From Sphingobacterium hotanense (GTDB lineage: Bacteria; Bacteroidota; Bacteroidia; Sphingobacteriales; Sphingobacteriaceae): DNA of 64,000 bases. Below are positions 1-64,000 of the stretch, piece by piece. Location: assembly GCF_008274825.1 (NCBI RefSeq), contig NZ_CP030848.1:4401618-4465617 (forward strand). The letters run 5' to 3'. The notes under the pieces are model-generated. The model made no database searches, was not told the DNA's origin, and saw only the letters and a program-made list of their open reading frames with translations. Position 1 is the first letter of the stretch; each line of letters starts with the position of its first letter. A program made the position numbers and the translations under genes.

Positions 1-555
1 AAAATGCTGCTTCTTTTAGGTAATGTATAGCGTCTTTATATTCGCCTATCGTGCAGAAAAAGAAGCCTAAGGAACGGTAGGATTCCTCTGGAATGATCTG
101 ATCGTCATACCGGATATCATCGATCTTAAACGAGGCGTTCATTAAATAAGGCAGGCATTTCTCCAATAAGTTAAATCGATAATAATAATTTGCTAACTCT
201 ATTTGAACCCATAGGCCAAGCGCTTCATCCTCAGACTGGGTCGCCAAATCACGTGCTTTCTTATAATACGCCGTACTTATCGTGTTAATCTGTTCTATCT
301 TGCGGCTAGTACCCCGCCCCATCAATGCATAATAGACCACCTTTTGCTTTACCACATCTCCTTTTAAAGCACGCTGACGCAAGGGTGTTAAAACTCTTTA
401 AGTGCAATAGTATCGGCTCCAAAACTCCTCTCTTTCTGAATAAAATAAGTCAACGAGGCATTGTTGTTGTCCTTTTTTTCGCGTGCTTGGAGCACCAATA
501 AAAACGTCAACAATAAAGATAACATGAGAAATCTTACTGTATAATATCCAGCCAT
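1..555 (-). pseudogene. TPR-like sensor protein, frameshifted and cut by the left edge
   Basis: The reading starts at an ATG at 555 with a hydrophobic leader (VRFLMLSLLLTFLLVL), so the protein is probably exported or membrane-anchored. That frame stops at 388-390. The frame one base away then stays open to the window edge and continues sensibly, with helical text such as YYKKARDLATQSEDEALGLW and LGFFFCTIGEYKDAIHYLKE, typical of tetratricopeptide repeats. The break is at a run of four A (four T on the coding strand). One extra base would join IALKEF to LTPLRQRAL without a stop. This is either a real frameshift mutation or a homopolymer sequencing error. In Bacteroidota such TPR proteins often carry a C-terminal histidine kinase or regulator domain, but that part lies outside the window. 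A TAnnTTTG-type -7 box at 580-587 supports the start at 555. Confidence 0.6.
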
Positions 556-579
556 AAGTTGATTGGCGAGAAGGCCTCG

Positions 580-587
580 CAAATGTA
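580..587 (-). promoter_or_regulatory. Candidate -7 box upstream of the TPR gene
   Basis: On the minus strand this reads TACATTTG, matching the Bacteroidota -7 consensus TAnnTTTG. It sits 25 bases upstream of the ATG at 555. I found no clear TTTG at the expected -33 distance, so the call is tentative. Confidence 0.35.
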
Positions 588-831
588 ATTTTGTGTGATT
601 TTACCACCTAATATACGATAAACCAATACTTCCTGTAAATAAGCGTCGCATATACCCATGTTAAAAATAGATTTGTAAATGATACTCTACACGAATTCCT
701 CGTTAGCTAATCGAATTAAGTTGTGTTACTGAGGATTGCATAGTGAGCATTTCTCCTGCGAACTTTATCAATTGAAAGAGCTTTTTTGTAAATTCGTAGT
801 CTGTGTACACGCACATCAACCACAATAAACT

Positions 832-1389
832 ATGGAAAACCTATTAGCAGAACGTACTAAGGAATTACTCGGCATCTTAAAGAAACGCTTTGAAAAACAT
901 ATGGATCGGCACCTTGGCTTAGACTGGACAGAGGTCGAAAACAAACTGATGAAATCCCCAGCGGCGCTTTCCGCGCTTCATCTCATGGAGGAAACGGAAG
1001 GCGAGCCCGATGTTATAGCCTACGACAAGACTAAGGGAACCATCACTTTTGGCGACTGTAGCGCGGAGAGCCCAAAAGGCCGACGCAGCATCTGCTATGA
1101 TCAAGCCGCTTTAGACTCCCGCAAAGAACATAAACCCAAACAGAGCGCAATGGGGATGGCTAAAGAAATGGGCATAGAAATTATGGATGAGCAGCAATAC
1201 GCCGCCCTGCAAGCCTTAGGAAAATTTGATAATAAAACTTCCTCTTGGCTCAAGACTCCGGATGCAGTGCGGAAACTCGGAGGCGCCATTTTTGGGGATT
1301 ATCGCTACGATCGTGTATTTACCTATCATAACGGAGCAGAATCCTATTATGCCGCACGTGGATTCCGCGGTATAATTGAAATAGCTTAG
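832..1389 (+). CDS. DUF4256 family protein
   Basis: This 185-residue soluble protein has no signal peptide or membrane segment. The text matches DUF4256: a short helical N-terminus (ERTKELLGILKKRFEKHM), a central segment with TFGDCSAESPKGRRS, and a C-terminus with SSWLKTPDAVRKLGG and YHNGAESYYAARGFRG. Length and layout fit a complete family member. No reaction is established for the family, and I infer none. The gene stands alone, with 157 bases before the next gene. An inverted repeat of AAACCCAA (1409-1416) and TTGGGTTT (1456-1463) follows but is too widely spaced to call a terminator. Confidence 0.85.
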   Translation: MENLLAERTKELLGILKKRFEKHMDRHLGLDWTEVENKLMKSPAALSALHLMEETEGEPDVIAYDKTKGTITFGDCSAESPKGRRSICYDQAALDSRKEHKPKQSAMGMAKEMGIEIMDEQQYAALQALGKFDNKTSSWLKTPDAVRKLGGAIFGDYRYDRVFTYHNGAESYYAARGFRGIIEIA

Positions 1390-1546
1390 TCCCTTTCGAA
1401 GCCCTTTCAAACCCAATGTAAAGCCATATGAAAGCTCTTCCGAAGCGACTATATGTTGGGTTTAATTAAACCTTGATTAGCGAGTGACTCAATGAAGTTT
1501 AATCGTTGGCTGCTCGCAGAAACCTAAAACCTAAACCCAAGATCCT

Positions 1547-3106
1547 ATGCTGCGTTTTATCGCTCTTCTTTCTCTATTCATTCTAGCAAATAGCGTTTCG
1601 CTGTCGCATGCACAGCAAAATCCACAGGATATACAGTTTACAAGGCAGGCTGTGAAGCGCTTTATATTCGATGAGCAACAAAAAATCCCGCTGGCATCTT
1701 TGGAACCGAAGAACATCATCGGTTTGAATTCCATGCATCCAGAACTATCCGATGAAGACGGACAGAAAGGATTTACCATAGAAAAGGGACATTTGCGAAT
1801 TACAGGAAGTTCGAGTAAGGCTTCTCGGATTTGGCTTTCCGGATTCAATCCATTTGCCTGTTATCGCATTTCTTTCGCGAGCTTCGATGCAAAGGGCGAA
1901 TTGGGTTTTGAGTTTTCCGACCCAAAACGTGAAAATCGCTTTCAGATCAGTATATCCGCAAAGGGGCAACAGCTCATTCAGGTGCATGCAGATATTGCTC
2001 GCGCAGGGAAGACAGTACTGGACAGCAATATCCTGCAGTATAACGAACCATTAAACCTAGCGAACAGTCAATTGATTTTGCAAATGTTGGGGAGTGGTTT
2101 AGTGCTATATCTACAGCAGGAGGTGCGCCCCGTAGTTATCGCACAGCTAGACTTTAGCCAATATCTCGATCTGCGAGAGAAGGCTCTGATACAAGGCCTC
2201 CAGACTTCCTTATATTCCAGTCTTTCTTCTGGTACAGCGGAAATACAACGAGCGGAAGTTTTTCTGAGCTCGGGAATAGGCTTGGCAGATATCCGGGCGA
2301 TAACCTACGAAAATGGAGATCCAATGTTGGATCAGGATCGCCTTTGGTACACAATGACCGTTCGGGGCAGAGCTTTACCGCATCATTTGCAAGGTGTGTT
2401 CAGTATGAATCCGAATACATTTGACCTCAAGTTCGAGGGCATCATTGTCTTCGATCGTTCGGATGGTATTTTACGTAATGAGGTTGCCTCCCACATTTTT
2501 TACGATCGAAGGGAGCAGGTCTGGCGAGGAATTACGACCGGCTTTAGCGCATATGCAAACCCGAAAAAGGAGAAGAAACAACTTTTAGCCGTAGAGAGCA
2601 AAAAGGATCCCCGCTTTGGTTATTCCGTGATGAGCGCGGTTCCTTTTGGTGTCGTGGGCGATATTGAAGATCCGCATATCCTATATGATGAGAATATGGG
2701 AAAATGGCGCATATTGACCTGCGAAAATATCGACGGCTACCAAGCCATCATGTTAGAATCCGATTTTTGGAATAAGGAATATAGGCGTATCGCAGGTCCC
2801 GTAAAGCATAACTCCACCGGCACTTCGATGCAGAAGATTGATGGTAAACTATATTGTTTTTCCGGGAGCTCGGAGCGCGAGATTTTTATCTACAATTACC
2901 CGAATCTTGAAAAAGTAGGAACATTAAGAATGGATCTTCCTCCTTGGGACAAAGAATCAGGAACGCGAACTTGGCCAAACGTACTGCAATTACCAGCAGG
3001 ATACCCGATGAAGTATATCGCATTGATGATGGATCGCTTCAACTATCCAGGGCTGAAAGGCCCCAACTGGAGCTATGGAGCTTTGTATTTGTACTACGGT
3101 TATTAG
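1547..3106 (+). CDS. Secreted beta-propeller-like protein, possible glycosidase relative
   Basis: The 519-residue product begins with a signal peptide (MLRFIALLSLFILANS, cleavage near SHAQQ). Residues about 30-210 look like a beta-sandwich region. Residues about 220-519 contain repeated blade-like phrases such as GDIEDPHILYDENMGKWRIL and GSSEREIFIYNYPNLEKVG, as in five-bladed propellers of GH43/GH130-type enzymes. The phrase DPHILYD resembles the DP(x)I motif around the catalytic aspartate of such enzymes, but I cannot identify the remaining catalytic residues. It should act in the periplasm or outside the cell. Its stop lies one base from the stop of the convergent psd gene, leaving no room for a terminator. 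Function is unassigned. Confidence 0.6.
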   Translation: MLRFIALLSLFILANSVSLSHAQQNPQDIQFTRQAVKRFIFDEQQKIPLASLEPKNIIGLNSMHPELSDEDGQKGFTIEKGHLRITGSSSKASRIWLSGFNPFACYRISFASFDAKGELGFEFSDPKRENRFQISISAKGQQLIQVHADIARAGKTVLDSNILQYNEPLNLANSQLILQMLGSGLVLYLQQEVRPVVIAQLDFSQYLDLREKALIQGLQTSLYSSLSSGTAEIQRAEVFLSSGIGLADIRAITYENGDPMLDQDRLWYTMTVRGRALPHHLQGVFSMNPNTFDLKFEGIIVFDRSDGILRNEVASHIFYDRREQVWRGITTGFSAYANPKKEKKQLLAVESKKDPRFGYSVMSAVPFGVVGDIEDPHILYDENMGKWRILTCENIDGYQAIMLESDFWNKEYRRIAGPVKHNSTGTSMQKIDGKLYCFSGSSEREIFIYNYPNLEKVGTLRMDLPPWDKESGTRTWPNVLQLPAGYPMKYIALMMDRFNYPGLKGPNWSYGALYLYYGY

Positions 3107-3107
3107 A

Positions 3108-3998
3108 TTAAGCCTTTACGCCGACCTTCTCGCCAATTTTCACTAGCGTTTCGATGCGTTTTTCAGAATGCTCAATAATATCAGCGTCGGGTTTAATGGT
3201 TCCTTTTTTAAAGATCTGCACCACCGTAGAGCCACCATATTCGAAATATCCTTTTTCTTCACCACGACGGAAAGAACCAGCGTCGTAATTGCGCTGCACA
3301 ATCTTACCGACAAGTAAAGCGCCGACTTCCAGGTGTAATACATCACCAAAGTTTTCTGTATGAAGAACTGTTAGTTCACGATAATTTTTAGCGATTAAGG
3401 CCCTTGTTTCGGCAAGTGCCAAGGGGTGCACGGAGTGTAATACGCCTTTAATTTTCACCACCGGATCTTGGGTTCCGTTATCGATATAACCATAGCGGTG
3501 ATAATCGTTTGGTGCCAATCTGTACACAAAGCACCAACCATCCTTATATTGTTCGGCTAATTCCTTATCCTTCAATAAGGCTTCTAAATTATACCAATAG
3601 CCCTTTACAGGAATGCTGCTGACCTGAGCTAGGTCGAAGATCATTAATCTAGAGTCTGCCGGCGATATCAGGTGTTCTGGAGTTTCGTCTATCGGACGAG
3701 CACCTTCTTTAAGCTCCCGAATAAAAAATTCGTTGAAGCATCGGAAGGACTGTATAGGTTCTTTAATCTCATCCACATTGATGTTGTAGTGCTCAATAAA
3801 TTTTGGGATTTGCCCTAAGCTTTTCGGCGAGTTAACATGGCGCGCATAAGCTTTAGACACCATCTTTTTATTGAGTAACGACTTCGTCAAGGCCCTTCCT
3901 AAGGTGTTTTTATATAAGAACGCTAAACCGTTTACTTTATAAGTATTCTCGTATTCAATTTCCTTAGTTTGTCTATTATATAGCTGCGGAACCTTCAT
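3108..3998 (-). CDS. psd: Phosphatidylserine decarboxylase
   Basis: This enzyme converts phosphatidylserine to phosphatidylethanolamine at the inner membrane. The 296-residue protein carries the family signature YRLAPNDYHRYG near residue 145 and the C-terminal self-cleavage motif YGGSTVVQIF near residue 250. The serine in GGST would become the pyruvoyl group. The N-terminus (MKVPQLYNRQTKEIEYE) and length fit the longer PSD form found in Bacteroidota. The gene is convergent with the secreted protein gene, with only one base between stops. A possible -7 box (TAAATTTG on the minus strand, 4019-4026) lies upstream. Phosphatidate cytidylyltransferase, an earlier step of the same pathway, is encoded at 58941-59738. 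Confidence 0.93.
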   Translation of the reverse strand: MKVPQLYNRQTKEIEYENTYKVNGLAFLYKNTLGRALTKSLLNKKMVSKAYARHVNSPKSLGQIPKFIEHYNINVDEIKEPIQSFRCFNEFFIRELKEGARPIDETPEHLISPADSRLMIFDLAQVSSIPVKGYWYNLEALLKDKELAEQYKDGWCFVYRLAPNDYHRYGYIDNGTQDPVVKIKGVLHSVHPLALAETRALIAKNYRELTVLHTENFGDVLHLEVGALLVGKIVQRNYDAGSFRRGEEKGYFEYGGSTVVQIFKKGTIKPDADIIEHSEKRIETLVKIGEKVGVKA

Positions 3999-4138
3999 GT
4001 GATTTACAAATTAAAGCCCAAATTTAATAAATAGCATTCAATTGTGGGTATTTCCGCAAAACTCTTCCTTCCCTGTAGTTTTCCTGTAGCGATAATTAGT
4101 TTTGATACGTATAGCTTATATCCAATAAAAATCATATT

Positions 4139-4744
4139 ATGAATCAATTAGCAAAGTTCAATTTTCTTCTCTTTATCATTTTCCTAGTGACTTCATGTTC
4201 GAAATTCGACTTAGAGTTTGAGGATAAATATGAAAATAGCCTGCGTAAATGGGAAGATTTTAAGAGAGAAAGCAACAACAGCTACAGCTATACGACCTAT
4301 TCGGGCAGCTGGACAGGTTGGTCTGCGGAAATAACTTTAAAGATCGAAAACGGGAAGATTAAGCATGTAAGCTATATTGTTCCTAGTATTGCTCCGACGA
4401 AACGCCCCGAAAATGGCTGGACCAAGGAATCATTTATAGAACCAATGAGAAAAAAAGGCTACTCGGAAGAAGAGCTAAAGAAAGTCGAGGAGCAACGTTT
4501 TTGGGAGAAAATGGAATGGACTGAGGAGGAATCGGATTTAGGTAGCCACGGCGATTATTATTTGCTCACGCTGGACGATGTGTACCGTTTAGCGAAAGAG
4601 AATTGGCTGGTTAAAGGCAAAGGCGTAACTAACTATTTAGAAACTGAGCATGATGGACTAATTTCGAAGGTTGGAAAAATTGAGGAAAATTGTGCAGACG
4701 ACTGCTTTGAAGGCGTGCAAATTACCGCTATTGAAAAGAAATAA
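4139..4744 (+). CDS. Lipoprotein of unknown function, DUF6174-like
   Basis: The 201-residue product has a lipoprotein signal (FLLFIIFLVTSC), with the lipidated cysteine near residue 20. The body starts with a charged helix and then SYSYTTYSGSWTGWSAEITL followed by ENGKIKHVSY. The order of a helix, a strand and a KIxxVxY strand resembles DUF6174-type envelope proteins, though I could not confirm this. The C-terminus has a pair of cysteines (ENCADDCFEG) that might form a disulfide. A TAGTTTTG -7 box at 4097-4104 gives a plausible promoter. The gene is monocistronic and followed by a strong terminator. Confidence 0.65.
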   Translation: MNQLAKFNFLLFIIFLVTSCSKFDLEFEDKYENSLRKWEDFKRESNNSYSYTTYSGSWTGWSAEITLKIENGKIKHVSYIVPSIAPTKRPENGWTKESFIEPMRKKGYSEEELKKVEEQRFWEKMEWTEEESDLGSHGDYYLLTLDDVYRLAKENWLVKGKGVTNYLETEHDGLISKVGKIEENCADDCFEGVQITAIEKK

Positions 4745-4819
4745 ACCTTTCATCATTCCTTGGAAACACCCACGGGGATGAAATTTCTCGATTCCCTTTG
4801 AAAACAAACCGTATAAAAA

Positions 4820-4862
4820 AAGCATTGCTGCTTGATATCAATGATTTCAAGCAGCAATGCTT
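4820..4862. terminator. Bidirectional rho-independent terminator
   Basis: A perfect 16-bp stem, AAGCATTGCTGCTTGA at 4820-4835 paired with its complement at 4847-4862, encloses an 11-base loop. It is flanked by an A run on the left, so it can end transcription from both the lipoprotein gene and the converging small membrane-protein gene. Confidence 0.85.
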
Positions 4863-4878
4863 AATTGTAAACCTTCAT

Positions 4879-5094
4879 TTATTTTTTACCGCCTCTAAGT
4901 ATTGCGACCAAAAGTAGGATGAATACTGCGGCACCAATCACCCAAACCCAAGGCTTGGTGTAAAAAGCTCCACCGTCCCCTTTATCGATATCTACATTGA
5001 TATCCAAACCTTTTTCCTGTGCAAATGCTTGCGCCGACATCAGAATAAACATAATGAATGCGATAGGGCGCATATTAAACATCTCTCTTTTCAT
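4879..5094 (-). CDS. Small exported single-span membrane protein
   Basis: This 71-residue protein has an N-terminal signal sequence (MRPIAFIMFILMSAQAFA), a short acidic glycine-rich linker, and a C-terminal membrane span (WVWVIGAAVFILLLVAIL) ending in RGGKK. The true start may be the ATG of MRPIAF, eight residues in, since the first residues add only MKREMFN. I do not recognise a family. Similar tiny proteins with a cleaved signal and a C-terminal anchor are common in Sphingobacteriaceae. It stands alone, converges on the lipoprotein gene, and shares its terminator. Confidence 0.6.
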   Translation of the reverse strand: MKREMFNMRPIAFIMFILMSAQAFAQEKGLDINVDIDKGDGGAFYTKPWVWVIGAAVFILLLVAILRGGKK

Positions 5095-5292
5095 AGTTCA
5101 CGTAATTTTAAGTTTATAGGATAATAAACAAGGTTGCCCGCTAAATGTTTGGACACAGATTTTTATTTTCGACAAGTAATTTTCGCTAGAACTCTACGAA
5201 AATACGCATACAACGGTGTATTATACCCGAACATAATTCTTGTTCAACCATTTATGTAGCTAGAATGTTCCCCATATAAAATCAATGAAATT

Positions 5293-7485
5293 ATGGATGT
5301 TCTAGGGAATAGTACACAGTTAACACAGCAAACAATCGTTAACGGAAATTTCCACGAGGTCTGTAGCTGGAATTGGAAGGGAATAGACGCAAGCCTTATA
5401 CAGGACAGACGGGAGATTTTATTGCAAGTTCATTTATCGTCGAATGTCTGCCTTTTGACACGCCCCATAACACTCATTGACCAAATAGAAAGCCTTAACA
5501 TTCTACACCATTCCGACTCTGCTGTTCATATTTCCCTAGCATCTGTAATAGGCAACTATGCTATCGAAATCAATTTCGACACAAATTTCGATTTTGCAAT
5601 AGCGTGGAAAACGACATTTACTCCCAAGCGAAATATGCGAAATCTCACCAGAATGGCAGAGAATTTCGTACGGATATCACCACAAAAAGATGCAAGCTCA
5701 GGGGAAATCTATCTAGCGCAGACCCAATTGCGATCCGGGCTCTGCTACTTCCAGGTCAAATCATTACCAGGTAGTCTATTCTATTTCCAAAATTTGACTT
5801 CCCTTAATGAGTTTGCTGAGGATAGTAGGAGTACTTTGGCCGATACGGTAAGAATTGATTTCCCTGATTTTGGTTTCTACCTTCCGGCGGAATTCGAAGG
5901 CATGCTTCAGGCTGGCAAACCATACGTACTAAGCGATGCTCAGCTTTACTATTCATCTATATCCCTAAAAGACGATCTTACGATCTCCGAACAATATGAT
6001 CGCTATCTCTATGCTGCCTATCAGCAGCTGGACAAACCACCTATACGCCTTGCTCCGATACATCGCTATGCCAAAAGGGTTTTAGACGATCTAGCAAATA
6101 CGGTCGGCTGTTGGCAACAAATTGCTGATCACCCATATCTCAATGCCTACATAAACGATTACAAAACCCCTGCTGAGAGCATGGTGCAAGCTGCGGTGTT
6201 ATCTGCGCTGTTCCAATACGGCAACAAGTTCAACAAAACGAAGGCCAAGCAACTCTGCCAAGTTCTGTTGGAAGGAATTGGAGCTTTTTATGACGAAAAG
6301 ATCAAATCGATTGGTCGTTGGATTCCTGATAAGGCGCACCACTTGGATCATTCAGAGGAGCAAAAGAAAGCGCGTATAATGGATTCCTGGTATCTGCACC
6401 ATCCGCTATTACATCTCATTTCCGTTTTAAAAGATTATCCTTTTTCGGGAGGACTGAAGCAGCAAGTCGAAGACTCTCTAGATTACTGTATAAAAGTGGC
6501 GCATCACTTTGATTATCGCTGGCCTATTTTTTATGATATCGATACCTTAGCTGTCGTCAAGCGGGAGGCTCAACCAGGAGATGCGGGGCAGAAGGATGTC
6601 GGCGGACTGTATGCCTTACTGATGCTACAAGCGTATCAGCTTTTTGGGAAAATAAATTTTTTGAAAGAAGCCAAACGTGCTGGCAAGACTCTATTCGACT
6701 ATGGTTTAGAGCTTCTTTATCAGTCCAACAATACCGCATACACAGCTGAAGCACTGGTTTCCTTGTGGTCTGTCAGCAAAGAAGAGAAATATTTATCCTA
6801 CAGCTACCTCTGCTTATCGAATCTACTGCGGAATACGTCCCTATGGAATCGACAATATGGGAATGCCAAGGAATATCCCTCTTTTTTTTCCTTATATCCG
6901 CTAAAGGATGCCCCATACGCTGCCGTGTTTGAAGAACAAGAATGTATCGCATCAATCTATCGTTATCTCAGATTGCTTCAGCAGGAGGGGGCAACGATGC
7001 CTGCTGAATTGGAAGGTATGGCTTGTGAGTATGTGAAATACGCTTCAGCGCGTGTACCTTACTATTCTCCTGCACTCCTCCCTGCCGACATTCTAGCTGA
7101 AGAACCGAAGACGGGCTACTTATTGGCGGATTCATGGATACCCTTGGAAGACCTCGGTGATGGATGGGATCCTGTCGGACAGGTGGGCCAAGAGGTTTAC
7201 GGCGCAGGCGCCCTATTTCAGCTGGCTCATCTGCAACTTATTCCATTGGCGGAAGATCAGTTCTGTCATCTTGATTATCCCTACGTCCTCGTTTCCGACG
7301 GAGACAAGCGTACGGTGGTTCATGTTTTTGGAGACAAACAGTTTTCCTTCAATCTACAACTGGTCGGTCGCCGTCGTCATCAGTACAGCATAACTTCAGA
7401 AAATGGGGAAAAAATAGTTTTAGACCGCTACAATAAAACGTATGAATTTGCAGGCGGACAGAGAATCACAATTAATCGTATATGA
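5293..7485 (+). CDS. Large protein of unknown function with an alpha/alpha-barrel-like core
   Basis: The 730-residue product has no signal peptide. Residues 1-240 are strand-rich. Residues about 250-620 are helical and dotted with aromatic, histidine and acidic clusters (KAHHLDHSEEQKKARIMDSW, HHFDYRWPIFYDIDTLAVV), like (alpha/alpha)6 or (alpha/alpha)7 toroids of polysaccharide-active enzymes. Residues about 640-730 form a C-terminal strand-rich cap. No catalytic signature could be assigned. The SDR gene starts one base after its stop, and the DUF6766-like gene follows 12 bases further on, so the three probably form one operon. A role in carbohydrate handling is only an inference from the fold-like pattern and from the GH130/GT4 cluster nearby. 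Confidence 0.6.
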   Translation: MDVLGNSTQLTQQTIVNGNFHEVCSWNWKGIDASLIQDRREILLQVHLSSNVCLLTRPITLIDQIESLNILHHSDSAVHISLASVIGNYAIEINFDTNFDFAIAWKTTFTPKRNMRNLTRMAENFVRISPQKDASSGEIYLAQTQLRSGLCYFQVKSLPGSLFYFQNLTSLNEFAEDSRSTLADTVRIDFPDFGFYLPAEFEGMLQAGKPYVLSDAQLYYSSISLKDDLTISEQYDRYLYAAYQQLDKPPIRLAPIHRYAKRVLDDLANTVGCWQQIADHPYLNAYINDYKTPAESMVQAAVLSALFQYGNKFNKTKAKQLCQVLLEGIGAFYDEKIKSIGRWIPDKAHHLDHSEEQKKARIMDSWYLHHPLLHLISVLKDYPFSGGLKQQVEDSLDYCIKVAHHFDYRWPIFYDIDTLAVVKREAQPGDAGQKDVGGLYALLMLQAYQLFGKINFLKEAKRAGKTLFDYGLELLYQSNNTAYTAEALVSLWSVSKEEKYLSYSYLCLSNLLRNTSLWNRQYGNAKEYPSFFSLYPLKDAPYAAVFEEQECIASIYRYLRLLQQEGATMPAELEGMACEYVKYASARVPYYSPALLPADILAEEPKTGYLLADSWIPLEDLGDGWDPVGQVGQEVYGAGALFQLAHLQLIPLAEDQFCHLDYPYVLVSDGDKRTVVHVFGDKQFSFNLQLVGRRRHQYSITSENGEKIVLDRYNKTYEFAGGQRITINRI

Positions 7486-7486
7486 T

Positions 7487-8218
7487 ATGAATAGAACAAA
7501 AAAAATCTTTTTAACTGGCGGTACGGCAGGTATCGGCAGAGCGACGACACTCCAGTTGGCTGAAGAAGGCTTCGATGTATTTGTTATCGGTCGGGACGGG
7601 CAGAAATTGGACGATTTGTTAAACGACGCGAAGGACTTAGGGGTAGCGGATCGCATCGCTTACGAACTACAGGACTTAACAGACCAAGCAGCACTTCCAG
7701 ATTTCTTGCGCAGCGTTTGGGAATCTCATGGTCCTTTTGACGTGTTGATCAACAATGCCAGCGTAGGCTTCTCAGGCGTGGTTGATGCAGAACATCAAGA
7801 CATAGTTTATATGACCAAGACAAACTTAGATGCCTACCTTCTTTTATCCAGTTTTTTCGCTGAGAGGATGATCGCACAAAAAATTGAGGGCGATATTATC
7901 AATATCGGATCGATGAGTTCGGATACCCGAGACGGAGGTAGTTCTGGGTATGTAGCAAGCAAAGCGGGCATACAAGGATTTACGGAGGCGCTTCGTAAAG
8001 AAATAAATCCGCACAACATTCGAGTCACATTGATTGAGCCGGGTTCGGTAGGAACCGATATGCAGTCGCCTTCTCCCGAGGAACAAGCTGAACTGCAAGA
8101 AAAAAAAGAGATGTTAAAGGCGGAAGATATATCGCGTCTGATCAGTTTTGTCATAAATCAAGACCGACGGGTCACCATCGTAGAAGTCAAAGTAAAACCA
8201 TTACGGCAATTTATCTAA
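7487..8218 (+). CDS. Short-chain dehydrogenase/reductase (SDR)
   Basis: This is a classical NAD(P)-dependent SDR of 243 residues. It shows the Rossmann glycine motif TGGTAGIG near the N-terminus, NNASVGF in the middle, the catalytic serine in INIGSMSS, and the YVASKAG active site (YxxxK). A PGSV segment follows strand 6 as usual. I chose the ATG at 7487, directly after the upstream stop, because the earlier ATG at 7442 would add 15 residues with no homology pattern. The substrate cannot be predicted. Tight spacing indicates translational coupling to the 730-residue protein gene. Confidence 0.88.
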   Translation: MNRTKKIFLTGGTAGIGRATTLQLAEEGFDVFVIGRDGQKLDDLLNDAKDLGVADRIAYELQDLTDQAALPDFLRSVWESHGPFDVLINNASVGFSGVVDAEHQDIVYMTKTNLDAYLLLSSFFAERMIAQKIEGDIINIGSMSSDTRDGGSSGYVASKAGIQGFTEALRKEINPHNIRVTLIEPGSVGTDMQSPSPEEQAELQEKKEMLKAEDISRLISFVINQDRRVTIVEVKVKPLRQFI

Positions 8219-8230
8219 TATCAGTTTTTT

Positions 8231-8890
8231 ATGCAACGAAATTTTTGGTATAGAAATAGTCTATCGATTGTTTTTATAGCGCTTTTTATTTTAGCCTTAA
8301 TTGCGCAGGTTTATTTTGGCTGGAAAGAACAAGCATCGCTATATCAGGAAGAAGGTTCATTCTTAGGATTCTCGACTTATCTGACCAGTGGACATTTTCT
8401 GTCGGCTACCTTCGAGAATTTTCAAAGTGAGTTTCTGCAGATGGCCATGTATGTGATTCTAACGATTTCTTTGCGCCAAATCGGTTCGGCAGAATCAAAA
8501 AAACTTTCAGGTACGGAAGAGGTGGATCGAGAGCCGGTTGCACATCGCGACGCTCCCCGGCCTGTAAAGCAAGGTGGGTGGCGCCTTATGCTCTACAAGC
8601 GATCGCTTTCTATTGCCTTTATAGTCCTCTTCTTGTTCTCCTGGATTGGACATTTATACGGCAGTTTTCTCAATGTTAATGAAGAGCATGCTTTGAAAAA
8701 GGAGCCGTTAGTTGGCTTATCGGAATTCCTGACGGAACCTACGTTTTGGTTCGAAACCTTTCAGAATTGGCAGAGCGAATTTCTGTCTGTTGCATCAATC
8801 GTTATTTTGTCGATTTACTTGCGTCAAAAGGGCTCACCGGAATCAAAACCGGTCGATAGCCCACATATGGAGACAGGAAAGGGCGGCTAA
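8231..8890 (+). CDS. DUF6766-like membrane protein, internally duplicated
   Basis: The 219-residue protein consists of two similar halves, about residues 8-90 and 120-205. Both contain SLSI(V/A)FI, a membrane helix, GFSTYL or GLSEFL, the phrase F(E/Q)N(F/W)QSEFL, a second helix and SLRQ or YLRQ followed by GS(A/P)ESK. This gives four membrane helices in total, joined by a charged linker. The repeat unit looks like the DUF6766 family, whose role is unknown. It ends the SDR operon, and its last codons are part of a terminator hairpin. Confidence 0.7.
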   Translation: MQRNFWYRNSLSIVFIALFILALIAQVYFGWKEQASLYQEEGSFLGFSTYLTSGHFLSATFENFQSEFLQMAMYVILTISLRQIGSAESKKLSGTEEVDREPVAHRDAPRPVKQGGWRLMLYKRSLSIAFIVLFLFSWIGHLYGSFLNVNEEHALKKEPLVGLSEFLTEPTFWFETFQNWQSEFLSVASIVILSIYLRQKGSPESKPVDSPHMETGKGG

Positions 8891-8900
8891 TCAGCCGCCC
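8881..8900. terminator. Terminator overlapping the end of the DUF6766-like gene
   Basis: GGGCGGCT at 8881-8888 pairs with AGCCGCCC at 8893-8900 around a four-base loop, followed by CTTATTTATT. The left arm includes the last codons and stop of the upstream gene. It lies between convergent genes and may serve both. Confidence 0.75.
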
Positions 8901-8908
8901 CTTATTTA

Positions 8909-10375
8909 TTAATCCACTAAATTTTTCAATAGTTCATCCAAACATACCGTTGCATATGTCGACTCTTGGTCGGAGTATGCGTATGGCAATATCAGATGAT
9001 TGTTATGGATAATCTGTCCACAAGAATAGAGGACGTTTGGTACATAACCATTTCGCTCGGTTTCATTGGCAAACAAAAGCGGTTTTTTCAGTTTTCCGAT
9101 TACTTTAGTAGGGTCTTCAAGATCCAATAAAAGAGCGCCGATGGAATATTCGCGCATAGGACCTACGGAATGGGTAATAACCAACCATCCTTCTTTGGTC
9201 TCTACCGGTGACCCACAGTTTCCTACTTGAATAAATTCCCACGGGTATTCAGGTTCTCCAACAAGCTTAATCTCCTCGTGCCAATTGGTGAGGGAGTTGG
9301 AGAATGCCACGTAGCTATTTTCTCCATCTACACGGCAGAGCATAGCATATTTCCCCTTAATTTTCCGCGGAAATAGAGCTGCGCCCTTGTTAGCGATTTT
9401 ACCGTTTAAAGGCTGTATTTTGAAGTTGACAAAATCCTTAGTAGACAATAGTTTTGGAAGAATTGAATATCCATCATACGCAGTATAAGTAGCATAGTAT
9501 GTTGCTTTGCCTTTGTCGGAAATAAACTGTACAAAACGAGCATCTTCGATTCCGTTTTTCTCGGTATCCGATATGGGGAAAATAACCCGTTCTGAGATAG
9601 AAGTATCGCGGGAATAAGATATTTCATAATGCGAGGATGCTAACCACAGCATTTGTTGCATTAGAATCTGACTGTCGTAACTTAAATCTTCCTGTTCCTC
9701 TTTTATTTCCCTGACGAAACGTTGCAACTCGTCGTAGGTAAAAGTGTCCGTCAGCTTGTCTTCAATTACCTTTTGCACATGCTCTTCCGGCTGATGCAAA
9801 TCAACGAGCCTTTCGATGAATTCCGCTTTTTTATAACGGTGATTTTTAATATGCTTGGGTTTATCCAATAATATACCGACTTCATCGAGATGTATATCTA
9901 AGTTTTTGTCGATAACGGCGGACCGGAATACGATTGACGAAAGATGCCCCTCGCCCACCGCTCTGAAGCTCATAATAATTCTTTTTTCTCCTTCATGCGT
10001 TTGCGATTGATCGGGCGACAGCACGATAGAGGGATTGAAGTACGCCGCCGCTTCAATAGAATACTCCATCGTAAAGTACGAACCTATCAGTAAGATATCC
10101 TCATCGGAAAGCGATTGCTTGCTGATCTTCAGCTCCTTGAGTATTGGTTCGACGACGGTAAAATTTCGTTCCAGTATGTTGATGATACTGCGATGTCGAC
10201 TAGCGTAATTTCGGAGAATTTGATTAAGTATGCTTTCCTTATCAACCTCTGACATGCTCAACACCCGATTGATTATCTTTTTCGAGCGTTCTGGCGATAA
10301 GACGAATCTTCGCGCGAGTACTCTATCCAGTTTAGGTTTAAAGAATATGTTTTTTCGAGTTATTGTAATTCCCAT
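8909..10375 (-). CDS. GH130 family beta-mannoside phosphorylase or mannosidase
   Basis: The 488-residue cytoplasmic protein matches glycoside hydrolase family 130: NPSIVLSPDQ, SFRAVGEGHLSS, NGIEDARF (family acidic residue), NKGAALFPRKIKGKYAML, GNCGSPVETKEGW and NGYVPNVLYSCG occur in order from about residue 115 to 465. GH130 members phosphorolyse or hydrolyse beta-mannosides. The N-terminal extension of about 110 residues and the absence of a signal peptide point to an intracellular, larger subgroup related to beta-1,2-mannosidases; that subgroup assignment is inferred. It is transcribed away from a GT4 gene and an alpha/alpha-barrel gene, suggesting one glycan system with a turnover arm and a synthesis arm. 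Confidence 0.85.
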   Translation of the reverse strand: MGITITRKNIFFKPKLDRVLARRFVLSPERSKKIINRVLSMSEVDKESILNQILRNYASRHRSIINILERNFTVVEPILKELKISKQSLSDEDILLIGSYFTMEYSIEAAAYFNPSIVLSPDQSQTHEGEKRIIMSFRAVGEGHLSSIVFRSAVIDKNLDIHLDEVGILLDKPKHIKNHRYKKAEFIERLVDLHQPEEHVQKVIEDKLTDTFTYDELQRFVREIKEEQEDLSYDSQILMQQMLWLASSHYEISYSRDTSISERVIFPISDTEKNGIEDARFVQFISDKGKATYYATYTAYDGYSILPKLLSTKDFVNFKIQPLNGKIANKGAALFPRKIKGKYAMLCRVDGENSYVAFSNSLTNWHEEIKLVGEPEYPWEFIQVGNCGSPVETKEGWLVITHSVGPMREYSIGALLLDLEDPTKVIGKLKKPLLFANETERNGYVPNVLYSCGQIIHNNHLILPYAYSDQESTYATVCLDELLKNLVD

Positions 10376-10529
10376 ATTATTTTATTTAGTAGGTTTTGTT
10401 ATAACATCTAAATCCCTAAAAGTGTTCATTGTCAGATTGATTTAATATTTAACCAACGAGAGCGAACATTTAGCCATTTGGCTTGTTCATTAAATGCACT
10501 GGCTGCAGAGGCATAAATCAAAGATTTAC

Positions 10530-11747
10530 ATGAAAAGGACATTAATAATAGGAACTTACCTTCCGAGGCAATGTGGAATTGCAACATTTAGTCATGATTT
10601 GTACAAATCATTAGTTGAGAACGGGAAAGAGGCGGAGATTATGGCTATTTCCAATGGCTCGGAACAAAACTTTCCGAAGCAGGTGGTCTATTCTGTACAG
10701 CAGCACGAAAAGGAAGAATATATTTCTGCGGGCGATTGGATCAATCAAAATGACTACGATTGCTGTATCTTACAGCATGAATTTGGAATTTTTGGAGGAT
10801 CTGCCGGCGATCACATTTTGCCTTTGTTGGAACAACTTACTATTCCTATTATCAGTAATCTACATACCGTGTTGGATTCTCCATCAGTCGATGAAAAGCG
10901 CGTGATTAAGCGATTAGCGGAGTTGAGCAGCAAGATTACGGTGATGACCGATCGCGCTATCCGTGTTTTAACGGACGTCTATCATATCCCTCGTTCCAAG
11001 ATCAAGTTAATTCCTCACGGTGTGCCGGATTTTCAAATAACCGCAGAAGAGGCGAAGGAGTATTTAGGTTTGGAGGGAAAGACCGTGATGCTATCTTTTG
11101 GTCTGTTGGGGAGAAGTAAAGGCTATGAGGTGGCAATTGAAGCCGTTTCGAAGATTAAAGATGATAATTTCTTGTACATCATCCTTGGGGCGACGCATCC
11201 AAACGTATTGCTGCATGAGGGCGAAAGTTATAAGAACGAATTGATACAACAGGCGGCCAGCCTTGGTTTGAGCGGGAAGGTTATGTTCGTTAATAAGTAT
11301 GCAAGCGATGCGCTTTTGCAGATTTATTTAAAAGCATGTGATATTTATGTCACGCCTTATCCGAATGTAAACCAGATGAGCAGTGGCACCCTTACCTTTG
11401 CTTTAGGCGCTGGTGCCGCAGTCCTGTCCACACCGTATTGGTATGCAAAAGATCTGTTAGCGGATGACCGCGGCTGCTTATTTGATTTCAATGATTCCGA
11501 AGGGCTTGCAGAGTGCCTAAATCGCTTATTGAGCAACCCATTATTAATGAATTCTTACAGAAATCGTGCATTAGCCTATGGAAAGAAAATGTCTTGGCCA
11601 AATGTGGGCAAGCAGCAGATTGAATTGATTCGTAGCTTAATGCCTAAGGAAACCAGCGGAGTGGTGAAAGCATTAACGGTTAAGAATGAATTTACTCAGT
11701 TGCTCCCGCTAAAACATCAATCGCAACGTAGAACAGCAAACAACTAG
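10530..11747 (+). CDS. GT4 family glycosyltransferase
   Basis: The 405-residue protein is a GT-B fold transferase. The N-terminal half has IIGTYLPRQCGIATFSHDLY and LQHEFGIFGG, and the C-terminal half has KLIPHGVPDF, SFGLLGRSKGYEVAIEAV and TPYPNVNQMSSGTLTFALGAG, where the donor-binding loop of GT4 enzymes lies. I chose the ATG at 10530 over one 12 codons upstream because MKRTLIIGTYLPR is the usual start of this family. It probably transfers a sugar from a nucleotide-sugar donor in the cytoplasm. The next gene starts 16 bases after the stop. Gene order next to GH130 suggests an oligo-mannoside product, which is inference. Confidence 0.87.
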   Translation: MKRTLIIGTYLPRQCGIATFSHDLYKSLVENGKEAEIMAISNGSEQNFPKQVVYSVQQHEKEEYISAGDWINQNDYDCCILQHEFGIFGGSAGDHILPLLEQLTIPIISNLHTVLDSPSVDEKRVIKRLAELSSKITVMTDRAIRVLTDVYHIPRSKIKLIPHGVPDFQITAEEAKEYLGLEGKTVMLSFGLLGRSKGYEVAIEAVSKIKDDNFLYIILGATHPNVLLHEGESYKNELIQQAASLGLSGKVMFVNKYASDALLQIYLKACDIYVTPYPNVNQMSSGTLTFALGAGAAVLSTPYWYAKDLLADDRGCLFDFNDSEGLAECLNRLLSNPLLMNSYRNRALAYGKKMSWPNVGKQQIELIRSLMPKETSGVVKALTVKNEFTQLLPLKHQSQRRTANN

Positions 11748-11763
11748 AAAGGGATTATAGATA

Positions 11764-12837
11764 TTGAATAAAGAAGATATAAATCAGGAAGTTGAGCGCT
11801 TTTTCGAGGCGGTACCTCGTTTGGATTTACGATATATCGAGAAGATAAGTAGCCCGACAGGAATCTATCAGCATGCTTTATATAATATTCCTGACTATAG
11901 ACATGGATATTGTCTGGACGATAATTGCCGGGCAATGCTTTTGTTTGTACTAGCGGATCAGTATGGTCATCCGACTTTGGAACATCCACTTTTTCGAGCT
12001 TACCTCTCGTTTATCGCATACTCCCAACAGGACGACGGGAGGTTTCGTAATTTTATGTCTTATGATCTTCGATTTCTCGAAGATGTAGGCTCCGATGATA
12101 GTGTTGGTCGCTGTATTTGGTCTTTAGGTGTGCTATTGGCCAATGAACGGTTTTCGGCCTATCATCCATTAGCGTTCGATCTTTTTAATCGTTCCATACC
12201 CCACTTCTCAGGCTTTCGATCCGTTCGAGCGGTCGCTTATCTGATTTTGGGACTAGTAGACGCGCTAGCATACAGGCCCAATGACGGACAGTATTTAGAG
12301 AAATTGCAGGATCTATCGACTTTTTTGGTAAATGAGTATCGGGCATGTGCGACTGACAACTGGCGTTGGTATGAAGAGATAATTTCCTATGATAATGCGG
12401 TTGTTCCTCTGAGTTTGATTCGCGCCGCCCGGTTGCTTAGAAAAAAGGATTGGGAAGAAATCGGTCTAGAAAGTTTCCATTTTTTGGATAAAATATTATT
12501 TCGAGAGAGCCATCTTTCGATTGTTGGTAATGAGGGTTGGTATAGAAGAGGCGAGGAACCAAGTGTATTTGGTCAGCAACCTATTGAGGTTCCCTCGATT
12601 ATGTTACTGTATCAGGAGGTATATAGTTTGGATGGGAGAGAAGTCTGGTTGGAGAAGGCGAATATGGCCTTTCTGTGGTATTTAGGGAAGAATGATATGG
12701 GAAGGAGTTTATATAATCCGGTGGAAGGCTCTTGTTATGACGGGTTGGAATCTTATGGAGTAAATAAGAACCAAGGTGCCGAAAGTAACTTGGCTTTTTG
12801 GATGAGTTATTTGTTGGTGCGGCGGTCGCATGGATAA
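11764..12837 (+). CDS. Alpha/alpha-barrel protein partnered with the GT4
   Basis: The 357-residue product looks like an (alpha/alpha)6 toroid. Motifs include GYCLDDNCRAMLL near residue 47, DDGRFRNFMSYDLRFLEDVG, SVGRCIWSLG, NWRWYEEIISYDNAVVP and GQQPIEVPSIMLLYQE. Conserved aspartate, tryptophan and tyrosine positions suggest a sugar-binding cavity. In other bacteria similar domains follow GT4 domains, sometimes fused, but the reaction is unknown to me. The start appears to be TTG, preceded by AGAAAGG, because the first in-frame ATG lies past the conserved motif. It should be co-transcribed with the upstream glycosyltransferase. Confidence 0.75.
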   Translation: MNKEDINQEVERFFEAVPRLDLRYIEKISSPTGIYQHALYNIPDYRHGYCLDDNCRAMLLFVLADQYGHPTLEHPLFRAYLSFIAYSQQDDGRFRNFMSYDLRFLEDVGSDDSVGRCIWSLGVLLANERFSAYHPLAFDLFNRSIPHFSGFRSVRAVAYLILGLVDALAYRPNDGQYLEKLQDLSTFLVNEYRACATDNWRWYEEIISYDNAVVPLSLIRAARLLRKKDWEEIGLESFHFLDKILFRESHLSIVGNEGWYRRGEEPSVFGQQPIEVPSIMLLYQEVYSLDGREVWLEKANMAFLWYLGKNDMGRSLYNPVEGSCYDGLESYGVNKNQGAESNLAFWMSYLLVRRSHG

Positions 12838-13508
12838 AAAACCAACTTGGGCTAAACTTCATAAGGTCATTTTCATTACTGAGCCAATCGACTTGAACCG
12901 TTGCTTATAATTCCTTCATTTGGATACATACTCATTTAATACAATCGATAGCGTGGCTTTCCTTTGATAGCGCTTATACCCAAACGAAATCGGGCGTTCT
13001 ATTTCATGTTAGCAGGGAGGTGAAGAAGTTATTGGGGGTTCGGGGTCAAACTCTTCTAAACTTTAAATGGATACAAATTTCGCCCCATGCTTTGCGGTCG
13101 CTATTCATCTGGATGAATATTCCTTTGTACTCTCCAAATGCTTCATTAGTCCTCTATTCACGAGCCTTCTTACAAAAACTTTCCTACACAGCCCCTATTC
13201 TCAACATAACTTGCCTAAGAAGATGTTTGAATGAATTTTTATACGGAAATGCCAATACGCGGCAAGAATATCATACGCTATTCTTCCAATTAATGTAGCA
13301 ACCGATGCGAACCAAAGCTTAGACTATGAAGAAATCTACAGAGGTAAACTTCAAGTCCAATTAATTTTAAGCGCGCGAAGCCAATAAGAACATGTCATGT
13401 AAAAAATTATATAACCTGCTAACAAAGCTAGTATACGTTAGACCAATATTATACAGCCAATCTTCCAATGAAACCCTTTGCTTAGGCAAGCCATATACGA
13501 CTTTAAAA
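12838..13508. other. Gap of 671 bases without a convincing gene, possibly decayed coding DNA
   Basis: An ATG at 12830 overlaps the upstream stop and begins a 26-codon frame (MDKKPTWAKLHKVIF...) that ends near 12910. Another frame then stays open from about 12908 to 13298 but gives a composition I cannot relate to any family. The sequence looks like a once-coupled downstream gene that has decayed, but no homology proves it. I see no terminator, RNA gene or insertion-sequence end here. Confidence 0.35.
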
Positions 13509-14258
13509 TCATTTCGGTTTGATAAAGATATGCTTGACGCTTTCGTTATTGGTATCACGCTCATCGATAGCAAACTTCTTCGTGTCTTTTATCAGCGGCA
13601 ATAGCTTTTGAAAGCCATAATTTCGGGGGTCGAAATCAGGTTTCTTCTTGAGGATATAATTTCCTAGATGCGCTAAGAATGTCCATCCCGTCTCATCCGC
13701 CAAATCATTCACACTTTCCGTTAATATTCTAATGGTTTCTTTGTCCACTTTGCTGATCGGTTCTTCCTTCTTCGCTCGTCGCGCCGTTGTAGCCCTTGCT
13801 GAAGGTTTCTCTACCTTTTCCGCAGTCGCCTTCAAAATTTCTAAATAAATAAACTTGTCACAGGCCGAAATAAAAGGTTTTGGCGTCTTTTTCTCGCCAA
13901 AGCCGATCACACGCATGCCTGCCTCTCGTAGTCGGGTCGCTAATCGCGTAAAATCGCTGTCACTAGAAACAATGCAGAAACCAGTAACCTTTTCCGAATA
14001 CAAGATATCCATCGCGTCAATGATCATCGCGCTATCGGTAGAATTCTTGCCTATCGTGTAACTGTATTGCTGAATTGGGGTAATCGCATTTTCCAATAAC
14101 ACCGCTTTCCATCCGGAAACTCTGGAGGTCGTCCAATCCGCATAGATTCTTTTGATGGTGGGAGTCCCATTTTTCGCAATTTCTTCCAGCATCTCTTTCA
14201 CGTTGGAATAAGGAACATTATCCGCGTCGATCAATACCGCCAATTTATCTTCTTTCAT
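13509..14258 (-). CDS. NYN domain nuclease-like protein with OST-HTH/LOTUS domain
   Basis: The 249-residue protein begins with a NYN (LabA/PIN-like) domain: AVLIDADNVPYSN near residues 7-19, STDSAMIIDAMDILYS near 90 and CIVSSDSDFTRLATRLREAG near 110. The acidic residues are those expected to bind metal in PIN-like nucleases. After a basic linker (ARATTARRAKKEE), residues about 170-249 form an OST-HTH/LOTUS domain (WTFLAHLGNYILKKKPDFDP, YGFQKLLPLI), a fold associated with RNA binding. The domain pair suggests RNA processing or decay, though no target is known. It borders the recombinase debris at 14.4 kb and could be chromosomal or island cargo. Confidence 0.85.
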   Translation of the reverse strand: MKEDKLAVLIDADNVPYSNVKEMLEEIAKNGTPTIKRIYADWTTSRVSGWKAVLLENAITPIQQYSYTIGKNSTDSAMIIDAMDILYSEKVTGFCIVSSDSDFTRLATRLREAGMRVIGFGEKKTPKPFISACDKFIYLEILKATAEKVEKPSARATTARRAKKEEPISKVDKETIRILTESVNDLADETGWTFLAHLGNYILKKKPDFDPRNYGFQKLLPLIKDTKKFAIDERDTNNESVKHIFIKPK

Positions 14259-14439
14259 CGAGTACCTCTTTAGTTTATCGGATGACTTCTAACAGCATAA
14301 GCAATTTACAAATAAATGCACGCTTGAGAAAGACATTCTCAAATAATAAAAAAGTCTAAATAATTAATGCGAAGCGTACCGGCCTCTCTTTGCTCTACTC
14401 CTCGTTCAAAGAGCGGATTCCATCCCTGTTTAATTTCGC

Positions 14440-14622
14440 ACGAACAAGAGTTCTTATATCTAGCTGAAAACAATATTGTTAAGGGAAACATATGATAATT
14501 GACTCGATGTTCCCTGAATTTTTGGTATTTCACAGCACGCCACATCCAGCCTCAAAACTCGATTAAGCCATCACGCTCATCAATCATAAGGCAAGTAAAT
14601 TCTGAGTAATAAAAATGGGACA
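14440..14622 (+). pseudogene. Decayed C-terminal end of a serine recombinase (older copy)
   Basis: In one frame this reads SMFPEFLVFHSTPH, a stop, AITLINHKASKF and a stop (TAA at 14564-14566, TGA at 14603-14605). It aligns position by position with SMFPEFLEFDGTRH and AIALIYQNNSKL in the remnant at 26121-26390. DNA identity is highest around CGATGTTCCC and GAATTTTTGG. That phrase pattern is typical of the C-terminus of Bacteroidota site-specific serine recombinases. No upstream catalytic domain survives. The remnant runs directly into a terminator-like sequence and a tRNA-Lys 3'-end remnant, the same order as at 26.4 kb. Confidence 0.6.
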
Positions 14623-14680
14623 AGTTTATTTTTCTAAACTTACCCCAAGTAGTGAACCCGCTGGTGCAAAACTCGAACCA
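14611..14680. repeat. Decayed copy of the tRNA-Lys 3' end plus its terminator (candidate attL)
   Basis: AAAAATGGGACAAGT at 14611-14625 is repeated exactly at 26376-26390. The following bases align with the terminator hairpin and the 3' strand of tRNA-Lys(CTT) at 26391-26435, at about three quarters of positions in a hand alignment. Similarity fades past the T loop, and the T stem no longer pairs, so this cannot be a working tRNA. A partial 3' tRNA copy facing an intact tRNA across a cargo region is the usual trace of tRNA-site integration. Confidence 0.6.
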
Positions 14681-15057
14681 TTTATTAGAAGATTTGAGGA
14701 GATTGAATAAGTTGAAAAAAGATGTAATCCAAAATGAAAACTGTGAATTCCTTTCGGCTTCTAAGCATAAATTAATTTGAAAAAGAAAACTGATATAGAG
14801 AAAATGAGGAGGAGTGAAAACATAAAATCAATTTTGTTTTTTCTTGATGAGTTGAAAATTTAATAGGGAAATTTTATAGAGAGATTACTGGCGAATTCTG
14901 AAACTATTTGAAAGATTTTGAAATGGTTTGTTATTTATAAATTTTTTAAAAATAATTATAGTTAGATAAAAAGCTACATTGTATTATCTCTTATGTTTTT
15001 TATATTGAATTATTGTAATAGATTTGAAGCATTTATGTATAGCTATCTTTAATATAT
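14681..15057. other. AT-rich gap without a gene
   Basis: This stretch is visibly poorer in G and C than its surroundings. It has only very short open frames, such as an 18-codon one starting near 14803. I see no tRNA, hairpin terminator or conserved promoter. It is the left margin of the inferred island, just upstream of the DUF389 gene. Confidence 0.5.
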
Positions 15058-16356
15058 ATGATTAAATTTATACGTTTTTTCAATCTTCATTATGGTGAGG
15101 ACGAGAAGGAAAAGGTCTTGGAAAATGTTATTTCCAATATTTCTTTTCGTGGAGCAAACCTTTGGATATTGGCTTGTGCCATCGTCATTGCTTCTGTAGG
15201 TTTAAATGTTAATTCAACTGCTGTTATTATCGGAGCAATGCTTATTTCGCCCTTAATGGGGCCTATTGTAGGCGCAGGATTCGCATTAGGAACATATGAC
15301 TTTGATTTGTTGAAGAAATCCGCTAAAAACCTTGCTATCGCTACTGCAGTTAGTTTACTGGTTTCTTTTTTATATTTTCTATTAAGTCCATTTAAGGAAG
15401 CGCAGTCAGAACTCCTAGCGCGTACCTCTCCAAATATCTATGATGTGCTGATTGCCTTTTTTGGAGGTTTGGTCGGCGTTATTGCCATTACACGGAAAGA
15501 GAAAGGCAATCCCATTCCAGGTGTCGCGATTGCAACAGCATTAATGCCTCCTCTTTGTACTGCTGGTTACGGCCTTGCTATTGGAAATTTCAGTTATTTT
15601 GGAGGAGCAATTTACCTTTATACAATTAACTGTTTTTTTATTTGTATATCCACTTTCCTGATTGTCAAACTGCTTAAATATCCTAAGGTAAAATTTGTAG
15701 ATACCTTACGTGAAAAGAGAATTACTCGAACGATTTCTGCACTTATTGTTATTATGCTTGTTCCTAGCTTTTACTTGGCTTATAGTCTTTTGCAGGAACG
15801 TAAGTTTGTCCAACAGGTTAACGCTTTTATCGAAAATGAATTTACCAATAAAGGGTATACACTAATTTATGAAAAGACGCACTTTAACAATAGAGCCAAA
15901 AAAATTGAACTAGCCTTTCTTGATAAGCGATTCGGCAACGATGAAATTAAAGATCTTCAAGCCCGTTTGGGTAGCTACCGTCTTGACGGAACTGAGTTAC
16001 TAATTCGGCAGGATACCAGCGACTTGAAAGGGGATATTCTTGCTGAAATACAAAAGCAATCACAGCATGTTTCTGAGAAAGACATTACGATTCAGAACCT
16101 CCGAAATGAGCTAGCAGCTTATACATTTAAAGATAGAGAAACCATTAAAGAGATTACCGCTCTGTACCCTGACCTTGCTCCATTTTCAATTGGTAAGCAG
16201 ACTGTTTTCGTGAATGCCGATAGCAGCTTCAATAGGACGGTACTACTGTATGATGCTGATAAAGAGCTCCCGAAAGAACAATTAAATCGCTTGTCGTCTT
16301 GGCTTAGTGTGAAGTTGAAATCAGACAGCGTCTTGGTCATGCAAAGTGCTGATTGA
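15058..16356 (+). CDS. DUF389 family membrane protein
   Basis: The 432-residue protein carries the DUF389 signature NSTAVIIGAMLISPLMGPIV near residues 51-70, then GIPGVAIATALMPPLC-like text (NPIPGVAIATALMPPLCTAG) near residue 155. About six to seven membrane helices occupy residues 30-240. The C-terminal 190 residues are soluble, with a predicted helical section and no known catalytic motif. The family's transport substrate is unknown. It stands alone on the plus strand at the left end of the ion-homeostasis island, so a role in ion or solute balance is an inference from neighbours. Confidence 0.87.
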   Translation: MIKFIRFFNLHYGEDEKEKVLENVISNISFRGANLWILACAIVIASVGLNVNSTAVIIGAMLISPLMGPIVGAGFALGTYDFDLLKKSAKNLAIATAVSLLVSFLYFLLSPFKEAQSELLARTSPNIYDVLIAFFGGLVGVIAITRKEKGNPIPGVAIATALMPPLCTAGYGLAIGNFSYFGGAIYLYTINCFFICISTFLIVKLLKYPKVKFVDTLREKRITRTISALIVIMLVPSFYLAYSLLQERKFVQQVNAFIENEFTNKGYTLIYEKTHFNNRAKKIELAFLDKRFGNDEIKDLQARLGSYRLDGTELLIRQDTSDLKGDILAEIQKQSQHVSEKDITIQNLRNELAAYTFKDRETIKEITALYPDLAPFSIGKQTVFVNADSSFNRTVLLYDADKELPKEQLNRLSSWLSVKLKSDSVLVMQSAD

Positions 16357-16969
16357 TCGTTGTGCTAATTTAGACCAGTACAGTTGACCTTATTGCAAGG
16401 GAGGGGACACCTATTATGGCAAAATTATTCAATGGAAAATTTGGTCAATATTTTGCTTTTTTTCTAAATATTGAATTTGTTTTTGGTGAATTTTTATTCT
16501 ATGGTTTGATAATTAACTTAAGATGGTTTGCTTTTTCTTTACGTGAAACATAGATGTGTTACGTAAATGCGCAAAACGATCTACTAGATCTTTTATGATT
16601 TGGGTCAAGCCAAGACTATCCTCGTCTTGTAGTAATGGGTTTATACAGTGAAGAGGAAAGTTAATCTGGCACTTGCTGAATTTTAAGTGGAAAATATCTG
16701 ACAATGAAAGAAAATAGGCGGATTTGTACCCTGATGGTTTCAATTTTTATTGCGATATCTACTTTTGTGATGATTTGGCAATGCTTAAAGTATCTATTTA
16801 ACTAAAATCAACATACGCTTTATTAAATCCCTAAACATTTCTTTAATTATTCGCGTTAAAATGTGTTTTCACTGTTATTTATAATAAAAAAATCATCGCC
16901 CAATTGATTATAGAACGATGATTAATAAAATGAGAATTACTTTCTTTTCTTAGATTGAATAGTTATCGT
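16357..16969. other. Gap of 613 bases with no assignable gene
   Basis: The only open frame of note is a 76-codon one on the minus strand (16513-16743), whose product I cannot match to any family. The region is AT-rich and lies between the DUF389 gene and the 3' end of nhaA. It may hold decayed insertion debris, but I found no inverted-repeat ends or transposase motifs. Confidence 0.4.
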
Positions 16970-18163
16970 TTATTTAATTGCGGTTCTAGAGATAGCGTTC
17001 CAGTTTTTTCCAGACCTCAAAACTAAATATCCAACCACACCCGCGAGCAGCGAAGTGAGCAGAATTGCTAATTTTGCTTCCGCGATATGAATGACAGATT
17101 CAAAGGATAGTAAAGCGATAAAAATAGACATGGTAAAGCCTATACCAGCTAATAACCCAACTCCAAGAATATGTCTCCAAGTTGAATTTTCGGGTAATGT
17201 AGACAGCTTTAATTTTTGACATAGAAAAGCGGTGAGTAAAATCCCGATAGGTTTACCTAATAATAAGCCTAGGGATATTCCCAATCCCAAAGATGAAGTT
17301 AAGCCCTGTACCATAGAACTTTCTAAGGTAATATTTGTATTTGCGAAGGCAAAGATAGGGATGATTAAAAGGTTAACCGGTTTTACCAATGCATGCTCCA
17401 GTCGTTCTAACGGTGATTCTATGTCCGTGTCGTTGGTAGGGATGGTCAAGGCTACTAATACACCTGCTATAGTTGCATGAATACCCGAGTGATGAACAAA
17501 ATACCATACAAAAACCCCTGGAATTAAATAAAGGTAAGGATTTTGTATGTTTAGTCTGTTCATAGCGATTAATACGGCTAATGCTATTGCGGCATAACCA
17601 AGGTACGTTGTCTCGATACCCGACGAATAGAAAAACGCAATGACTAAAATCGCGATAAGGTCGTCAACAATGGCTAATGCAGCTAAAAATATTTTCAGAC
17701 TAGCTGGCACCTTGTTGCCGAGCAAACTGATTACGGCTAGAGCGAATGCGATATCTGTCGCCATTGGAATTCCCCATCCCGACGCGGCCTCAGATCCGGC
17801 GTTCAAGCTTAAATAGACTAATGCTGGAACAACAGCTCCCCCCAATGCGCACAATATGGGTAGAGAGGCTTTCTTAGGTGAAGATAGTTCTCCTTCGACA
17901 ATTTCTCGTTTGATTTCCAGCCCTACCATTAGGAAGAAGATGGCCATCAATCCATCGTTTATCCATAAGAGGATGGAATATTTCAAGTGAATCGACTCAT
18001 TTTCAAATCCCAATTGTCGATCAAGTAGTTGTTGCAAAGGTTGAGCAAAACTGCTGTTGGCTACAATCATAGAAATAATGACAGCGAAAAATAGCAAGGT
18101 ACCTCCTGCATTACTAGAACGGAGGAAATTTTTAAATACGTTGAGGTTAATCAATTGAGGCAT
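16970..18163 (-). CDS. nhaA: Na+/H+ antiporter NhaA
   Basis: NhaA exports sodium in exchange for protons across the inner membrane, supporting pH and salt tolerance. The 397-residue protein has the expected dozen helices. It has the family phrases GLEIKREIVEGELS near residue 82, WGIPMATDIAFALAVISLLG near 130, and ALAIVDDLIAILVIAFF near 163, where the paired aspartates bind the ion. The length is complete. It starts three bases after the stop of the AGCS symporter gene and is probably last in a minus-strand operon trkH-trkA-AGCS-nhaA. Confidence 0.95.
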   Translation of the reverse strand: MPQLINLNVFKNFLRSSNAGGTLLFFAVIISMIVANSSFAQPLQQLLDRQLGFENESIHLKYSILLWINDGLMAIFFLMVGLEIKREIVEGELSSPKKASLPILCALGGAVVPALVYLSLNAGSEAASGWGIPMATDIAFALAVISLLGNKVPASLKIFLAALAIVDDLIAILVIAFFYSSGIETTYLGYAAIALAVLIAMNRLNIQNPYLYLIPGVFVWYFVHHSGIHATIAGVLVALTIPTNDTDIESPLERLEHALVKPVNLLIIPIFAFANTNITLESSMVQGLTSSLGLGISLGLLLGKPIGILLTAFLCQKLKLSTLPENSTWRHILGVGLLAGIGFTMSIFIALLSFESVIHIAEAKLAILLTSLLAGVVGYLVLRSGKNWNAISRTAIK

Positions 18164-18166
18164 AAT

Positions 18167-19606
18167 TTATTTTTTAGATTCCCAAATAGGAACATTCGGT
18201 ATATTATAGGTTTTGTTATAAAATCGAGGATTTTGACCTACGCTTTTTTGCATAGCATAATCTTGTTCTAAAAGAACTACTTTTTTATGGAGTAATAGAA
18301 TTGCAAGAATGTTGAGCCAGGCCATCAACCCAACACCGATGTCGCCCAATTGCCATGCTGTAGATGCTGTCGTTATACAGCCTTGGAAAATTGAAACTAA
18401 TAGCAAGAAGCGTAATCCCCAAATATATAGGCTGTTCTTTTGTTCCTGGAATAGAAAGTTAACATTTGTTTCGGCGATATAATAATACGCCATAATGGTA
18501 GTAAATGCAAAAAATGCTAAGGCAATCGCTACAAAAGAACTTCCTAATAGCGGAAAGTGGAGAGAAACGGCCATTTGGGTAAATGTGGGGCCCATTTCAA
18601 TACCTTTCAAATTTTCAATGATAAAATTACCATCTGCACCCTGAACGTTGTATTGTCCCGTAAATAATATCATCAAGGCCGTGGCCGTACATACGAACAG
18701 TGTGTCGACATAAACCGAAAATCCTTGAACAAGCCCCTGTTTGAAGGGATGATCTACTTCAGCCGCCGCAGCAGCGTGCGGTGCGGTGCCTTGCCCAGCT
18801 TCGTTACTGTAAATTCCTCTCTTTACACCCCAAGAAATGGCGGCGCCTACGATACCGCCAAAGGTAGCGTCCAAACTGAAGGCAGATCGGAAAATCAGAG
18901 AAAATACGGATGGAATTTCTTGATAGTTGATGCCAATGATCACGAGTGCCATTAAAATATAAATACCTGCCATAAAAGGAACGACTAATTCAGAAACCTT
19001 CCCAATGCGTTTTACCCCTCCAACTATAATGAGTCCCATGAGAATAATTAATATCCCAGCGGTTACAAATCCTGAAGTGCCAAATGCAGTATCCATGGCT
19101 ACAGCGATGCTGTTTGATTGGACGCTAGGTAATAGGAAGCCTGTGCTTACGATGGTTACAACTGCAAAAATTATAGCAAAAGCTTTGTTTTTCAAGCCAT
19201 AGTGAATATAATAAGCTGGACCGCCTCGATATTCGCCATTAATTTCTTGTTTATATAGCTGACCTAATGTGGCCTCGACAATGGCTGAGGCACTCCCAAC
19301 AAAGGCTATGACCCACATCCAAAATATTGCTCCTGGGCCTCCCATCCCTATGGCTGTTGCTACTCCGGCAATGTTTCCTGTTCCTACCCGGCCAGATATT
19401 GCCAAGGAAAAAGCTTGGAAAGATGAAATGCCTTTTGACGATGCTTTACCCGAGAATAATAGACGAATCATTTCATTGAGGTAGCGCAATTGAGGCAATC
19501 GGAAACGAATTGTAAAATAGGTTCCTGTCAAAAGACAGAGGTAAACCAATAATTCCGACCAAACCAACTTATAGATATTATCAACGATTTTTTGCAGTAT
19601 TTCCAT
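18167..19606 (-). CDS. Sodium:alanine/glycine symporter (AGCS family)
   Basis: This is a sodium-coupled amino acid importer. The roughly 479-residue protein begins MEILQKIVDNIYKLVW and shows AGCS landmarks: GKASSKGISSFQAFSLAISG, RVGTGNIAGVATAIGMGGPG, VEATLGQLYKQEINGEYRGG and NEAGQGTAPHAAAAAEVDHP. About eleven membrane helices are present. I chose the ATG at about 19606, because the frame upstream of it up to a TTG at 19690 does not look like the family. In an osmotic island, import of alanine or glycine could help with compatible-solute supply or with sodium coupling. Confidence 0.9.
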   Translation of the reverse strand: MEILQKIVDNIYKLVWSELLVYLCLLTGTYFTIRFRLPQLRYLNEMIRLLFSGKASSKGISSFQAFSLAISGRVGTGNIAGVATAIGMGGPGAIFWMWVIAFVGSASAIVEATLGQLYKQEINGEYRGGPAYYIHYGLKNKAFAIIFAVVTIVSTGFLLPSVQSNSIAVAMDTAFGTSGFVTAGILIILMGLIIVGGVKRIGKVSELVVPFMAGIYILMALVIIGINYQEIPSVFSLIFRSAFSLDATFGGIVGAAISWGVKRGIYSNEAGQGTAPHAAAAAEVDHPFKQGLVQGFSVYVDTLFVCTATALMILFTGQYNVQGADGNFIIENLKGIEMGPTFTQMAVSLHFPLLGSSFVAIALAFFAFTTIMAYYYIAETNVNFLFQEQKNSLYIWGLRFLLLVSIFQGCITTASTAWQLGDIGVGLMAWLNILAILLLHKKVVLLEQDYAMQKSVGQNPRFYNKTYNIPNVPIWESKK

Positions 19607-19703
19607 AGACGATGGCTGCAAAATATAAAAAGATGACCGATTAAGTAGAATTATTATATAGATTATATTTATAAAGTTTAATACCTGCAATAATATTTTG
19701 TAA

Positions 19704-20362
19704 TTAACGTTTCAGAAATTCCTTAATGTTTCGGTTATCGCCATAAATCACAATGATTTCACCTTGTTGCAATACAGTGTCTGGTTTTGGTATTCCATGT
19801 AAGACCGTAGTCACGATCTTACTTTTTCCAATCAATGAATCGCGCTCTGTTTTTTTGAGTATGGTAAGTACCAAAATTTCATAATGTTCCCGGAACCCAA
19901 TTTCTTGGATTGAACGGCCAACATACTTTTCAGGAACGACAGCTTCCACTATGCTATAATTCGAATTTAGCTCAATTTTTTTGACCAACGCTCTGCAGTT
20001 TCTTCTTCGGGATGTACGATCTCTGAAACTCCTATCGCGTTCAGAACCTTTTCATGCAGATTGTTCACCGCACGGCTGATGAGCCGTTTGACCCGTGCTT
20101 CTTTACAAAGCGCGGTGACCATGATGTTGGCTCCCTCGTTTTCTCCTATGGCCACAACGACAATATCGGTATTCTTAAGAGGGAGGGAGGTAAAAGCAAC
20201 GGGATCGGACGCGTCGATTGCTATGGTATGTGTGATGTGTTCCTTCAACGCGGTAATGCGCTCAAGTTTGATGTCTACACCAATGACTTCGTTTCCCTGA
20301 GCCGTGAGTTTTATAGCCAGTGATGCCCCAAAATTTCCCAATCCTATAATGATGAATTTCAT
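19704..20362 (-). pseudogene. trkA: K+ uptake regulator TrkA, split by a frameshift
   Basis: TrkA gates the TrkH potassium channel by binding NAD(H) or nucleotides. The first part (19967-20362) is an RCK-N domain with the Rossmann motif IIIGLGNFGASLA and GVDIKLERITAL, ending ETAERWSKKLS and a stop. The second part (19704-19988, frame shifted) continues KKIELNSNYSIVEAVVP into an RCK-C domain ending IIVIYGDNRNIKEFLKR. The break is at a run of seven A on the coding strand; eight would restore SKKIELNSNYS. Full length would be about 219 residues, normal for a single-unit TrkA. Either the gene is mutated or the homopolymer was miscounted. It follows trkH by four bases. Confidence 0.8.
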
Positions 20363-20366
20363 ATCT

Positions 20367-21743
20367 TTAATTTATGGTAAGTTCTTCTTTCGCGTACCGG
20401 TAATTGGTGAATTTTACTTTCTTGAAGATTGCGATCATAATAGAAAGCATGGTAACCCGTCCAATAAACATTAAAGCAACTAATATAACTTTGCTCGCCG
20501 TGGAAAGCTTAAAGGTAATCCCTAGTGTGAGGCCTACCGTGCTATAAGCCGAGAAACATTCAAAGGCAATCTGCATCAGCGTGAACTCTTTTTCAAATGC
20601 GCTGATGTGCAAAATGCACATACCAATAATAAATAAGGAGAGAGTCATCGTGGCAAATGCTCTTTTTAGGGTTATATCTGCAATTTCCCTTCTATATATT
20701 TCCAACCGCTCTTTTCCGCGTGCCAAGCTGAGGATATTCAATACTGCAACAGCAAATGTACTGGTCTTTATACCGCCGCCCGTTGAATTAGGAGATGCTC
20801 CGATCCACATCAAAAAGATGATAAAGAGAATGCTGGGAACTTGCAGCTGCGCAAAGTCAATGCTGTTATATCCCGCCGTTCGTGGTGTACTGGCCGTAAA
20901 CAATGCAGTTACCCAACGTCCAAATGTTCCGTGTTCGCTGAAAGCCGCTTCACCTTCCAGCAGCCAAAGAAGAATAGTGGCAAATACAGTGATGCCCAGG
21001 GTTGTTACTAGGTTGATCTTACTATTGATATTGATCACCCATGGTTTGTATGTATTTTGATTTTCGACATACCGTTTGATTATTCTGTTGGCCAAATGCT
21101 AGAGGTAACGCAGCAGGTTGATGACAATCGGGAAACCCAAGCCACCAATTACAAACAGCCCAATGATTATCAGTTGAAAAGGGTAGTTGAACAGGACGGA
21201 CTTTTCTGCCAGTCCAAGCGGAAGGGTCGAAAATCCGGCGTTGCAAAAGGAAGAGATAGAGTGGAAAATACAAAAGAAAAGGTGTCGACCAACTCCCAAA
21301 ACTTTGAATTCTGGTGTACAGATATAAAGTAAGAGTGCGCCAGCTGCCTCGATGGAGAAAGTGATGAGGATGATACGCTTTAACAACAGGAATACCTCTC
21401 CCAATTTTTCCGAGTTGGCCATGTCCCTACTGGCCAATTGGTTTTCATAGGATGACCCGCCCTTAAAGAAATAAGCAAAATAGGAGGCAAATGTCAATAT
21501 TCCCAGTCCACCAAGCTGTATGAGGAACATTATGATGAGCTTACCCAAGGGAGTAAATGCAGATGCCGTATCGACCACGATCAGTCCTGTTACACATACT
21601 GCACTTGTGGCTGTAAAGAGTGCGTCGACCCAAGCGATAGGATGGGAGCTGGAAATTGGAAGGGACAACAAAAAAGTCCCCGCCATAATCAGAAAAATAA
21701 AACTGCCGGCAAAAGGTTGCGCGGGGTTGTAGAATCTCTTCAA
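20367..21743 (-). pseudogene. trkH: K+ channel subunit TrkH, interrupted by an amber stop
   Basis: TrkH forms the membrane path for potassium uptake. The first 214 codons hold the family starts DALFTATSAVCVTGLIVVDT and HSISSFCNAGFSTLPLGL, two of the four selectivity-filter repeats, ending INLLRYL and TAG at 21099-21101. The same frame resumes at once with HLANRIIKRYVENQ and runs on through FTASTPRTAGYNS, GGGIKTSTFAV and SAYSTVGLTLGI, the remaining repeats. The total of about 458 codons is normal for TrkH. A single base change from AAG or CAG would explain the stop. The downstream half could be translated from a TTG at 21095, but half a channel would not work. Confidence 0.82.
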
Positions 21744-21911
21744 ATCTCTTCGGTTTATTCAAAGTTATAAAATCATGCTTAGTTCCCTAAAATGAAATTA
21801 ATACTCTCTAATATTTGCTTATTAGTTTATTTTTACCTAACTTTATTGCTCATTAATTATTTAACGGCAGAATCCAGACCTATATTCTATTCTGCAAAAA
21901 ATCCCGAAATA

Positions 21912-22901
21912 TTGATTGAAGTAAGTGTTGTTGGCGGTGGAAGTTGGGCTACTGCTTTAGTAAAAATATTGACCGAAAATAAAATCCCAACCTATTGGTA
22001 CCTTCGAAGAAAGGAGCAAGTTAAGCATATCATGGAGCATGGAAGTAATCCAAGTTATCTTCCGCAGGTTAAGCTAGATCTTTTATTTACTTTTCCATCT
22101 GATAACCTGCAGCAAGTGGTATCTCGAGCAAGAATTATCATTTTTGCTGTTCCAAGCGACGCCTTGCAACAAGTATGTAATGGCATTGACCCTTCCCTTT
22201 TTAAAAATAAGATTGTTTTATCTGCGATGAAAGGAACTGTTGGAAAGAGCAATGAAATTCCTAGTAGTTTTCTAAGCAGAACGTTGAAAATACCAATGGA
22301 TGAAATCGTTTCAATTGCAGGCCCTTGCCATTCGGAAGAAATTGCAGAAAGCAAACCAACTTACCTGAGTTTATCGTGCGTAAACCAAGATACAGTTGAT
22401 AAATTAAGTATGTTGTTCAGAAGACCTTACATCCAAGTTCGAAGTAACAGCGACCCAATTGGGCTCGGCTATGCATCTATTTATAAAAATGTATTGGGTA
22501 TAGCTAGCGGTATGGCCAAAGGTTTAGGTTATGGAGATAATTTCATGGCAGTACTCGTTAGCAATGCTCTGTTGGAAATGCAAAATATTCTTGATTCTAC
22601 ACTCGGTAAGCAAAGGGAAATATTAAATTCTACTTACACAGGTGATCTGTTGGTTACCGGATATTCGAACAACAGTCGAAACCGACGTTTTGGAGAATTA
22701 ATAGCCCAAGGCCACTCGGCTGAAGCAGCAGTAAATAAATTAGGAATGGTGGCTGAAGGCTACCGGGCAGCACAGGGACTTTTTGGCTATGCGAACGAGC
22801 AAGGGTTGAATTTACCTATACTGGAATCTATATATGAAATCCTATACCGAAACCAATCAGTCGAATCTAAATTTAAGGAATTGGAGGAAACATTAATATG
22901 A
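21912..22901 (+). CDS. gpsA: NAD(P)H-dependent glycerol-3-phosphate dehydrogenase
   Basis: GpsA reduces dihydroxyacetone phosphate to sn-glycerol-3-phosphate. From the TTG at 21912 the product is about 329 residues, with the nucleotide-binding motif VSVVGGGSWATALV at the N-terminus, FAVPSDALQQV, LSAMKGTV, SIAGPCHSEEIA, the active-site lysine region GYASIYKNVLGIASGMAKGL, and TYTGDLLVTGYSNNSRNRRFG. An ATG at 21792 would add 40 unusual hydrophobic residues, so I prefer the TTG, which puts the Rossmann strand at residue 3. The last four bases overlap the start of the glucosylglycerol-phosphate synthase gene. Since that enzyme needs glycerol-3-phosphate as acceptor, this copy is probably dedicated to osmolyte synthesis rather than phospholipids. 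Confidence 0.92.
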   Translation: MIEVSVVGGGSWATALVKILTENKIPTYWYLRRKEQVKHIMEHGSNPSYLPQVKLDLLFTFPSDNLQQVVSRARIIIFAVPSDALQQVCNGIDPSLFKNKIVLSAMKGTVGKSNEIPSSFLSRTLKIPMDEIVSIAGPCHSEEIAESKPTYLSLSCVNQDTVDKLSMLFRRPYIQVRSNSDPIGLGYASIYKNVLGIASGMAKGLGYGDNFMAVLVSNALLEMQNILDSTLGKQREILNSTYTGDLLVTGYSNNSRNRRFGELIAQGHSAEAAVNKLGMVAEGYRAAQGLFGYANEQGLNLPILESIYEILYRNQSVESKFKELEETLI

Positions 22902-25153
22902 TGCTATTAGCTACAGACTTAGACGGAACTTTTCTTGGCGGATCAATCGAAGATCGCTTAAAACTCTATCAGATTATTAAAGAAAATAAGGATATCCAAT
23001 TGGTTTTTGTAACAGGGCGCGGATTGGAATCGGTTATCCCTTTGCTAAATGATCCGATAATCCCAACCCCAAATTTTATAATCGCCGACGTAGGGGCCAC
23101 CATTTGTGATGGTACTACACTCACTTCTATTGATTCCATTCAACATGAAATCGAACGCAATTGGCCCTCTGTGTATGAACTTCAGGAGGATTTCAGAGGA
23201 ATTCCTAGTTTAATATACCAACGAGTTCCTCAACAGCGGCGTTGTTCGTATTATTACGATACAAGTACCGATCTTGCTAAAGTTCAAAAAATTGCTGAGA
23301 AACGAGGTTGTGATGTAGTTACATCCGTGGATAAATATTTGGATATTCTTCCTAAAGGTGTAAATAAAGGAAGTACACTAAAAAAATTGGTGACTCTTTT
23401 GGGTATTCCTGCCAATAGGGTGTTGGTCGCTGGAGACACATTGAACGACCTATCTCTGTTTCATACAGAGTTTCAAGGTGTTGTCGTAGGAGAGTCGGAA
23501 ATTGCACTCCTAGAAGCGACTGCTAATCTATTGAATGTATATCAGGCACGCCATGCTGGTGCTGGTGGAATTCTTGAATCCATGAAGAAAAATAAGGAAT
23601 TTGCAGCCTATGTAAATGATGTCATTGAAGAACCAATTCTTCGGCAAAATTCAAATGATCGACAGCTGGTCATGGTTTACCACCGGCTTCCATATGAACG
23701 TATGATGGTCGATGGAAAAGTTAAGCAAGTTCCTCCCCAAAGCCCCAATGGCATAATCCCTTCTTTATTAGGACTCTTTGAAAAGGGGAGATCCGGCATT
23801 TGGATTGGTGAGGAAGTAGATCTGGGGGTTGGAAATAAGGATGTGAGGAATAAGGTTGATGTTGATAAATTCCCTAACCTAGATGTTTCACCTATCTCAC
23901 TTTCCCAAAAGGATATTGATAAATTTTATAGGGTATTCTCCAAGGAGGCATTTTGGCCAACAATATTTTCCTTTGTCGATAAGGCTAAATTTAACCATCT
24001 GGACTGGGAACATTATTTGAAAATCAACAGATTATTTGCTAAGCGAATAGCGCAGGAAGCTGAACCTGAAGCGTTGGTTTGGATTCACGAATATAACCTG
24101 TGGATGGTTCCATCGTACTTGAAAACGATGCGTCCAGATCTCAAAATTGGTTTCTTTCATCATACGGCATTTCCTGCGGCGGATATTTTTAACACGATAC
24201 CATGGAGACGGGAAATCATCGGGAGCTTGCTGATGTGTGACTTTATCAGTTTTCATATTCCGCGGTATGTCGAGAACTTTATTGATGTACTTCGCAGCCA
24301 TACTCCGTTTAAGCGATTAAAAACGATAAATGTTTCCAAACAATTTCTTACATACAGCATGGCGCTTGGAGTCGAGGAGATGACCAAAATAATTTCGGTG
24401 GAAGGACGAACGATTCGATTGGGTGCACAACCGGTTGGTGTGAATTATGGACTGATAGAAGGTTTGTTAGCTAAAGAAGAAATCGCCAAGCGAATTGAAA
24501 CTTACAAATTGGAGGTCGCAAATAAAGAAATCAAACGTATTGTGTCTATTGAGAGGATGGACTATGTGAAGGGGCCGTTAGAAAAGGTACTGGCCTTTGG
24601 GGAATTTCTGAAGGAATACCCAGAATTTCAAGGAAAGGTCGAACTGATCAACGTCTGTACTCCACCATCAAAGGGCATGCGTATCTATGATAAGATCAGG
24701 GATCAAGTTAATCAGGCTGTGGGAGAAATCAATGGTAAGTATGCTAGGTTGGACTGGACGCCAATCCAATATTTCTTCCAAGCACTTCCATTTGAAGAGG
24801 TTCTTATTCAGTATGCCCTGGCCGATGTGGCATGGATTACCCCGCTAAGAGACGGTCTGAACCTAGTCTCCAAAGAGTTTATCGCCACACATGGGCTCTT
24901 GAACCAGTCGGGTGTTTTGGTCCTCTCGGAATTTGCGGGAGCATCCGTCGAACTACCATATTGTGTCCCCACAAATCCATATGATCGCCGAAGCATGATT
25001 GAGTCCTTACATCAGGCTCTTACCATGCAGGAAGATGAAGCACATTTGCGAATTAAAAGGTCTCTTCAACAAATTAAGCACTATGACATTCATTACTGGG
25101 GGGAGGATTTTGTAAGAGAACTTGAGGAGAGTAACAACACTAACGAAGTTTAA
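22898..25153 (+). CDS. Bifunctional glucosylglycerol-phosphate phosphatase/synthase (GgpPS-type)
   Basis: The 751-residue fusion has an N-terminal HAD phosphatase (LLATDLDGTFLGG with Asp7 and Asp9, VFVTGRGLESV, PNFIIADVGATI, GDTLNDLSLF; residues 1-245) and a C-terminal GT20 synthase (about 255-745). The GT20 part follows glucosylglycerol-phosphate synthase rather than OtsA: GFFHHTAFPAADIFNTIPWR, FISFHIPRYVENF, RLDWTPIQYFFQALPFEEV and ITPLRDGLNLVSKEF. It would join ADP-glucose to glycerol-3-phosphate and then remove the phosphate to give glucosylglycerol, a compatible solute. Domain order is the reverse of OtsA-OtsB fusions and like GgpPS of Stenotrophomonas. Database tools may mislabel it as trehalose synthase. 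gpsA upstream (four-base overlap) supplies the acceptor, and mscS follows 11 bases later. Confidence 0.85.
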   Translation: MMLLATDLDGTFLGGSIEDRLKLYQIIKENKDIQLVFVTGRGLESVIPLLNDPIIPTPNFIIADVGATICDGTTLTSIDSIQHEIERNWPSVYELQEDFRGIPSLIYQRVPQQRRCSYYYDTSTDLAKVQKIAEKRGCDVVTSVDKYLDILPKGVNKGSTLKKLVTLLGIPANRVLVAGDTLNDLSLFHTEFQGVVVGESEIALLEATANLLNVYQARHAGAGGILESMKKNKEFAAYVNDVIEEPILRQNSNDRQLVMVYHRLPYERMMVDGKVKQVPPQSPNGIIPSLLGLFEKGRSGIWIGEEVDLGVGNKDVRNKVDVDKFPNLDVSPISLSQKDIDKFYRVFSKEAFWPTIFSFVDKAKFNHLDWEHYLKINRLFAKRIAQEAEPEALVWIHEYNLWMVPSYLKTMRPDLKIGFFHHTAFPAADIFNTIPWRREIIGSLLMCDFISFHIPRYVENFIDVLRSHTPFKRLKTINVSKQFLTYSMALGVEEMTKIISVEGRTIRLGAQPVGVNYGLIEGLLAKEEIAKRIETYKLEVANKEIKRIVSIERMDYVKGPLEKVLAFGEFLKEYPEFQGKVELINVCTPPSKGMRIYDKIRDQVNQAVGEINGKYARLDWTPIQYFFQALPFEEVLIQYALADVAWITPLRDGLNLVSKEFIATHGLLNQSGVLVLSEFAGASVELPYCVPTNPYDRRSMIESLHQALTMQEDEAHLRIKRSLQQIKHYDIHYWGEDFVRELEESNNTNEV

Positions 25154-25164
25154 AATTAAGACAC

Positions 25165-26010
25165 ATGAAAGTAGAACAATTGGAAAATGTAGAAGGTAAA
25201 ATCGAGAAATTTATAGATAGTGCTATTGCATATGCTCCCATTTTAATCAGTTCATTGGTGTCCGCAGCACTGGTACTGTTCCTAGGATTATGGCTGATTC
25301 GTATGGTTCGAAAGCTAGTGGATCGGATTTTCGTGAAAAGAGATATTGAACCGAGCATTCGGACATTTCTTGGTAACTTGATTAACTGGATACTAAAAGT
25401 AATGCTCTTTATTGTGGTCGTTAGCCAATTGGGTGTGCAAACTTCGACATTTATTGCGGTGATTGGTGCGGCCGGCCTAGCAATTGGCATGTCTTTACAA
25501 GGATCATTGTCTAATTTTGCTGGCGGGGTATTGATCTTACTATTCAAACCTTTTAGAGTCGGTGATTATATCTCTTCTTCAACTGGTGTAGATGGAACGG
25601 TTAAGGTCATAGATATTTTTAACACCAAACTCGTGACGCCTCAAAATCAGTTGGTTGTCATCCCAAATGGGGAGCTCTCGAATAGTAATATTACCAACTA
25701 TACTGAGCTCGGGACACGACGAACTTGGTTTGATATCGGCGTGTCGTATGAAGCTGATTTGCGAAAAGCGAAAACGATCTTATTGGACATCATAAATAAA
25801 AACGAACATGCATTTTCGGACCCTGCGCCGGATGTAGTCGTAACGAACCTTGGAGATAGTGCTATCAATCTCTCTATTCGGGTTACTACCAATAATGAAA
25901 ACTTCTGGACGATGCAGGAGCAGCTTATCATCAGCTGTAAAGAAGCTCTTGACAATGCAGGTATTGAGATACCCTTTCCGCAAGCAGATATCCATTTCAA
26001 GCAGAATTAA
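25165..26010 (+). CDS. mscS: Small-conductance mechanosensitive channel (MscS)
   Basis: MscS opens under membrane tension to release solutes during osmotic downshift. The 281-residue protein has three N-terminal helices, the pore helix TM3 (IGAAGLAIGMSLQGSLSNFAGG, glycine-alanine packed, near residue 105), then the beta domain with KPFRVGDYI and VVIPNGELSNSNITNY and the C-terminal cage ending EIPFPQADIHFKQN. Length is standard. Sitting last in the gpsA-ggpPS operon, it pairs synthesis of a compatible solute with a release valve. This pairing is inferred from the operon. Confidence 0.94.
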   Translation: MKVEQLENVEGKIEKFIDSAIAYAPILISSLVSAALVLFLGLWLIRMVRKLVDRIFVKRDIEPSIRTFLGNLINWILKVMLFIVVVSQLGVQTSTFIAVIGAAGLAIGMSLQGSLSNFAGGVLILLFKPFRVGDYISSSTGVDGTVKVIDIFNTKLVTPQNQLVVIPNGELSNSNITNYTELGTRRTWFDIGVSYEADLRKAKTILLDIINKNEHAFSDPAPDVVVTNLGDSAINLSIRVTTNNENFWTMQEQLIISCKEALDNAGIEIPFPQADIHFKQN

Positions 26011-26120
26011 CGGTAGATAAATTACTTGTCGCTTAAATCCGATATTTTTTAAAGTCCGTACAATTGGTAATTCATACTAATCTAAAAATTGAAAACATTT
26101 GAATTGCCTTTCAGGGCTGA

Positions 26121-26390
26121 ACGAATAGTTTTGGAAAGAAGATTAACGACTTGGCAGTAGTCGGAACAGAGATTAAAGACTTAGTGGCTTCCACCTTAAA
26201 AAAGGTCGCAGACATTGATAGACGCTATGAAAACGGCGATATTGAAGAAAAAAGGCTTATAGTGGTTTCGATGTTCCCCGAATTTTTGGAATTTGACGGA
26301 ACAAGACATCAAACTCCAAGACGAAATTCTGCGATTGCTCTTATTTATCAGAATAACAGCAAGTTACAGGGTAAAAAAAATGGGACAAGT
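26121..26390 (+). pseudogene. C-terminal remnant of a serine recombinase
   Basis: This frame (about 85 codons) reads INDLAVVGTEIKDLV, KKVADIDRRYENGDIEEKRL, SMFPEFLEFDGTRHQTPRRN and AIALIYQNNSKLQGKKNGTS. It matches the C-terminal tail of large Bacteroidota serine recombinases (a helix with YENGDIEEKR then xSxFPExLxFDG). A TGA at 26118-26120 cuts it off from any upstream part, and the catalytic resolvase domain is absent. The frame runs into the tRNA-Lys terminator without a stop, as expected where an integrase gene ends at the attachment site. It sits between mscS and tRNA-Lys and supports insertion of the island at this tRNA. Confidence 0.65.
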
Positions 26391-26440
26391 CTATCGTTTT
26401 TAGACTTGTCCCGAGAAGTGACCCCGCTGAGGCTCGAACT
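26376..26440. repeat. Tandem-island right repeat: terminator plus tRNA-Lys 3' end (candidate attR)
   Basis: This intact copy of the repeat pairs with the decayed copy at 14611-14680. It covers AAAAATGGGACAAGT, the terminator hairpin and the tRNA 3' strand up to the T loop. The roughly 11.7 kb between the two copies holds the osmotic and ion genes. Confidence 0.6.
26382..26412 (-). terminator. Terminator of tRNA-Lys
   Basis: GGGACAAGTCTA at 26382-26393 pairs perfectly with TAGACTTGTCCC at 26401-26412 around a seven-base loop. On the minus strand it is followed by a run of T. It lies six bases from the tRNA 3' end. Confidence 0.85.
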
Positions 26441-26491
26441 CAGGACCCACAGATTAAGAGTCTGTTGCTCTACCAACTGAGCTACGAAGTC
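26419..26491 (-). tRNA. tRNA-Lys (anticodon CTT)
   Basis: This 73-base minus-strand gene folds as a full cloverleaf. The acceptor is GACTTCG with CGGGGTC (two G-T pairs), followed by a D arm with AGCTCAGTTGGTAGAGC. The anticodon stem ACAGA/TCTGT holds loop CTCTTAA, and the T stem CTGAG/CTCAG holds loop TTCGAGC. Discriminator base A follows, and CCA is not encoded. It has its own promoter and terminator and marks the right end of the inferred genomic island. Confidence 0.95.
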
Positions 26492-26502
26492 AATTAACAC
26501 TT

Positions 26503-26533
26503 CAAAGGTACAAGACCTCGCAAAAAAATCAAA
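26503..26533 (-). promoter_or_regulatory. tRNA-Lys promoter
   Basis: On the minus strand TTTG (26530-26533), a 19-base spacer and TACCTTTG (26503-26510) match both boxes and the spacing of the Bacteroidota primary sigma promoter. Transcription would start just before the tRNA. Confidence 0.8.
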
Positions 26534-26570
26534 TAAATAATCATATTTTTTGCCGAATCGACATCCCTCC

Positions 26571-27170
26571 CTACATCACTTTCTCCACCGTTTCCCTTAC
26601 CTTCAACATATCTGATTGCTGACCCTCACAATCCTGCACTCCTTCCGGATACTTATCTGCGATAAACTCATTAAAGTCCTTGCAGTTTCTAAAAAAATTA
26701 AACTCTTGCGCTTTAAAATCCCAAACGATGCCTTTCCCTTTGATCGCGCTTTGCACTATTGCAGCACAACCTACACCGCCAAGCCAATATCCCAATCCCT
26801 GTTTCCAAGAATTTGCTAGCTCCAGCTCGATATACAGATAATTCTCCCCACCAAATAACACGGGCACGAAAGAAGCAGGAAAATTAGTCGTCTGCGATTT
26901 ATCCTCCTTATTTCTGCTCAGCAGCGCCGTAGCTGCCTGAATTTATAACTTCTCTGGATAAGAAACAGCAAACATCTTTCCAAGCTTCTTATCCCTTTCT
27001 TTGTGATAGAAAAAGCATTGGCCGTGTATCGTATCGATCACCCCAAGCTTATTCCAAAACAAACTTTTCGGTATCAATCAACCTATTACCAACACACTTT
27101 GGCTGTTTAGCTGGAGCTCGATTACCTTCACTTCAGAAAAGAAATCAGAAGGTAGAAACGTTCGCTGCAT
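26571..27170 (-). pseudogene. Decayed gene of unknown family with two in-frame stops
   Basis: One frame of 200 codons runs from an ATG at 27170 (MQRTFLPSDFFSEVKVIELQ) to a stop at 26571, interrupted by TGA at 27078-27080 and TAA at 26943-26945. Text on both sides of each stop looks like real protein (LGVIDTIHGQCFFYHKERD, VPVLFGGENYLYIELELANS, GYWLGGVGCAAIVQSAIKGK), so this is a gene inactivated by point mutations. The last 99 codons remain open and might be miscalled as a small gene. I do not recognise the family. It lies just outside the inferred island, upstream of tRNA-Lys. Confidence 0.65.
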
Positions 27171-27264
27171 CCGCGCAACAACCAACCCCAATTCATAGTT
27201 TTCTTACTAAGGACATTTCTACTAATGAACTGCCCTCTATGACTCCTTTTTTTTAATAGTTATT

Positions 27265-28827
27265 TTATTCAACAACCTCAATCTCTTTTGTCGCCGTATT
27301 TGTTCTTCCGAACATATCCACCGCTTCAATTGCAATGCTATGCTTTCCGGCTTTTAGTTTCGGTAAATCCAACTTCCAAAGGTGTGCAGATTTCACTGCA
27401 TTGCTCGGTCTTCTTCCGGGAACTAAAACAGTTGCCCCATCGTAAACCAGCAACTCTTTCATATAAGCAGGATCTTCTGCTTCGATTCTTTGCATCGTTT
27501 TCCACTCCTTATTATCGATTCGATAGCGAATCTGATCATTTGCAGAACCTAAGAAGAAATTTGCAAAAACCGAATAACGGCCAGTGTACTTCTGTTTAAC
27601 AACGGAAGGACCGAATAAGGCGATTGCATAATCATCCGCCTGATCGACCACTTTATAGCTGAACGTGTACTTATTATCATCGATCGCTAATATCGCATAC
27701 CCCTTTGGTGTACCATCGCGCATTGTCGAAGTAGGAATACCCTTTGCATTCAAGATACCGGAATACCAGTCGCCCGAAGTCGTCCCTACATTATACTCAT
27801 GATGCGGCTTCTCACCTTTCCAACCATGTTTTTCGGTATAGAAATTCTGCTGCTGATAATGGGTATGAGCAGACAGGGAAAGCGTATTTGCATATGGCGC
27901 TAACAGATCGAACAAGCGCTGTCTGTCCTCATTGCGGAAAGAAGCATTGTTCTCCACATTCAAAGGAATATGAAATGCCAATACGATCAACTTATCCTTC
28001 GGAACCTGTTTCAAGTTGTTCTCCACAAAATCCAATTGATCCGCACGCAGACCACCCTGATAGCCCTTGCCAGTTTTAGGATGCGGATAGATGATATTAT
28101 CCAACACGATAAAATGCGCATTTCCAACGTTGAATGCATAATTCGCCGGTCCAAAAGCACGCTCAAATCCTTCATCCGCTAAGGAGTCCTGTTCCACGTC
28201 ATAGTTCATATCATGGTTTCCCATCACATTAAACCATGGCAGCCCCATCTGTCCGATCGCCTGCTGATATCCAGGATGCAAGGTCAAATTATCGCCTACC
28301 AAATCCCCTAAGCTGATTCCAAATAAAGGGCCTTTCTTTTGATTAGCCTCCTTAACAACGCCATTCAGGAAATAACCTAATTCATCATCATTATAAGCCT
28401 GTGGATCACCAAAAACAAAGGCTGAGAAAGACTTAGGTTCCTCCTGTTTTTTCAATCCAAAATCTATCGCTTTCGGAAGGGGCCCTGTCGGTGCTACCCC
28501 CGCATATTTTAACTGAGGCGAGCCCTGTGGCTTATGGATATAGTAAAACTTCGGCAAGTTGTTCTGATCCAAAGGCAAAGCATAACCCGAAGGCTTAATC
28601 ACAAAAATAATGTTGTCGTTCTGTACCGGAAGCTCGTATTTCCCGTTCTTGTCAGTCAATACCACCTCACGGCCATTACTCACACTGACCCCCTGCAATC
28701 CAGCCTCTTTTCTATCCTGACGACCATTGCCATTTTCGTCTACATAGACCGTCCCCTTTGCAAAATCCTGTCCTACGGCTGTCCCATATAAAAGACATGC
28801 CAACAAGGACCAATATAGTTTTTTCAT
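27265..28827 (-). CDS. Secreted calcineurin-like metallophosphoesterase
   Basis: The product of about 520 residues starts with a signal peptide (MKKLYWSLLACLLYGTAVGQ). I preferred its ATG at 28827 to one eight codons upstream. An N-terminal SdrD/carboxypeptidase-like sandwich (YVDENGNGRQDRKEAGLQGV) is followed by the metallophosphatase core: FVFGDPQ, GDLVGDN, VMGNHDMNYD, LAFHIPL and LSAHTHYQQ supply the two-metal site. A C-terminal beta domain ends near FGRTNTATKEIEVVE. This order fits the MetallophosN-Metallophos-MetallophosC proteins of Bacteroidota, which act on phosphoesters in the periplasm. A TAGTTTTG -7 box lies at 28849-28856. The gene is monocistronic. Confidence 0.88.
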   Translation of the reverse strand: MKKLYWSLLACLLYGTAVGQDFAKGTVYVDENGNGRQDRKEAGLQGVSVSNGREVVLTDKNGKYELPVQNDNIIFVIKPSGYALPLDQNNLPKFYYIHKPQGSPQLKYAGVAPTGPLPKAIDFGLKKQEEPKSFSAFVFGDPQAYNDDELGYFLNGVVKEANQKKGPLFGISLGDLVGDNLTLHPGYQQAIGQMGLPWFNVMGNHDMNYDVEQDSLADEGFERAFGPANYAFNVGNAHFIVLDNIIYPHPKTGKGYQGGLRADQLDFVENNLKQVPKDKLIVLAFHIPLNVENNASFRNEDRQRLFDLLAPYANTLSLSAHTHYQQQNFYTEKHGWKGEKPHHEYNVGTTSGDWYSGILNAKGIPTSTMRDGTPKGYAILAIDDNKYTFSYKVVDQADDYAIALFGPSVVKQKYTGRYSVFANFFLGSANDQIRYRIDNKEWKTMQRIEAEDPAYMKELLVYDGATVLVPGRRPSNAVKSAHLWKLDLPKLKAGKHSIAIEAVDMFGRTNTATKEIEVVE

Positions 28828-28879
28828 ATTTCTTGGTTGTTGATAGGGCAAAACTAGGCTTCTAGGTTTAACAAGGGAT

Positions 28880-29090
28880 TATGCGAATGTTAAATTAGAT
28901 TTTAGACATGAAATATTAGACAGTTGACACACCCATGCATTCTTCATTTCCTGATTCAGACAAAACATTTTTTTTCACCCCTTTAGCCAAGAAGGAAGGA
29001 TAGAAGAATAGACACGATAGAGTCTTAAATTTAATGTCTAATGTTTCAAATCTAATTTCTCATATCTAAAATCTGCCCCAGGTGTCTTTT
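28880..29090. repeat. Intergenic inverted copies of a short dispersed repeat
   Basis: TTAGATTTTAGACATG near 28888 and ATATTAGACAG near 28910 recur in inverted form around 29035-29085 (GTCTAATG, AAATCTAATTTCTCATATCT). A related copy, TTAGATATTAGATTTTAGAC, lies near 55379. Between the inverted parts is AAGGAAGGAT, which is also found in the 55.4 kb element. It looks like a dispersed non-coding repeat family. Confidence 0.5.
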
Positions 29091-29126
29091 TTACACTAAG
29101 CAGGGAATTGCTAATGATTTTTATTC

Positions 29127-29134
29127 TACCTTTG
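29127..29134 (+). promoter_or_regulatory. -7 box of the MFS transporter gene
   Basis: TACCTTTG matches TAnnTTTG exactly, 17 bases upstream of the ATG. TTG at 29108-29110 may be the upstream box, though the spacing of 16 is shorter than usual. Confidence 0.5.
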
Positions 29135-29151
29135 TCGAAATTTTAATACAA

Positions 29152-30333
29152 ATGACAAGCTTATCACCTAGCAGTCAACTGATAACCACTTCTGAAAAAA
29201 GTAGAATCCGTCTTGCTGTTGCTTTATTTTATTTTGGTCAGGGGTTGGGATTTGCGTCTTGGGCAAGCCGTATTCCGACGATCAAAACAGCGCTGGGACT
29301 TTCGGAAGCACAGCTGGGAACCATCCTTTTGATGTTGCCTATTGGGCAGCTGATCACCATGCCCCTCTCGGCGGCGATGGTCAATCGCTTTGGAAGTAAA
29401 TTGGTGCTTCCTTTCGTTGCAATTATTTATGCCTTGATTCTGATTCCTATTGCCTTATCGCCGAATGCCTGGTATTTGGGGGCATCCCTTTTCTTGTATG
29501 GGGTAGCGGGCAACGTATGTAATATCTCGGTGAATACGCAGGGCGTATTGGCGGAAGATATGTACGGCAAGTCGATTATGTCCTCTTTCCATGGGGCCTG
29601 GAGCTTGGCAGGATTTACGGGCGCCTTGATCGGGCTGCTGATGACGAATATCGGTTTTAATACGCTGACCCACTTCCTGATCATCGTGGCGCTATTAATT
29701 GTCAATATCTTGTGGAACCGTCCATACTTGCTGGCGGAGCAAAATAAAACAGAAACAGGCGAGCGGAAGACAAAATACAAACCCGACGCAGTCATTATAC
29801 AATTGGGGATTATCGCCTTTCTTTCTATGGCTACCGAGGGCGCCATGTTCGACTGGAGTGGTGTTTATTTCCATGATGTGGTGAAGGCACCGGAGGAATT
29901 GGTTATTCTGGGTTATGCTTCCTTTATGATCATGATGGCTACGGGCCGCTTTATCGGCGACTTTGTGGTAGGACGATTCGGCAGACAGCGTACCTTACAG
30001 GTATCGGGCATCCTGATGTTCGTGGGGATGTTAGCCTCCGTGATATTTCCGAATCTATGGGTCGGTACGTTAGCGTTTATGCTGGTCGGATTAGGCGTTG
30101 CCTGTAATGTTCCTACCGTGTATTCTGTTGCCGGCAAACATAAGAGCATCCCTGCCGGCGTAGCTTTAGCGATGGTTTCCAGTATTTCGTTCCTGGGCTT
30201 CCTAATGGGGCCGCCTTTGATCGGTTATATTGCCGAGCTGTTCAGCCTACGCTATTCATTTGCGTTGTTTTCGATCTTCGGCCTTTTGATGTTCATCATG
30301 TGCAGCCGGCTGAAAATCTTCAAAAACCAATAA
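29152..30333 (+). CDS. MFS transporter
   Basis: The 393-residue protein has twelve membrane helices in two halves and MFS signatures: FASWASRIPTIKTALGLSEA at helix 1-2, the loop MVNRFGSKLV between helices 2 and 3, SFHGAWSLAGFTGALIG, and the equivalent loop FVVGRFGRQRTLQ in the second half. The pattern resembles YbjJ-like members, whose substrates are not well defined. It probably exports or imports a small solute across the inner membrane. Its stop is adjacent to the stop of the convergent GH43-like gene, so the two transcripts must overlap. Confidence 0.87.
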   Translation: MTSLSPSSQLITTSEKSRIRLAVALFYFGQGLGFASWASRIPTIKTALGLSEAQLGTILLMLPIGQLITMPLSAAMVNRFGSKLVLPFVAIIYALILIPIALSPNAWYLGASLFLYGVAGNVCNISVNTQGVLAEDMYGKSIMSSFHGAWSLAGFTGALIGLLMTNIGFNTLTHFLIIVALLIVNILWNRPYLLAEQNKTETGERKTKYKPDAVIIQLGIIAFLSMATEGAMFDWSGVYFHDVVKAPEELVILGYASFMIMMATGRFIGDFVVGRFGRQRTLQVSGILMFVGMLASVIFPNLWVGTLAFMLVGLGVACNVPTVYSVAGKHKSIPAGVALAMVSSISFLGFLMGPPLIGYIAELFSLRYSFALFSIFGLLMFIMCSRLKIFKNQ

Positions 30334-31275
30334 TCAGGGTTTTACAGCCTTTAATTTGGCTAGTTCCTTTTTCGATATTTTTAACACTGTGCCATGCCGA
30401 ATACCCTTCGGCATGCTTAGTTTATCGGAAACATCCTTCCAGTTCTTTAAATCCGTAGACTGTATCATCCCGAACTTTTTGTCTACATATTTGTCAAAGT
30501 AAATCGACCAAACGCCATTCTCAAACGATACTGTTGGGCCTTCGGCCCAATAATCGCCAGTAATAGGCTTGCTTGCTTCGCCATAAGGTCCCTCGAGCTC
30601 GTCTGCAAAAGCCAGTTTCAGATTCTTTTCCGCGGGCTCTCGAGTTTCATCCTTCAATACCATCATCCATTTGTCTTTATAGGGAAGAATTGTTGCGTCA
30701 ATGGAATTGAATCCCGGATCGTAAAGCAGATGTGTCTCTGTAAAGGTTTTGAAGTTCGAGGTCGTGGTATAATACATTCGGTGGTTATAGCCGTTATCGG
30801 CATTGATCTGTGTTTCCGGAAAGGCTCCGGCAATTGTGGTCGCCCAATAGATCAAGTACAGGTTGTTTTGCGGATCGTAGGTTATCTCAGGTGCCCAGGT
30901 GTTGCGAGCCTGTTCCTCATGCTCCATAACCGGTATATAAGTCTGCTCAGACCAATGTATCAAATCATCCGAATGGGCATAGCCTATCCCTTTTTGCGTC
31001 CAGCTCACTGTCCATACCATGTGGAACTTTCCGTCGCCGCCGCGAATAATACAAGGGTCGCGCATCAACTTATCGGGGCTTAATTGTGGAGCTAGAAAGG
31101 ACTGGTCATTTTTAAGCGCCGTCCATTCCAAGCCGTCCTCGCTATAAGCTAGGTGCAGACCGTCTTCACCATTTCCTTTAAAATAAGAAAAGACAAAGGC
31201 CGAATCCTGGGTTTGCGATTTCACGTTTGCAGCAAACAGAGCCAAGCAGGCTATGCAAAGGAATTTAAGTTTCAT
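30334..31275 (-). CDS. GH43-like secreted glycosidase
   Basis: The 313-residue product has a signal peptide (MKLKFLCIACLALFAANVKS) and a five-bladed propeller. Repeated phrases are LHLAYSEDGLEWTAL, MRDPCIIRGGDGKFHMVWTV, GYAHSDDLIHWSEQ, NTWAPEITYDPQNNLYLIYW and DYWAEGPTVSFENGVWSIYF. The DP motif near residue 71, WAPE near residue 130 and the AEGP segment near 245 match where GH43-type catalytic acids sit. It probably trims plant or microbial glycans in the periplasm, but the linkage cannot be told. A TATATTTG -7 box lies at 31302-31309. No transporter or SusC/D genes are beside it. Confidence 0.82.
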   Translation of the reverse strand: MKLKFLCIACLALFAANVKSQTQDSAFVFSYFKGNGEDGLHLAYSEDGLEWTALKNDQSFLAPQLSPDKLMRDPCIIRGGDGKFHMVWTVSWTQKGIGYAHSDDLIHWSEQTYIPVMEHEEQARNTWAPEITYDPQNNLYLIYWATTIAGAFPETQINADNGYNHRMYYTTTSNFKTFTETHLLYDPGFNSIDATILPYKDKWMMVLKDETREPAEKNLKLAFADELEGPYGEASKPITGDYWAEGPTVSFENGVWSIYFDKYVDKKFGMIQSTDLKNWKDVSDKLSMPKGIRHGTVLKISKKELAKLKAVKP

Positions 31276-31579
31276 GTTGGGCGGTTTTAAAGGTTGATAA
31301 ACAAATATATCGAAAAGCTTGCTTGTTTCACCTTACAACCGACATTTTCTACTGTATACCCCCTTCATTACAAGATTTAAAGACGTCTTTTAATTTCTAG
31401 CGGGAAATAAAACAACCGAATGAGAAATGGAACGCTGGAGAAAAGGCCATAACAAGATTACGAATTCGGTTTTTCAGCTAACACGACACAATACATTAGA
31501 GAACTGACGCGTATATATCCAACTATAATAACCCGATTATAACAGCGGGGTTCACAGAGTTTTAATAGTATAAAAAAAT

Positions 31580-31605
31580 GGAGACAACCTGGATGTGGCG
31601 TCTCC
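31580..31605 (-). terminator. Terminator of tRNA-Arg
   Basis: GGAGAC at 31580-31585 pairs with GTCTCC at 31600-31605, and on the minus strand the hairpin is followed by CATTTTTTTA. It is five bases from the tRNA 3' end. Confidence 0.7.
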
Positions 31606-31610
31606 TTAAG

Positions 31611-31682
31611 TAGCCCCGAGCAGAATCGAACTGCTATCAAATGTTTAGGAAACATCTATTCTATCCGTTGAACTACGGGGCC
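31611..31682 (-). tRNA. tRNA-Arg (anticodon CCT)
   Basis: The 72-base minus-strand gene has acceptor GGCCCCG with CGGGGCT, anticodon stem GATGT/ACATT with loop TTCCTAA, and T stem AGCAG/CTGCT with loop TTCGATT. The loop gives anticodon CCT, reading AGG. CCA is not encoded. A full two-box promoter lies directly upstream. Confidence 0.93.
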
Positions 31683-31688
31683 GAGAAA

Positions 31689-31719
31689 CAAAACTACTAT
31701 TTTATAGAACTTGTGCAAA
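31689..31719 (-). promoter_or_regulatory. tRNA-Arg promoter
   Basis: On the minus strand TTTG (31716-31719), 19 bases and TAGTTTTG (31689-31696) fit the Bacteroidota consensus exactly, ending six bases before the tRNA 5' end. Confidence 0.8.
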
Positions 31720-31924
31720 CAATAATTTTCAAAGTCTATACCCTAGCGCATCCACTGGCAATTTTTTAAAAATACAGCGTTTTTAGGAGTGACAAATCTT
31801 GCGCTCTGATTACCAACAAGTCTCATTTGATGATATAAATCACGCTTATAAATGACCCTTGCTCCATATAGACAAAACCAATAGTAGATAAAAAATATCA
31901 ATAAAAAGAAGGCTTAAAATTGTG

Positions 31925-31932
31925 TACCTTTG
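31925..31932 (+). promoter_or_regulatory. -7 box of the peroxiredoxin operon
   Basis: TACCTTTG is a perfect TAnnTTTG box, 25 bases before the ATG at 31958. The expected TTTG further upstream is not present, so an activator may be needed. Confidence 0.6.
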
Positions 31933-31957
31933 TAGCACAAAAGAAAAGAATAATATT

Positions 31958-32590
31958 ATGAGTTTTACAGGTAAAAATTTCCCGAACATTACAGTTGATG
32001 CGATTGATTATTTAGGTGACAACTTCACTTTAAACTTATTTGAAAAAGCACAGAAAGAGAACAAGAAAGTTTTGTTATTCTGGTATCCAAAAGACTTTAC
32101 ATTCGTGTGTCCTACGGAGTTACACGCTTTCCAAGAGCAAGCTGCAGAATTCGCAAAAAGAAATACCATTTTAGTAGGCGCTTCATGTGACTCTGCTGAG
32201 GTTCACTTTGCTTGGTTAAACACTGCAAAAGATAACGGTGGTATCGAAGGAGTTGAATATCCATTGATCGCTGACACTAACCGCAACTTATCAAGCGTGT
32301 TAGGTATTTTAGAGATGAAAGAAGTTGAGCACCCAGAGTACGGTACATTAGTAGAAGGTTCTGCAGTATCATACCGCGCGACTTACTTAATCGACGAGAC
32401 TGGTAAAGTATTCCACGAATCAGTAAACGATATGCCATTAGGTCGTAACGTTAAAGAATATATCCGTTTGATCGATGCTTACACTCACGTACAAAAACAC
32501 GGTGAGGTTTGTCCAGCAAACTGGGAAGAAGGTAAAGAGGCTATGAGCGCAACACGCGACGGAGTAGCGTCTTACTTATCAAATAACTAA
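31958..32590 (+). CDS. 2-Cys peroxiredoxin (AhpC/Prx1 type)
   Basis: This enzyme reduces hydrogen peroxide and organic peroxides in the cytoplasm. The 210-residue protein has the peroxidatic cysteine in DFTFVCPTE (Cys51) and the resolving cysteine in GEVCPANW (Cys185), placing it in the typical 2-Cys Prx1/AhpC group. I chose the ATG at 31958, which gives MSFTGKNFPNITVDA; an earlier in-frame start would overlap the promoter. Codons are strongly biased, suggesting high expression. A hairpin follows the gene, but the next gene starts 66 bases on and encodes a thioredoxin, its likely reductant. Confidence 0.95.
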   Translation: MSFTGKNFPNITVDAIDYLGDNFTLNLFEKAQKENKKVLLFWYPKDFTFVCPTELHAFQEQAAEFAKRNTILVGASCDSAEVHFAWLNTAKDNGGIEGVEYPLIADTNRNLSSVLGILEMKEVEHPEYGTLVEGSAVSYRATYLIDETGKVFHESVNDMPLGRNVKEYIRLIDAYTHVQKHGEVCPANWEEGKEAMSATRDGVASYLSNN

Positions 32591-32603
32591 TAAACGCTTA
32601 TTC

Positions 32604-32628
32604 AAGAGGAGGCGTTCAGTCTCCTCTT
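32604..32628 (+). terminator. Partial terminator after the peroxiredoxin gene
   Basis: AAGAGGAG (32604-32611) pairs with CTCCTCTT (32621-32628), followed by TTGTTTT. It could lower expression of the downstream thioredoxin relative to the peroxiredoxin. Confidence 0.6.
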
Positions 32629-32656
32629 TTGTTTTCCAAACTTAAATAGAAGCAAA

Positions 32657-32971
32657 ATGTTACAAGAATTAACAGAAGATAATTTACAAGCTATCATCGA
32701 CAGCAATGAAACGGTGATGGTTCAATATGCAGCCTCATGGTGCGGAAACTGCCGTATCATGAAGCCTAAGTTTAAAAAACTATCTGGTGAGAATGAGCAA
32801 GTTACTTTCATCATTGCCGATGCGGAGAAATTCCCAGAGTCAAGAAAGCTTGCTAACGTCAATAACCTACCTACTTTCGCTGCTTTCAAAAACGGCAAAT
32901 TGGTGAACCAAGTACAAACAAATAAAATCGAAGGATTAACAGATTTATTAAATGAAGTTACCAGTAATTAA
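32657..32971 (+). CDS. Thioredoxin-family protein
   Basis: The 104-residue protein is a single thioredoxin fold with active site WCGNC (Cys29 and Cys32) in place of the usual WCGPC, and the cis-proline in NNLPTFAAF near residue 75. It has no signal peptide. The asparagine for proline change should alter redox potential. It sits downstream of the peroxiredoxin gene, so it is a good candidate for its electron donor. Its end overlaps the next gene by 20 bases. Confidence 0.9.
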   Translation: MLQELTEDNLQAIIDSNETVMVQYAASWCGNCRIMKPKFKKLSGENEQVTFIIADAEKFPESRKLANVNNLPTFAAFKNGKLVNQVQTNKIEGLTDLLNEVTSN

Positions 32972-33209
32972 ACACCTTACAGAATTTATTGCCGAGAACG
33001 ATGTGGACTTCGTCTTAGAAACCATTGAGACCTTGGAAGCACTAACAGAAGTTCCTTCCTTAAAGGATGAAGAACTTGATGTTATCGGCGAATTGATTTC
33101 CAATATGTACGGTGCGGTTGAAGTTAACAAGTTGGTACAAGAGGGAATGCCACAAAAAGAGGCCTTGAATAGCTTCATGAAGCGTGTATTAGGGTCTATC
33201 GACAAATAA
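32952..33209 (+). CDS. Small DUF6952-like protein
   Basis: The 85-residue, acidic and helical protein begins MKLPVIKHLTEFIAENDVDF and contains PSLKDEELDVIGELISNMYG and EGMPQKEALNSFMKRVLG. It matches a small conserved Bacteroidota family (DUF6952-like) found beside peroxiredoxin and thioredoxin genes. There are no cysteines or metal motifs. The 20-base overlap with the thioredoxin gene implies coupled translation. It may bind one of its two partners, but no function is known. Confidence 0.75.
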   Translation: MKLPVIKHLTEFIAENDVDFVLETIETLEALTEVPSLKDEELDVIGELISNMYGAVEVNKLVQEGMPQKEALNSFMKRVLGSIDK

Positions 33210-33250
33210 ACTCCGTAGGCGTAACGCCTGCACTATTATATTTATTATTC

Positions 33251-33300
33251 TTTTCCACAGAAACCTTGTGTATAACTTGGTTTTTGTGGAAAAGTTTTTT
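33251..33300 (+). terminator. Terminator of the peroxiredoxin operon
   Basis: TTTTCCACAGAAACC pairs with GGTTTTTGTGGAAAA with one mismatch around a 14-base loop, followed by GTTTTTTT. It closes the redox operon. Confidence 0.75.
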
Positions 33301-33304
33301 TAAA

Positions 33305-33471
33305 GGGGTCTGCCCGATTACATCTATTTTATAGTACTTTTATAATCGTTAAAGGTTAGACCCGAAGCAAATTTATCCTGCCAAATCGAACCGATAGGTT
33401 TATAATCAGGGTTTGAAGTCAAAGATTTTTAATTGTTGGTAAAAGGAATCAAATTATTTTTGATTCCTTTT
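33305..33471 (+). ncRNA. Structured leader or small RNA ending in a terminator, upstream of PIG-L gene
   Basis: Between two terminators lies a sequence with nested pairings: GGGTCT (33306-33311) with AGACCC (33358-33363), CGATTA (33315-33320) with TAATCG (33343-33348), and CTAT with ATAG inside. CCCGATTA can instead pair with TAATCAGGG (33403-33411), which excludes the first fold. A strong hairpin, AAAAGGAATCAAA (33441-33453) with its complement (33459-33471), follows, 33 bases before the PIG-L start codon. This arrangement suits an attenuator, riboswitch or independent small RNA. No known class is recognised. Confidence 0.4.
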
Positions 33472-33503
33472 ATTTTGTACTGAAACTTCTTTATTTTTAA
33501 GAT

Positions 33504-35939
33504 ATGATGCAAAGAACCCTATTCCTAGTCATTCTATACCTATGTTCAATCACAATATCCTACAGTCAGCAAAGCTACTCATCCTCGCTGATCAAGTCTA
33601 AAATAGATAAACTTTCTACCTTGGGTACAGTGTTGTACTTTGCTGCACATCCGGACGACGAAAATACGCGATTGATAGCCTGGTTAGCCAATGAAAAGAA
33701 CTACAGAACGGCATATTTATCTTTAACACGAGGAGATGGCGGACAGAACTTATTAGGTACAGAACAGGGCATTGAATTGGGTTTAATCAGGACCCAGGAG
33801 CTATTAGCAGCTCGTGCGATCGATAAAGGAGAACAATACTTCAGTTCCGCTTACGATTTTGGTTTCTCGAAAACACATGAAGAGACTTTCTCGTTTTGGC
33901 AGAAAGAAGAAACACTACGTGAGGCTGTTTATCTAATCCGTAAGCTACAACCTGATGTCATCATCAATCGCTTCCCTCCTGACGCTCGTGGCGGACATGG
34001 TCATCATCAAGCGTCTGCTATCCTCGCCAAGGAAGCATTCGAAGCTGCCGCAGATCCGAAGAGATTTCCAGAACAGTTAAAAGACCTAAAACCATGGAAG
34101 GCGAAACGTTTGCTATGGAATACTGCCAATTTTGGTGGAATGAATAATACACGCGAAGATCAGCTAAAAGTCGATATTGGCGCTTATAATCCCTTATTGG
34201 GTTACTCTTACGGAGAAATAGCCGCCTTGAGTCGCTCACAGCATAAGAGTCAGGGATTTGGTTCTGCTGCTGGTCGTGGCAAGTCTATTGAGTACTTTGA
34301 GGCTGTTGCTGGCGAAGAGGCTAAAGAGAGTCTATTCGACGGCATTGATGCCACTTGGAAGCGCCTTGGTGAGCCTACTTCAGCCATCGAACAGACTATC
34401 AACGATATTCAAAACACCTTTCAAGCAGAAGCCCCTGAGGCGTCCATTGATAAACTGATCAACCTGCATAATTCTATTTCAAAGCTTAAGCCTTCTGTTT
34501 ACAAAACGCAAAAGCTACAAGATGTTGAAGAGTTGATTATTGCTTGCTCAGGTTTATGGATTGAAGCTACTGCCAGTAAATTCAACTATGTGGTCAATGA
34601 AGAGATCCCGGTTTCCAACGAGCTTATCCTTCGCAATCCAGGAATCAAAGTGCGGGTGAAATCTATTAATGGCAAATCGATCGATCAAGAACTTCCATGG
34701 AATGAAGTAAAGAAATTTGAGGATAGCAAAAACTTCTCATCATGGACACAGCCTTATTGGTTGGAAAAACCGCATAGTCTTGGGAAGTTTGCCGTAGATA
34801 CCAAAGATTATGGCAATCCTGAGAATAGCAACTTGCCGAGTTCTACTTTCACCCTGGATATAAACGGTTTTACATTTCCTGTGGAAAGACAGATTAAATA
34901 CAAATATGTTGATCCTGTCGAGGGCGAGGTTTATGAACCGCTAAGCATTAGCCCGGTTATTACAGCTTCCATCAACCATCCCAATATCTTGCTCCAACAA
35001 GGTGAAAAGAAGGTTTTGATCATCACTCTAAAAAACAACTCGACAAAAAAGCAACAAATTGACCTTACTTTCAAGCAGTCAGATGGGCGCGAGATGAGTC
35101 CGAGTAGTTATGCGATCACATTCGAGCCGAATCAAGAGATTATAAAGACGGTGGAGATAAGTAATCCGAAGAACAGTGCTTCGTCTAGCATTGACCTTCT
35201 TGCGAACGGCATGCCGCTCTATGGCTATAAACGTCTTCTATACCCGCATGTGCCCCCGATTACTTGGTTCCCGCCTGTACAATTGCAGGTAAAGGCTTTA
35301 GAATTGAATAATCCAATTAAGCGCGTCGCCTATATTGCAGGAGCGGGTGACCTTATTCCAAGTTCCCTGTCGAATATCGGGATAGAGGTCGATCAATTGT
35401 CGGAATCACAAATTAGTGCCTCGAATCTGCGGGCATATGATGCCGTTGTGTTAGGGGTTAGAGCTTATAATGTAAGTCGATCGATAGCGCGCTGGTTTCC
35501 GGAGCTGATGAGCTATGTGGAGCAAGGCGGTACAGCGATCGTGCAGTATAATGTCAACTCACGGACTGGCATCGATCAGTTCGGACCCTATCCGTTTAAC
35601 ATTAGTAGAGCGCGTGTAACGGAGGAAGATGCGAAGGTAACATTTGTTGAGCCGAAGGATCCTGTGCTCAACTTTCCGAATAAGATAACACAAAAGGACT
35701 TCGACGGCTGGGTACAAGAGCGTGGATTATATTTTGCAGAGAACATTGATAAACAATATCGCACACCATTATCCTTCGCCGATCAGAATGAAAAGCAACA
35801 TAAAGGTTCTTTATTGGTCACAAAATATGGAAAAGGCAAATTTGTCTATACTTCTTTGGCGTTTTTCCGACAATTACCGGCGGGTGTGCCCGGAGCTTAT
35901 AGATTATTTGTAAATTTGCTAGCTAACGAAGAAAAATAA
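33504..35939 (+). CDS. PIG-L family deacetylase with ThuA-like C-terminal domain
   Basis: The 811-residue protein has a signal peptide (MMQRTLFLVILYLCSITISY) and an N-terminal LmbE/PIG-L deacetylase domain (residues about 40-300). The metal site is AAHPDDEN (His49, Asp52) plus GGHGHHQASA near residue 165. The middle is strand-rich. The last 220 residues (VAYIAGAGDLIPSSLSNIGI, VVLGVRAYN, GTAIVQYNVN) resemble a ThuA or class-I amidotransferase-like fold. Members remove acetyl groups from N-acetylated sugars, and the export signal suggests an envelope glycan substrate. It heads an operon with two small membrane proteins and a sodium:solute symporter, which may import the released product. Confidence 0.88.
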   Translation: MMQRTLFLVILYLCSITISYSQQSYSSSLIKSKIDKLSTLGTVLYFAAHPDDENTRLIAWLANEKNYRTAYLSLTRGDGGQNLLGTEQGIELGLIRTQELLAARAIDKGEQYFSSAYDFGFSKTHEETFSFWQKEETLREAVYLIRKLQPDVIINRFPPDARGGHGHHQASAILAKEAFEAAADPKRFPEQLKDLKPWKAKRLLWNTANFGGMNNTREDQLKVDIGAYNPLLGYSYGEIAALSRSQHKSQGFGSAAGRGKSIEYFEAVAGEEAKESLFDGIDATWKRLGEPTSAIEQTINDIQNTFQAEAPEASIDKLINLHNSISKLKPSVYKTQKLQDVEELIIACSGLWIEATASKFNYVVNEEIPVSNELILRNPGIKVRVKSINGKSIDQELPWNEVKKFEDSKNFSSWTQPYWLEKPHSLGKFAVDTKDYGNPENSNLPSSTFTLDINGFTFPVERQIKYKYVDPVEGEVYEPLSISPVITASINHPNILLQQGEKKVLIITLKNNSTKKQQIDLTFKQSDGREMSPSSYAITFEPNQEIIKTVEISNPKNSASSSIDLLANGMPLYGYKRLLYPHVPPITWFPPVQLQVKALELNNPIKRVAYIAGAGDLIPSSLSNIGIEVDQLSESQISASNLRAYDAVVLGVRAYNVSRSIARWFPELMSYVEQGGTAIVQYNVNSRTGIDQFGPYPFNISRARVTEEDAKVTFVEPKDPVLNFPNKITQKDFDGWVQERGLYFAENIDKQYRTPLSFADQNEKQHKGSLLVTKYGKGKFVYTSLAFFRQLPAGVPGAYRLFVNLLANEEK

Positions 35940-35951
35940 TAATAACATATA

Positions 35952-36149
35952 ATGGAAAATCAAATCGAAAACTCTAACGGAATCAACGTAAAAGGAATTA
36001 TTTTATTGGTTGGTGTTGTATTAGCTGCTTTAACTGCTTGGGTTGCAACAGGTACTTTTTTAGGCGTAATTACCGGTACAGTCGCTGGCTTAATCTTCGC
36101 AATTTTCTTTATTTCGGTTTTATTACCGTTCAAAAAGCATGACAGATAA
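35952..36149 (+). CDS. Small two-helix membrane protein
   Basis: This 65-residue protein has an acidic N-terminus and two glycine-alanine-rich helices (GIILLVGVVLAALTAWVATG and GTVAGLIFAIFFISVLLPF), ending KKHDR. I know no family function. It lies 12 bases after the PIG-L gene, and its end overlaps the start of the next small gene by 11 bases. Its place before a symporter suggests an accessory subunit, which is inference. Confidence 0.65.
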   Translation: MENQIENSNGINVKGIILLVGVVLAALTAWVATGTFLGVITGTVAGLIFAIFFISVLLPFKKHDR

Positions 36150-36258
36150 GGGACTTCCTCCTTTCGTACGAAATTGGAGACAATTCTATTGGATAATTGT
36201 ACTCTGGCTTTTCGTATGTATAGTCCTCATGTATTTTTTCACTAGATACTTTGGATGA
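36139..36258 (+). CDS. 39-residue single-span membrane protein
   Basis: The frame ATG at 36139 to TGA at 36258 encodes MTDKGLPPFVRNWRQFYWII followed by a hydrophobic helix and TRYFG. It overlaps the upstream gene by 11 bases and shares an ATGA stop-start overlap with the symporter gene at 36255. Such double coupling is strong evidence of a real gene despite its size. The layout (short basic N-terminus, NWR(Q)FYW then one helix) recalls small subunits of sodium:solute symporters, but it is shorter than DUF4212. Confidence 0.65.
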   Translation: MTDKGLPPFVRNWRQFYWIIVLWLFVCIVLMYFFTRYFG

Positions 36259-37952
36259 GTAGTATCGACTGGATAGTACTCATCCTCACCTTGCTTTCTA
36301 TAGTGCTTTATGGACTCTATAAAAGCAAGAACGTCAAAAACATTGACGGCTACATCCTTGGTGACCGCTCTTTACCCTGGTACACCGTAGGACTCTCGGT
36401 CATGGCGACCCAAGCCAGCGCAATCACCTTTCTTTCTGCCCCAGGATTAGCTTACTCTTCCGGAATGAGTTTCGTCCAATTCTATTTCGGACTTCCTTTG
36501 GCGATGATTGTACTCTGTGTCACTTTTGTCCCCATCTTCCATAAGCTTAAGGTCTATACCGCCTATGAATTTCTCGAGAAGCGGTTCGACGTCAAAACTA
36601 GGGTGTTAACGGCTATCCTCTTTTTGATACAAAGAGGTATATCGACCGGAATTACCATCTTCGCCCCTGCCATTATCCTATCCACCATACTGAACATCGA
36701 TTTGACCGTGACAACCTTGTCAATCGGGGCCCTCCTGTTGATCTATACAGTTTACGGCGGAACGAAAGCTGTTTCTTATACGCAATTGCTGCAGATGTCC
36801 ATCATTTTCGGCGGATTGCTTTTAGCAGGCGTATTGGTGGTGCAACTCCTCCCAGAACATATAGGTTTTACGGAGGCTCTCCATATCGCAGGGAAATCGG
36901 GAAAAACCAACGCGATAGACTTTACCCTCGATTTAGATAATCAGTACACCGTCTGGACAGGTCTTATCGGCGGCTTCTTTCTTCAGCTCTCTTATTTCGG
37001 AACGGATCAAAGTCAGGTTGGCCGATATCTTACAGGTTCATCGGTTAAAGAGAGCCGACTAGGCTTGCTTATGAATGGCCTTTTAAAGGTGCCTATGCAA
37101 TTTTGTATCCTGTTGATAGGTATACTGGTCTTTGCATACTATCAGTATCACACACCGCCTCTATTCTTTAATGAGCAGGAAACCATAAAACTGGAGCAAA
37201 GTGCCTACAAAGCCGATTATCAACAGATCATGCAAACGCATGAAAAGATAAGCTCAGAGAAAACCCTAGTCGTTAATGAACTCACAGATGCACTCGCAAA
37301 TAAAGAAGATTCGAAAATCGATGGCATCCGTGATCGGCTTGCCGCCTATAATGATCAAGAAAAGGAACTCCGCGCAGATTTGGTGGACCTGATGAAGAAA
37401 AATGATAGCGCTGCTGACACCAATGATAATAACTATATCTTCTTAAAGTTCGTTACGGATGTGTTTCCAAAGGGCTTGATTGGCTTATTGATTGCGATCA
37501 TCTTCCTGGCATCCATGGGTGCTACGGCTAGTGCAATCAACTCCCTCTCCTCTACCTCTGTCATCGATATTTATAAGCGCTTTGTGAAGAAAGATGCCAA
37601 TGAAAAACATTATCTGAATGCTTCTCGAATTGCGACCGCCTTCTGGGGTGTTTTTACGATTGCTATCGCCCTCTATTCGAGTAAGCTTGGCAATCTTCTG
37701 GAAGCAGTGAATATCCTCGGCTCCCTATTCTATGGAACTATCCTCGGTATTTTCTTGGTGGCTTTCTATATCAAAAGAATCGGCGGAAAAGCAGTGTTTC
37801 TGGCAGCTATTCTTTCGGAGATTATCGTCGTTGGTATCTGGAGATTGGATGTTGTTGCCTTCCTATGGCTTAACTTGATTGGATGCGTCTTTGTGATTGT
37901 ATTAGGCTTTGTTCTTCAGGAATTGATAGGAAAGAAAAAGGAACTGGCTTAA
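36255..37952 (+). CDS. Sodium:solute symporter (SSS family)
   Basis: The 565-residue transporter has about thirteen membrane helices and SSS phrases: GDRSLPWYTVGLSVMATQAS, ITFLSAPGLAYSSG, VYGGTKAVSYTQLLQM, GGFFLQLSYFGTDQSQVGRY and MGATASAINSLSSTSVIDIY, which includes sodium-site serines. Residues about 305-395 form a highly charged helical insert (KADYQQIMQTHEKISSEKTL and onward) between helices, probably a cytoplasmic or periplasmic coiled coil. It is translationally coupled to the 39-residue protein. The substrate may be a sugar or amino-sugar from the PIG-L reaction. Confidence 0.92.
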   Translation: MSSIDWIVLILTLLSIVLYGLYKSKNVKNIDGYILGDRSLPWYTVGLSVMATQASAITFLSAPGLAYSSGMSFVQFYFGLPLAMIVLCVTFVPIFHKLKVYTAYEFLEKRFDVKTRVLTAILFLIQRGISTGITIFAPAIILSTILNIDLTVTTLSIGALLLIYTVYGGTKAVSYTQLLQMSIIFGGLLLAGVLVVQLLPEHIGFTEALHIAGKSGKTNAIDFTLDLDNQYTVWTGLIGGFFLQLSYFGTDQSQVGRYLTGSSVKESRLGLLMNGLLKVPMQFCILLIGILVFAYYQYHTPPLFFNEQETIKLEQSAYKADYQQIMQTHEKISSEKTLVVNELTDALANKEDSKIDGIRDRLAAYNDQEKELRADLVDLMKKNDSAADTNDNNYIFLKFVTDVFPKGLIGLLIAIIFLASMGATASAINSLSSTSVIDIYKRFVKKDANEKHYLNASRIATAFWGVFTIAIALYSSKLGNLLEAVNILGSLFYGTILGIFLVAFYIKRIGGKAVFLAAILSEIIVVGIWRLDVVAFLWLNLIGCVFVIVLGFVLQELIGKKKELA

Positions 37953-37960
37953 GAAAAGAT

Positions 37961-37982
37961 GAGGCCGCTTTTCAGCGACCTC
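37961..37982. terminator. Terminator between symporter and thioredoxin-like genes
   Basis: GAGGCCGCT pairs with AGCGACCTC around TTT with one mismatch. It separates convergent genes, but its T tracts are weak. Confidence 0.55.
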
Positions 37983-37991
37983 AATCAACAA

Positions 37992-39137
37992 CTATAATAG
38001 TTTATCAAGTTTCTCTATTAATTCATTTCCATGCAGGTTTTTTGCAATAATCTTCCCGTCGGGTCCGATTAGAAAGTTTTGCGGAATTGCCTGTATACCA
38101 TACAGAGCCGCAACTTCATTCTTCCATCCTGTGAGATCACTTATATGGTGCCACGGCAATCCATCTTTTTCAATTGCCCCTAGCCAAACATCCCTTTTCC
38201 CCGGCTTGTCGAGTGATAAACCTAGGATGGTGAAGTTCCTGTCCTTGAAAGCCGTATAGGCTTTAACTAGATTAGGATTGTCTGCACGACAAGGAGCACA
38301 CCAAGAAGCCCAAAAATCAAGCAACACATACTTGCCTTTGAAATCCGACAATTTTACCTCTTTTCCGCTAAGATCTGGTTGGGTAAAGTCTGGAGCAAGC
38401 TGTCCAATGGCCAGCTTCTTTGCCGTTTCAATCGCTTTCCCTAGCTGTTGTCCGTCTTCCTTCAACTTTAGTTTACTATCGAGTAGAGCGTAAAGCGGCT
38501 CCACTTTTTCTACGTCAATGCTATAACCTGCGATATCTTTGAGTGCCAATAAGCTAAAGTAAGAAGCCTTATTTGCAGCGATGTAGCTTTCCTTTGCCTT
38601 GTTTGCTTCTTTTTCCAAACTGTCCATCCTAGCATTTATAGCCGCTAGCTGCTGTTTATCAGGCGATTTACTCTGATAGAGTTTCGAGCGCTCTGTTTGG
38701 ATTTCCTCCGCTTTAAGCTCGAATGCCTTCATGTAGTCTGCATAGTCAGCATATTCACGTTGGACGGCAGAGCCTATAATCTTCGCATCAGCAATTTTGT
38801 CGCTAAATGAAACAGTCGATAAGCCTTGATCGACATACAGATTCACCTTATCCCATATTCTCAATCCTCGCTGACCAAAGAACGGAGTTCCCTGGGGCGA
38901 ATAATAAAGAGTGACTATAGTCGGCCCCTTTACCTCGCCCTTGTATTCCTTTGATTGATCGAGGATGACAGAATCCAGATGCAATTCATTCTCCACGAGA
39001 TAGCGAACAAACACTTTTTCATTCGGCGCCGATTTCTCCTTTTCAAACTTTAGTTGGAAGGTATTATTTTGTGCCTGTGCGCCATGAGAAGCCATTAGAC
39101 CCAATAGCGCTATTATAGATATTTTAACCGAATTCAT
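37992..39137 (-). CDS. TlpA-like thiol-disulfide oxidoreductase
   Basis: The 381-residue exported protein begins with a signal peptide (MNSVKISIIALLGLMASHGA). It has an N-terminal DUF4369-like strand domain (residues 25-130), a helical stretch with coiled-coil character (130-200), and a C-terminal TlpA/AhpC-TSA thioredoxin domain: GQLAPDFTQPDLSGKEVKLS, LLDFWASWCAPCRADNPNL (active-site pair WCAPC) and the cis-proline in IQAIPQNFLIGPDGKI. It should act on disulfides in the periplasm. It is the last gene of the sigma/FecR/SusC/SusD locus, three bases after the next upstream thioredoxin gene. Confidence 0.9.
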   Translation of the reverse strand: MNSVKISIIALLGLMASHGAQAQNNTFQLKFEKEKSAPNEKVFVRYLVENELHLDSVILDQSKEYKGEVKGPTIVTLYYSPQGTPFFGQRGLRIWDKVNLYVDQGLSTVSFSDKIADAKIIGSAVQREYADYADYMKAFELKAEEIQTERSKLYQSKSPDKQQLAAINARMDSLEKEANKAKESYIAANKASYFSLLALKDIAGYSIDVEKVEPLYALLDSKLKLKEDGQQLGKAIETAKKLAIGQLAPDFTQPDLSGKEVKLSDFKGKYVLLDFWASWCAPCRADNPNLVKAYTAFKDRNFTILGLSLDKPGKRDVWLGAIEKDGLPWHHISDLTGWKNEVAALYGIQAIPQNFLIGPDGKIIAKNLHGNELIEKLDKLL

Positions 39138-39140
39138 GTT

Positions 39141-40358
39141 TTAAATGGATTTTGCGCGTTCGACCAACTTATCTGCGATCTTAATAATCTTCGATGTTTC
39201 AAACTCCGCTAGTGCTCTTGCAGCCTCTGCCGCTTTAATCGCTTCTTGCTTTTTATTCAATAGAATGCAAATTTCAGCAAGTGTCCCTTGATTGGAATAA
39301 GAATCTTCCTCAAGCTCCACAGCTTGCTTAGCAAGTACGTAACATTGCAAAACTCTCGCACCGGTAGGTGTGCTGCCTGTCGCGTATTTTCCAGAATTTC
39401 TGCGTGCAATAAAGCTCAATCGCTCAGCTTGATCCTTTAGAAGTCCCTTTCTCAATTTGTCGGTAAGTTGAATGAAATCATCGTCAGTCCCATGGCTAGC
39501 CACCCATTCAACTTCATACATGGCTCCTTCAATCTGTGCTTCTTGATCAGGGTTAGAAGTAAAATACTGTAGTCCTTTTTGGAACTCCTCTTTATTCTTA
39601 TCGCGGATGTAACCATACATCGCGAAACGCAGTAGTTGTTGTTCTTTTGCTAAGAATTCTGCTGCAGGAACATGTTCCTTGAAGTATGCTTTATTCTTTA
39701 GAAAGTAACTTCCATAAGGGTCTGTGCCTGTCTGTCCCAGCTGCATGATTGCCTTCCATCCAATCTCTGATTTCATGAAATCCTCGTTCTTTGCGAGCTC
39801 ATCCACAGCTGCTCTCGCTGATTGTGACTCTTTCGGATCTACATTTTTCATGACCTCAATATGTCGTAATAAGAAGGCCGGATCACGCTCTCCCGCAGCG
39901 TAGCGAGCCTGCAATGTCGGAATGTGAAAATCCTTGTTATTGGCTTGTTGTCCTTCTTTTAGGAATTCATCCATTTCCATTCTCGACTGCGTACGATAAA
40001 CTAGTACGCCCTCCGAATCCAGAAACAGATACGTTGGGAAGCTGCGGATATTATATTTTTTTGCTATTTCTATCCCTTCTCCAACTTCACAATCGAATTT
40101 AGTGTTGATGAAGTTCGTATTATAATAATCTGCTATCGCAGCTTGGTTGAATACATTTCCCTCCATCCATTTGCATGGTGCACACCATGACGTGTATCCA
40201 TCCAAAAAGATTAATTTGTTCTCCTTTTTTGCCTTCGCTTTAGCTTCGGCTAAAGATAGCTTTTGAAACTGTATCGAGGATTGGGCATTAGCGTTGATAT
40301 GAAATAAGATCAAAACCAACGTCACTGTTATCTGTACTAAACTCTTATTAACGTTCAT
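39141..40358 (-). CDS. Exported thioredoxin-fold protein
   Basis: The 405-residue protein has a signal peptide and a thioredoxin domain near the N-terminus (residues about 30-140) with active site WCAPCKWMEG and the cis-proline in IRSFPTYLFLDSEGVL. The remaining 260 residues are helical, like TPR-type repeats, and hold no catalytic motif. Its start overlaps the SusD stop by 11 bases, so it is coupled to the outer-membrane transport genes. Thioredoxins of this kind commonly follow SusC/D pairs in Sphingobacterium, but their substrate is unknown. Confidence 0.87.
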   Translation of the reverse strand: MNVNKSLVQITVTLVLILFHINANAQSSIQFQKLSLAEAKAKAKKENKLIFLDGYTSWCAPCKWMEGNVFNQAAIADYYNTNFINTKFDCEVGEGIEIAKKYNIRSFPTYLFLDSEGVLVYRTQSRMEMDEFLKEGQQANNKDFHIPTLQARYAAGERDPAFLLRHIEVMKNVDPKESQSARAAVDELAKNEDFMKSEIGWKAIMQLGQTGTDPYGSYFLKNKAYFKEHVPAAEFLAKEQQLLRFAMYGYIRDKNKEEFQKGLQYFTSNPDQEAQIEGAMYEVEWVASHGTDDDFIQLTDKLRKGLLKDQAERLSFIARRNSGKYATGSTPTGARVLQCYVLAKQAVELEEDSYSNQGTLAEICILLNKKQEAIKAAEAARALAEFETSKIIKIADKLVERAKSI

Positions 40359-41796
40359 ATTGTGGCATATTAGGATTTAAGGATAATGCTTTAGGTGCAA
40401 CCGGAAGGATCATTCTCGGATCATTAGAGGGCATAGACATTTCTTTGCCGCTTAAAACATGAATAATGTTTTTGTTTAAATCTCCAGATGTCGCCAGTCG
40501 CTTCAGATCAATAAGTCTCGTGCTCGCCGTATAAGGCATTTCTCTACGACGCTCATCAAGTACTAACTTCAATGTTTCATCTTTGGAAAGATTAGCAATA
40601 GGACTATTATTTTTGATACGCATGTCTCTAAGTTTGTTGATCCAGCTTAATGCTTGAGCAGTAGATCCAACACGAGCTTCGCATTCTGCAATCGTCAAAT
40701 AAAGTTCAGGCGTGCTGAAACCGGTGTTCATTTCCACATATGGAGCCCATAATGTTCTTCCGGGAAACCTGGTAACATTCGCTCCAAAAGAAGCACTGTC
40801 TTGACAGAAGAATAGTTCGTAACGCATGTCTTTTGCACCATTCGGAAGATTTTTAGAATAAACATTCTTTAAATCTGCGCTAGCATACACCTCTGCATTC
40901 AGCGCCCCATAACTGCTGGTTCCTAATCTTCCCCAAACCGTTTCATTGCTTTCTCTAACATCTGGGAAAGGCACATCTTCGTCTGTGATCAAGCAGACAC
41001 GCCCCCATGTTGTTTTGTCCTTGGTGGTGTATAGTTTATAATCTTCTAAATACTCATTCAGTTTAAGAGCTTCCCTAGCATTTGTAAGAGCCTCTCCATA
41101 ATTCCCTTTATAAAGGTTCATGCGGCTTAAGAAAGCAAAGCCTACGGTCTTTAATGGCTGGAAGCGATGAGCAGAACTACTCGCAAGATGCGGCAAAGCT
41201 TCTTGAAGATCTGTTTCCACCAGCTCATAAATCTGCGCCACGGATACTCGTTCATACGACTTATTGATATCCTCCGACAGCACAAGAGGAACACCCAAAT
41301 CACTAGATGCAGTCTTTGAATCATAGTGTTTTGCATAGATATTAACCAAAGTCAAATATTCGAATGCACGTCCTATTTTTGCTTCCGCCCAAACACGTTT
41401 CTTTTCCTCTTCCTTTCCATCTTTTGCCGAAAGCACATTGTTGATAACGACATTGTAAGTGAAGATATGGCTATACGCCGATTCCCAATAAGGGTCGTAT
41501 TGCCCATCTTCGAAAATAGCACCATGTTCGAAAGTATACAGTCGTTTTTTTACTGTGGGATAGCTATCAAAGCTTGCGGAGCGATTAACATCTGTGGGAT
41601 CGCCTGATTGCACATTATCAGAAAGATAATCTGGGTAAGCAGGTGATGCACGAATGAGTCCCTGATCGTTCAATAGCTGCTTATAATCGTTTAATAATTC
41701 AGGGATAGTGAAACCCTTCGGCTTTACGTCGAGGAAAGAATCACATCCTAGCAATATCAATGAGGCCAATCCGGCCATAAATAATATCTTTTTCAT
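40348..41796 (-). CDS. SusD/RagB outer-membrane lipoprotein
   Basis: SusD-like proteins are surface lipoproteins that bind nutrients as lids on SusC channels. The product of about 482 residues (ATG at 41796, giving MKKILFMAGLASLILLGCDS) has its lipidated cysteine near residue 18, and the TPR region with FEYLTLVNIYAKHY, FLSRMNLYKGNYGEALTNA and the C-terminal LDERRREMPYTASTRLIDLK typical of the family. It starts five bases after the SusC stop. The ligand cannot be deduced. No glycosidase lies beside it, so this may not be a polysaccharide locus. Confidence 0.92.
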   Translation of the reverse strand: MKKILFMAGLASLILLGCDSFLDVKPKGFTIPELLNDYKQLLNDQGLIRASPAYPDYLSDNVQSGDPTDVNRSASFDSYPTVKKRLYTFEHGAIFEDGQYDPYWESAYSHIFTYNVVINNVLSAKDGKEEEKKRVWAEAKIGRAFEYLTLVNIYAKHYDSKTASSDLGVPLVLSEDINKSYERVSVAQIYELVETDLQEALPHLASSSAHRFQPLKTVGFAFLSRMNLYKGNYGEALTNAREALKLNEYLEDYKLYTTKDKTTWGRVCLITDEDVPFPDVRESNETVWGRLGTSSYGALNAEVYASADLKNVYSKNLPNGAKDMRYELFFCQDSASFGANVTRFPGRTLWAPYVEMNTGFSTPELYLTIAECEARVGSTAQALSWINKLRDMRIKNNSPIANLSKDETLKLVLDERRREMPYTASTRLIDLKRLATSGDLNKNIIHVLSGKEMSMPSNDPRMILPVAPKALSLNPNMPQYER

Positions 41797-41800
41797 TGTC

Positions 41801-44800
41801 TTAAATACCAATTGAGAGTCCAAAATTATAAGTTACCGGTGCGAGAACTCCTCTAGCGGGAGCTAGGCCATAGCCATTCCATACTTCTGGATCTAGATTA
41901 TGGGAATTGGCTGCCCAGCGCCAAGCGTTCAAAATTTGTCCGGTAATACGCACATGACGAATAGGCGTTCTGCCAAGAATCTGTTGTGGAAGTGTATATG
42001 AGAGCGATATATCACGCAATTTGATATAATCCGCGCGCTCAACAAATTTTGTCGCTGCATTATAGATATCTGTCACATTCCCCGACGCTCCGGAAATAAA
42101 AGCCGGTGCCAAATCGGGATTAGCCTCGTCTCCTGGCTTTTTCCAGTAGTTTAACCAAAGGCGATCGAAGTTGCTGTTGTAGTTGAGCTCAGCATACTTG
42201 CTCAATGCTTCCGGATGTACTGTTCTCATGACATGTCCGCCATTAAATACGAACATAAAGTTCAGGTCGAAACTTTTATATCTAAATCCATTTCTCCATG
42301 CTACACTATACGGAGGTACGCTCGTGCCCTCATAAATCAGGTCTGCTACTTCCAACTGCTGCGTAGATTTTACTAAAGTTCCATCTGCTTTTCTCGCTAA
42401 AGGCTCCCCTTTTTCGTCAAGTCCAGCATAGTCTATGCTATATAAACTTCCTACAGGCTTCCCAACTCTGTTTTGCGGAGCATTATAATAATAAACAGGC
42501 GTGTTCTGTTGAACGTATAAATGCGTAATCTCGTTTTTATTATAGCTGAAGTTTAGCGTGGTGTTCCATTTGAAATTCGTTCTATCAATTGCTTTTCCAT
42601 TAAGCCCAAGCTCGATACCGCGATTCTTCATGTTTCCATAGTTCAAATTCACAATATCCCAGCCTAGTGTTGGATCCACGGCAGTTGGTCCAAGAAGATC
42701 TGCTGTTTTCTTGTTATAGATATCGATACTACCGTTGATACGATTCGCTAAAACAGCAAAATCAACCCCGAAGTTTAATACATCGGTTCTCTCCCACCGG
42801 AGAGATGGGTTGGGAGGCGTTGTGATATTCGCCTGTAGCTCTCCTGTATAATAATTTAGGTTTGAACTTACTCTCGATATCAAATATGGACCATTTTCCT
42901 TCGGAACATTCCCGTTGACACCGTAGGTTAAGCGAACCGCTAATCGATTCAACCATTCTTGATCAAAGGTCGGCAACTTATACAAGGCGCCCAGCGACCA
43001 TAAAGGCTTATATTGATTCTTTATATCTGTTCCGAAAAGGTTTGACTGATCTACTCGAATACTACCGCTCAAGGTTAATTTACGGCCATAGGTATATGAA
43101 CCATTTGCATAAAAGGAAACAAACCTGTCAAGCACGTCCGTAAATCCTCTTTCTCTCTTCGATAAGGTATAGCTATTAAAAATAGCTTCTGTGTTTCTGA
43201 TGTTAATCCCAAACAGCTCCTCATTTATACCCTTGTAGACCAAACTGCTTTCGTCGTATCCATATTTGTAGATATCGGTGAATCTGGAATTTATCTGTCT
43301 TCTTTCAGCACCTGCAATGAAACTAATTTCATCGTTGTTTTGAAGAACACGATCAAAGTTAAGCTGCGCTCTTAACGTATAGGAGTTGTTATCATCTCTG
43401 CGCTCCGCAAATTGCCCGCCCTGCGGAACATTACGTTTAATCACACCATCCTTATCTATTTGTGTAGCATCATTAATCTGTGCTACTACGCTCTGTGCAT
43501 CCTTACTATAAGTTGTTCCGTTATAGCCTTCGGTACGCTCTGTTTGATAAGATAAATCAAGCGTTAAGCCTTGCATCAGCTTAAAATTAGCACCAAAATT
43601 TAAGTTGATGTATTTATTATAAAAATCAACTTTTGTCTTGTCGACCTCGTTGATTGGTATGTAGGTTTCATCCTCTAATCCCAGTCCATTCAATCTGTCT
43701 ATCTCAAACTGCGATTTACTGCTGTACCATTGTGCTGGCGTTCCATCCTCATTTCTCAACAAAAAGTACGAGGCCTTTCCACCCATATAATTGTCGTAAA
43801 AATTAAAGCCTATTCCGCCTTTTTGTTTCTGATTTTTCCCAAGGACGTTAAGATTTAAATTCATCCAGTCCGTTAATTTAACGGAATTACGGATATTGAA
43901 TCCAATACTTTCAACAACAGGTCTGCCTTTGTTGTAGTCGCCCGGTCTGTTGTAGTTTACTGAATAATAATATTTATAACGCTCTGTTCCGCCAGACAAA
44001 GAAAGATTATGCTGTTGGTCAACTTTAACCTGATTCAGGAATTCACCCATTTGATCGTTACGGTTTCTATTTCTGAAAACATCAAGTTGTCTCTCTAATT
44101 CAACCGCATCAATCTTGCCGCCTTTAAACTCATAAAGAGTTCTATATACATCGTTCATCGCTCTTTTTGGGTCGATCGAAGCGTAGTCTCCAGAGCGATA
44201 ATTGAACATTTCTTTCTGAAAATCGACCAATTCAGCACTACTCATTTGATTTAAGTACGCTCTACTTGGCAGGCCTCTAAAAGCAAGTGTATTAGTATAA
44301 TTGATTTGCGCAGGACCTTCTTTCCCCATCTTTGTTGTAATAACAATAACGCCATTCGAAGATCTGACACCATAAATAGATGCTGCGGATGCATCCTTTA
44401 ATACTGTCATGGTTTCAACATCGTTGGGATTAATAGCAGTCAGATCGCCCTCATATGGCATCCCATCCACCACAATGAGCGGAGCAGCTTGCGCATTTAG
44501 GGTAGATCGACCTCTAACCTCAATTCCAATGGTATTCCTGTTGTTCTGCGGATTCGATGAAGAACGATTTAAATTTAAGTTCATCCCCGGCAATAGCCCT
44601 TCCGTTCTATCTATGAAGTTCGTTTGCAAGCGTCCTTCCATATCCTGAGCACTCACCTGAGCGAAAGAACCGGCAGCACGTTCTTTGCTGATTTTCTGAT
44701 AACCGGTATTTACAATAAGTTCAACTCCTTCAATTGTATTGTTCGTTTGTTGCAAGACAATTGTGCCGATCTCGGTTGAAGCAGCGATTTCTATAGGTTC

Positions 44801-45439
44801 ATATCCTACGCAAGAACAAACGAGCACTTGCCCAGATATCGCTTGTTGATTTATTTTAAAATAGCCGTTCTCATCCGTAATTGTTCCAATGTTAGTTCCT
44901 TTTATACGAATACTAGCTCCAGAAACAGGCTGACCATTAACATCAACAAGTCGCCCTCTAATATCTTGAAGGGATAAATTGTTGGTGTTATTCAATGCTG
45001 TGTTAGCATTTGGGCTGATTGGATTGGGTCTTTCCTTAATTACGATGGTTTTCTTTTGAATCTCGTAAGTAAGGTTAAACTTATTCAAAATCTTAGGTAG
45101 AGCCTCCGTTAAAGGTTTCCGATCGATATTAACGCTTACCAGCGCATTCGGCTGAACATCCTGAGCTGACCATAGATAATGATAGCCTGTTTGCCTATTA
45201 ATATCTTTAAACACCTGTCGTATCGACACATTATTCCCCTTAAGTGACACAACTTGGGCTACCCCAGTCGCCCATAACTGTGAAAACAATAAAGTAATTA
45301 AAATAGAAGTAGCTGAAATTCGCATAATGCATCTCCTCAATAGTCCCTCGTCAGCTTTAGCTCGATGGGTTAATCCACGCTTTTTCCGCACAAAATATGC
45401 TCTCCAGTGGAGCTTATCTTGTTCATAATTTTCATACAT
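41801..45439 (-). CDS. SusC/RagA TonB-dependent outer-membrane transporter with STN domain
   Basis: The 1212-residue protein imports a substrate across the outer membrane using TonB energy. After a signal region (MRISATSILITLLFSQLWAT, about residue 39) comes an STN domain (VSLKGNNVSIRQVFKDINRQ), a carboxypeptidase-like sandwich (RLVDVNGQPVSGASIRIKGT) and the plug with IEVRGRSTLNAQAAPLIVVD and YGVRSSNGVIVITTK. A long barrel ends NFGLSIGI. The STN domain implies signalling to FecR, encoded just upstream, and through it to the ECF sigma factor. The 38 residues before the signal segment are unusual, and the true start may be at 45325. Confidence 0.94.
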   Translation of the reverse strand: MYENYEQDKLHWRAYFVRKKRGLTHRAKADEGLLRRCIMRISATSILITLLFSQLWATGVAQVVSLKGNNVSIRQVFKDINRQTGYHYLWSAQDVQPNALVSVNIDRKPLTEALPKILNKFNLTYEIQKKTIVIKERPNPISPNANTALNNTNNLSLQDIRGRLVDVNGQPVSGASIRIKGTNIGTITDENGYFKINQQAISGQVLVCSCVGYEPIEIAASTEIGTIVLQQTNNTIEGVELIVNTGYQKISKERAAGSFAQVSAQDMEGRLQTNFIDRTEGLLPGMNLNLNRSSSNPQNNRNTIGIEVRGRSTLNAQAAPLIVVDGMPYEGDLTAINPNDVETMTVLKDASAASIYGVRSSNGVIVITTKMGKEGPAQINYTNTLAFRGLPSRAYLNQMSSAELVDFQKEMFNYRSGDYASIDPKRAMNDVYRTLYEFKGGKIDAVELERQLDVFRNRNRNDQMGEFLNQVKVDQQHNLSLSGGTERYKYYYSVNYNRPGDYNKGRPVVESIGFNIRNSVKLTDWMNLNLNVLGKNQKQKGGIGFNFYDNYMGGKASYFLLRNEDGTPAQWYSSKSQFEIDRLNGLGLEDETYIPINEVDKTKVDFYNKYINLNFGANFKLMQGLTLDLSYQTERTEGYNGTTYSKDAQSVVAQINDATQIDKDGVIKRNVPQGGQFAERRDDNNSYTLRAQLNFDRVLQNNDEISFIAGAERRQINSRFTDIYKYGYDESSLVYKGINEELFGINIRNTEAIFNSYTLSKRERGFTDVLDRFVSFYANGSYTYGRKLTLSGSIRVDQSNLFGTDIKNQYKPLWSLGALYKLPTFDQEWLNRLAVRLTYGVNGNVPKENGPYLISRVSSNLNYYTGELQANITTPPNPSLRWERTDVLNFGVDFAVLANRINGSIDIYNKKTADLLGPTAVDPTLGWDIVNLNYGNMKNRGIELGLNGKAIDRTNFKWNTTLNFSYNKNEITHLYVQQNTPVYYYNAPQNRVGKPVGSLYSIDYAGLDEKGEPLARKADGTLVKSTQQLEVADLIYEGTSVPPYSVAWRNGFRYKSFDLNFMFVFNGGHVMRTVHPEALSKYAELNYNSNFDRLWLNYWKKPGDEANPDLAPAFISGASGNVTDIYNAATKFVERADYIKLRDISLSYTLPQQILGRTPIRHVRITGQILNAWRWAANSHNLDPEVWNGYGLAPARGVLAPVTYNFGLSIGI

Positions 45440-45525
45440 TTGATTAGGTTTTAATAATTATTACTCGATTTTATTTAGACCAACCAGCAGGGACGCCGCA
45501 ATCGTCTCTGCTTTTTTGATTTTTG

Positions 45526-46707
45526 CTATTTATTTTTCGTTATCAAAATCTTATTTCCTTTATACTTAAACTTTACTTTTCCTGTTATTTCTAACAGCGT
45601 GAGTATTTCTCGAATTTCCAGATTCTTTGACACCATCGCTTCAAATCGTTGGGAAGCCAATGCTTTGCTCTCCCACTCAAACTCAACATTATACCATCGC
45701 TCCAGTTGTTTCGTAATTTCTAATAGGCTTTCACTAGAGAATACAAATTCCCCTTGTTTCCACCCTAGAACGGAGCTTAAATTTGCCTTTTGCTTCAGGG
45801 TATTACCACGCGAGGTTAATGCCTGCTCTCCCGGAGTTAATCGCAAAGATTGTTTCTCAGTCTTCACATCTACACTGCCCTCAACAAGCGTTGTAGCAGT
45901 GGTTCTATCATTCGCAAAGGATTTAACATTGAACTGTGTTCCCAACACCTCTATACGTTGATTTCTCGTAGAAACGAAAAACGGTTTCTTACGCATGGGC
46001 CCGCCTTCTTCACCAATCTTAATCGTCGAAACATGGAAATAGGCTTCTCCTTCTAAATCAACATACCGAGCATCCTCTGTTTCCCGATATTTTAATTCCG
46101 TTTCTGAGTTCAACCAGACCTCTGTGCCGTCTGGCATGCGCATTCGATATTGTCCTCCTTTTGGAGTATTTAACGCAAAGGAAGTAATGCGTGACCCTCG
46201 CAGATCGCTATTCGCCTTATGGCCATCTTCATATTGAATTGCTGTATCAACAATCACTTTCGACTCAGATTCTGAAAGGATGATTTGCTCTCCATTTGCT
46301 AGCGTTAGTGTTGCCTTGTTTCCGCCGGGCTTAATTAAGTGAACCTGTTCTTGGACTGGTTCATGCTCTTTTCCGTAGAATAGATATAATGCAAACGAGA
46401 CAATCAATACTGCTGCTACAGCTGATGCCCAGGTAAATAGTCGCTTAATAGCAAGGGGCTTCGATGAACTCCCCGCATTTGCAGAAAATTTCTCCAATTG
46501 CTTTTTCCAGGCATCATCCGATGAATAAAGACTAAGCTCGGTAAGATCTTGTGGCACTCTTTTCACTATGTCCATATAAGCCAATAGCTTCTCATTTTCG
46601 GGATTTTCCAATAACCAGACATCTAGTTCCAATTGTTGACGATTGGAGAGCTGACCCAAAGAGCGGGCCGCGAGAATAGCGACTATATGTTTTGGCAGAG
46701 TGTTCAT
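45526..46707 (-). CDS. FecR anti-sigma factor
   Basis: FecR spans the inner membrane and passes the signal from the SusC STN domain to the sigma factor. The 393-residue protein has a cytoplasmic N-terminal helical region, one membrane helix (WASAVAAVLIVSFALYLFYG, near residue 90-110), the FecR domain (FALNTPKGGQYRMRMPDGTE, WLNSETELKYRE, QRIEVLGTQFNVKSF) and a C-terminal DUF4974 domain (LLEITKQLERWYNVEFEWES). It lies 102 bases after the sigma gene and directly before susC. Confidence 0.94.
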   Translation of the reverse strand: MNTLPKHIVAILAARSLGQLSNRQQLELDVWLLENPENEKLLAYMDIVKRVPQDLTELSLYSSDDAWKKQLEKFSANAGSSSKPLAIKRLFTWASAVAAVLIVSFALYLFYGKEHEPVQEQVHLIKPGGNKATLTLANGEQIILSESESKVIVDTAIQYEDGHKANSDLRGSRITSFALNTPKGGQYRMRMPDGTEVWLNSETELKYRETEDARYVDLEGEAYFHVSTIKIGEEGGPMRKKPFFVSTRNQRIEVLGTQFNVKSFANDRTTATTLVEGSVDVKTEKQSLRLTPGEQALTSRGNTLKQKANLSSVLGWKQGEFVFSSESLLEITKQLERWYNVEFEWESKALASQRFEAMVSKNLEIREILTLLEITGKVKFKYKGNKILITKNK

Positions 46708-46809
46708 AACCGATTCTAATATAGAAACAGAAATTCAAGATATCATCTACAAAAAGAAACTCAATTAATTTGTAATTAACTGATATATAGACGAATAAAT
46801 TTTAGAATA

Positions 46810-47403
46810 TTAAAGCGAATATTGTAAAATGAAAAGAAATAGTAAGAATTGATCAAAGGATAGTCTTTCTTTGAGAAGTGCAATCCCTCGCGCTTTCTGA
46901 GAATAGACAGTACCTCTGGAGATTCCTAATTGATCCGCTACTTCCTGCGGCTCAAGCCCGTCAAAAACAAGCATTTGCATCACTTTCTTACACTGCTCAG
47001 GCAGCGATTCAATGTTTTCTTGGATCACTTTCAGTGTTTCCAGATAAACAACTTGCGCTTCCACAGAGAATTCTGTCCATTCCTGCTGTGCCAGAAAAGT
47101 CTCCTCTTTTTTCTGAAGTCGCTTTGTTTTATCTAAGAAATTAAGGGCAGCATTCTTGGAAGAAATATACAGAAAAGCACGAACGCTATCTAAGGAGTCG
47201 AAATTACCGCACTTATCCCAAAGTTTTAAGAAGATGTCATGGGCTATTTCTTCCGCTTGAAAACGCTCAATTCCCATTTTTGTTAAGAACAAACAGAGCG
47301 CAGGATAATTCATCTTAAATATGATCTCAAACGCAGAGACTTCTCCTCGTTTAAACTGCGCTAACAAATCAAGCTCATTCTCGTATTTTGATGATGATTT
47401 CAC
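46810..47403 (-). CDS. ECF RNA polymerase sigma-70 factor
   Basis: This 197-residue sigma factor of the Bacteroides expansion family has region 2 (FEIIFKMNYPALCLFLTKMG, AEEIAHDIFLKLWDKCG) and region 4 (PEQCKKVMQMLVFDGLEPQE, VADQLGISRGTVYSQKARGI, a helix-turn-helix). It probably directs transcription of fecR-susC-susD and the two thioredoxin-like genes when FecR is triggered. The last residues (FDQFLLFLFILQYSL) are unusually hydrophobic. Confidence 0.94.
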   Translation of the reverse strand: MKSSSKYENELDLLAQFKRGEVSAFEIIFKMNYPALCLFLTKMGIERFQAEEIAHDIFLKLWDKCGNFDSLDSVRAFLYISSKNAALNFLDKTKRLQKKEETFLAQQEWTEFSVEAQVVYLETLKVIQENIESLPEQCKKVMQMLVFDGLEPQEVADQLGISRGTVYSQKARGIALLKERLSFDQFLLFLFILQYSL

Positions 47404-47486
47404 ATTTCAATATTACCCAAATTTTAAGAAAGAATAAACAGGGAGTAATAATGCGAATAGGTAAATGAGAAAGAAAGGAGCAAATT

Positions 47487-48413
47487 CTAATAATACTTCT
47501 TATACAAATCGTATATAATTGCCTTATCCCTATCCGTCAGAACCGGACTCAGATCCGTCCTCACATACTTCTTCTTAAAAGCTCGGATTACTGCACTTTG
47601 ATTCTTCATATCATAGCCCATCAACTTAAGCGCATCGATAGGGTTGAATGTCGCTGGGGCAGGCATTAAGTAAGATTCATTGAACCAAATTCCAAATCCA
47701 CGTGCCGCTAGTTTATCCCATGGGAATAACACATTCGGGTCATCCTTTCTGCCTGGCGCGAAATCGCTGTGTCCAATGAAGTTTAATTGCGGAATAGTGT
47801 ATCTAGTCTTTAGCGTATCCAATAGGGTCAGCAGGGCGTTAATTTGCGGCTCTGGGAAAGCGTCGAAACCATTGTTGTCGAGCTCGATTCCAATCGACAC
47901 GGAGTTCATATCCGTAATCTGTCCCCATTTCCCTCTTCCGGCATGCCAGCCACGCATATAATCGTTCAGCATCTGCACAACCCGCCCATCGCGACCGATT
48001 ACATAATGGCTGCTCACTTTGGTATGCGGCAGCTGAAAGGTACGGATAGTCTGTGCTGTGCTATTTTGGGAAGTATGATGAATCATGACGTAGGAAGGCT
48101 TCCTCCAATCATAATGCATCGCTTGCGCGAAATCGTATTCCTTATGAATACCAGTCGTAAAAAGCTGTTTTGCTTGCTCCTCCGGACTTAATGGAGCATT
48201 CGGATCGATTTGATTCTGCTGATTCGCCTGTTGGGTAATCTGCTCATTCAGCGATACAGTATCTTTCGGGATAACTGTATTTTCTATAGCCTCAGAAGGC
48301 TTTATAACGGCAGTTTGTGGGTTTTGTAAGACGGTTGTTTTCTTGGCTGGTGAACAAGCAACCAAGAAAACTAACCCAACTCCTACTACCAAAAACTGTT
48401 TTATATTCAACAT
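47487..48413 (-). CDS. N-acetylmuramoyl-L-alanine amidase lipoprotein
   Basis: This enzyme cleaves peptide side chains from peptidoglycan. The 308-residue protein has a lipobox (FLVVGVGLVFLVACS), a disordered glutamine-rich linker, and an Amidase_2 (AmpD-like) domain with zinc residues in YVMIHHTSQ and NFIGHSDFAPGRKDDP, and GWHAGRGKWG, NSVSIGIELDNNGFDAFPE. The lipid anchor suggests the inner face of the outer membrane. The C-terminal tail (SAVIRAFKKKYVRTD) looks like a small peptidoglycan-binding part. It forms part of a minus-strand run of envelope genes up to 51665. Confidence 0.91.
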   Translation of the reverse strand: MLNIKQFLVVGVGLVFLVACSPAKKTTVLQNPQTAVIKPSEAIENTVIPKDTVSLNEQITQQANQQNQIDPNAPLSPEEQAKQLFTTGIHKEYDFAQAMHYDWRKPSYVMIHHTSQNSTAQTIRTFQLPHTKVSSHYVIGRDGRVVQMLNDYMRGWHAGRGKWGQITDMNSVSIGIELDNNGFDAFPEPQINALLTLLDTLKTRYTIPQLNFIGHSDFAPGRKDDPNVLFPWDKLAARGFGIWFNESYLMPAPATFNPIDALKLMGYDMKNQSAVIRAFKKKYVRTDLSPVLTDRDKAIIYDLYKKYY

Positions 48414-48418
48414 CCAAT

Positions 48419-49465
48419 CTATTTTGGTAAGTTAAGAAGCAAACCTACTGCCAAAGCTTGATTCCACTGTACCGCTCCATCCATCGCCGAATCGTAAAGC
48501 ATTGTACCACTTAAGGATACATTTATTAATGAGGTTACTTTTGCTGAAAAGGTTGCGTCCAAGCGGTGTGCTGGATCGTTCATATCCTCATAATCAGCAA
48601 ATAAGTTATAACGCGCTTTCAGATTTAGATTCTTTGTCAGATTACGATCTAAATTCGCTGTAAGCTGGAAGGCCAGCTCATTTTTAAAGTTCTTACCCTC
48701 TTCCACACCATATTTCTCGCCGGTTCCTTTGCTATGATCCTTAGGATTTGGGTAAACCCCATAGCGTTGGAAATAAGCCTCCGCAGATCTTGGCTTAATT
48801 CTTTCATCCAAAATAATGGTCTGGCGTGCTGTACCCGTACCAAAACGTAACGAGAATGTATTATCTGGCTTATACTCCAAACCCAGGGATTCTGTAAAAT
48901 ATCCTGGCGACATGAACGCAGAAACAACACCGGTGATCGAGTCCTGACCATCAGCACCCTTCGCATAGGTATAGCGACTGTCAAACTGCGACTCGAAAGT
49001 GAACGAGGTATAGATCGCCCAGCTTTTCGACAATTTGTAGGAAAGCTTATTATCCCAGAACACACGGTCATTGTTAGGCTTTGCCAGTTGACCTTCGTTT
49101 CTGATCTTACCATACTTCAGGTCAATCTCGGTAGTAAAGTTGAAATTATTCTTTGTATAGTCTGATTTGTGCCATATTAAGCCCATGATAGCCCAAGAGT
49201 TGATACCCCCCAGCTTCCAGTTTTCGCTAAAAGCGGCTTGGTTAAAGTTGATTCCAATCTTGCTCCAATGTTTCCAGTAGTTCACTTCTAAATCCAACTT
49301 CGGAATAGGAACATTAATATTCTTAACATTCAACGCTTGTCCTGCTTTGTTTTCATTGATTGTCGTGTCGGGTCTGACGCGCAAATCCTTCAAATCCTGC
49401 GCATATGCTACGGTAAACCCAAGCATCAAAAGAAAAAATGGTAAAAGGTAGAATTTTATCTTCAT
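48419..49465 (-). CDS. DUF3078 outer-membrane beta-barrel-like protein
   Basis: The protein (about 348 residues from the ATG at 49465) has a signal peptide (MKIKFYLLPFFLLMLGFTVA) and strand-rich text: YWKHWSKIGINFNQAAFSEN, NNFNFTTEIDLKYGKIRNEG, FWDNKLSYKLSKSWAIYTSF, ending in NQALAVGLLLNLPK. This is DUF3078, a family of Bacteroidota outer-membrane proteins without a known role. It starts just after the stop of the upstream gene, so the two are coupled. Confidence 0.88.
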   Translation of the reverse strand: MKIKFYLLPFFLLMLGFTVAYAQDLKDLRVRPDTTINENKAGQALNVKNINVPIPKLDLEVNYWKHWSKIGINFNQAAFSENWKLGGINSWAIMGLIWHKSDYTKNNFNFTTEIDLKYGKIRNEGQLAKPNNDRVFWDNKLSYKLSKSWAIYTSFTFESQFDSRYTYAKGADGQDSITGVVSAFMSPGYFTESLGLEYKPDNTFSLRFGTGTARQTIILDERIKPRSAEAYFQRYGVYPNPKDHSKGTGEKYGVEEGKNFKNELAFQLTANLDRNLTKNLNLKARYNLFADYEDMNDPAHRLDATFSAKVTSLINVSLSGTMLYDSAMDGAVQWNQALAVGLLLNLPK

Positions 49466-49466
49466 A

Positions 49467-50228
49467 TTATTTTTTTTGATTAACATCCAGCTTTATATCA
49501 GGCAACTCACGCAAAGGTCGCAAATTTGGGTGTAGTTTAAACACTTCGTACTTACTTTTTATATATTGAACCAGTTGATAGTGGTTCGCCTTCGAGATAA
49601 ACTCGTATGAAGGCCGAAACAAGCGCATATAAACCTGCAATTGCTCACCCTCAAGATCTGTCAACGAGCGCACTAAATCAGGTGAAAAATAAAAATCAAC
49701 GATATTCTCTTCGTGTATCCTTTCGATATGCTGGGTGAAGCGCCTTGCATTCTTTGCTTCCCGGCTTACCAAACTATACAGCGCATCAATACTAACCCCG
49801 GCGCCAGTCGGTCCGACCGTAAAATAGTCCTTCGGCTGTGCCAGATCAAAAGCCTTTTTATAGTCTCTTTTTATCTCTTTCAATACATCATCCGGCGAGC
49901 GACGACCATATACCTGTACGGGGTCAATTCGCTTCACAGCAGGCGTTAAGTTAATAATCAATGCTTGTTGATTCGTAAACGTCAATGTATCGCCAACATA
50001 ACCTAATTTACGGATTGATATCCGATCGCCGGATTGCGCCTTGATATTGAACTCTCCGCGCGAATCGTTAAATAGCAGTACGTTAGTGCTTAAGTTTTTA
50101 ATTTGTACCTCTCCCAAGCGTTGCTTAGACTCTCTATCATAAACAATACCAGACACCGAAGTTTGGGCGTATAGGTCGCTAGATAAAGAAACTAAAATTA
50201 AAAAAAGTAATGCTATTAGGTTTTTCAT
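49467..50228 (-). CDS. Exported protein with a carboxypeptidase-like regulatory domain
   Basis: The 253-residue product has a signal peptide (MKNLIALLFLILVSLSSDLY) followed by a beta sandwich (SGIVYDRESKQRLGEVQIKN, RISIRKLGYVGDTLTF) of the CarboxypepD_reg type. The C-terminal half is helical, with FKLHPNLRPLRELPDIKLDV. Such proteins occur with outer-membrane proteins, and here it is coupled to the DUF3078 gene. Function unknown. Confidence 0.8.
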   Translation of the reverse strand: MKNLIALLFLILVSLSSDLYAQTSVSGIVYDRESKQRLGEVQIKNLSTNVLLFNDSRGEFNIKAQSGDRISIRKLGYVGDTLTFTNQQALIINLTPAVKRIDPVQVYGRRSPDDVLKEIKRDYKKAFDLAQPKDYFTVGPTGAGVSIDALYSLVSREAKNARRFTQHIERIHEENIVDFYFSPDLVRSLTDLEGEQLQVYMRLFRPSYEFISKANHYQLVQYIKSKYEVFKLHPNLRPLRELPDIKLDVNQKK

Positions 50229-50296
50229 CTAATACCAAAACTACGTCTTAGAAGAATAGGTTGCTAATATTTAACATCTTTTAATGAGCCGTGTAA

Positions 50297-51145
50297 CTAT
50301 TTTGATACGACTAGAAGCTGCCCAACATAGACGCTATCTCCCGATAAGCCATTCATTTCTTTCAATGCGGCAACCGTGGTCTGATATCTGCTGGCAATAT
50401 TTGTTAGTGTGTCGGAGGCTTTCACCTCATAGATCTGCATGGCCACCGGCTTTTTGATTTCCTCGGCCTGCACTTGTGGCTCTTCTACTTTCTTTTCTTC
50501 GATAATTTCTTCTACCCGTTCTGCTCTGGCAATTACTTCGATAGGTCTTTCTGCCACATCATACCGCTGTAGATTATAGCGCTCGATTAAATCGATGAGC
50601 AGCTCCGGATATCGAGGGTTAGTAGCATAGCCTGCCGCCTTCAGCCCGCGTGCCCAGCCTTTATAATCGTCTTTTTTCAACGTAAAGAGAGACTCATATC
50701 GCTTTCTTAGCAAGAATTGAGAATGGTCTTTAAATGATTGTTCAGGATTGTTATATACGCGGAAGCAATCATTGACTGCATCGTCAGGTCGGGTTACGGA
50801 GCGGCCTGTCCAGGAGCCGCCGCACTTGATACCGAAGTGATTGTTTGCATTGACCGCTAGGTAGGAGTTTCCATTGCCCGATTCCAATAGCGCCTGCGCT
50901 AGCTTAATACTTGCAGGAATACCATACTTATTCATTTCTTCGATGGCAATGCCCTTATATCGATCGATATAGGCTAAACCGGTCATGGATACAGCACCCT
51001 TGTTTCCAGCATTTCCAGAACCATTGGGGCGATGGGTTGTCCCCTTGTTAGAACCCGGTTTCTGTAATACCGTAGAGCGTTTCGTTCCACATGAAACAAA
51101 AAATATGGCCAATATTAAACTGGCCAACATCAATCTCTTTGTCAT
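50297..51145 (-). CDS. Glucosaminidase (peptidoglycan hydrolase) lipoprotein with LysM
   Basis: The 282-residue lipoprotein (lipobox ILAIFFVSCG) contains a glucosaminidase domain: YGIPASIKLAQALLESGNGN with the catalytic glutamate, NNHFGIKCGGSWTGRSV, FRVYNNPEQSFKDHSQFL and GLKAAGYATNPRYPELLID. A C-terminal LysM motif (YEVKASDTLTNIASRYQTTV and SGDSVYVGQLLVVSK) binds peptidoglycan. It cleaves the glycan strand in the periplasm. The next gene downstream encodes a shorter paralogue. Confidence 0.92.
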   Translation of the reverse strand: MTKRLMLASLILAIFFVSCGTKRSTVLQKPGSNKGTTHRPNGSGNAGNKGAVSMTGLAYIDRYKGIAIEEMNKYGIPASIKLAQALLESGNGNSYLAVNANNHFGIKCGGSWTGRSVTRPDDAVNDCFRVYNNPEQSFKDHSQFLLRKRYESLFTLKKDDYKGWARGLKAAGYATNPRYPELLIDLIERYNLQRYDVAERPIEVIARAERVEEIIEEKKVEEPQVQAEEIKKPVAMQIYEVKASDTLTNIASRYQTTVAALKEMNGLSGDSVYVGQLLVVSK

Positions 51146-51158
51146 TCGTTAAGTACGA

Positions 51159-51665
51159 TTAATTCAGATTTATCTTTTCGTCGTATTTTTCTAAGTTGTA
51201 TCTATCGATCGTAGAAATCACCTTACGCGACCAATCTCCGGTTTCCGAATAGCCAGATCTTGCAATCCCTTTCACCCAAGATTTATAGTCGTCTGATTCA
51301 TGCTTATCGAACAAAGGTTTGGTAGCCTTTCTTCTTTGCAATAGCCCAACGAAATCTCTGTAAGAGTCTAACACTGAACCATAGCCTTTATAAGCAGAAC
51401 GAATCTTCGTACTATTGTTTTTTCCCTTAATCCCGAAATGGTTATTTAGGTACTTAGCGATACGGCTATTGCCGTAAGCACTTTCATGGATGGCTACAGC
51501 TAGTATTACTGATGCTGGAACCCCTGTTTCTCGCATTAAGCGTTGCGCATCTGTGCTGTGCTTCGCTATATACGATTTTGTTGTGTAGTCTTGCGCATGC
51601 AAGCTTAAAGTTGTAATTACGGTAAGTATACATACCATAAAAATCTTTCTACAATGTTTTAGCAT
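51159..51665 (-). CDS. Short glucosaminidase-domain protein
   Basis: The 168-residue protein has a signal peptide (ending LSLHAQDY) and one glucosaminidase domain: TGVPASVILAVAIHESAYGN (catalytic glutamate), NNHFGIKGKNNSTKIRSAYK, GSVLDSYRDFVGLLQRRK and GIARSGYSETGDWSRKVIS. It lacks the LysM region and lipobox of its neighbour encoded 13 bases away, from which it probably differs in location. The two most likely arose by duplication. Confidence 0.89.
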   Translation of the reverse strand: MLKHCRKIFMVCILTVITTLSLHAQDYTTKSYIAKHSTDAQRLMRETGVPASVILAVAIHESAYGNSRIAKYLNNHFGIKGKNNSTKIRSAYKGYGSVLDSYRDFVGLLQRRKATKPLFDKHESDDYKSWVKGIARSGYSETGDWSRKVISTIDRYNLEKYDEKINLN

Positions 51666-51686
51666 AAACCTGTTTTTAGTTTAACA

Positions 51687-52322
51687 CTACTTTTTGCGTA
51701 GCACAAAAAGCCCGTCACGTATGGGAAGAATCAATTTTTCTACCCGATTATCACTCGCCAGTGTTTTGTTTAATTCAATAACTTGTTTTGTCTGACTGTC
51801 CGGCTTATCATCAAAAACCTTGCCTTTCCATAAGACATTGTCTATTAATATCAAGCCTCCAGTCTTCACGCGATCAATAAGCTCCTGAAAGTAATATAGA
51901 TTGCGTTTCTTATCAGCATCTATAAATATCAAGTCAAACTGACCATCGATTGTTGGGATAACCTCCGCAGCGTCTCCGATATGATAAACGATTTGCGATG
52001 CATAATCCGACTGTTCAAAATAACCCTGAACGCGCTCTAGCTGCTCTTCGTTGATATCTATGGTATGTAAAACGCCTCCTTCTGCCAATCCCTCCGCTAA
52101 GCAAATCGTAGCATAGCCGGTGAATGTTCCTATTTCAAGCGCCAATGTAGGTTGTACCAATTTGCTAAGCATGGACAGCACCCTTCCTTGGTAATGTCCC
52201 GACAACATATGCGGCATGGTCTCCTTAAGATATGTCTCTCGATTGACCCTTTTTAACAACGCATTTTCCTCATCGGTAGTATCTTCCAAATAGGAATTTA
52301 GACGCTCAAATTCTTCAAACAT
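51687..52322 (-). CDS. O-methyltransferase (class I SAM-dependent)
   Basis: The 211-residue enzyme (start MFEEFERLNSYLED at 52322) follows the catechol/caffeoyl-CoA O-methyltransferase pattern: LEIGTFTGYATICLAEGL binds S-adenosylmethionine, LIFIDADKKRNLYYFQELID binds the metal, and GGLILIDNVLWKG follows. The substrate is unknown. A TACCTTTG -7 box ends only seven bases upstream of the ATG, suggesting an almost leaderless transcript and excluding the earlier in-frame start three codons upstream. Confidence 0.9.
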   Translation of the reverse strand: MFEEFERLNSYLEDTTDEENALLKRVNRETYLKETMPHMLSGHYQGRVLSMLSKLVQPTLALEIGTFTGYATICLAEGLAEGGVLHTIDINEEQLERVQGYFEQSDYASQIVYHIGDAAEVIPTIDGQFDLIFIDADKKRNLYYFQELIDRVKTGGLILIDNVLWKGKVFDDKPDSQTKQVIELNKTLASDNRVEKLILPIRDGLFVLRKK

Positions 52323-52328
52323 ACTGCG

Positions 52329-52336
52329 CAAAGGTA
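52329..52336 (-). promoter_or_regulatory. -7 box of the O-methyltransferase gene
   Basis: The minus strand reads TACCTTTG, an exact TAnnTTTG. The start codon lies seven bases further on, near where transcription would begin. Confidence 0.6.
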
Positions 52337-52416
52337 AAAATTTAGTTTTTATAAAACAATGATTTTTTATTTAAACACTTAATAATCAAAGTGTTACACG
52401 GTAACGGGAAAACAAA

Positions 52417-52439
52417 AAAACCGCTTTTAAAGCGGTTTT
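52417..52439 (-). terminator. Terminator of the folE operon
   Basis: AAAACCGCTTT and AAAGCGGTTTT form a near-continuous palindrome. The minus strand continues with a T run and TTTTCC. It lies 25 bases after the folE stop. Confidence 0.7.
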
Positions 52440-52463
52440 AACAAGTATTTTATTCGTAGACTT

Positions 52464-53087
52464 TTAGTCCAAAGATGCCGTAATTAAGCGTAAAAACTCC
52501 GATCTCGTTACATCATTTTGAAACGCGCCGGTAAAAGCGGATGTGGTAGTCACCGAGTTTTGTTTCTGTACGCCACGCATCGCCATACACATGTGCTTAC
52601 ATTCGATAACGACAGCAACACCAGCTGGCTTCAAGGTATCCTGAATACAGTCGCGAATCTCATTGGTTAAGCGCTCTTGTACCTGCAATCTGCGAGCGAA
52701 CACATCCACGATACGTGGAATCTTGCTCAACCCTACAATATGACCATTTGGAATATACGCGATATGCGCTTTCCCGAAGAATGGAAGCATATGATGCTCA
52801 CACATCGAATACACTTCGATGTCCTTCACGACGACCATCTGACTGTATTCCTCTGCAAACATCGCACTACGCAATACTTCCGAAGCGTCGATGTCATAAC
52901 CGTGTGTCAAAAATTGCAATGCCTTCGCCACGCGCTCCGGTGTTTTCACCAAGCCTTCGCGGTTCGGGTCTTCACCTAAGGCGTCTAATATATCTTTATA
53001 GTGGTTTGCAATGCGCTCCACATGTTTTTCGTTGTATTGATCTATTTTGATATAGCCGTCTTGTTCTGCTTCGTCAAAATCGTGCAT
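52464..53087 (-). CDS. folE: GTP cyclohydrolase I
   Basis: FolE opens GTP to dihydroneopterin triphosphate, the first step of folate or pterin synthesis. The 207-residue protein has [20 protein letters not shown], the zinc motif [40 protein letters not shown] and [20 protein letters not shown]. It is complete. It lies 26 bases after the 6-carboxytetrahydropterin synthase-like gene, whose product would use the same compound, so the two form a pterin operon. Confidence 0.96.
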
Positions 53088-53113
53088 ATTCTTTCCTTTA
53101 AACTAATGATGAA

Positions 53114-53527
53114 TTAATCGCCGAAGTATTCGACCGAGTTATTTTCCGTTTCGTGCAAACGAATGGCATGAAGCGTTACATTTTCCTTTGCAAAGTGAGG
53201 TTTCAGGATATGGAAGATTTCCATTGCAATCACTTCCGTCGAAGCCATCTTGTCTTTCATAAAGTCAACATCGAGGTTAATGTTCTTATGATCCAGTTTA
53301 TCGATAATCTGCGTGTTAATGATTTCTTTCATCAACTTAAGGTCGATCAAGAACCCGGTTTCTGGGTTTATCTCGCCCTTAACGGTAACAAACAGATCAT
53401 AGTTATGGCCATGCCAATTAGGGTTTGCACAGATCCCGAAAACTCGTTCATTTTCTTCCGGAGTCCAGTCTTCTCTATGCAATTTATGGGCAGCGTTAAA
53501 TCGTTCGCGTCGTGTTATATAAATCAT
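53114..53527 (-). CDS. 6-carboxytetrahydropterin synthase / PTPS family enzyme
   Basis: The 137-residue protein has the PTPS motifs FNAAHKLHREDW (zinc histidine), FGICANPNWHGHNYDLFVTV (catalytic cysteine and two zinc histidines) and PTSENVA-like KMASTEVIAMEI, and ends with LHETENNSVEYFGD. It converts dihydroneopterin triphosphate to 6-carboxy- or 6-pyruvoyl-tetrahydropterin, so it may be QueD for queuosine or serve pterin synthesis. It is first in the operon with folE. A TATCTTTG -7 box lies at 53532-53539. Confidence 0.92.
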   Translation of the reverse strand: MIYITRRERFNAAHKLHREDWTPEENERVFGICANPNWHGHNYDLFVTVKGEINPETGFLIDLKLMKEIINTQIIDKLDHKNINLDVDFMKDKMASTEVIAMEIFHILKPHFAKENVTLHAIRLHETENNSVEYFGD

Positions 53528-53579
53528 AGTACAAAGATAGCGTTATTTAATGTAATTTAGCGTGCATCCATTTAGACAT

Positions 53580-54206
53580 ATGAAAATTCTTATCGTCGCA
53601 GCAACCGAATTCGAAATAGCAGAATCCATCCCCTTTTTACAAGAGTATCAGGTTGATTATCTGATTACTGGCGTCGGTATGACCGCAACAGCATTCGCGC
53701 TAGGACAACGTTTAGCTAGTGAATCCTATGATCTGCTCGTCAACGTCGGCATTGCAGGCACATTCGACCCTTCGCGATCGCTGGGCGACCTTGTTCGGGT
53801 TACGAAAGACCAGATATATCAATTCGGAGCTGAGGACAAGGGCAACTTTGTTTCGATCGAGACACTAGGGTTTGGACACTCCAGCTTTCACGCTGTATTG
53901 CCCGAAATGCAGCTCCCTCCAGTATATACGCAATTGGATGCTGTTGAAGGCATCTCTGTCAACAAAGTGCACGGCAGTGAACAGTCCATCAGCGAGCTTA
54001 ACCATACGTTAAGCACCCAAACCATTGAAAGCATGGAAGGCGCCGCTTTTTTCTACTGCGCAACGCAAGCCAATGTGCCGGCCATTCAGGTTCGATCCAT
54101 CTCCAATCATGTAGAACCCCGAAACACAAAAAACTGGAACATTCCTGATGCACTAAGCAAATTGAACCGCTGGTTGCGGGAATTTATCCTCCAACATAGG
54201 TCATAA
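53580..54206 (+). CDS. mqnB: Futalosine hydrolase
   Basis: MqnB splits futalosine in the futalosine route to menaquinone. The 208-residue protein (start MKILIVAATEFEIAESIPFL) has the nucleosidase features LLVNVGIAGTFDPSRSLGDL, SMEGAAFFYCATQANVPAIQ and VRSISNHVEPRNTKNWNIPD, which differ from MTA/SAH nucleosidase at the acceptor pocket. I chose the ATG at 53580 rather than 53562, because MKILIVAAT starts the first strand. It stands alone on the plus strand. Confidence 0.88.
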   Translation: MKILIVAATEFEIAESIPFLQEYQVDYLITGVGMTATAFALGQRLASESYDLLVNVGIAGTFDPSRSLGDLVRVTKDQIYQFGAEDKGNFVSIETLGFGHSSFHAVLPEMQLPPVYTQLDAVEGISVNKVHGSEQSISELNHTLSTQTIESMEGAAFFYCATQANVPAIQVRSISNHVEPRNTKNWNIPDALSKLNRWLREFILQHRS

Positions 54207-54286
54207 TATTGTGATTATTTGCGATGAACGATACGTGTCCCTCGAAAATAGTACATGTGTTCGTGCTAATTATTGAGAAAATATAG

Positions 54287-54294
54287 TATTTTTG
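54287..54294 (+). promoter_or_regulatory. -7 box of pdhB
   Basis: TATTTTTG matches TAnnTTTG, 32 bases before the ATG at 54327. The upstream box is not obvious. Confidence 0.5.
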
Positions 54295-54326
54295 CATATC
54301 TTAAAAAGACACTATTCCTAACACTG

Positions 54327-55313
54327 ATGAGAGAAATACAATTCAGAGAAGCGCTTCGCGAAGCAATGAACGAAGAGATGCGTAAAGATGAAACAATTTT
54401 TTTAATGGGCGAGGAAGTCGCTGAATATAACGGTGCTTACAAAGTAAGTCAAGGTATGCTTGATGAATTTGGTGCTAAACGTGTTATTGACACACCTATC
54501 GCTGAGCTTGGTTTCGCAGGTATTGGTGTTGGTGCTGCTATGAATGGTTTAAAACCAATTGTTGAATTCATGACATTCAACTTCTCTTTAGTAGCTATCG
54601 ACCAAGTTATCAATGCTGCTGCAAAGATTCACCAAATGAGCGGTGGTCAATTCAGCTGTCCAATCGTATTTAGAGGTCCTACAGGAAATGCGGGTCAATT
54701 AGCGGCTCAGCACTCTCAAAACTTCGAGAACTGGTTTGCAAACACTCCAGGACTTAAAGTTGTAGTTCCTTCAAACCCATATGACGCAAAAGGTCTTTTA
54801 AAATCATCGATCATCGATCCAGATCCAGTAATCTTTATGGAGTCTGAGGTTATGTATGGTGATAAAGGTCAAGTTCCTGAAGAAGAGTATTACTTACCTA
54901 TCGGAAAAGCAAACTTAGTAAAAGAAGGTACAGACGTTACAATCGTTTCTTTCGGTAAAATGGTTCCTCGCGTAGTAATCCCTGCGGTAGAAGAACTAGC
55001 GAAGGAAGGTATCAATGCTGAATTAATCGACTTACGTTCAGTTCGTCCAATTGACTTCCCAGCAATCATCGAATCTGTAAAGAAAACAAACCGTTTAGTA
55101 ATTGTTGAAGAAGCATGGCCTATCGCTTCAATTTCTTCAGAAATTACTTTCCACGTTCAAAAACACGCTTTCGACTACTTAGACGCTCCAGTTATCCGCG
55201 TTACATCTGCAGATGTACCTCTAGGATACGCTCCTACATTAGTAGAAGCATCACTTCCTAGCATCGCTAAAGTTGTAAAAGCGGTGAAAGAAGTATCTTA
55301 CGTTAAAAAGTAA
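54327..55313 (+). CDS. pdhB: Pyruvate dehydrogenase E1 component subunit beta
   Basis: This is the beta subunit of the E1 enzyme that decarboxylates pyruvate with thiamine diphosphate. The 328-residue protein (start MREIQFREALREAMNEEMRK) has GEEVAEYNGAYKVSQGML, DTPIAELGFAGIGVGAAMNG, FRGPTGNAGQLAAQHSQNFE and IVEEAWPIASISSEI, all in family order. The alpha subunit and E2 are not adjacent in the window. Codon choice is strongly biased to abundant codons, fitting high expression. A very strong terminator follows. Confidence 0.95.
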   Translation: MREIQFREALREAMNEEMRKDETIFLMGEEVAEYNGAYKVSQGMLDEFGAKRVIDTPIAELGFAGIGVGAAMNGLKPIVEFMTFNFSLVAIDQVINAAAKIHQMSGGQFSCPIVFRGPTGNAGQLAAQHSQNFENWFANTPGLKVVVPSNPYDAKGLLKSSIIDPDPVIFMESEVMYGDKGQVPEEEYYLPIGKANLVKEGTDVTIVSFGKMVPRVVIPAVEELAKEGINAELIDLRSVRPIDFPAIIESVKKTNRLVIVEEAWPIASISSEITFHVQKHAFDYLDAPVIRVTSADVPLGYAPTLVEASLPSIAKVVKAVKEVSYVKK

Positions 55314-55321
55314 AAAATATT

Positions 55322-55373
55322 TAAATAAACCAAAAAGAGCTGCCCAAATGGGCAGCTCTTTTTGGTTTATTTA
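55322..55373. terminator. Very strong terminator after pdhB
   Basis: A perfect 24-bp stem (55322-55345 with 55350-55373) surrounds the loop AAAT. The arm contains AAAAAGAGCTGCCC and its complement, followed by TTTTTGGTTTAT, so it would work in both directions. Confidence 0.9.
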
Positions 55374-55814
55374 GACGTTAGATATTAGATTTTAGACATT
55401 AGAATATGCTGTATTTGAATTCCAGGAAAGGAAGGATGCAAGGATGACCTTGATCCTGCGAATCTTTAAATCCTTCCTTTCTTGGTTCAAAACAATCTTC
55501 TCATTCTAAACCAAAGGTTCAAAAACGAGCCGAGCATACTCTAATGTTTTATATCTCACATCAAAATCTAACTACCAACTACGACAAAAAAACATTACTC
55601 CCCAATTCAAACCCTATGTATAACCATTTCAGACCCGCTTCCAAGGGTTGTGATAGGGTTTTGATATGACCTTAAAAGGGGATGTACTCATAGGAAGTTA
55701 AATATTTGTAGATGCCTGGCTAGGTAGCGGTTCAATTACTTATTTTTTTATGTACTTTAGAGCATTCTATAAATTTAAGCATATAACACTAACATTGTAG
55801 ACAAAACATAAACT
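55374..55814. repeat. Intergenic region with a dispersed repeat and hairpin
   Basis: TTAGATATTAGATTTTAGAC near 55379 matches the repeat family at 28.9 kb. CCAGGAAAGGAAGGAT (about 55422-55437) is followed by a near-perfect inverted copy, ATCCTTCCTTTCTTGG (about 55470-55485), making a large hairpin. No gene or RNA of known type is visible in the remaining sequence. Confidence 0.5.
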
Positions 55815-56561
55815 ATGAAAAAACTATTCGTATTATTCTTACTATCATCTGCTGCATTATATACTAAAGCGCAACAAGTTGAATTTAAAATCAATATTCC
55901 TCTAAATAAGTCTTTTAAGCAAACGACCATCATGAAAACGGATGTGGAAGGAGAGCAAAGCTTAATCATGGACATGAACATGAAAAATACTGTTACAGGG
56001 ATTAAGAAAGAGGGTGGCAATTATGTATTTGAGTCCGTAACAGACGCTATTAAGATGGATATGGACGCGGGGATGATGACGATGTCATATGATTCCGAAA
56101 ATCCTTCAGACGATCCTATGGCAAAAATGCTGGCTGCGGAGATGGAAAAATTAATCGGCAAGAAGACTGTGATGACTATCTCAGAGAAAGGAAAACTGGT
56201 GGATGTAGCGATGCCTGAAGGAGTGGATACACCTGCCGGGCAGTCGATGGAGAACATGGGGATGACAGCGAGCTACCCTGACGGTGCGGTAAATCCTGGA
56301 GACACTTGGAATTCGGAGATCGATAGCAAACAAACGAAAATCAAAGCATTGAACAAGTATGTAGGTAAAGATGCTGAAGGATATATCATCGAGTCTACAG
56401 GCGATGTTTTCACGCCGACTGACGAGAAGATTGGATCATTCACTTCGAAATATGTATTGGACGAGAAAACCCACTATACCAAAGGCGCTAATATGAAAAT
56501 GGATATGGATGCGCAAGGACAAAAGGTGGTTATTGAAATGAACATCACTGTAACCCCGTAA
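55815..56561 (+). CDS. DUF6263-like exported protein
   Basis: The 248-residue product has a signal peptide (MKKLFVLFLLSSAALYTKAQ) and a strand-rich body with YVFESVTDAIKMDMDAG, ISEKGKLVDVAMPEGVDTP and VNPGDTWNSEIDSK. The methionine- and aspartate-rich segments (MDMDAGMMTMSYDSE, MKMDMDAQGQ) stand out. It resembles DUF6263, whose role is unknown. It is probably periplasmic or exposed on the outer membrane. A terminator follows the gene closely. Confidence 0.75.
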   Translation: MKKLFVLFLLSSAALYTKAQQVEFKINIPLNKSFKQTTIMKTDVEGEQSLIMDMNMKNTVTGIKKEGGNYVFESVTDAIKMDMDAGMMTMSYDSENPSDDPMAKMLAAEMEKLIGKKTVMTISEKGKLVDVAMPEGVDTPAGQSMENMGMTASYPDGAVNPGDTWNSEIDSKQTKIKALNKYVGKDAEGYIIESTGDVFTPTDEKIGSFTSKYVLDEKTHYTKGANMKMDMDAQGQKVVIEMNITVTP

Positions 56562-56580
56562 GGTACTTAGATAAAGAAAA

Positions 56581-56604
56581 AGCCCGATTGCAAGCAATCG
56601 GGCT
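56581..56604 (+). terminator. Terminator after the DUF6263-like gene
   Basis: AGCCCGATTGC pairs with GCAATCGGGCT around AA, followed by a T run. It lies between convergent genes (gcvH ends at 56628). Confidence 0.9.
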
Positions 56605-56627
56605 TTTTTTATGGATTTCGCTTAAGA

Positions 56628-57008
56628 TTAAGCGTTGATTTCTGATTTGTATTGATCTGCTGTTAATAATGCATCAACATCTGCAGCATTGTTCAATTTC
56701 ACACGGATAATCCAACCTTCACCGTAAGGATCCGAATTTACTAATTCAGGAGATGCATCGATCGCATCGTTTACTTCTAAGATTGTCGCTGTAACTGGGA
56801 TAAATAAGTCAGATACAGTTTTCACCGCTTCAATAGTACCGAATACTTCGTTCGCTGCTACTTCTTCACCCACTGTATTGATATCTACGAATACGATATC
56901 TCCTAATTCGCGTTGTGCGAAGTCTGTAATACCGATAACAGCTTCATCACCTTCCACACGAATCCATTCGTGATCTTTGGTGTATTTTAATTCAGAAGGA
57001 AAATTCAT
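56628..57008 (-). CDS. gcvH: Glycine cleavage system H protein
   Basis: GcvH carries the aminomethyl group on its lipoyl arm during glycine breakdown. The 126-residue protein has the lipoyl-lysine in [16 protein letters not shown] (Lys63), with [20 protein letters not shown] before it and [13 protein letters not shown] after it. It is complete. A full two-box promoter lies upstream. The other glycine-cleavage genes are not in the window. Confidence 0.96.
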
Positions 57009-57030
57009 GTTTTTAATTTTTGTATTTCCC

Positions 57031-57061
57031 CAAAAATAGGATTAAGAAAGGAGATTACAAA
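57031..57061 (-). promoter_or_regulatory. gcvH promoter
   Basis: On the minus strand TTTG (57058-57061), 19 bases and TATTTTTG (57031-57038) match the Bacteroidota consensus in sequence and spacing. The start codon is 23 bases downstream. Confidence 0.75.
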
Positions 57062-57081
57062 TTTAAATGTATTTTTATCGT

Positions 57082-58278
57082 ATGAATAAGAGTATCGTTA
57101 AGCTGGCGAAAATAAGCCAAAAGGAAGAGCGTTTAATTATCGGTTTGATGTCCGGAACTTCGTTGGATGGTTTAGATATTGCCTTGTGTAGAATTGCCGG
57201 CTCCGGCACTTCAACCGAATTATCGCTTCTTCACTTTACAACGATGCCTTATGAAGACGAGTTCAGAGAATGGGTCCGTCAGGTGTTTGCGAAACGCGAG
57301 ATAGATCATCAGGTACTTTGTGGGCTTAACGCTTACGTCGCTGAGGTCCATGCGCGTCTTATCCTAGATGCCCTAACCGAATGGGGTATTGATCCGGAAG
57401 AAATCGACGCGATTGCTAGTCATGGACAAACCGTATTTCACGCGCCACAGTCACTTACCGGCGACAACCGCTTGCCCAATTCTACGCTACAGATTGGCGA
57501 TGGCGATCATTTTGCAGTACGTACGGGCATCATTACCTTAAGCGACTTCCGACAGAAGCATTTGGCTGCAGGCGGCGAAGGAGCTCCTTTGGCGGCCTAT
57601 GGCGATTATCTTTTATTTAGCTCTCCCGATGAGCACAGGATATTATTGAATATTGGCGGTATCTCTAATTTTACGTTCTTACCACAGGTCGGAACCGGCT
57701 TGGAAGCTTATGCTACAGATTTAGGACCGGGTAATACCATGATGAATCAGTATATATTTCACCATTTTGGGAAGGAGATGGATTTAGATGCTGAACTCGC
57801 TCTATCAGGCAAAGCAGATCCTAATCTATTGAAACGTTTAATAAGCCATAACTTTTTGGCCCTTCCTTTCCCGAAAACAACCGGTCCAGAACTGTTCAAC
57901 TTAGACTACTTGAGCCTTTGTCTGGAAGATTTACATTCTAATCAAGATTTCTCCCATGCGGATATCATGGCCACGTTGAACACATTTTCTGCTGAAACAA
58001 TGATAGAGGGTATTAAAAGGGCAATCGAAGGCTTAGAAAACATAAAGGTCTATGTAAGCGGTGGGGGCTTGCACAATCCTATGCTTATGAAACAACTGAA
58101 AGCAGCTTTCCCGAATGCAGTATCCTCTTTCCTACAATTGGGATTGGATCCCGACGCGAAAGAAGCCTGTCTTTTTGCGGTGCTAGCCAATGAAACATTG
58201 GCCGGAGATCCGAATAACGTGACTTCCATCAAAGACTCTCCAGCGGTATGTATGGGGAAAATCAGCCTTCCCTATTGA
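57082..58278 (+). CDS. anmK: Anhydro-N-acetylmuramic acid kinase
   Basis: AnmK converts anhydroMurNAc to MurNAc-6-phosphate in cell-wall recycling. The product (about 398 residues from the ATG at 57082) shows LIIGLMSGTSLDGLDIALCR, DAIASHGQTVFHAPQ, LLNIGGISNFTFLP, TDLGPGNTMMNQYIF and KVYVSGGGLHNPMLMKQL, all kinase and substrate-site motifs. It pairs functionally with the peptidoglycan hydrolases encoded at 47.5-51.7 kb. Its stop overlaps the convergent DUF2461 gene by seven bases. Confidence 0.94.
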   Translation: MNKSIVKLAKISQKEERLIIGLMSGTSLDGLDIALCRIAGSGTSTELSLLHFTTMPYEDEFREWVRQVFAKREIDHQVLCGLNAYVAEVHARLILDALTEWGIDPEEIDAIASHGQTVFHAPQSLTGDNRLPNSTLQIGDGDHFAVRTGIITLSDFRQKHLAAGGEGAPLAAYGDYLLFSSPDEHRILLNIGGISNFTFLPQVGTGLEAYATDLGPGNTMMNQYIFHHFGKEMDLDAELALSGKADPNLLKRLISHNFLALPFPKTTGPELFNLDYLSLCLEDLHSNQDFSHADIMATLNTFSAETMIEGIKRAIEGLENIKVYVSGGGLHNPMLMKQLKAAFPNAVSSFLQLGLDPDAKEACLFAVLANETLAGDPNNVTSIKDSPAVCMGKISLPY

Positions 58279-58934
58279 TCTAATGCAGTATGGATAAACT
58301 GCTTGAAGGGAATCATGCTTTCGTATGATTTGATCACGATATCTAGGGCTTTGTTAGATTCCATGTCTTTGCGACTGATATTCTTGGATAGAATAAAACT
58401 GCGGTGTTTTAGTATGTCAATATGCTCGTGATCGGCAGCATAGCCCGCGGGTGGTCTGCTCAGCTTGTCTTCGCTCGACATGTTTTCAGGCTTCCAGCCG
58501 CCCTTTTCTAGCGATTCGAACAAATCCTTCGCGTTATAATCAATCTCCTGTCTTATGGCTTCTAAGTGCTGTTTTTCGGGGCGCCAATAGCCAACAGCTA
58601 AGAAAGTGTCTTCGGGAGCAATATGTATATAATATTCCGGGCCCGCGAGCTTTCTTCCGTCTACGGAAATTCCGGCGGCAAACCAGGACTTATAAGGATC
58701 CTTATTCTTAGAAAAACGAACATCGCGGTAGATGCGGAACAAGCACTTCTTCGCCGAAATATCGGTATGTATATGGGGATCTAGATCGGCTAATCGTTGA
58801 ATAATTGCCTCAATAAATTCAATGACATTGTTGTGTGCAGCATCGTATGCTGCCTTATGCTCTTGGAACCACTCTCTGTTGTTATTTTCCTTTAAGCTTA
58901 CTAAGAAATCAAAGCTTGCCTTTTCGATTTTCAT
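58272..58934 (-). CDS. DUF2461 family protein
   Basis: This 220-residue cytoplasmic protein matches the DUF2461 (TIGR02453) family: NREWFQEHKAAYDAAHNN near residue 20, FRIYRDVRFSKNKDPYKSWF near 70 and GPEYYIHIAPEDTFLAVGYW near 105. The function is unknown. It is the last gene of a minus-strand group with cdsA, DUF2007 and CPBP genes, separated from cdsA by six bases. Confidence 0.91.
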   Translation of the reverse strand: MKIEKASFDFLVSLKENNNREWFQEHKAAYDAAHNNVIEFIEAIIQRLADLDPHIHTDISAKKCLFRIYRDVRFSKNKDPYKSWFAAGISVDGRKLAGPEYYIHIAPEDTFLAVGYWRPEKQHLEAIRQEIDYNAKDLFESLEKGGWKPENMSSEDKLSRPPAGYAADHEHIDILKHRSFILSKNISRKDMESNKALDIVIKSYESMIPFKQFIHTALDQ

Positions 58935-58940
58935 GTGCGT

Positions 58941-59738
58941 CTAAATAAATAAGAGTAAGAGAAACACTAATGGTGCGGCAATTAAAAGTCCGTCGAAACG
59001 GTCTAAGAAGCCGCCATGGCCAGGGAGTATCTGTCCGGAATCCTTAATTCCGAGACTGCGCTTCAGCATGGATTCTACCAGGTCGCCCAGCGTACCGAAT
59101 ACCGAAATGATCAGCGCGACGCTCCCCCACTGCATCTTGGTCAAAGAACCAAAATACTGCTCCAGATTTAATGCGATCAGCACTGCCAATGCAACGCCTC
59201 CGATAAAGCCTTCCCAAGTTTTGTTCGGGCTAATACGTTCGAATAGTTTGGTCTTGCCAAAAGCTCTACCCGATAAATAGGCTCCTGTATCGTTTGCCCA
59301 AAGAATAATTAAGAACCCTAGAGGAATGTAGGGGTTGAAGCTTCCTTGAACAAAACCCAATGCGATAAAGAATAAAAAAGGTATTGCGCCATACCAAATT
59401 CCAAGATAAGTGTATGCAATATCATGAAAGGGCTTATCTCGTTTTAAAAACAGAGAGGCAATGAAAATAAAGGAGAATAATGGTAAAATGAGCCATAGGT
59501 ATTCTACATCAATTTGCCCCAATAGATATAAAGAAACCAATAATGCCAATACTGCAGCAGTGCCCAGACCAAGCGCCATCAATGGTTTTGTTTCTTCTGT
59601 TCTGCAAATGACAAAGAATTCGCGTGCTGCAAACACCCCGATCAAACTAAAAAACGCCACGAAGACATACTGATTCAATAGGGTTGCTAACACCAACGCA
59701 ATCACAAAAAAGAGTCCTGTTATTGCTCTAGTCTTCAT
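58941..59738 (-). CDS. cdsA: Phosphatidate cytidylyltransferase
   Basis: CdsA makes CDP-diacylglycerol for phospholipids. The 265-residue membrane protein has eight or so helices and the full C-terminal signature SMLKRSLGIKDSGQILPGHG followed by GFLDRFDGLL. NKTWEGFIGG occurs near residue 173. Its start overlaps the DUF2007 gene by 11 bases. Confidence 0.95.
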   Translation of the reverse strand: MKTRAITGLFFVIALVLATLLNQYVFVAFFSLIGVFAAREFFVICRTEETKPLMALGLGTAAVLALLVSLYLLGQIDVEYLWLILPLFSFIFIASLFLKRDKPFHDIAYTYLGIWYGAIPFLFFIALGFVQGSFNPYIPLGFLIILWANDTGAYLSGRAFGKTKLFERISPNKTWEGFIGGVALAVLIALNLEQYFGSLTKMQWGSVALIISVFGTLGDLVESMLKRSLGIKDSGQILPGHGGFLDRFDGLLIAAPLVFLLLLFI

Positions 59739-59955
59739 TGCTTAGTAATTCTTCATCGTTAAAACTATCCATAAGTGCTGTCGCTTCCAAGGTATGCTCA
59801 TTATCTACATAGAGTTCTACCAATCCAAAATGATAGGAAGAATCTTGCTTATTTAATACCACAGCGGGGATATTGTTTTCTACCAACATCTGTTTTACGA
59901 TTTCCGCCTGCAGCGGATTCGTAAAAACTTTTACTTTAGTCCAATTCGGATTCAT
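59728..59955 (-). CDS. DUF2007 domain protein
   Basis: The 75-residue protein begins NPNWTKVKVFTNPLQAEIVK and continues MLVENNIPAVVLNKQDSS, then ELYVDNEHTLEATALM. This is the DUF2007 ferredoxin-like fold, sometimes described as a putative signal-transducing protein. It overlaps the CPBP gene upstream by 20 bases and cdsA downstream by 11, so all three are tightly coupled. Its role in lipid synthesis or proteolysis is unclear. Confidence 0.88.
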   Translation of the reverse strand: MNPNWTKVKVFTNPLQAEIVKQMLVENNIPAVVLNKQDSSYHFGLVELYVDNEHTLEATALMDSFNDEELLSNED

Positions 59956-60865
59956 CTAATCTTTTTAGTTCTTGTGACTTTTTATAAAAATAGTAACCGA
60001 TCAATAAGGCCGCGATAAAGCTCGTGAAGTATATGATCGGTGAATAAACGTCTGCAGATTGCAGGTCGTCGTATGTCTTTCCTTGTTTATGGAAGGTATA
60101 GGCAATGATGGTTACTGTGGCATTATTCACGAAATGGGCAAATACCGGAACCCATATATTTTTGGTCCACACAAAGGCATATCCGAATATCAATCCGAGG
60201 ATCATCCGTGGGAAAAAACCAAAGAACTGAACGTGGATCGCTGAGAAGATAATTGCGGTGATCCAGATGGCGGCATGTTGGTTGTCGAATATTCGATAAC
60301 AGATATTCTGTAAGGCTCCGCGGAAAAAAAACTCCTCCACAATGGCGGGTATTACAGCCATAACCAAGATATTGACCATTAACCATTTCGGGCTATCGAC
60401 CATGACCAAGCTCTTGGTCAGGTCTGCCATCGCATCTTCTTGCGTGCGCATCCAGGTTTCAATGCCGACAAGACTCTCCGGCAAGCTCATTTCCATATTC
60501 CATCGGCTGATGAGTTCCATAATCGGACTTGCCGCTAAAAGGAAAAGAAAGCTTAATCCGAGAAATAGATTCAATCGGCTATTTCTGGAAGGAAAGTAAT
60601 CGAACTGTTCTCTTTCTAGCCGTTGCAATAGCACCGCAGGAAAGAGGAAGGTGCCTAAGCTGCTACTTGCTAATAGCAGGTAGAGCAAACTACGGTTGGA
60701 TTCAGCTAAACTAAGTGGGTTACCGAGCGAAGTGATATCAAATTTTCCGGAGAATAGGGCAAAAAGGACAATGACAACGATCTGCGAAGCTAATGCTCCT
60801 ACAAAGGTAAAGCCTAGCAAGGTCACTAGGGAAAGCCATGGCGAATGTGGTTTGGCGGCGTTCAT
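59936..60865 (-). CDS. CPBP family intramembrane protease
   Basis: The 309-residue protein has about eight helices and the glutamic-protease motif VEEFFFRGALQNI near residue 165, with the later histidine motifs FSAIHVQFFGFFPRMILGLI and FAHFVNNATV. CPBP (Abi) proteases process membrane proteins or prenylated peptides; the substrate here is unknown. It heads the operon CPBP-DUF2007-cdsA-DUF2461. Confidence 0.92.
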   Translation of the reverse strand: MNAAKPHSPWLSLVTLLGFTFVGALASQIVVIVLFALFSGKFDITSLGNPLSLAESNRSLLYLLLASSSLGTFLFPAVLLQRLEREQFDYFPSRNSRLNLFLGLSFLFLLAASPIMELISRWNMEMSLPESLVGIETWMRTQEDAMADLTKSLVMVDSPKWLMVNILVMAVIPAIVEEFFFRGALQNICYRIFDNQHAAIWITAIIFSAIHVQFFGFFPRMILGLIFGYAFVWTKNIWVPVFAHFVNNATVTIIAYTFHKQGKTYDDLQSADVYSPIIYFTSFIAALLIGYYFYKKSQELKRLDESELD

Positions 60866-60879
60866 ATACTTATTGCTAC

Positions 60880-61593
60880 TTAGAAAGTACAGCCATCAGG
60901 TCCGCAGCTTGCATCACCATCCTGGTCATTTAACATTTGGATTCCTGGGTTATTGGCTTTCCATTCGCTGAAGCTTTTCTCAAGCACTTCAACGAAGGAC
61001 GCAACGGGCTGTGCTCCGGAAACTGCATATTTACGGTCGAAAAGGTAAAACGGTACCCCGCGAATACCGATGTGTTGCGCCTCTTTGATGTCTTGTTTTA
61101 CTGCGTATGCATATTGCTCTGAGCTTAGTGCATCTTTAATTTCTTCTGCTGAGAAACCTAATGACTCGCCGACTTGTAGTAAAACATCGTCATTTTCGAT
61201 ATTTAATCCAGAAACAAAATGAGCCCCGAAAAGACGTTCTTTCATATCACTAGCTTTCCCTTTATTTTCGGCAAAGTGGATTAAGATATGTGACTTAAAT
61301 GTATTTGCAGGGATATTGCTGTCGAAATCTATAGTAAGACCAGTTTCCTTAGCCATTTTGACAACATGAGAGGTCATTTCTTTGGCCTGTTCTATCGGCA
61401 TCCCTTTTGATTTACTCAGCATAGAATACACCGTTTCTCCGGGTGTAAAGTGAGTTTCTGGGTTTAATTGATAGCTTTTATAGGCTACTTTTATTTGATT
61501 TGCAAAATCAACAGAAGCTAAAGCTTTTTCAAAATGATGCTTCCCAATATAACAAAAGGGGCACATGATATCCGACCAAATTTCTATAAGCAT
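60880..61593 (-). CDS. DsbA-family oxidoreductase (FrnE-like)
   Basis: The protein (about 237 residues from the ATG at 61593) has active site SDIMCPFCYIGKHHFEKAL and the cis-proline in GIRGVPFYLFDRKYAVSGAQ. It has no signal peptide, so it acts in the cytoplasm. FrnE-type proteins are linked to polyketide isomerisation or oxidative-stress reactions, and the substrate is not known. The C-terminal DASCGPDGCTF adds two cysteines, which may bind a metal. A TATTTTTG box at 61597-61604 lies three bases upstream of the ATG. Confidence 0.88.
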   Translation of the reverse strand: MLIEIWSDIMCPFCYIGKHHFEKALASVDFANQIKVAYKSYQLNPETHFTPGETVYSMLSKSKGMPIEQAKEMTSHVVKMAKETGLTIDFDSNIPANTFKSHILIHFAENKGKASDMKERLFGAHFVSGLNIENDDVLLQVGESLGFSAEEIKDALSSEQYAYAVKQDIKEAQHIGIRGVPFYLFDRKYAVSGAQPVASFVEVLEKSFSEWKANNPGIQMLNDQDGDASCGPDGCTF

Positions 61594-61627
61594 AGTCAAA
61601 AATACTGTTTTAATGGCATTAAACGAA

Positions 61628-61654
61628 AAAGCCCCAGCTTTTTGCCGGGGCTTT
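61628..61654 (-). terminator. Terminator downstream of the S41 peptidase gene
   Basis: AAAGCCCC (61628-61635) and GGGGCTTT (61647-61654) pair, with two further pairs inside. It ends the peptidase transcript on the minus strand, where a T run follows. Confidence 0.8.
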
Positions 61655-61658
61655 CCAT

Positions 61659-64000
61659 TTAGTTTACACGGATTGGATCCGCTGGTTTCTTGAGTTCTTT
61701 ATATGGATAGGTTTTCATTTCCTCTAATAACAGCTGTACGGTGCGTTCTAACTGCGGATCTCTTCCTTCCAATAGGTCTTTAGGCATTTGCTCGACAAAG
61801 ATGTCTGGAGCCACCCCTTCGTTTTCTATGATGTAATTTCCATTTAAGTCGAAAACACCAAAGTTAGGCGAGGTAACACTTCCACCATCTAGTAGCGGAG
61901 GGTATCCGGAGATACCAACTAGGATTCCCATGGTTGTGCGTCCCACTAGTTTACCTAAGTTTTTGAAACGGAACATGTATGGCATCATATCACCACCAGA
62001 CCCCGCATTTTCATTGATGAGCATGGCTTTCGGACCGAAAATACCGTTGCCCGGTGTCGTAAAGCTCTTTCCGTCGCGAATTCCCCAACCGGCAATCAGC
62101 TCACGTGATAATAGGTCGATGACATAATCGGCTACCGATCCGCCCCCATTATTACGTTCGTCGAGTAGCAGGGCTTTTTTGTCCATTTGCGAGAAATAAT
62201 AACGGTTGAAGGAAGTGTATCCTTCTCTTCCGGTATTCGGCATATAAACGTAAGCTATTTGCCCATTGCTTAACTCATCTACTTTCTTTCTATTGCGCTC
62301 TACCCAATGTTGTCTGCGCAAGGCGACCTCATTCGAGAAGGAAATAGGGCGTACAATAACGTCTTTAGCTCCTGATAGGCTAGGTTTGTCATTCACCTTT
62401 AAATAGATCTGCTTGCCTACAGTAAAATCAAACAGGCTATAGATATCGATATCCGAAGTCAGTTCTTTGCCATTTACCGCAAGAATATACATGCCTTCGC
62501 GAATATTTAAACCCGGTTCTGCCAACGGTGCTTTAAACTCAGGGTTCCAGTCCATACGGTTGTAGATACGTTTGATTTTATATCTATTGTTTTCGATCGC
62601 ATAATCTGCGCCTAAAACTCCCGCAGACACGGATGGTGCCGAAGGCTCATCGCCAGGCATAATGTAATTATGTCCTACGACCATCTCGCCCATCATTTCA
62701 TTCAATAGGTATCCTAGGTCGGAACGGTGATTTACATAAGGCAGGAATTTCTCATATTTCGCTTTCACAGCATTCCAATCCACGCCGTGCATATTCTCTA
62801 CATAGAAGAACTCCTTCTGCATCGCCCAAACCTCGTTGAAAATCTGATTCCATTCGGCAGCAGGATCTACTTGAAGCTTGATATTCTCCATCTTCAATTT
62901 GCCTGATTCGCCAGCAGGTTTATGGCCGGCATTGACGATATAATATCCCTGGCGGGTGCTATATAGCATTTGCTTTCCATCAGCAGATACCGCATAGCTT
63001 CCTAGTTTATCTACCAACGTTTTCTCTTCTAATTTGTTGAGATCAAATGCTATTAAACTTCCGTTTCGAACGTATAAGAGTGTGTTTTCTACATTTCCAT
63101 TGAAGTTGTAAGCGCCTGCAGGAATTGGGAGTGCAATGATTCTGTTGTTGATGTTCGCATAATCCACTTTAACGGGCTTCACTTTATCAGTCGCCTTGTC
63201 TTCAGTTTTTGACTTGTCGGTTGACTCTTTCTTGCTACCCTTCTTCTTAGCTGTTTCTTTCTCCTTCTTATCTTCTTCTTTCACTGGCACATCGGTTTTT
63301 ACCGTCTCCTCATCACTTTCATTTTTAAAGATAGAAGGGCTGTCGCTGGAAAGGATAAAAGCATACGCATTATATTCTGGCCGACGATCGTAGGCCGTCA
63401 TGTGAAGACCACTATTCGTTAAACCGATGTTCGTACTTGCATTAAAGACTAAGTATTTGCCGTCGCGAGTAAAGGTAGGCTGGCTCACAGCACTCATACC
63501 ATCAGTTATTTGCTGCGATTGCTTGCTATCTAAATGATAGATGAATATTGCATTGACGCCATTATTCAAGACTTTGCTATACGCGATAAGTTTGGAATCA
63601 AAAGACCAACTAGGTTGGAAAGGATTGTAGCTTCTGCCGGTATGAGAACCCAAATAATCGTCTGCAATCTTCGTAATTTGCTTAGAGTCGATATCCACAT
63701 AATACAAGTTCAGATGCGCGTCATTGAAGAACAGCTTCTTACTATCGGGAGACCAAACGGGCTGAAAATAGAAGTTTGAATCGCCTAGTTTGATATAAGT
63801 TGGCTCGTCCATGGCCTTCTGATCGCGAAGCACAAGTTCGTAGCGACCGTTCTTATCAGAAAGGTAGGATATCCACTTTCCATTCGGCGACCATGCAGGA
63901 TATCGCTCATGAGAGCCCGGTGAATTAGAAATGTTCCGAGCATCACCCTTTTCTTTAGGCACGGTGAAGATCTCGCCTCTGGATTCGAATAATGCGCGCT
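61659..64000 (-). CDS. Tricorn-like S41 family peptidase (partial, 5' end beyond the window)
   Basis: The frame is open from the right edge (RALFESRGEIFTVPKEKGD) to a stop at 61659, about 780 codons. The N-terminal part holds propeller repeats (RYPAWSPNGKWISYLSDKNG, FQPVWSPDSKKLFF, QPTFTRDGKYLVFNAS). A lysine- and glutamate-rich linker lies at about residues 235-275. A PDZ-like region (EPGLNIREGMYILAVNGKEL) precedes the S41 core with LLDERNNGGGSVADYVIDLL and LINENAGSGGDMMPYMF (catalytic serine). It resembles tricorn protease, which degrades peptides. A signal peptide cannot be judged because the start is missing. Confidence 0.88.
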   Translation of the reverse strand, partial: RALFESRGEIFTVPKEKGDARNISNSPGSHERYPAWSPNGKWISYLSDKNGRYELVLRDQKAMDEPTYIKLGDSNFYFQPVWSPDSKKLFFNDAHLNLYYVDIDSKQITKIADDYLGSHTGRSYNPFQPSWSFDSKLIAYSKVLNNGVNAIFIYHLDSKQSQQITDGMSAVSQPTFTRDGKYLVFNASTNIGLTNSGLHMTAYDRRPEYNAYAFILSSDSPSIFKNESDEETVKTDVPVKEEDKKEKETAKKKGSKKESTDKSKTEDKATDKVKPVKVDYANINNRIIALPIPAGAYNFNGNVENTLLYVRNGSLIAFDLNKLEEKTLVDKLGSYAVSADGKQMLYSTRQGYYIVNAGHKPAGESGKLKMENIKLQVDPAAEWNQIFNEVWAMQKEFFYVENMHGVDWNAVKAKYEKFLPYVNHRSDLGYLLNEMMGEMVVGHNYIMPGDEPSAPSVSAGVLGADYAIENNRYKIKRIYNRMDWNPEFKAPLAEPGLNIREGMYILAVNGKELTSDIDIYSLFDFTVGKQIYLKVNDKPSLSGAKDVIVRPISFSNEVALRRQHWVERNRKKVDELSNGQIAYVYMPNTGREGYTSFNRYYFSQMDKKALLLDERNNGGGSVADYVIDLLSRELIAGWGIRDGKSFTTPGNGIFGPKAMLINENAGSGGDMMPYMFRFKNLGKLVGRTTMGILVGISGYPPLLDGGSVTSPNFGVFDLNGNYIIENEGVAPDIFVEQMPKDLLEGRDPQLERTVQLLLEEMKTYPYKELKKPADPIRVN

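Follow-up and report, generated by a model that had tools for sequence, protein, structure and literature searches.

What placed the C-terminal part of a serine recombinase at both ends of a block of osmotic-stress genes that borders a tRNA-Lys gene in Sphingobacterium hotanense? We addressed this question in a stretch of 64,000 nucleotides (the window), which lies in a 4.49-Mb single-contig genome. An initial annotation, made from the sequence alone, had seen the order recombinase C terminus, terminator hairpin, and tRNA-Lys 3' end on both sides of the block, intact on the right and decayed on the left, and had proposed that one element integrated at the tRNA and decayed before a second, related element inserted at the same site. 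Our analysis bears out both the observation and the tandem interpretation, but with a mechanism other than the proposed one. Very probably, the locus is a tandem-integration scar of Bacteroidota large serine recombinase elements that use tRNA 3' ends, in which, judged from sequence comparison, the recombinase gene would also encode the terminator of its target and be split by its own integration. The features of the locus are as follows.

14465..14651, plus strand: C-terminal stub of the element 1 recombinase, decayed, with in-frame stops, once adjoining the tRNA; located by two alignments
14615..14646, minus strand: element 1 terminator hairpin; 13 pairs including 2 G-U, -14.3 kcal/mol, short T run
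14652..14664, plus strand: left attachment junction of attR type, GTGA plus the attP-type core GTGAACCCGCTGG; the same at about 20 far ends
14652..14780, plus strand: element 2 far terminus, read as native recombinase C-terminal codons (VNPLVQNSNHLLEDLRRLNKLKKDVIQNENCEFLSASKHKLI, then a stop); in frame in all 20 arms
15058..26010, no strand assigned: cargo, comprising DUF389, NhaA, Na/Ala symporter, TrkA, TrkH (both broken), GpsA, trehalose-6-P synthase/phosphatase (TPS), and MscS
26115..26417, plus strand: element 2 recombinase remnant, residues ~411 onward; the N-terminal ~410 codons are gone and there is one TGA
26373..26412, minus strand: predicted tRNA-Lys intrinsic terminator inside the recombinase tail; 12-bp perfect stem at 26382-26412, T8 at 26373-26380
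26418..26421, no strand assigned: GTGA at the tRNA 3' end, attL side; inferred crossover region, from comparison of attL with far-end cores
26418..26491, minus strand: tRNA-Lys(CTT), the target gene; its antisense strand gives about 20 codons and the stop of the integrated recombinase

Alignment of 14440-14680 with 26200-26440 showed that the two copies are indeed alike (71.6% over 162 nt, E = 1e-19), with a local score of 92 compared to a best score of 30 among 500 shuffles. The shared SMFPEFL, AI(T/A)LI, and AAAAATGGGACAAGT text on which the initial annotation had drawn was present in both stretches in the same order. The window copies contain only the recombinase C terminus, and a Pfam search with the window remnant alone returned no match, so the identity of the enzyme comes from intact orthologues. 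Orthologues of the right copy, 531 amino acids long, sit intact at the same tRNA-Lys(CTT) in the relatives G074 and G046, where their last 89 residues are 92% and 89% identical to the right copy. An intact orthologue (L034/L084) carries, in order, Resolvase (PF00239, 1e-23), Recombinase (PF07508, 4e-10), and Zn_ribbon_recom (PF13408, 6e-7), as do the large serine recombinases phiC31, A118, TP901-1, and TndX, which the family may further resemble in a short crossover; TP901-1 and TndX showed weak similarity to it by tblastn. The orthologues are thus typical large serine recombinases, as the initial annotation had supposed. Since the right copy begins only at residue ~411 and the left copy is a remnant of about 190 bp, representing roughly the last 55 to 60 codons and interrupted by stops, both enzymes are dead. 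The element 1 stub is 71% identical over 258 nt to a truncated recombinase of Sphingobacterium phlebotomi.

We then examined where the right copy ends. The tRNA-Lys(CTT) gene is complete, as had been noted, and the hairpin beside it is not a separate terminator: its stem falls within the recombinase reading frame (codons KKNGTSLSFLDLSR), which crosses the hairpin and ends at a stop at 26478-26480, within the oppositely oriented tRNA gene. On the tRNA strand, these bases give the stem followed by the T run immediately past the tRNA 3' end, that is, the GC-containing stem and T run on the transcribed strand that define a predicted intrinsic terminator.

For a comparison with relatives, we collected 80 recombinase loci from many Bacteroidota genera in a scan of named genomes and a further 48 from a genus search and fetched regions; some contigs among these 128 loci were counted twice because they came by two routes, and it is the dereplicated figures that carry the argument. 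A tRNA gene lay close by in 110 of the 128 loci, and in 103 of those 110 the recombinase stop codon fell in (78) or beyond (25) the tRNA. The targets were tRNA-Lys, Pro, Arg, Leu, Ser, Glu, Gln, Met, Val, Cys, and Phe, and tmRNA in Myroides. After dereplication, 42 tails less than 80% alike remained from across the Bacteroidota. All 42 encoded a terminator-like hairpin and T run on the tRNA strand (-13.8 to -22.5 kcal/mol), while one of the 42 scored as a terminator in the reverse direction. When synonymous codons were randomized 300 times per tail, 40 tails beat every randomized version and the other two were each equaled once in 300. Among related sequences taken in greedy pairs, synonymous change was threefold lower in the tail than upstream (pS 0.105 versus 0.316) at a similar pN (0.045 versus 0.050), as would be expected if these bases served a second function. 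The stems also covary: both partners differ in 9 of 11 pairs, giving a score of 0.495 compared to 0.193 after shuffling (0 of 500 shuffles). In distant recombinases (24 to 28% identity), the tails are unrelated and different stems occupy the same place. In a random phylum-wide draw of recombinases at 27 to 49% identity, 15 of 18 overlapped a tRNA, and 14 of these 15 carried a terminator; one locus (L254) overlapped its tRNA yet no terminator was scored.

The surroundings of tRNA-Lys(CTT) in 30 genomes gave a consistent picture. A recombinase-type hairpin was present in 10, only two of which had an intact recombinase, and at several of the 10 sites nearly the whole gene had been lost and the hairpin kept; sites without an element carried other terminators. 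One could argue that the tail hairpin is bound by the recombinase as an attP arm and is no terminator at all, given that it adjoins the crossover and that many members share its conserved GGACA/TGTCC part. A binding site would not explain why the T run is found only on the tRNA-strand side, why stems vary in sequence but stay paired and are unrelated between tails at 25% identity, why fossil sites retain the hairpin without a recombinase, or why the sequence that it replaces is itself a terminator. We therefore regard the binding-site explanation as improbable. Taken together, these comparisons strongly support a role of the recombinase tail as the predicted tRNA terminator, and we infer that the hairpin stops tRNA transcription in vivo and is for that reason retained as elements decay.

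At the left end, the initial annotation had placed a decayed tRNA-Lys 3' end. This was rejected: the sequence beyond the GTGA at 14652 matches element termini and not tRNA. From this position (14652-14717), about 66 nt match the far ends of elements at about 20 places in the genus. The same far terminus is accompanied by an intact recombinase at a tRNA on the other end in six relatives, with element lengths of 10.8 kb (G074), 48.6 kb (G046), 56 kb (G059), 44 kb (G070), 60 kb (G016), and 49 kb (G061); the G046 element contains conjugation genes, and in both G070 and G016 a single in-frame TAA was reported close to where the match stops. The claim of a recombinase C terminus, hairpin, and tRNA end on both sides therefore stands for the recombinase tails and falls for the separate hairpin and the left tRNA end.

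At most far ends the base before GTGA closes a terminator-like hairpin. At the G074 far end this displaced hairpin is identical (34 of 34 nt) to the native tRNA-Lys terminator at L033, in another species, and the G036 far-end hairpin is 86 to 90% identical to native tRNA-Lys terminators of other species. A known tRNA-Lys(CTT) terminator was matched only for these two far ends, and the L264 and L273 far termini have no clear native terminator to their left. The displacement in G074 indicates that, on integration, the tRNA loses its former terminator and gains one from the element.

In the window, the position before GTGA is taken instead by the element 1 recombinase tail, so that 14465-14717 is a chimeric junction of the element 1 remnant and the element 2 terminus. 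A recombinase tail where relatives have a hairpin marks the window as a tandem junction. The hairpin within this tail differs from that of the right copy by a compensatory change (GTTTA/TAAAC versus GTCTA/TAGAC). The order across the junction shows element 2 (~14652 to 26421, 11.8 kb) to have inserted where the element 1 stub served as the putative tRNA terminator, displacing that stub. The order of events had thus been read correctly: a first element at tRNA-Lys was reduced, a related second element arrived at the same site, and the first was pushed left. Parallel tandems with the same order are found in G432 and G371, where an intact second recombinase lies at tRNA-Lys, 50 and 37 kb away; their tandem state is younger than that of the window.

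That both recombinases in the window are dead and that the copies are 72% alike would also fit an origin by segmental duplication or rearrangement, with no second integration at the tRNA. We consider this very unlikely, because the left copy meets, precisely at GTGA, the far terminus known from the ends of other elements, is as distant from the right copy as from other recombinases, and has counterparts in G432 and G371 in which the second enzyme is intact. Two successive integrations remain our preferred reading. An empty site joining the 14.2 kb side to tRNA-Lys had been suggested as a check; no exact case, with the GH cluster next to the tRNA, was found in relatives, and G057 (whose NYN gene is 97% identical) and G030 hold other DNA there. 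On the G001 contig, no tRNA occurred within the 19.9 kb examined.

The far terminus also reads as protein. It is open in the recombinase phase in 20 of 20 arms, over 29 to 56 codons (VNPLVQNSNSFLEDLRRLNQLKD...), and its variation is concentrated at third positions (77, versus 28 and 17 at the other positions). The pN/pS ratio is 0.06 in the recombinase frame, and the two alternative frames have values of 1.37 and 6.14. In G043 (S. phlebotomi), G371, G432, and G090, a recombinase stub is contiguous in frame with the far tail. These contiguous forms are N-terminally truncated stubs, and no intact full-length recombinase contiguous with a Lys-type C-terminal tail was found; plasmid and phage collections yielded only distant recombinase relatives (~22 to 28% identity) and no attP form. 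The selected in-frame arms and the contiguous forms place attP inside an open reading frame and indicate that the native C terminus is left at the far end, with tRNA-antisense codons taking its place. For the Lys family, they show attP to lie within the coding sequence of the recombinase. Tails of apparent attP form in other subfamilies are short and lack conservation, which limits the claim of a functional C-terminal tail to the Lys family.

Conceivably, the frame through the hairpin and tRNA could reflect a chance lack of stops, with the real protein being shorter; the tail is predicted to be disordered (pLDDT 34 to 51 from residue 501 on), and its pN/pS is only 0.43. Against such an accident stand the strong purifying selection on the far-arm codons in the same phase, the frequency with which recombinase and tRNA overlap, and the absence of an in-frame stop before the tRNA from all 103 overlapping tails, a set chosen by stop position. 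We accordingly give a chance frame little credence and favor a tail that is genuinely coding.

In the mechanism that emerges, sequence comparison shows the recombinase gene to be convergent with the tRNA gene and to run through it, and its last codons before the tRNA to encode the predicted intrinsic terminator of the tRNA on the opposite strand, so that insertion exchanges the native terminator for one carried in recombinase coding sequence. For the Lys family, it also shows that the integrated element holds the native, conserved 29 to 56 C-terminal residues at its far end, the gene having about 20 tRNA-antisense codons as a new tail; joining both element ends restores a single recombinase frame. 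At the S. hotanense locus, element 2 landed at a tRNA whose putative terminator was the stub of element 1, and this stub moved to the element 2 far end.

Comparison of the attachment sites bears on the position of the crossover. Most far cores retain the attP-type GTGAACCC and attL retains tRNA sequence, which points to a short crossover in the GTGA that closes the tRNA 3' end; a few far cores read GTGATCCC, and the crossover could sit slightly further in. As in a genomic island, a recombinase tail adjoins tRNA-Lys and the far end is defined, at 14652. The element is not flanked by long perfect repeats of the tRNA 3' end, its two termini having only GTGA and a partial core in common. The initial annotation had found the long shared tail unusual for a short crossover. 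The tail is indeed shared, but it consists of recombinase coding sequence and terminator and involves no long crossover. An att core of 46 to 50 bp reaching the anticodon, with matches in G035, G059, and others, was considered and rejected, because the family core is much shorter; these repeats probably belong to other islands.

The exchange of tails suggests the hypothesis that the recombinase differs between its circular and integrated states, with a regulatory role. With somewhat less than even confidence, we propose that the recombinase is its own integration-dependent switch: the circle would encode a form with the conserved tail (VNPLVQNSNSFLEDLRRLNQLKD...), integration would give it a tRNA-antisense tail that alters activity or direction, and the design of the junction would ensure a new terminator for the tRNA every time.

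Several known systems share parts of this arrangement. SSV-type archaeal integrases are tyrosine recombinases with attP inside the integrase gene, and their integration likewise splits the integrase gene at a tRNA target; there, however, the split separates a larger part of the gene, whereas the family described here consists of serine recombinases. We know of no dual-coded tRNA terminator in SSV-type integrases. In the integration-dependent immunity of mycobacteriophage BPs, attP lies inside the repressor gene, so that integration into a site within coding sequence similarly yields a different C terminus (PMC4557955). The split gene of BPs is the repressor, whose virally encoded form bears a degradation tag (PMC4557955), whereas here it is the recombinase itself and the native tail is conserved. 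Integrase genes have been classed by orientation to the adjacent tRNA in work on the KplE1 prophage (InTr shapes, PMC2951348); in the window family, the two genes are convergent. The portion of that study available to us concerns an integrase promoter overlapping attL and does not describe an integrase 3' end that overlaps the tRNA and its terminator (PMC2951348). Serine-recombinase IMEs are described, in the part available of PMC5704250, as disrupting dispensable genes; here, in contrast, the target is a tRNA 3' end, and the gene overlaps the tRNA and encodes its predicted terminator. The same portion reports tandem ICEs and IMEs at tRNA-Lys of Streptococcus agalactiae, in which a second element accreted beside a decayed one (PMC5704250). 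These tandems share accretion at tRNA-Lys with the window, but they involve tyrosine integrases and different att sites, and terminator replacement is not described for them in that portion (PMC5704250).

Integration at tRNA genes, attP inside a gene, and tandem accretion are thus already known. Our literature search, which was not exhaustive and covered few subscription journals, returned no description of integrase-tRNA overlap, of dual-coded terminators, or of attP in an integrase gene, nor of a recombinase gene that both encodes the terminator of its target and is divided when the element integrates. The arrangement would give a physical explanation of how essential tRNA genes are used unharmed, in that the element would supply tRNA sequence and also the transcription stop, encoded antisense to the integrase gene. 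A large and widespread group of serine integrases that target tRNA 3' ends is named as well; such enzymes are sought after for genome integration, and their attB sites are predicted by the arrangement. Exchange of the enzyme tail on integration would offer a testable, built-in basis for directionality, and the tRNA-antisense tail would explain the odd C termini (such as ..GFEPRTHTLKVYCSTS) on the open frames of this recombinase set.

Finally, we considered the origin of the cargo, which was named from open reading frames and Pfam, with GpsA recognized from its sequence without a Pfam scan. Even if the element boundaries hold, the osmotic module could have entered the element, once decayed, from another part of the genome. 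Several further Sphingobacterium genomes have parts of it (DUF389, Trk, GpsA, TPS, MscS) where the 14 to 20 kb examined contain no tRNA, and element 2 has no other mobility gene left; the genome of S. hotanense itself has no second close copy of the module. Against a later arrival, which we regard as less likely than not, islands of this recombinase family do carry unrelated cargo, such as the carotenoid and photolyase-like genes of the G074 island. Close TPS relatives are present in many members of the genus, the closest relative, G057, having only a distant paralogue, and the osmotic cargo is an ordinary genus-wide module.

Within the osmotic cargo, the genes encoding TrkH and TrkA are both broken (window 19704-21743): a stop codon near 21099 interrupts the TrkH frame, and the TrkA gene has a frameshift near 19970-19988. 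In a related genome, G074, the same tRNA-Lys(CTT) is occupied by a 10.8-kb element (L034; contig C23, 232-243 kb), whose cargo appears to include genes for carotenoid synthesis and photolyase, as read from the sequence without a domain search.

Extra copies of the tRNA-Lys(CTT) 3' half, 46-56 bp in length, were found elsewhere in the genomes of relatives G035, G059, G088, G007, G045, G069, and G020, several of them at a distance of 13-38 kb. These copies suggest that other islands, perhaps of the tyrosine integrase type, are stacked at this tRNA gene.

The recombinase family also uses other targets. The tmRNA gene of Myroides sp. 1354 (L127) hosts a recombinase that is 85% identical to the Lys type and has the same hairpin. 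In the genome that contains the window, a further family member lies at tRNA-Glu (L109; C1:53257-54777); it is nearly complete, with one TAA, and has its own dual-coded terminator, in which the strand opposite the recombinase tail codons forms the hairpin.

Recombinases of a second class, at 37-41% identity, end at a stop codon of their own (L207-L212; own genome, C1 ~2992-3001 kb). At some of these loci, a terminator-like hairpin lies within a separate downstream frame (KKRRQPLLGVSLS), and at two of them this frame is fused to a Lys-type far arm.

Several Sphingobacterium genomes carry tandem units of ~130-150 bp each, located 3' of tRNA-Lys(TTT) (L215, L217, L222, and L225), an arrangement that recalls the rtT repeats of E. 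coli. Every unit repeats the final 16 nt of the tRNA and includes a hairpin that has A and T runs.
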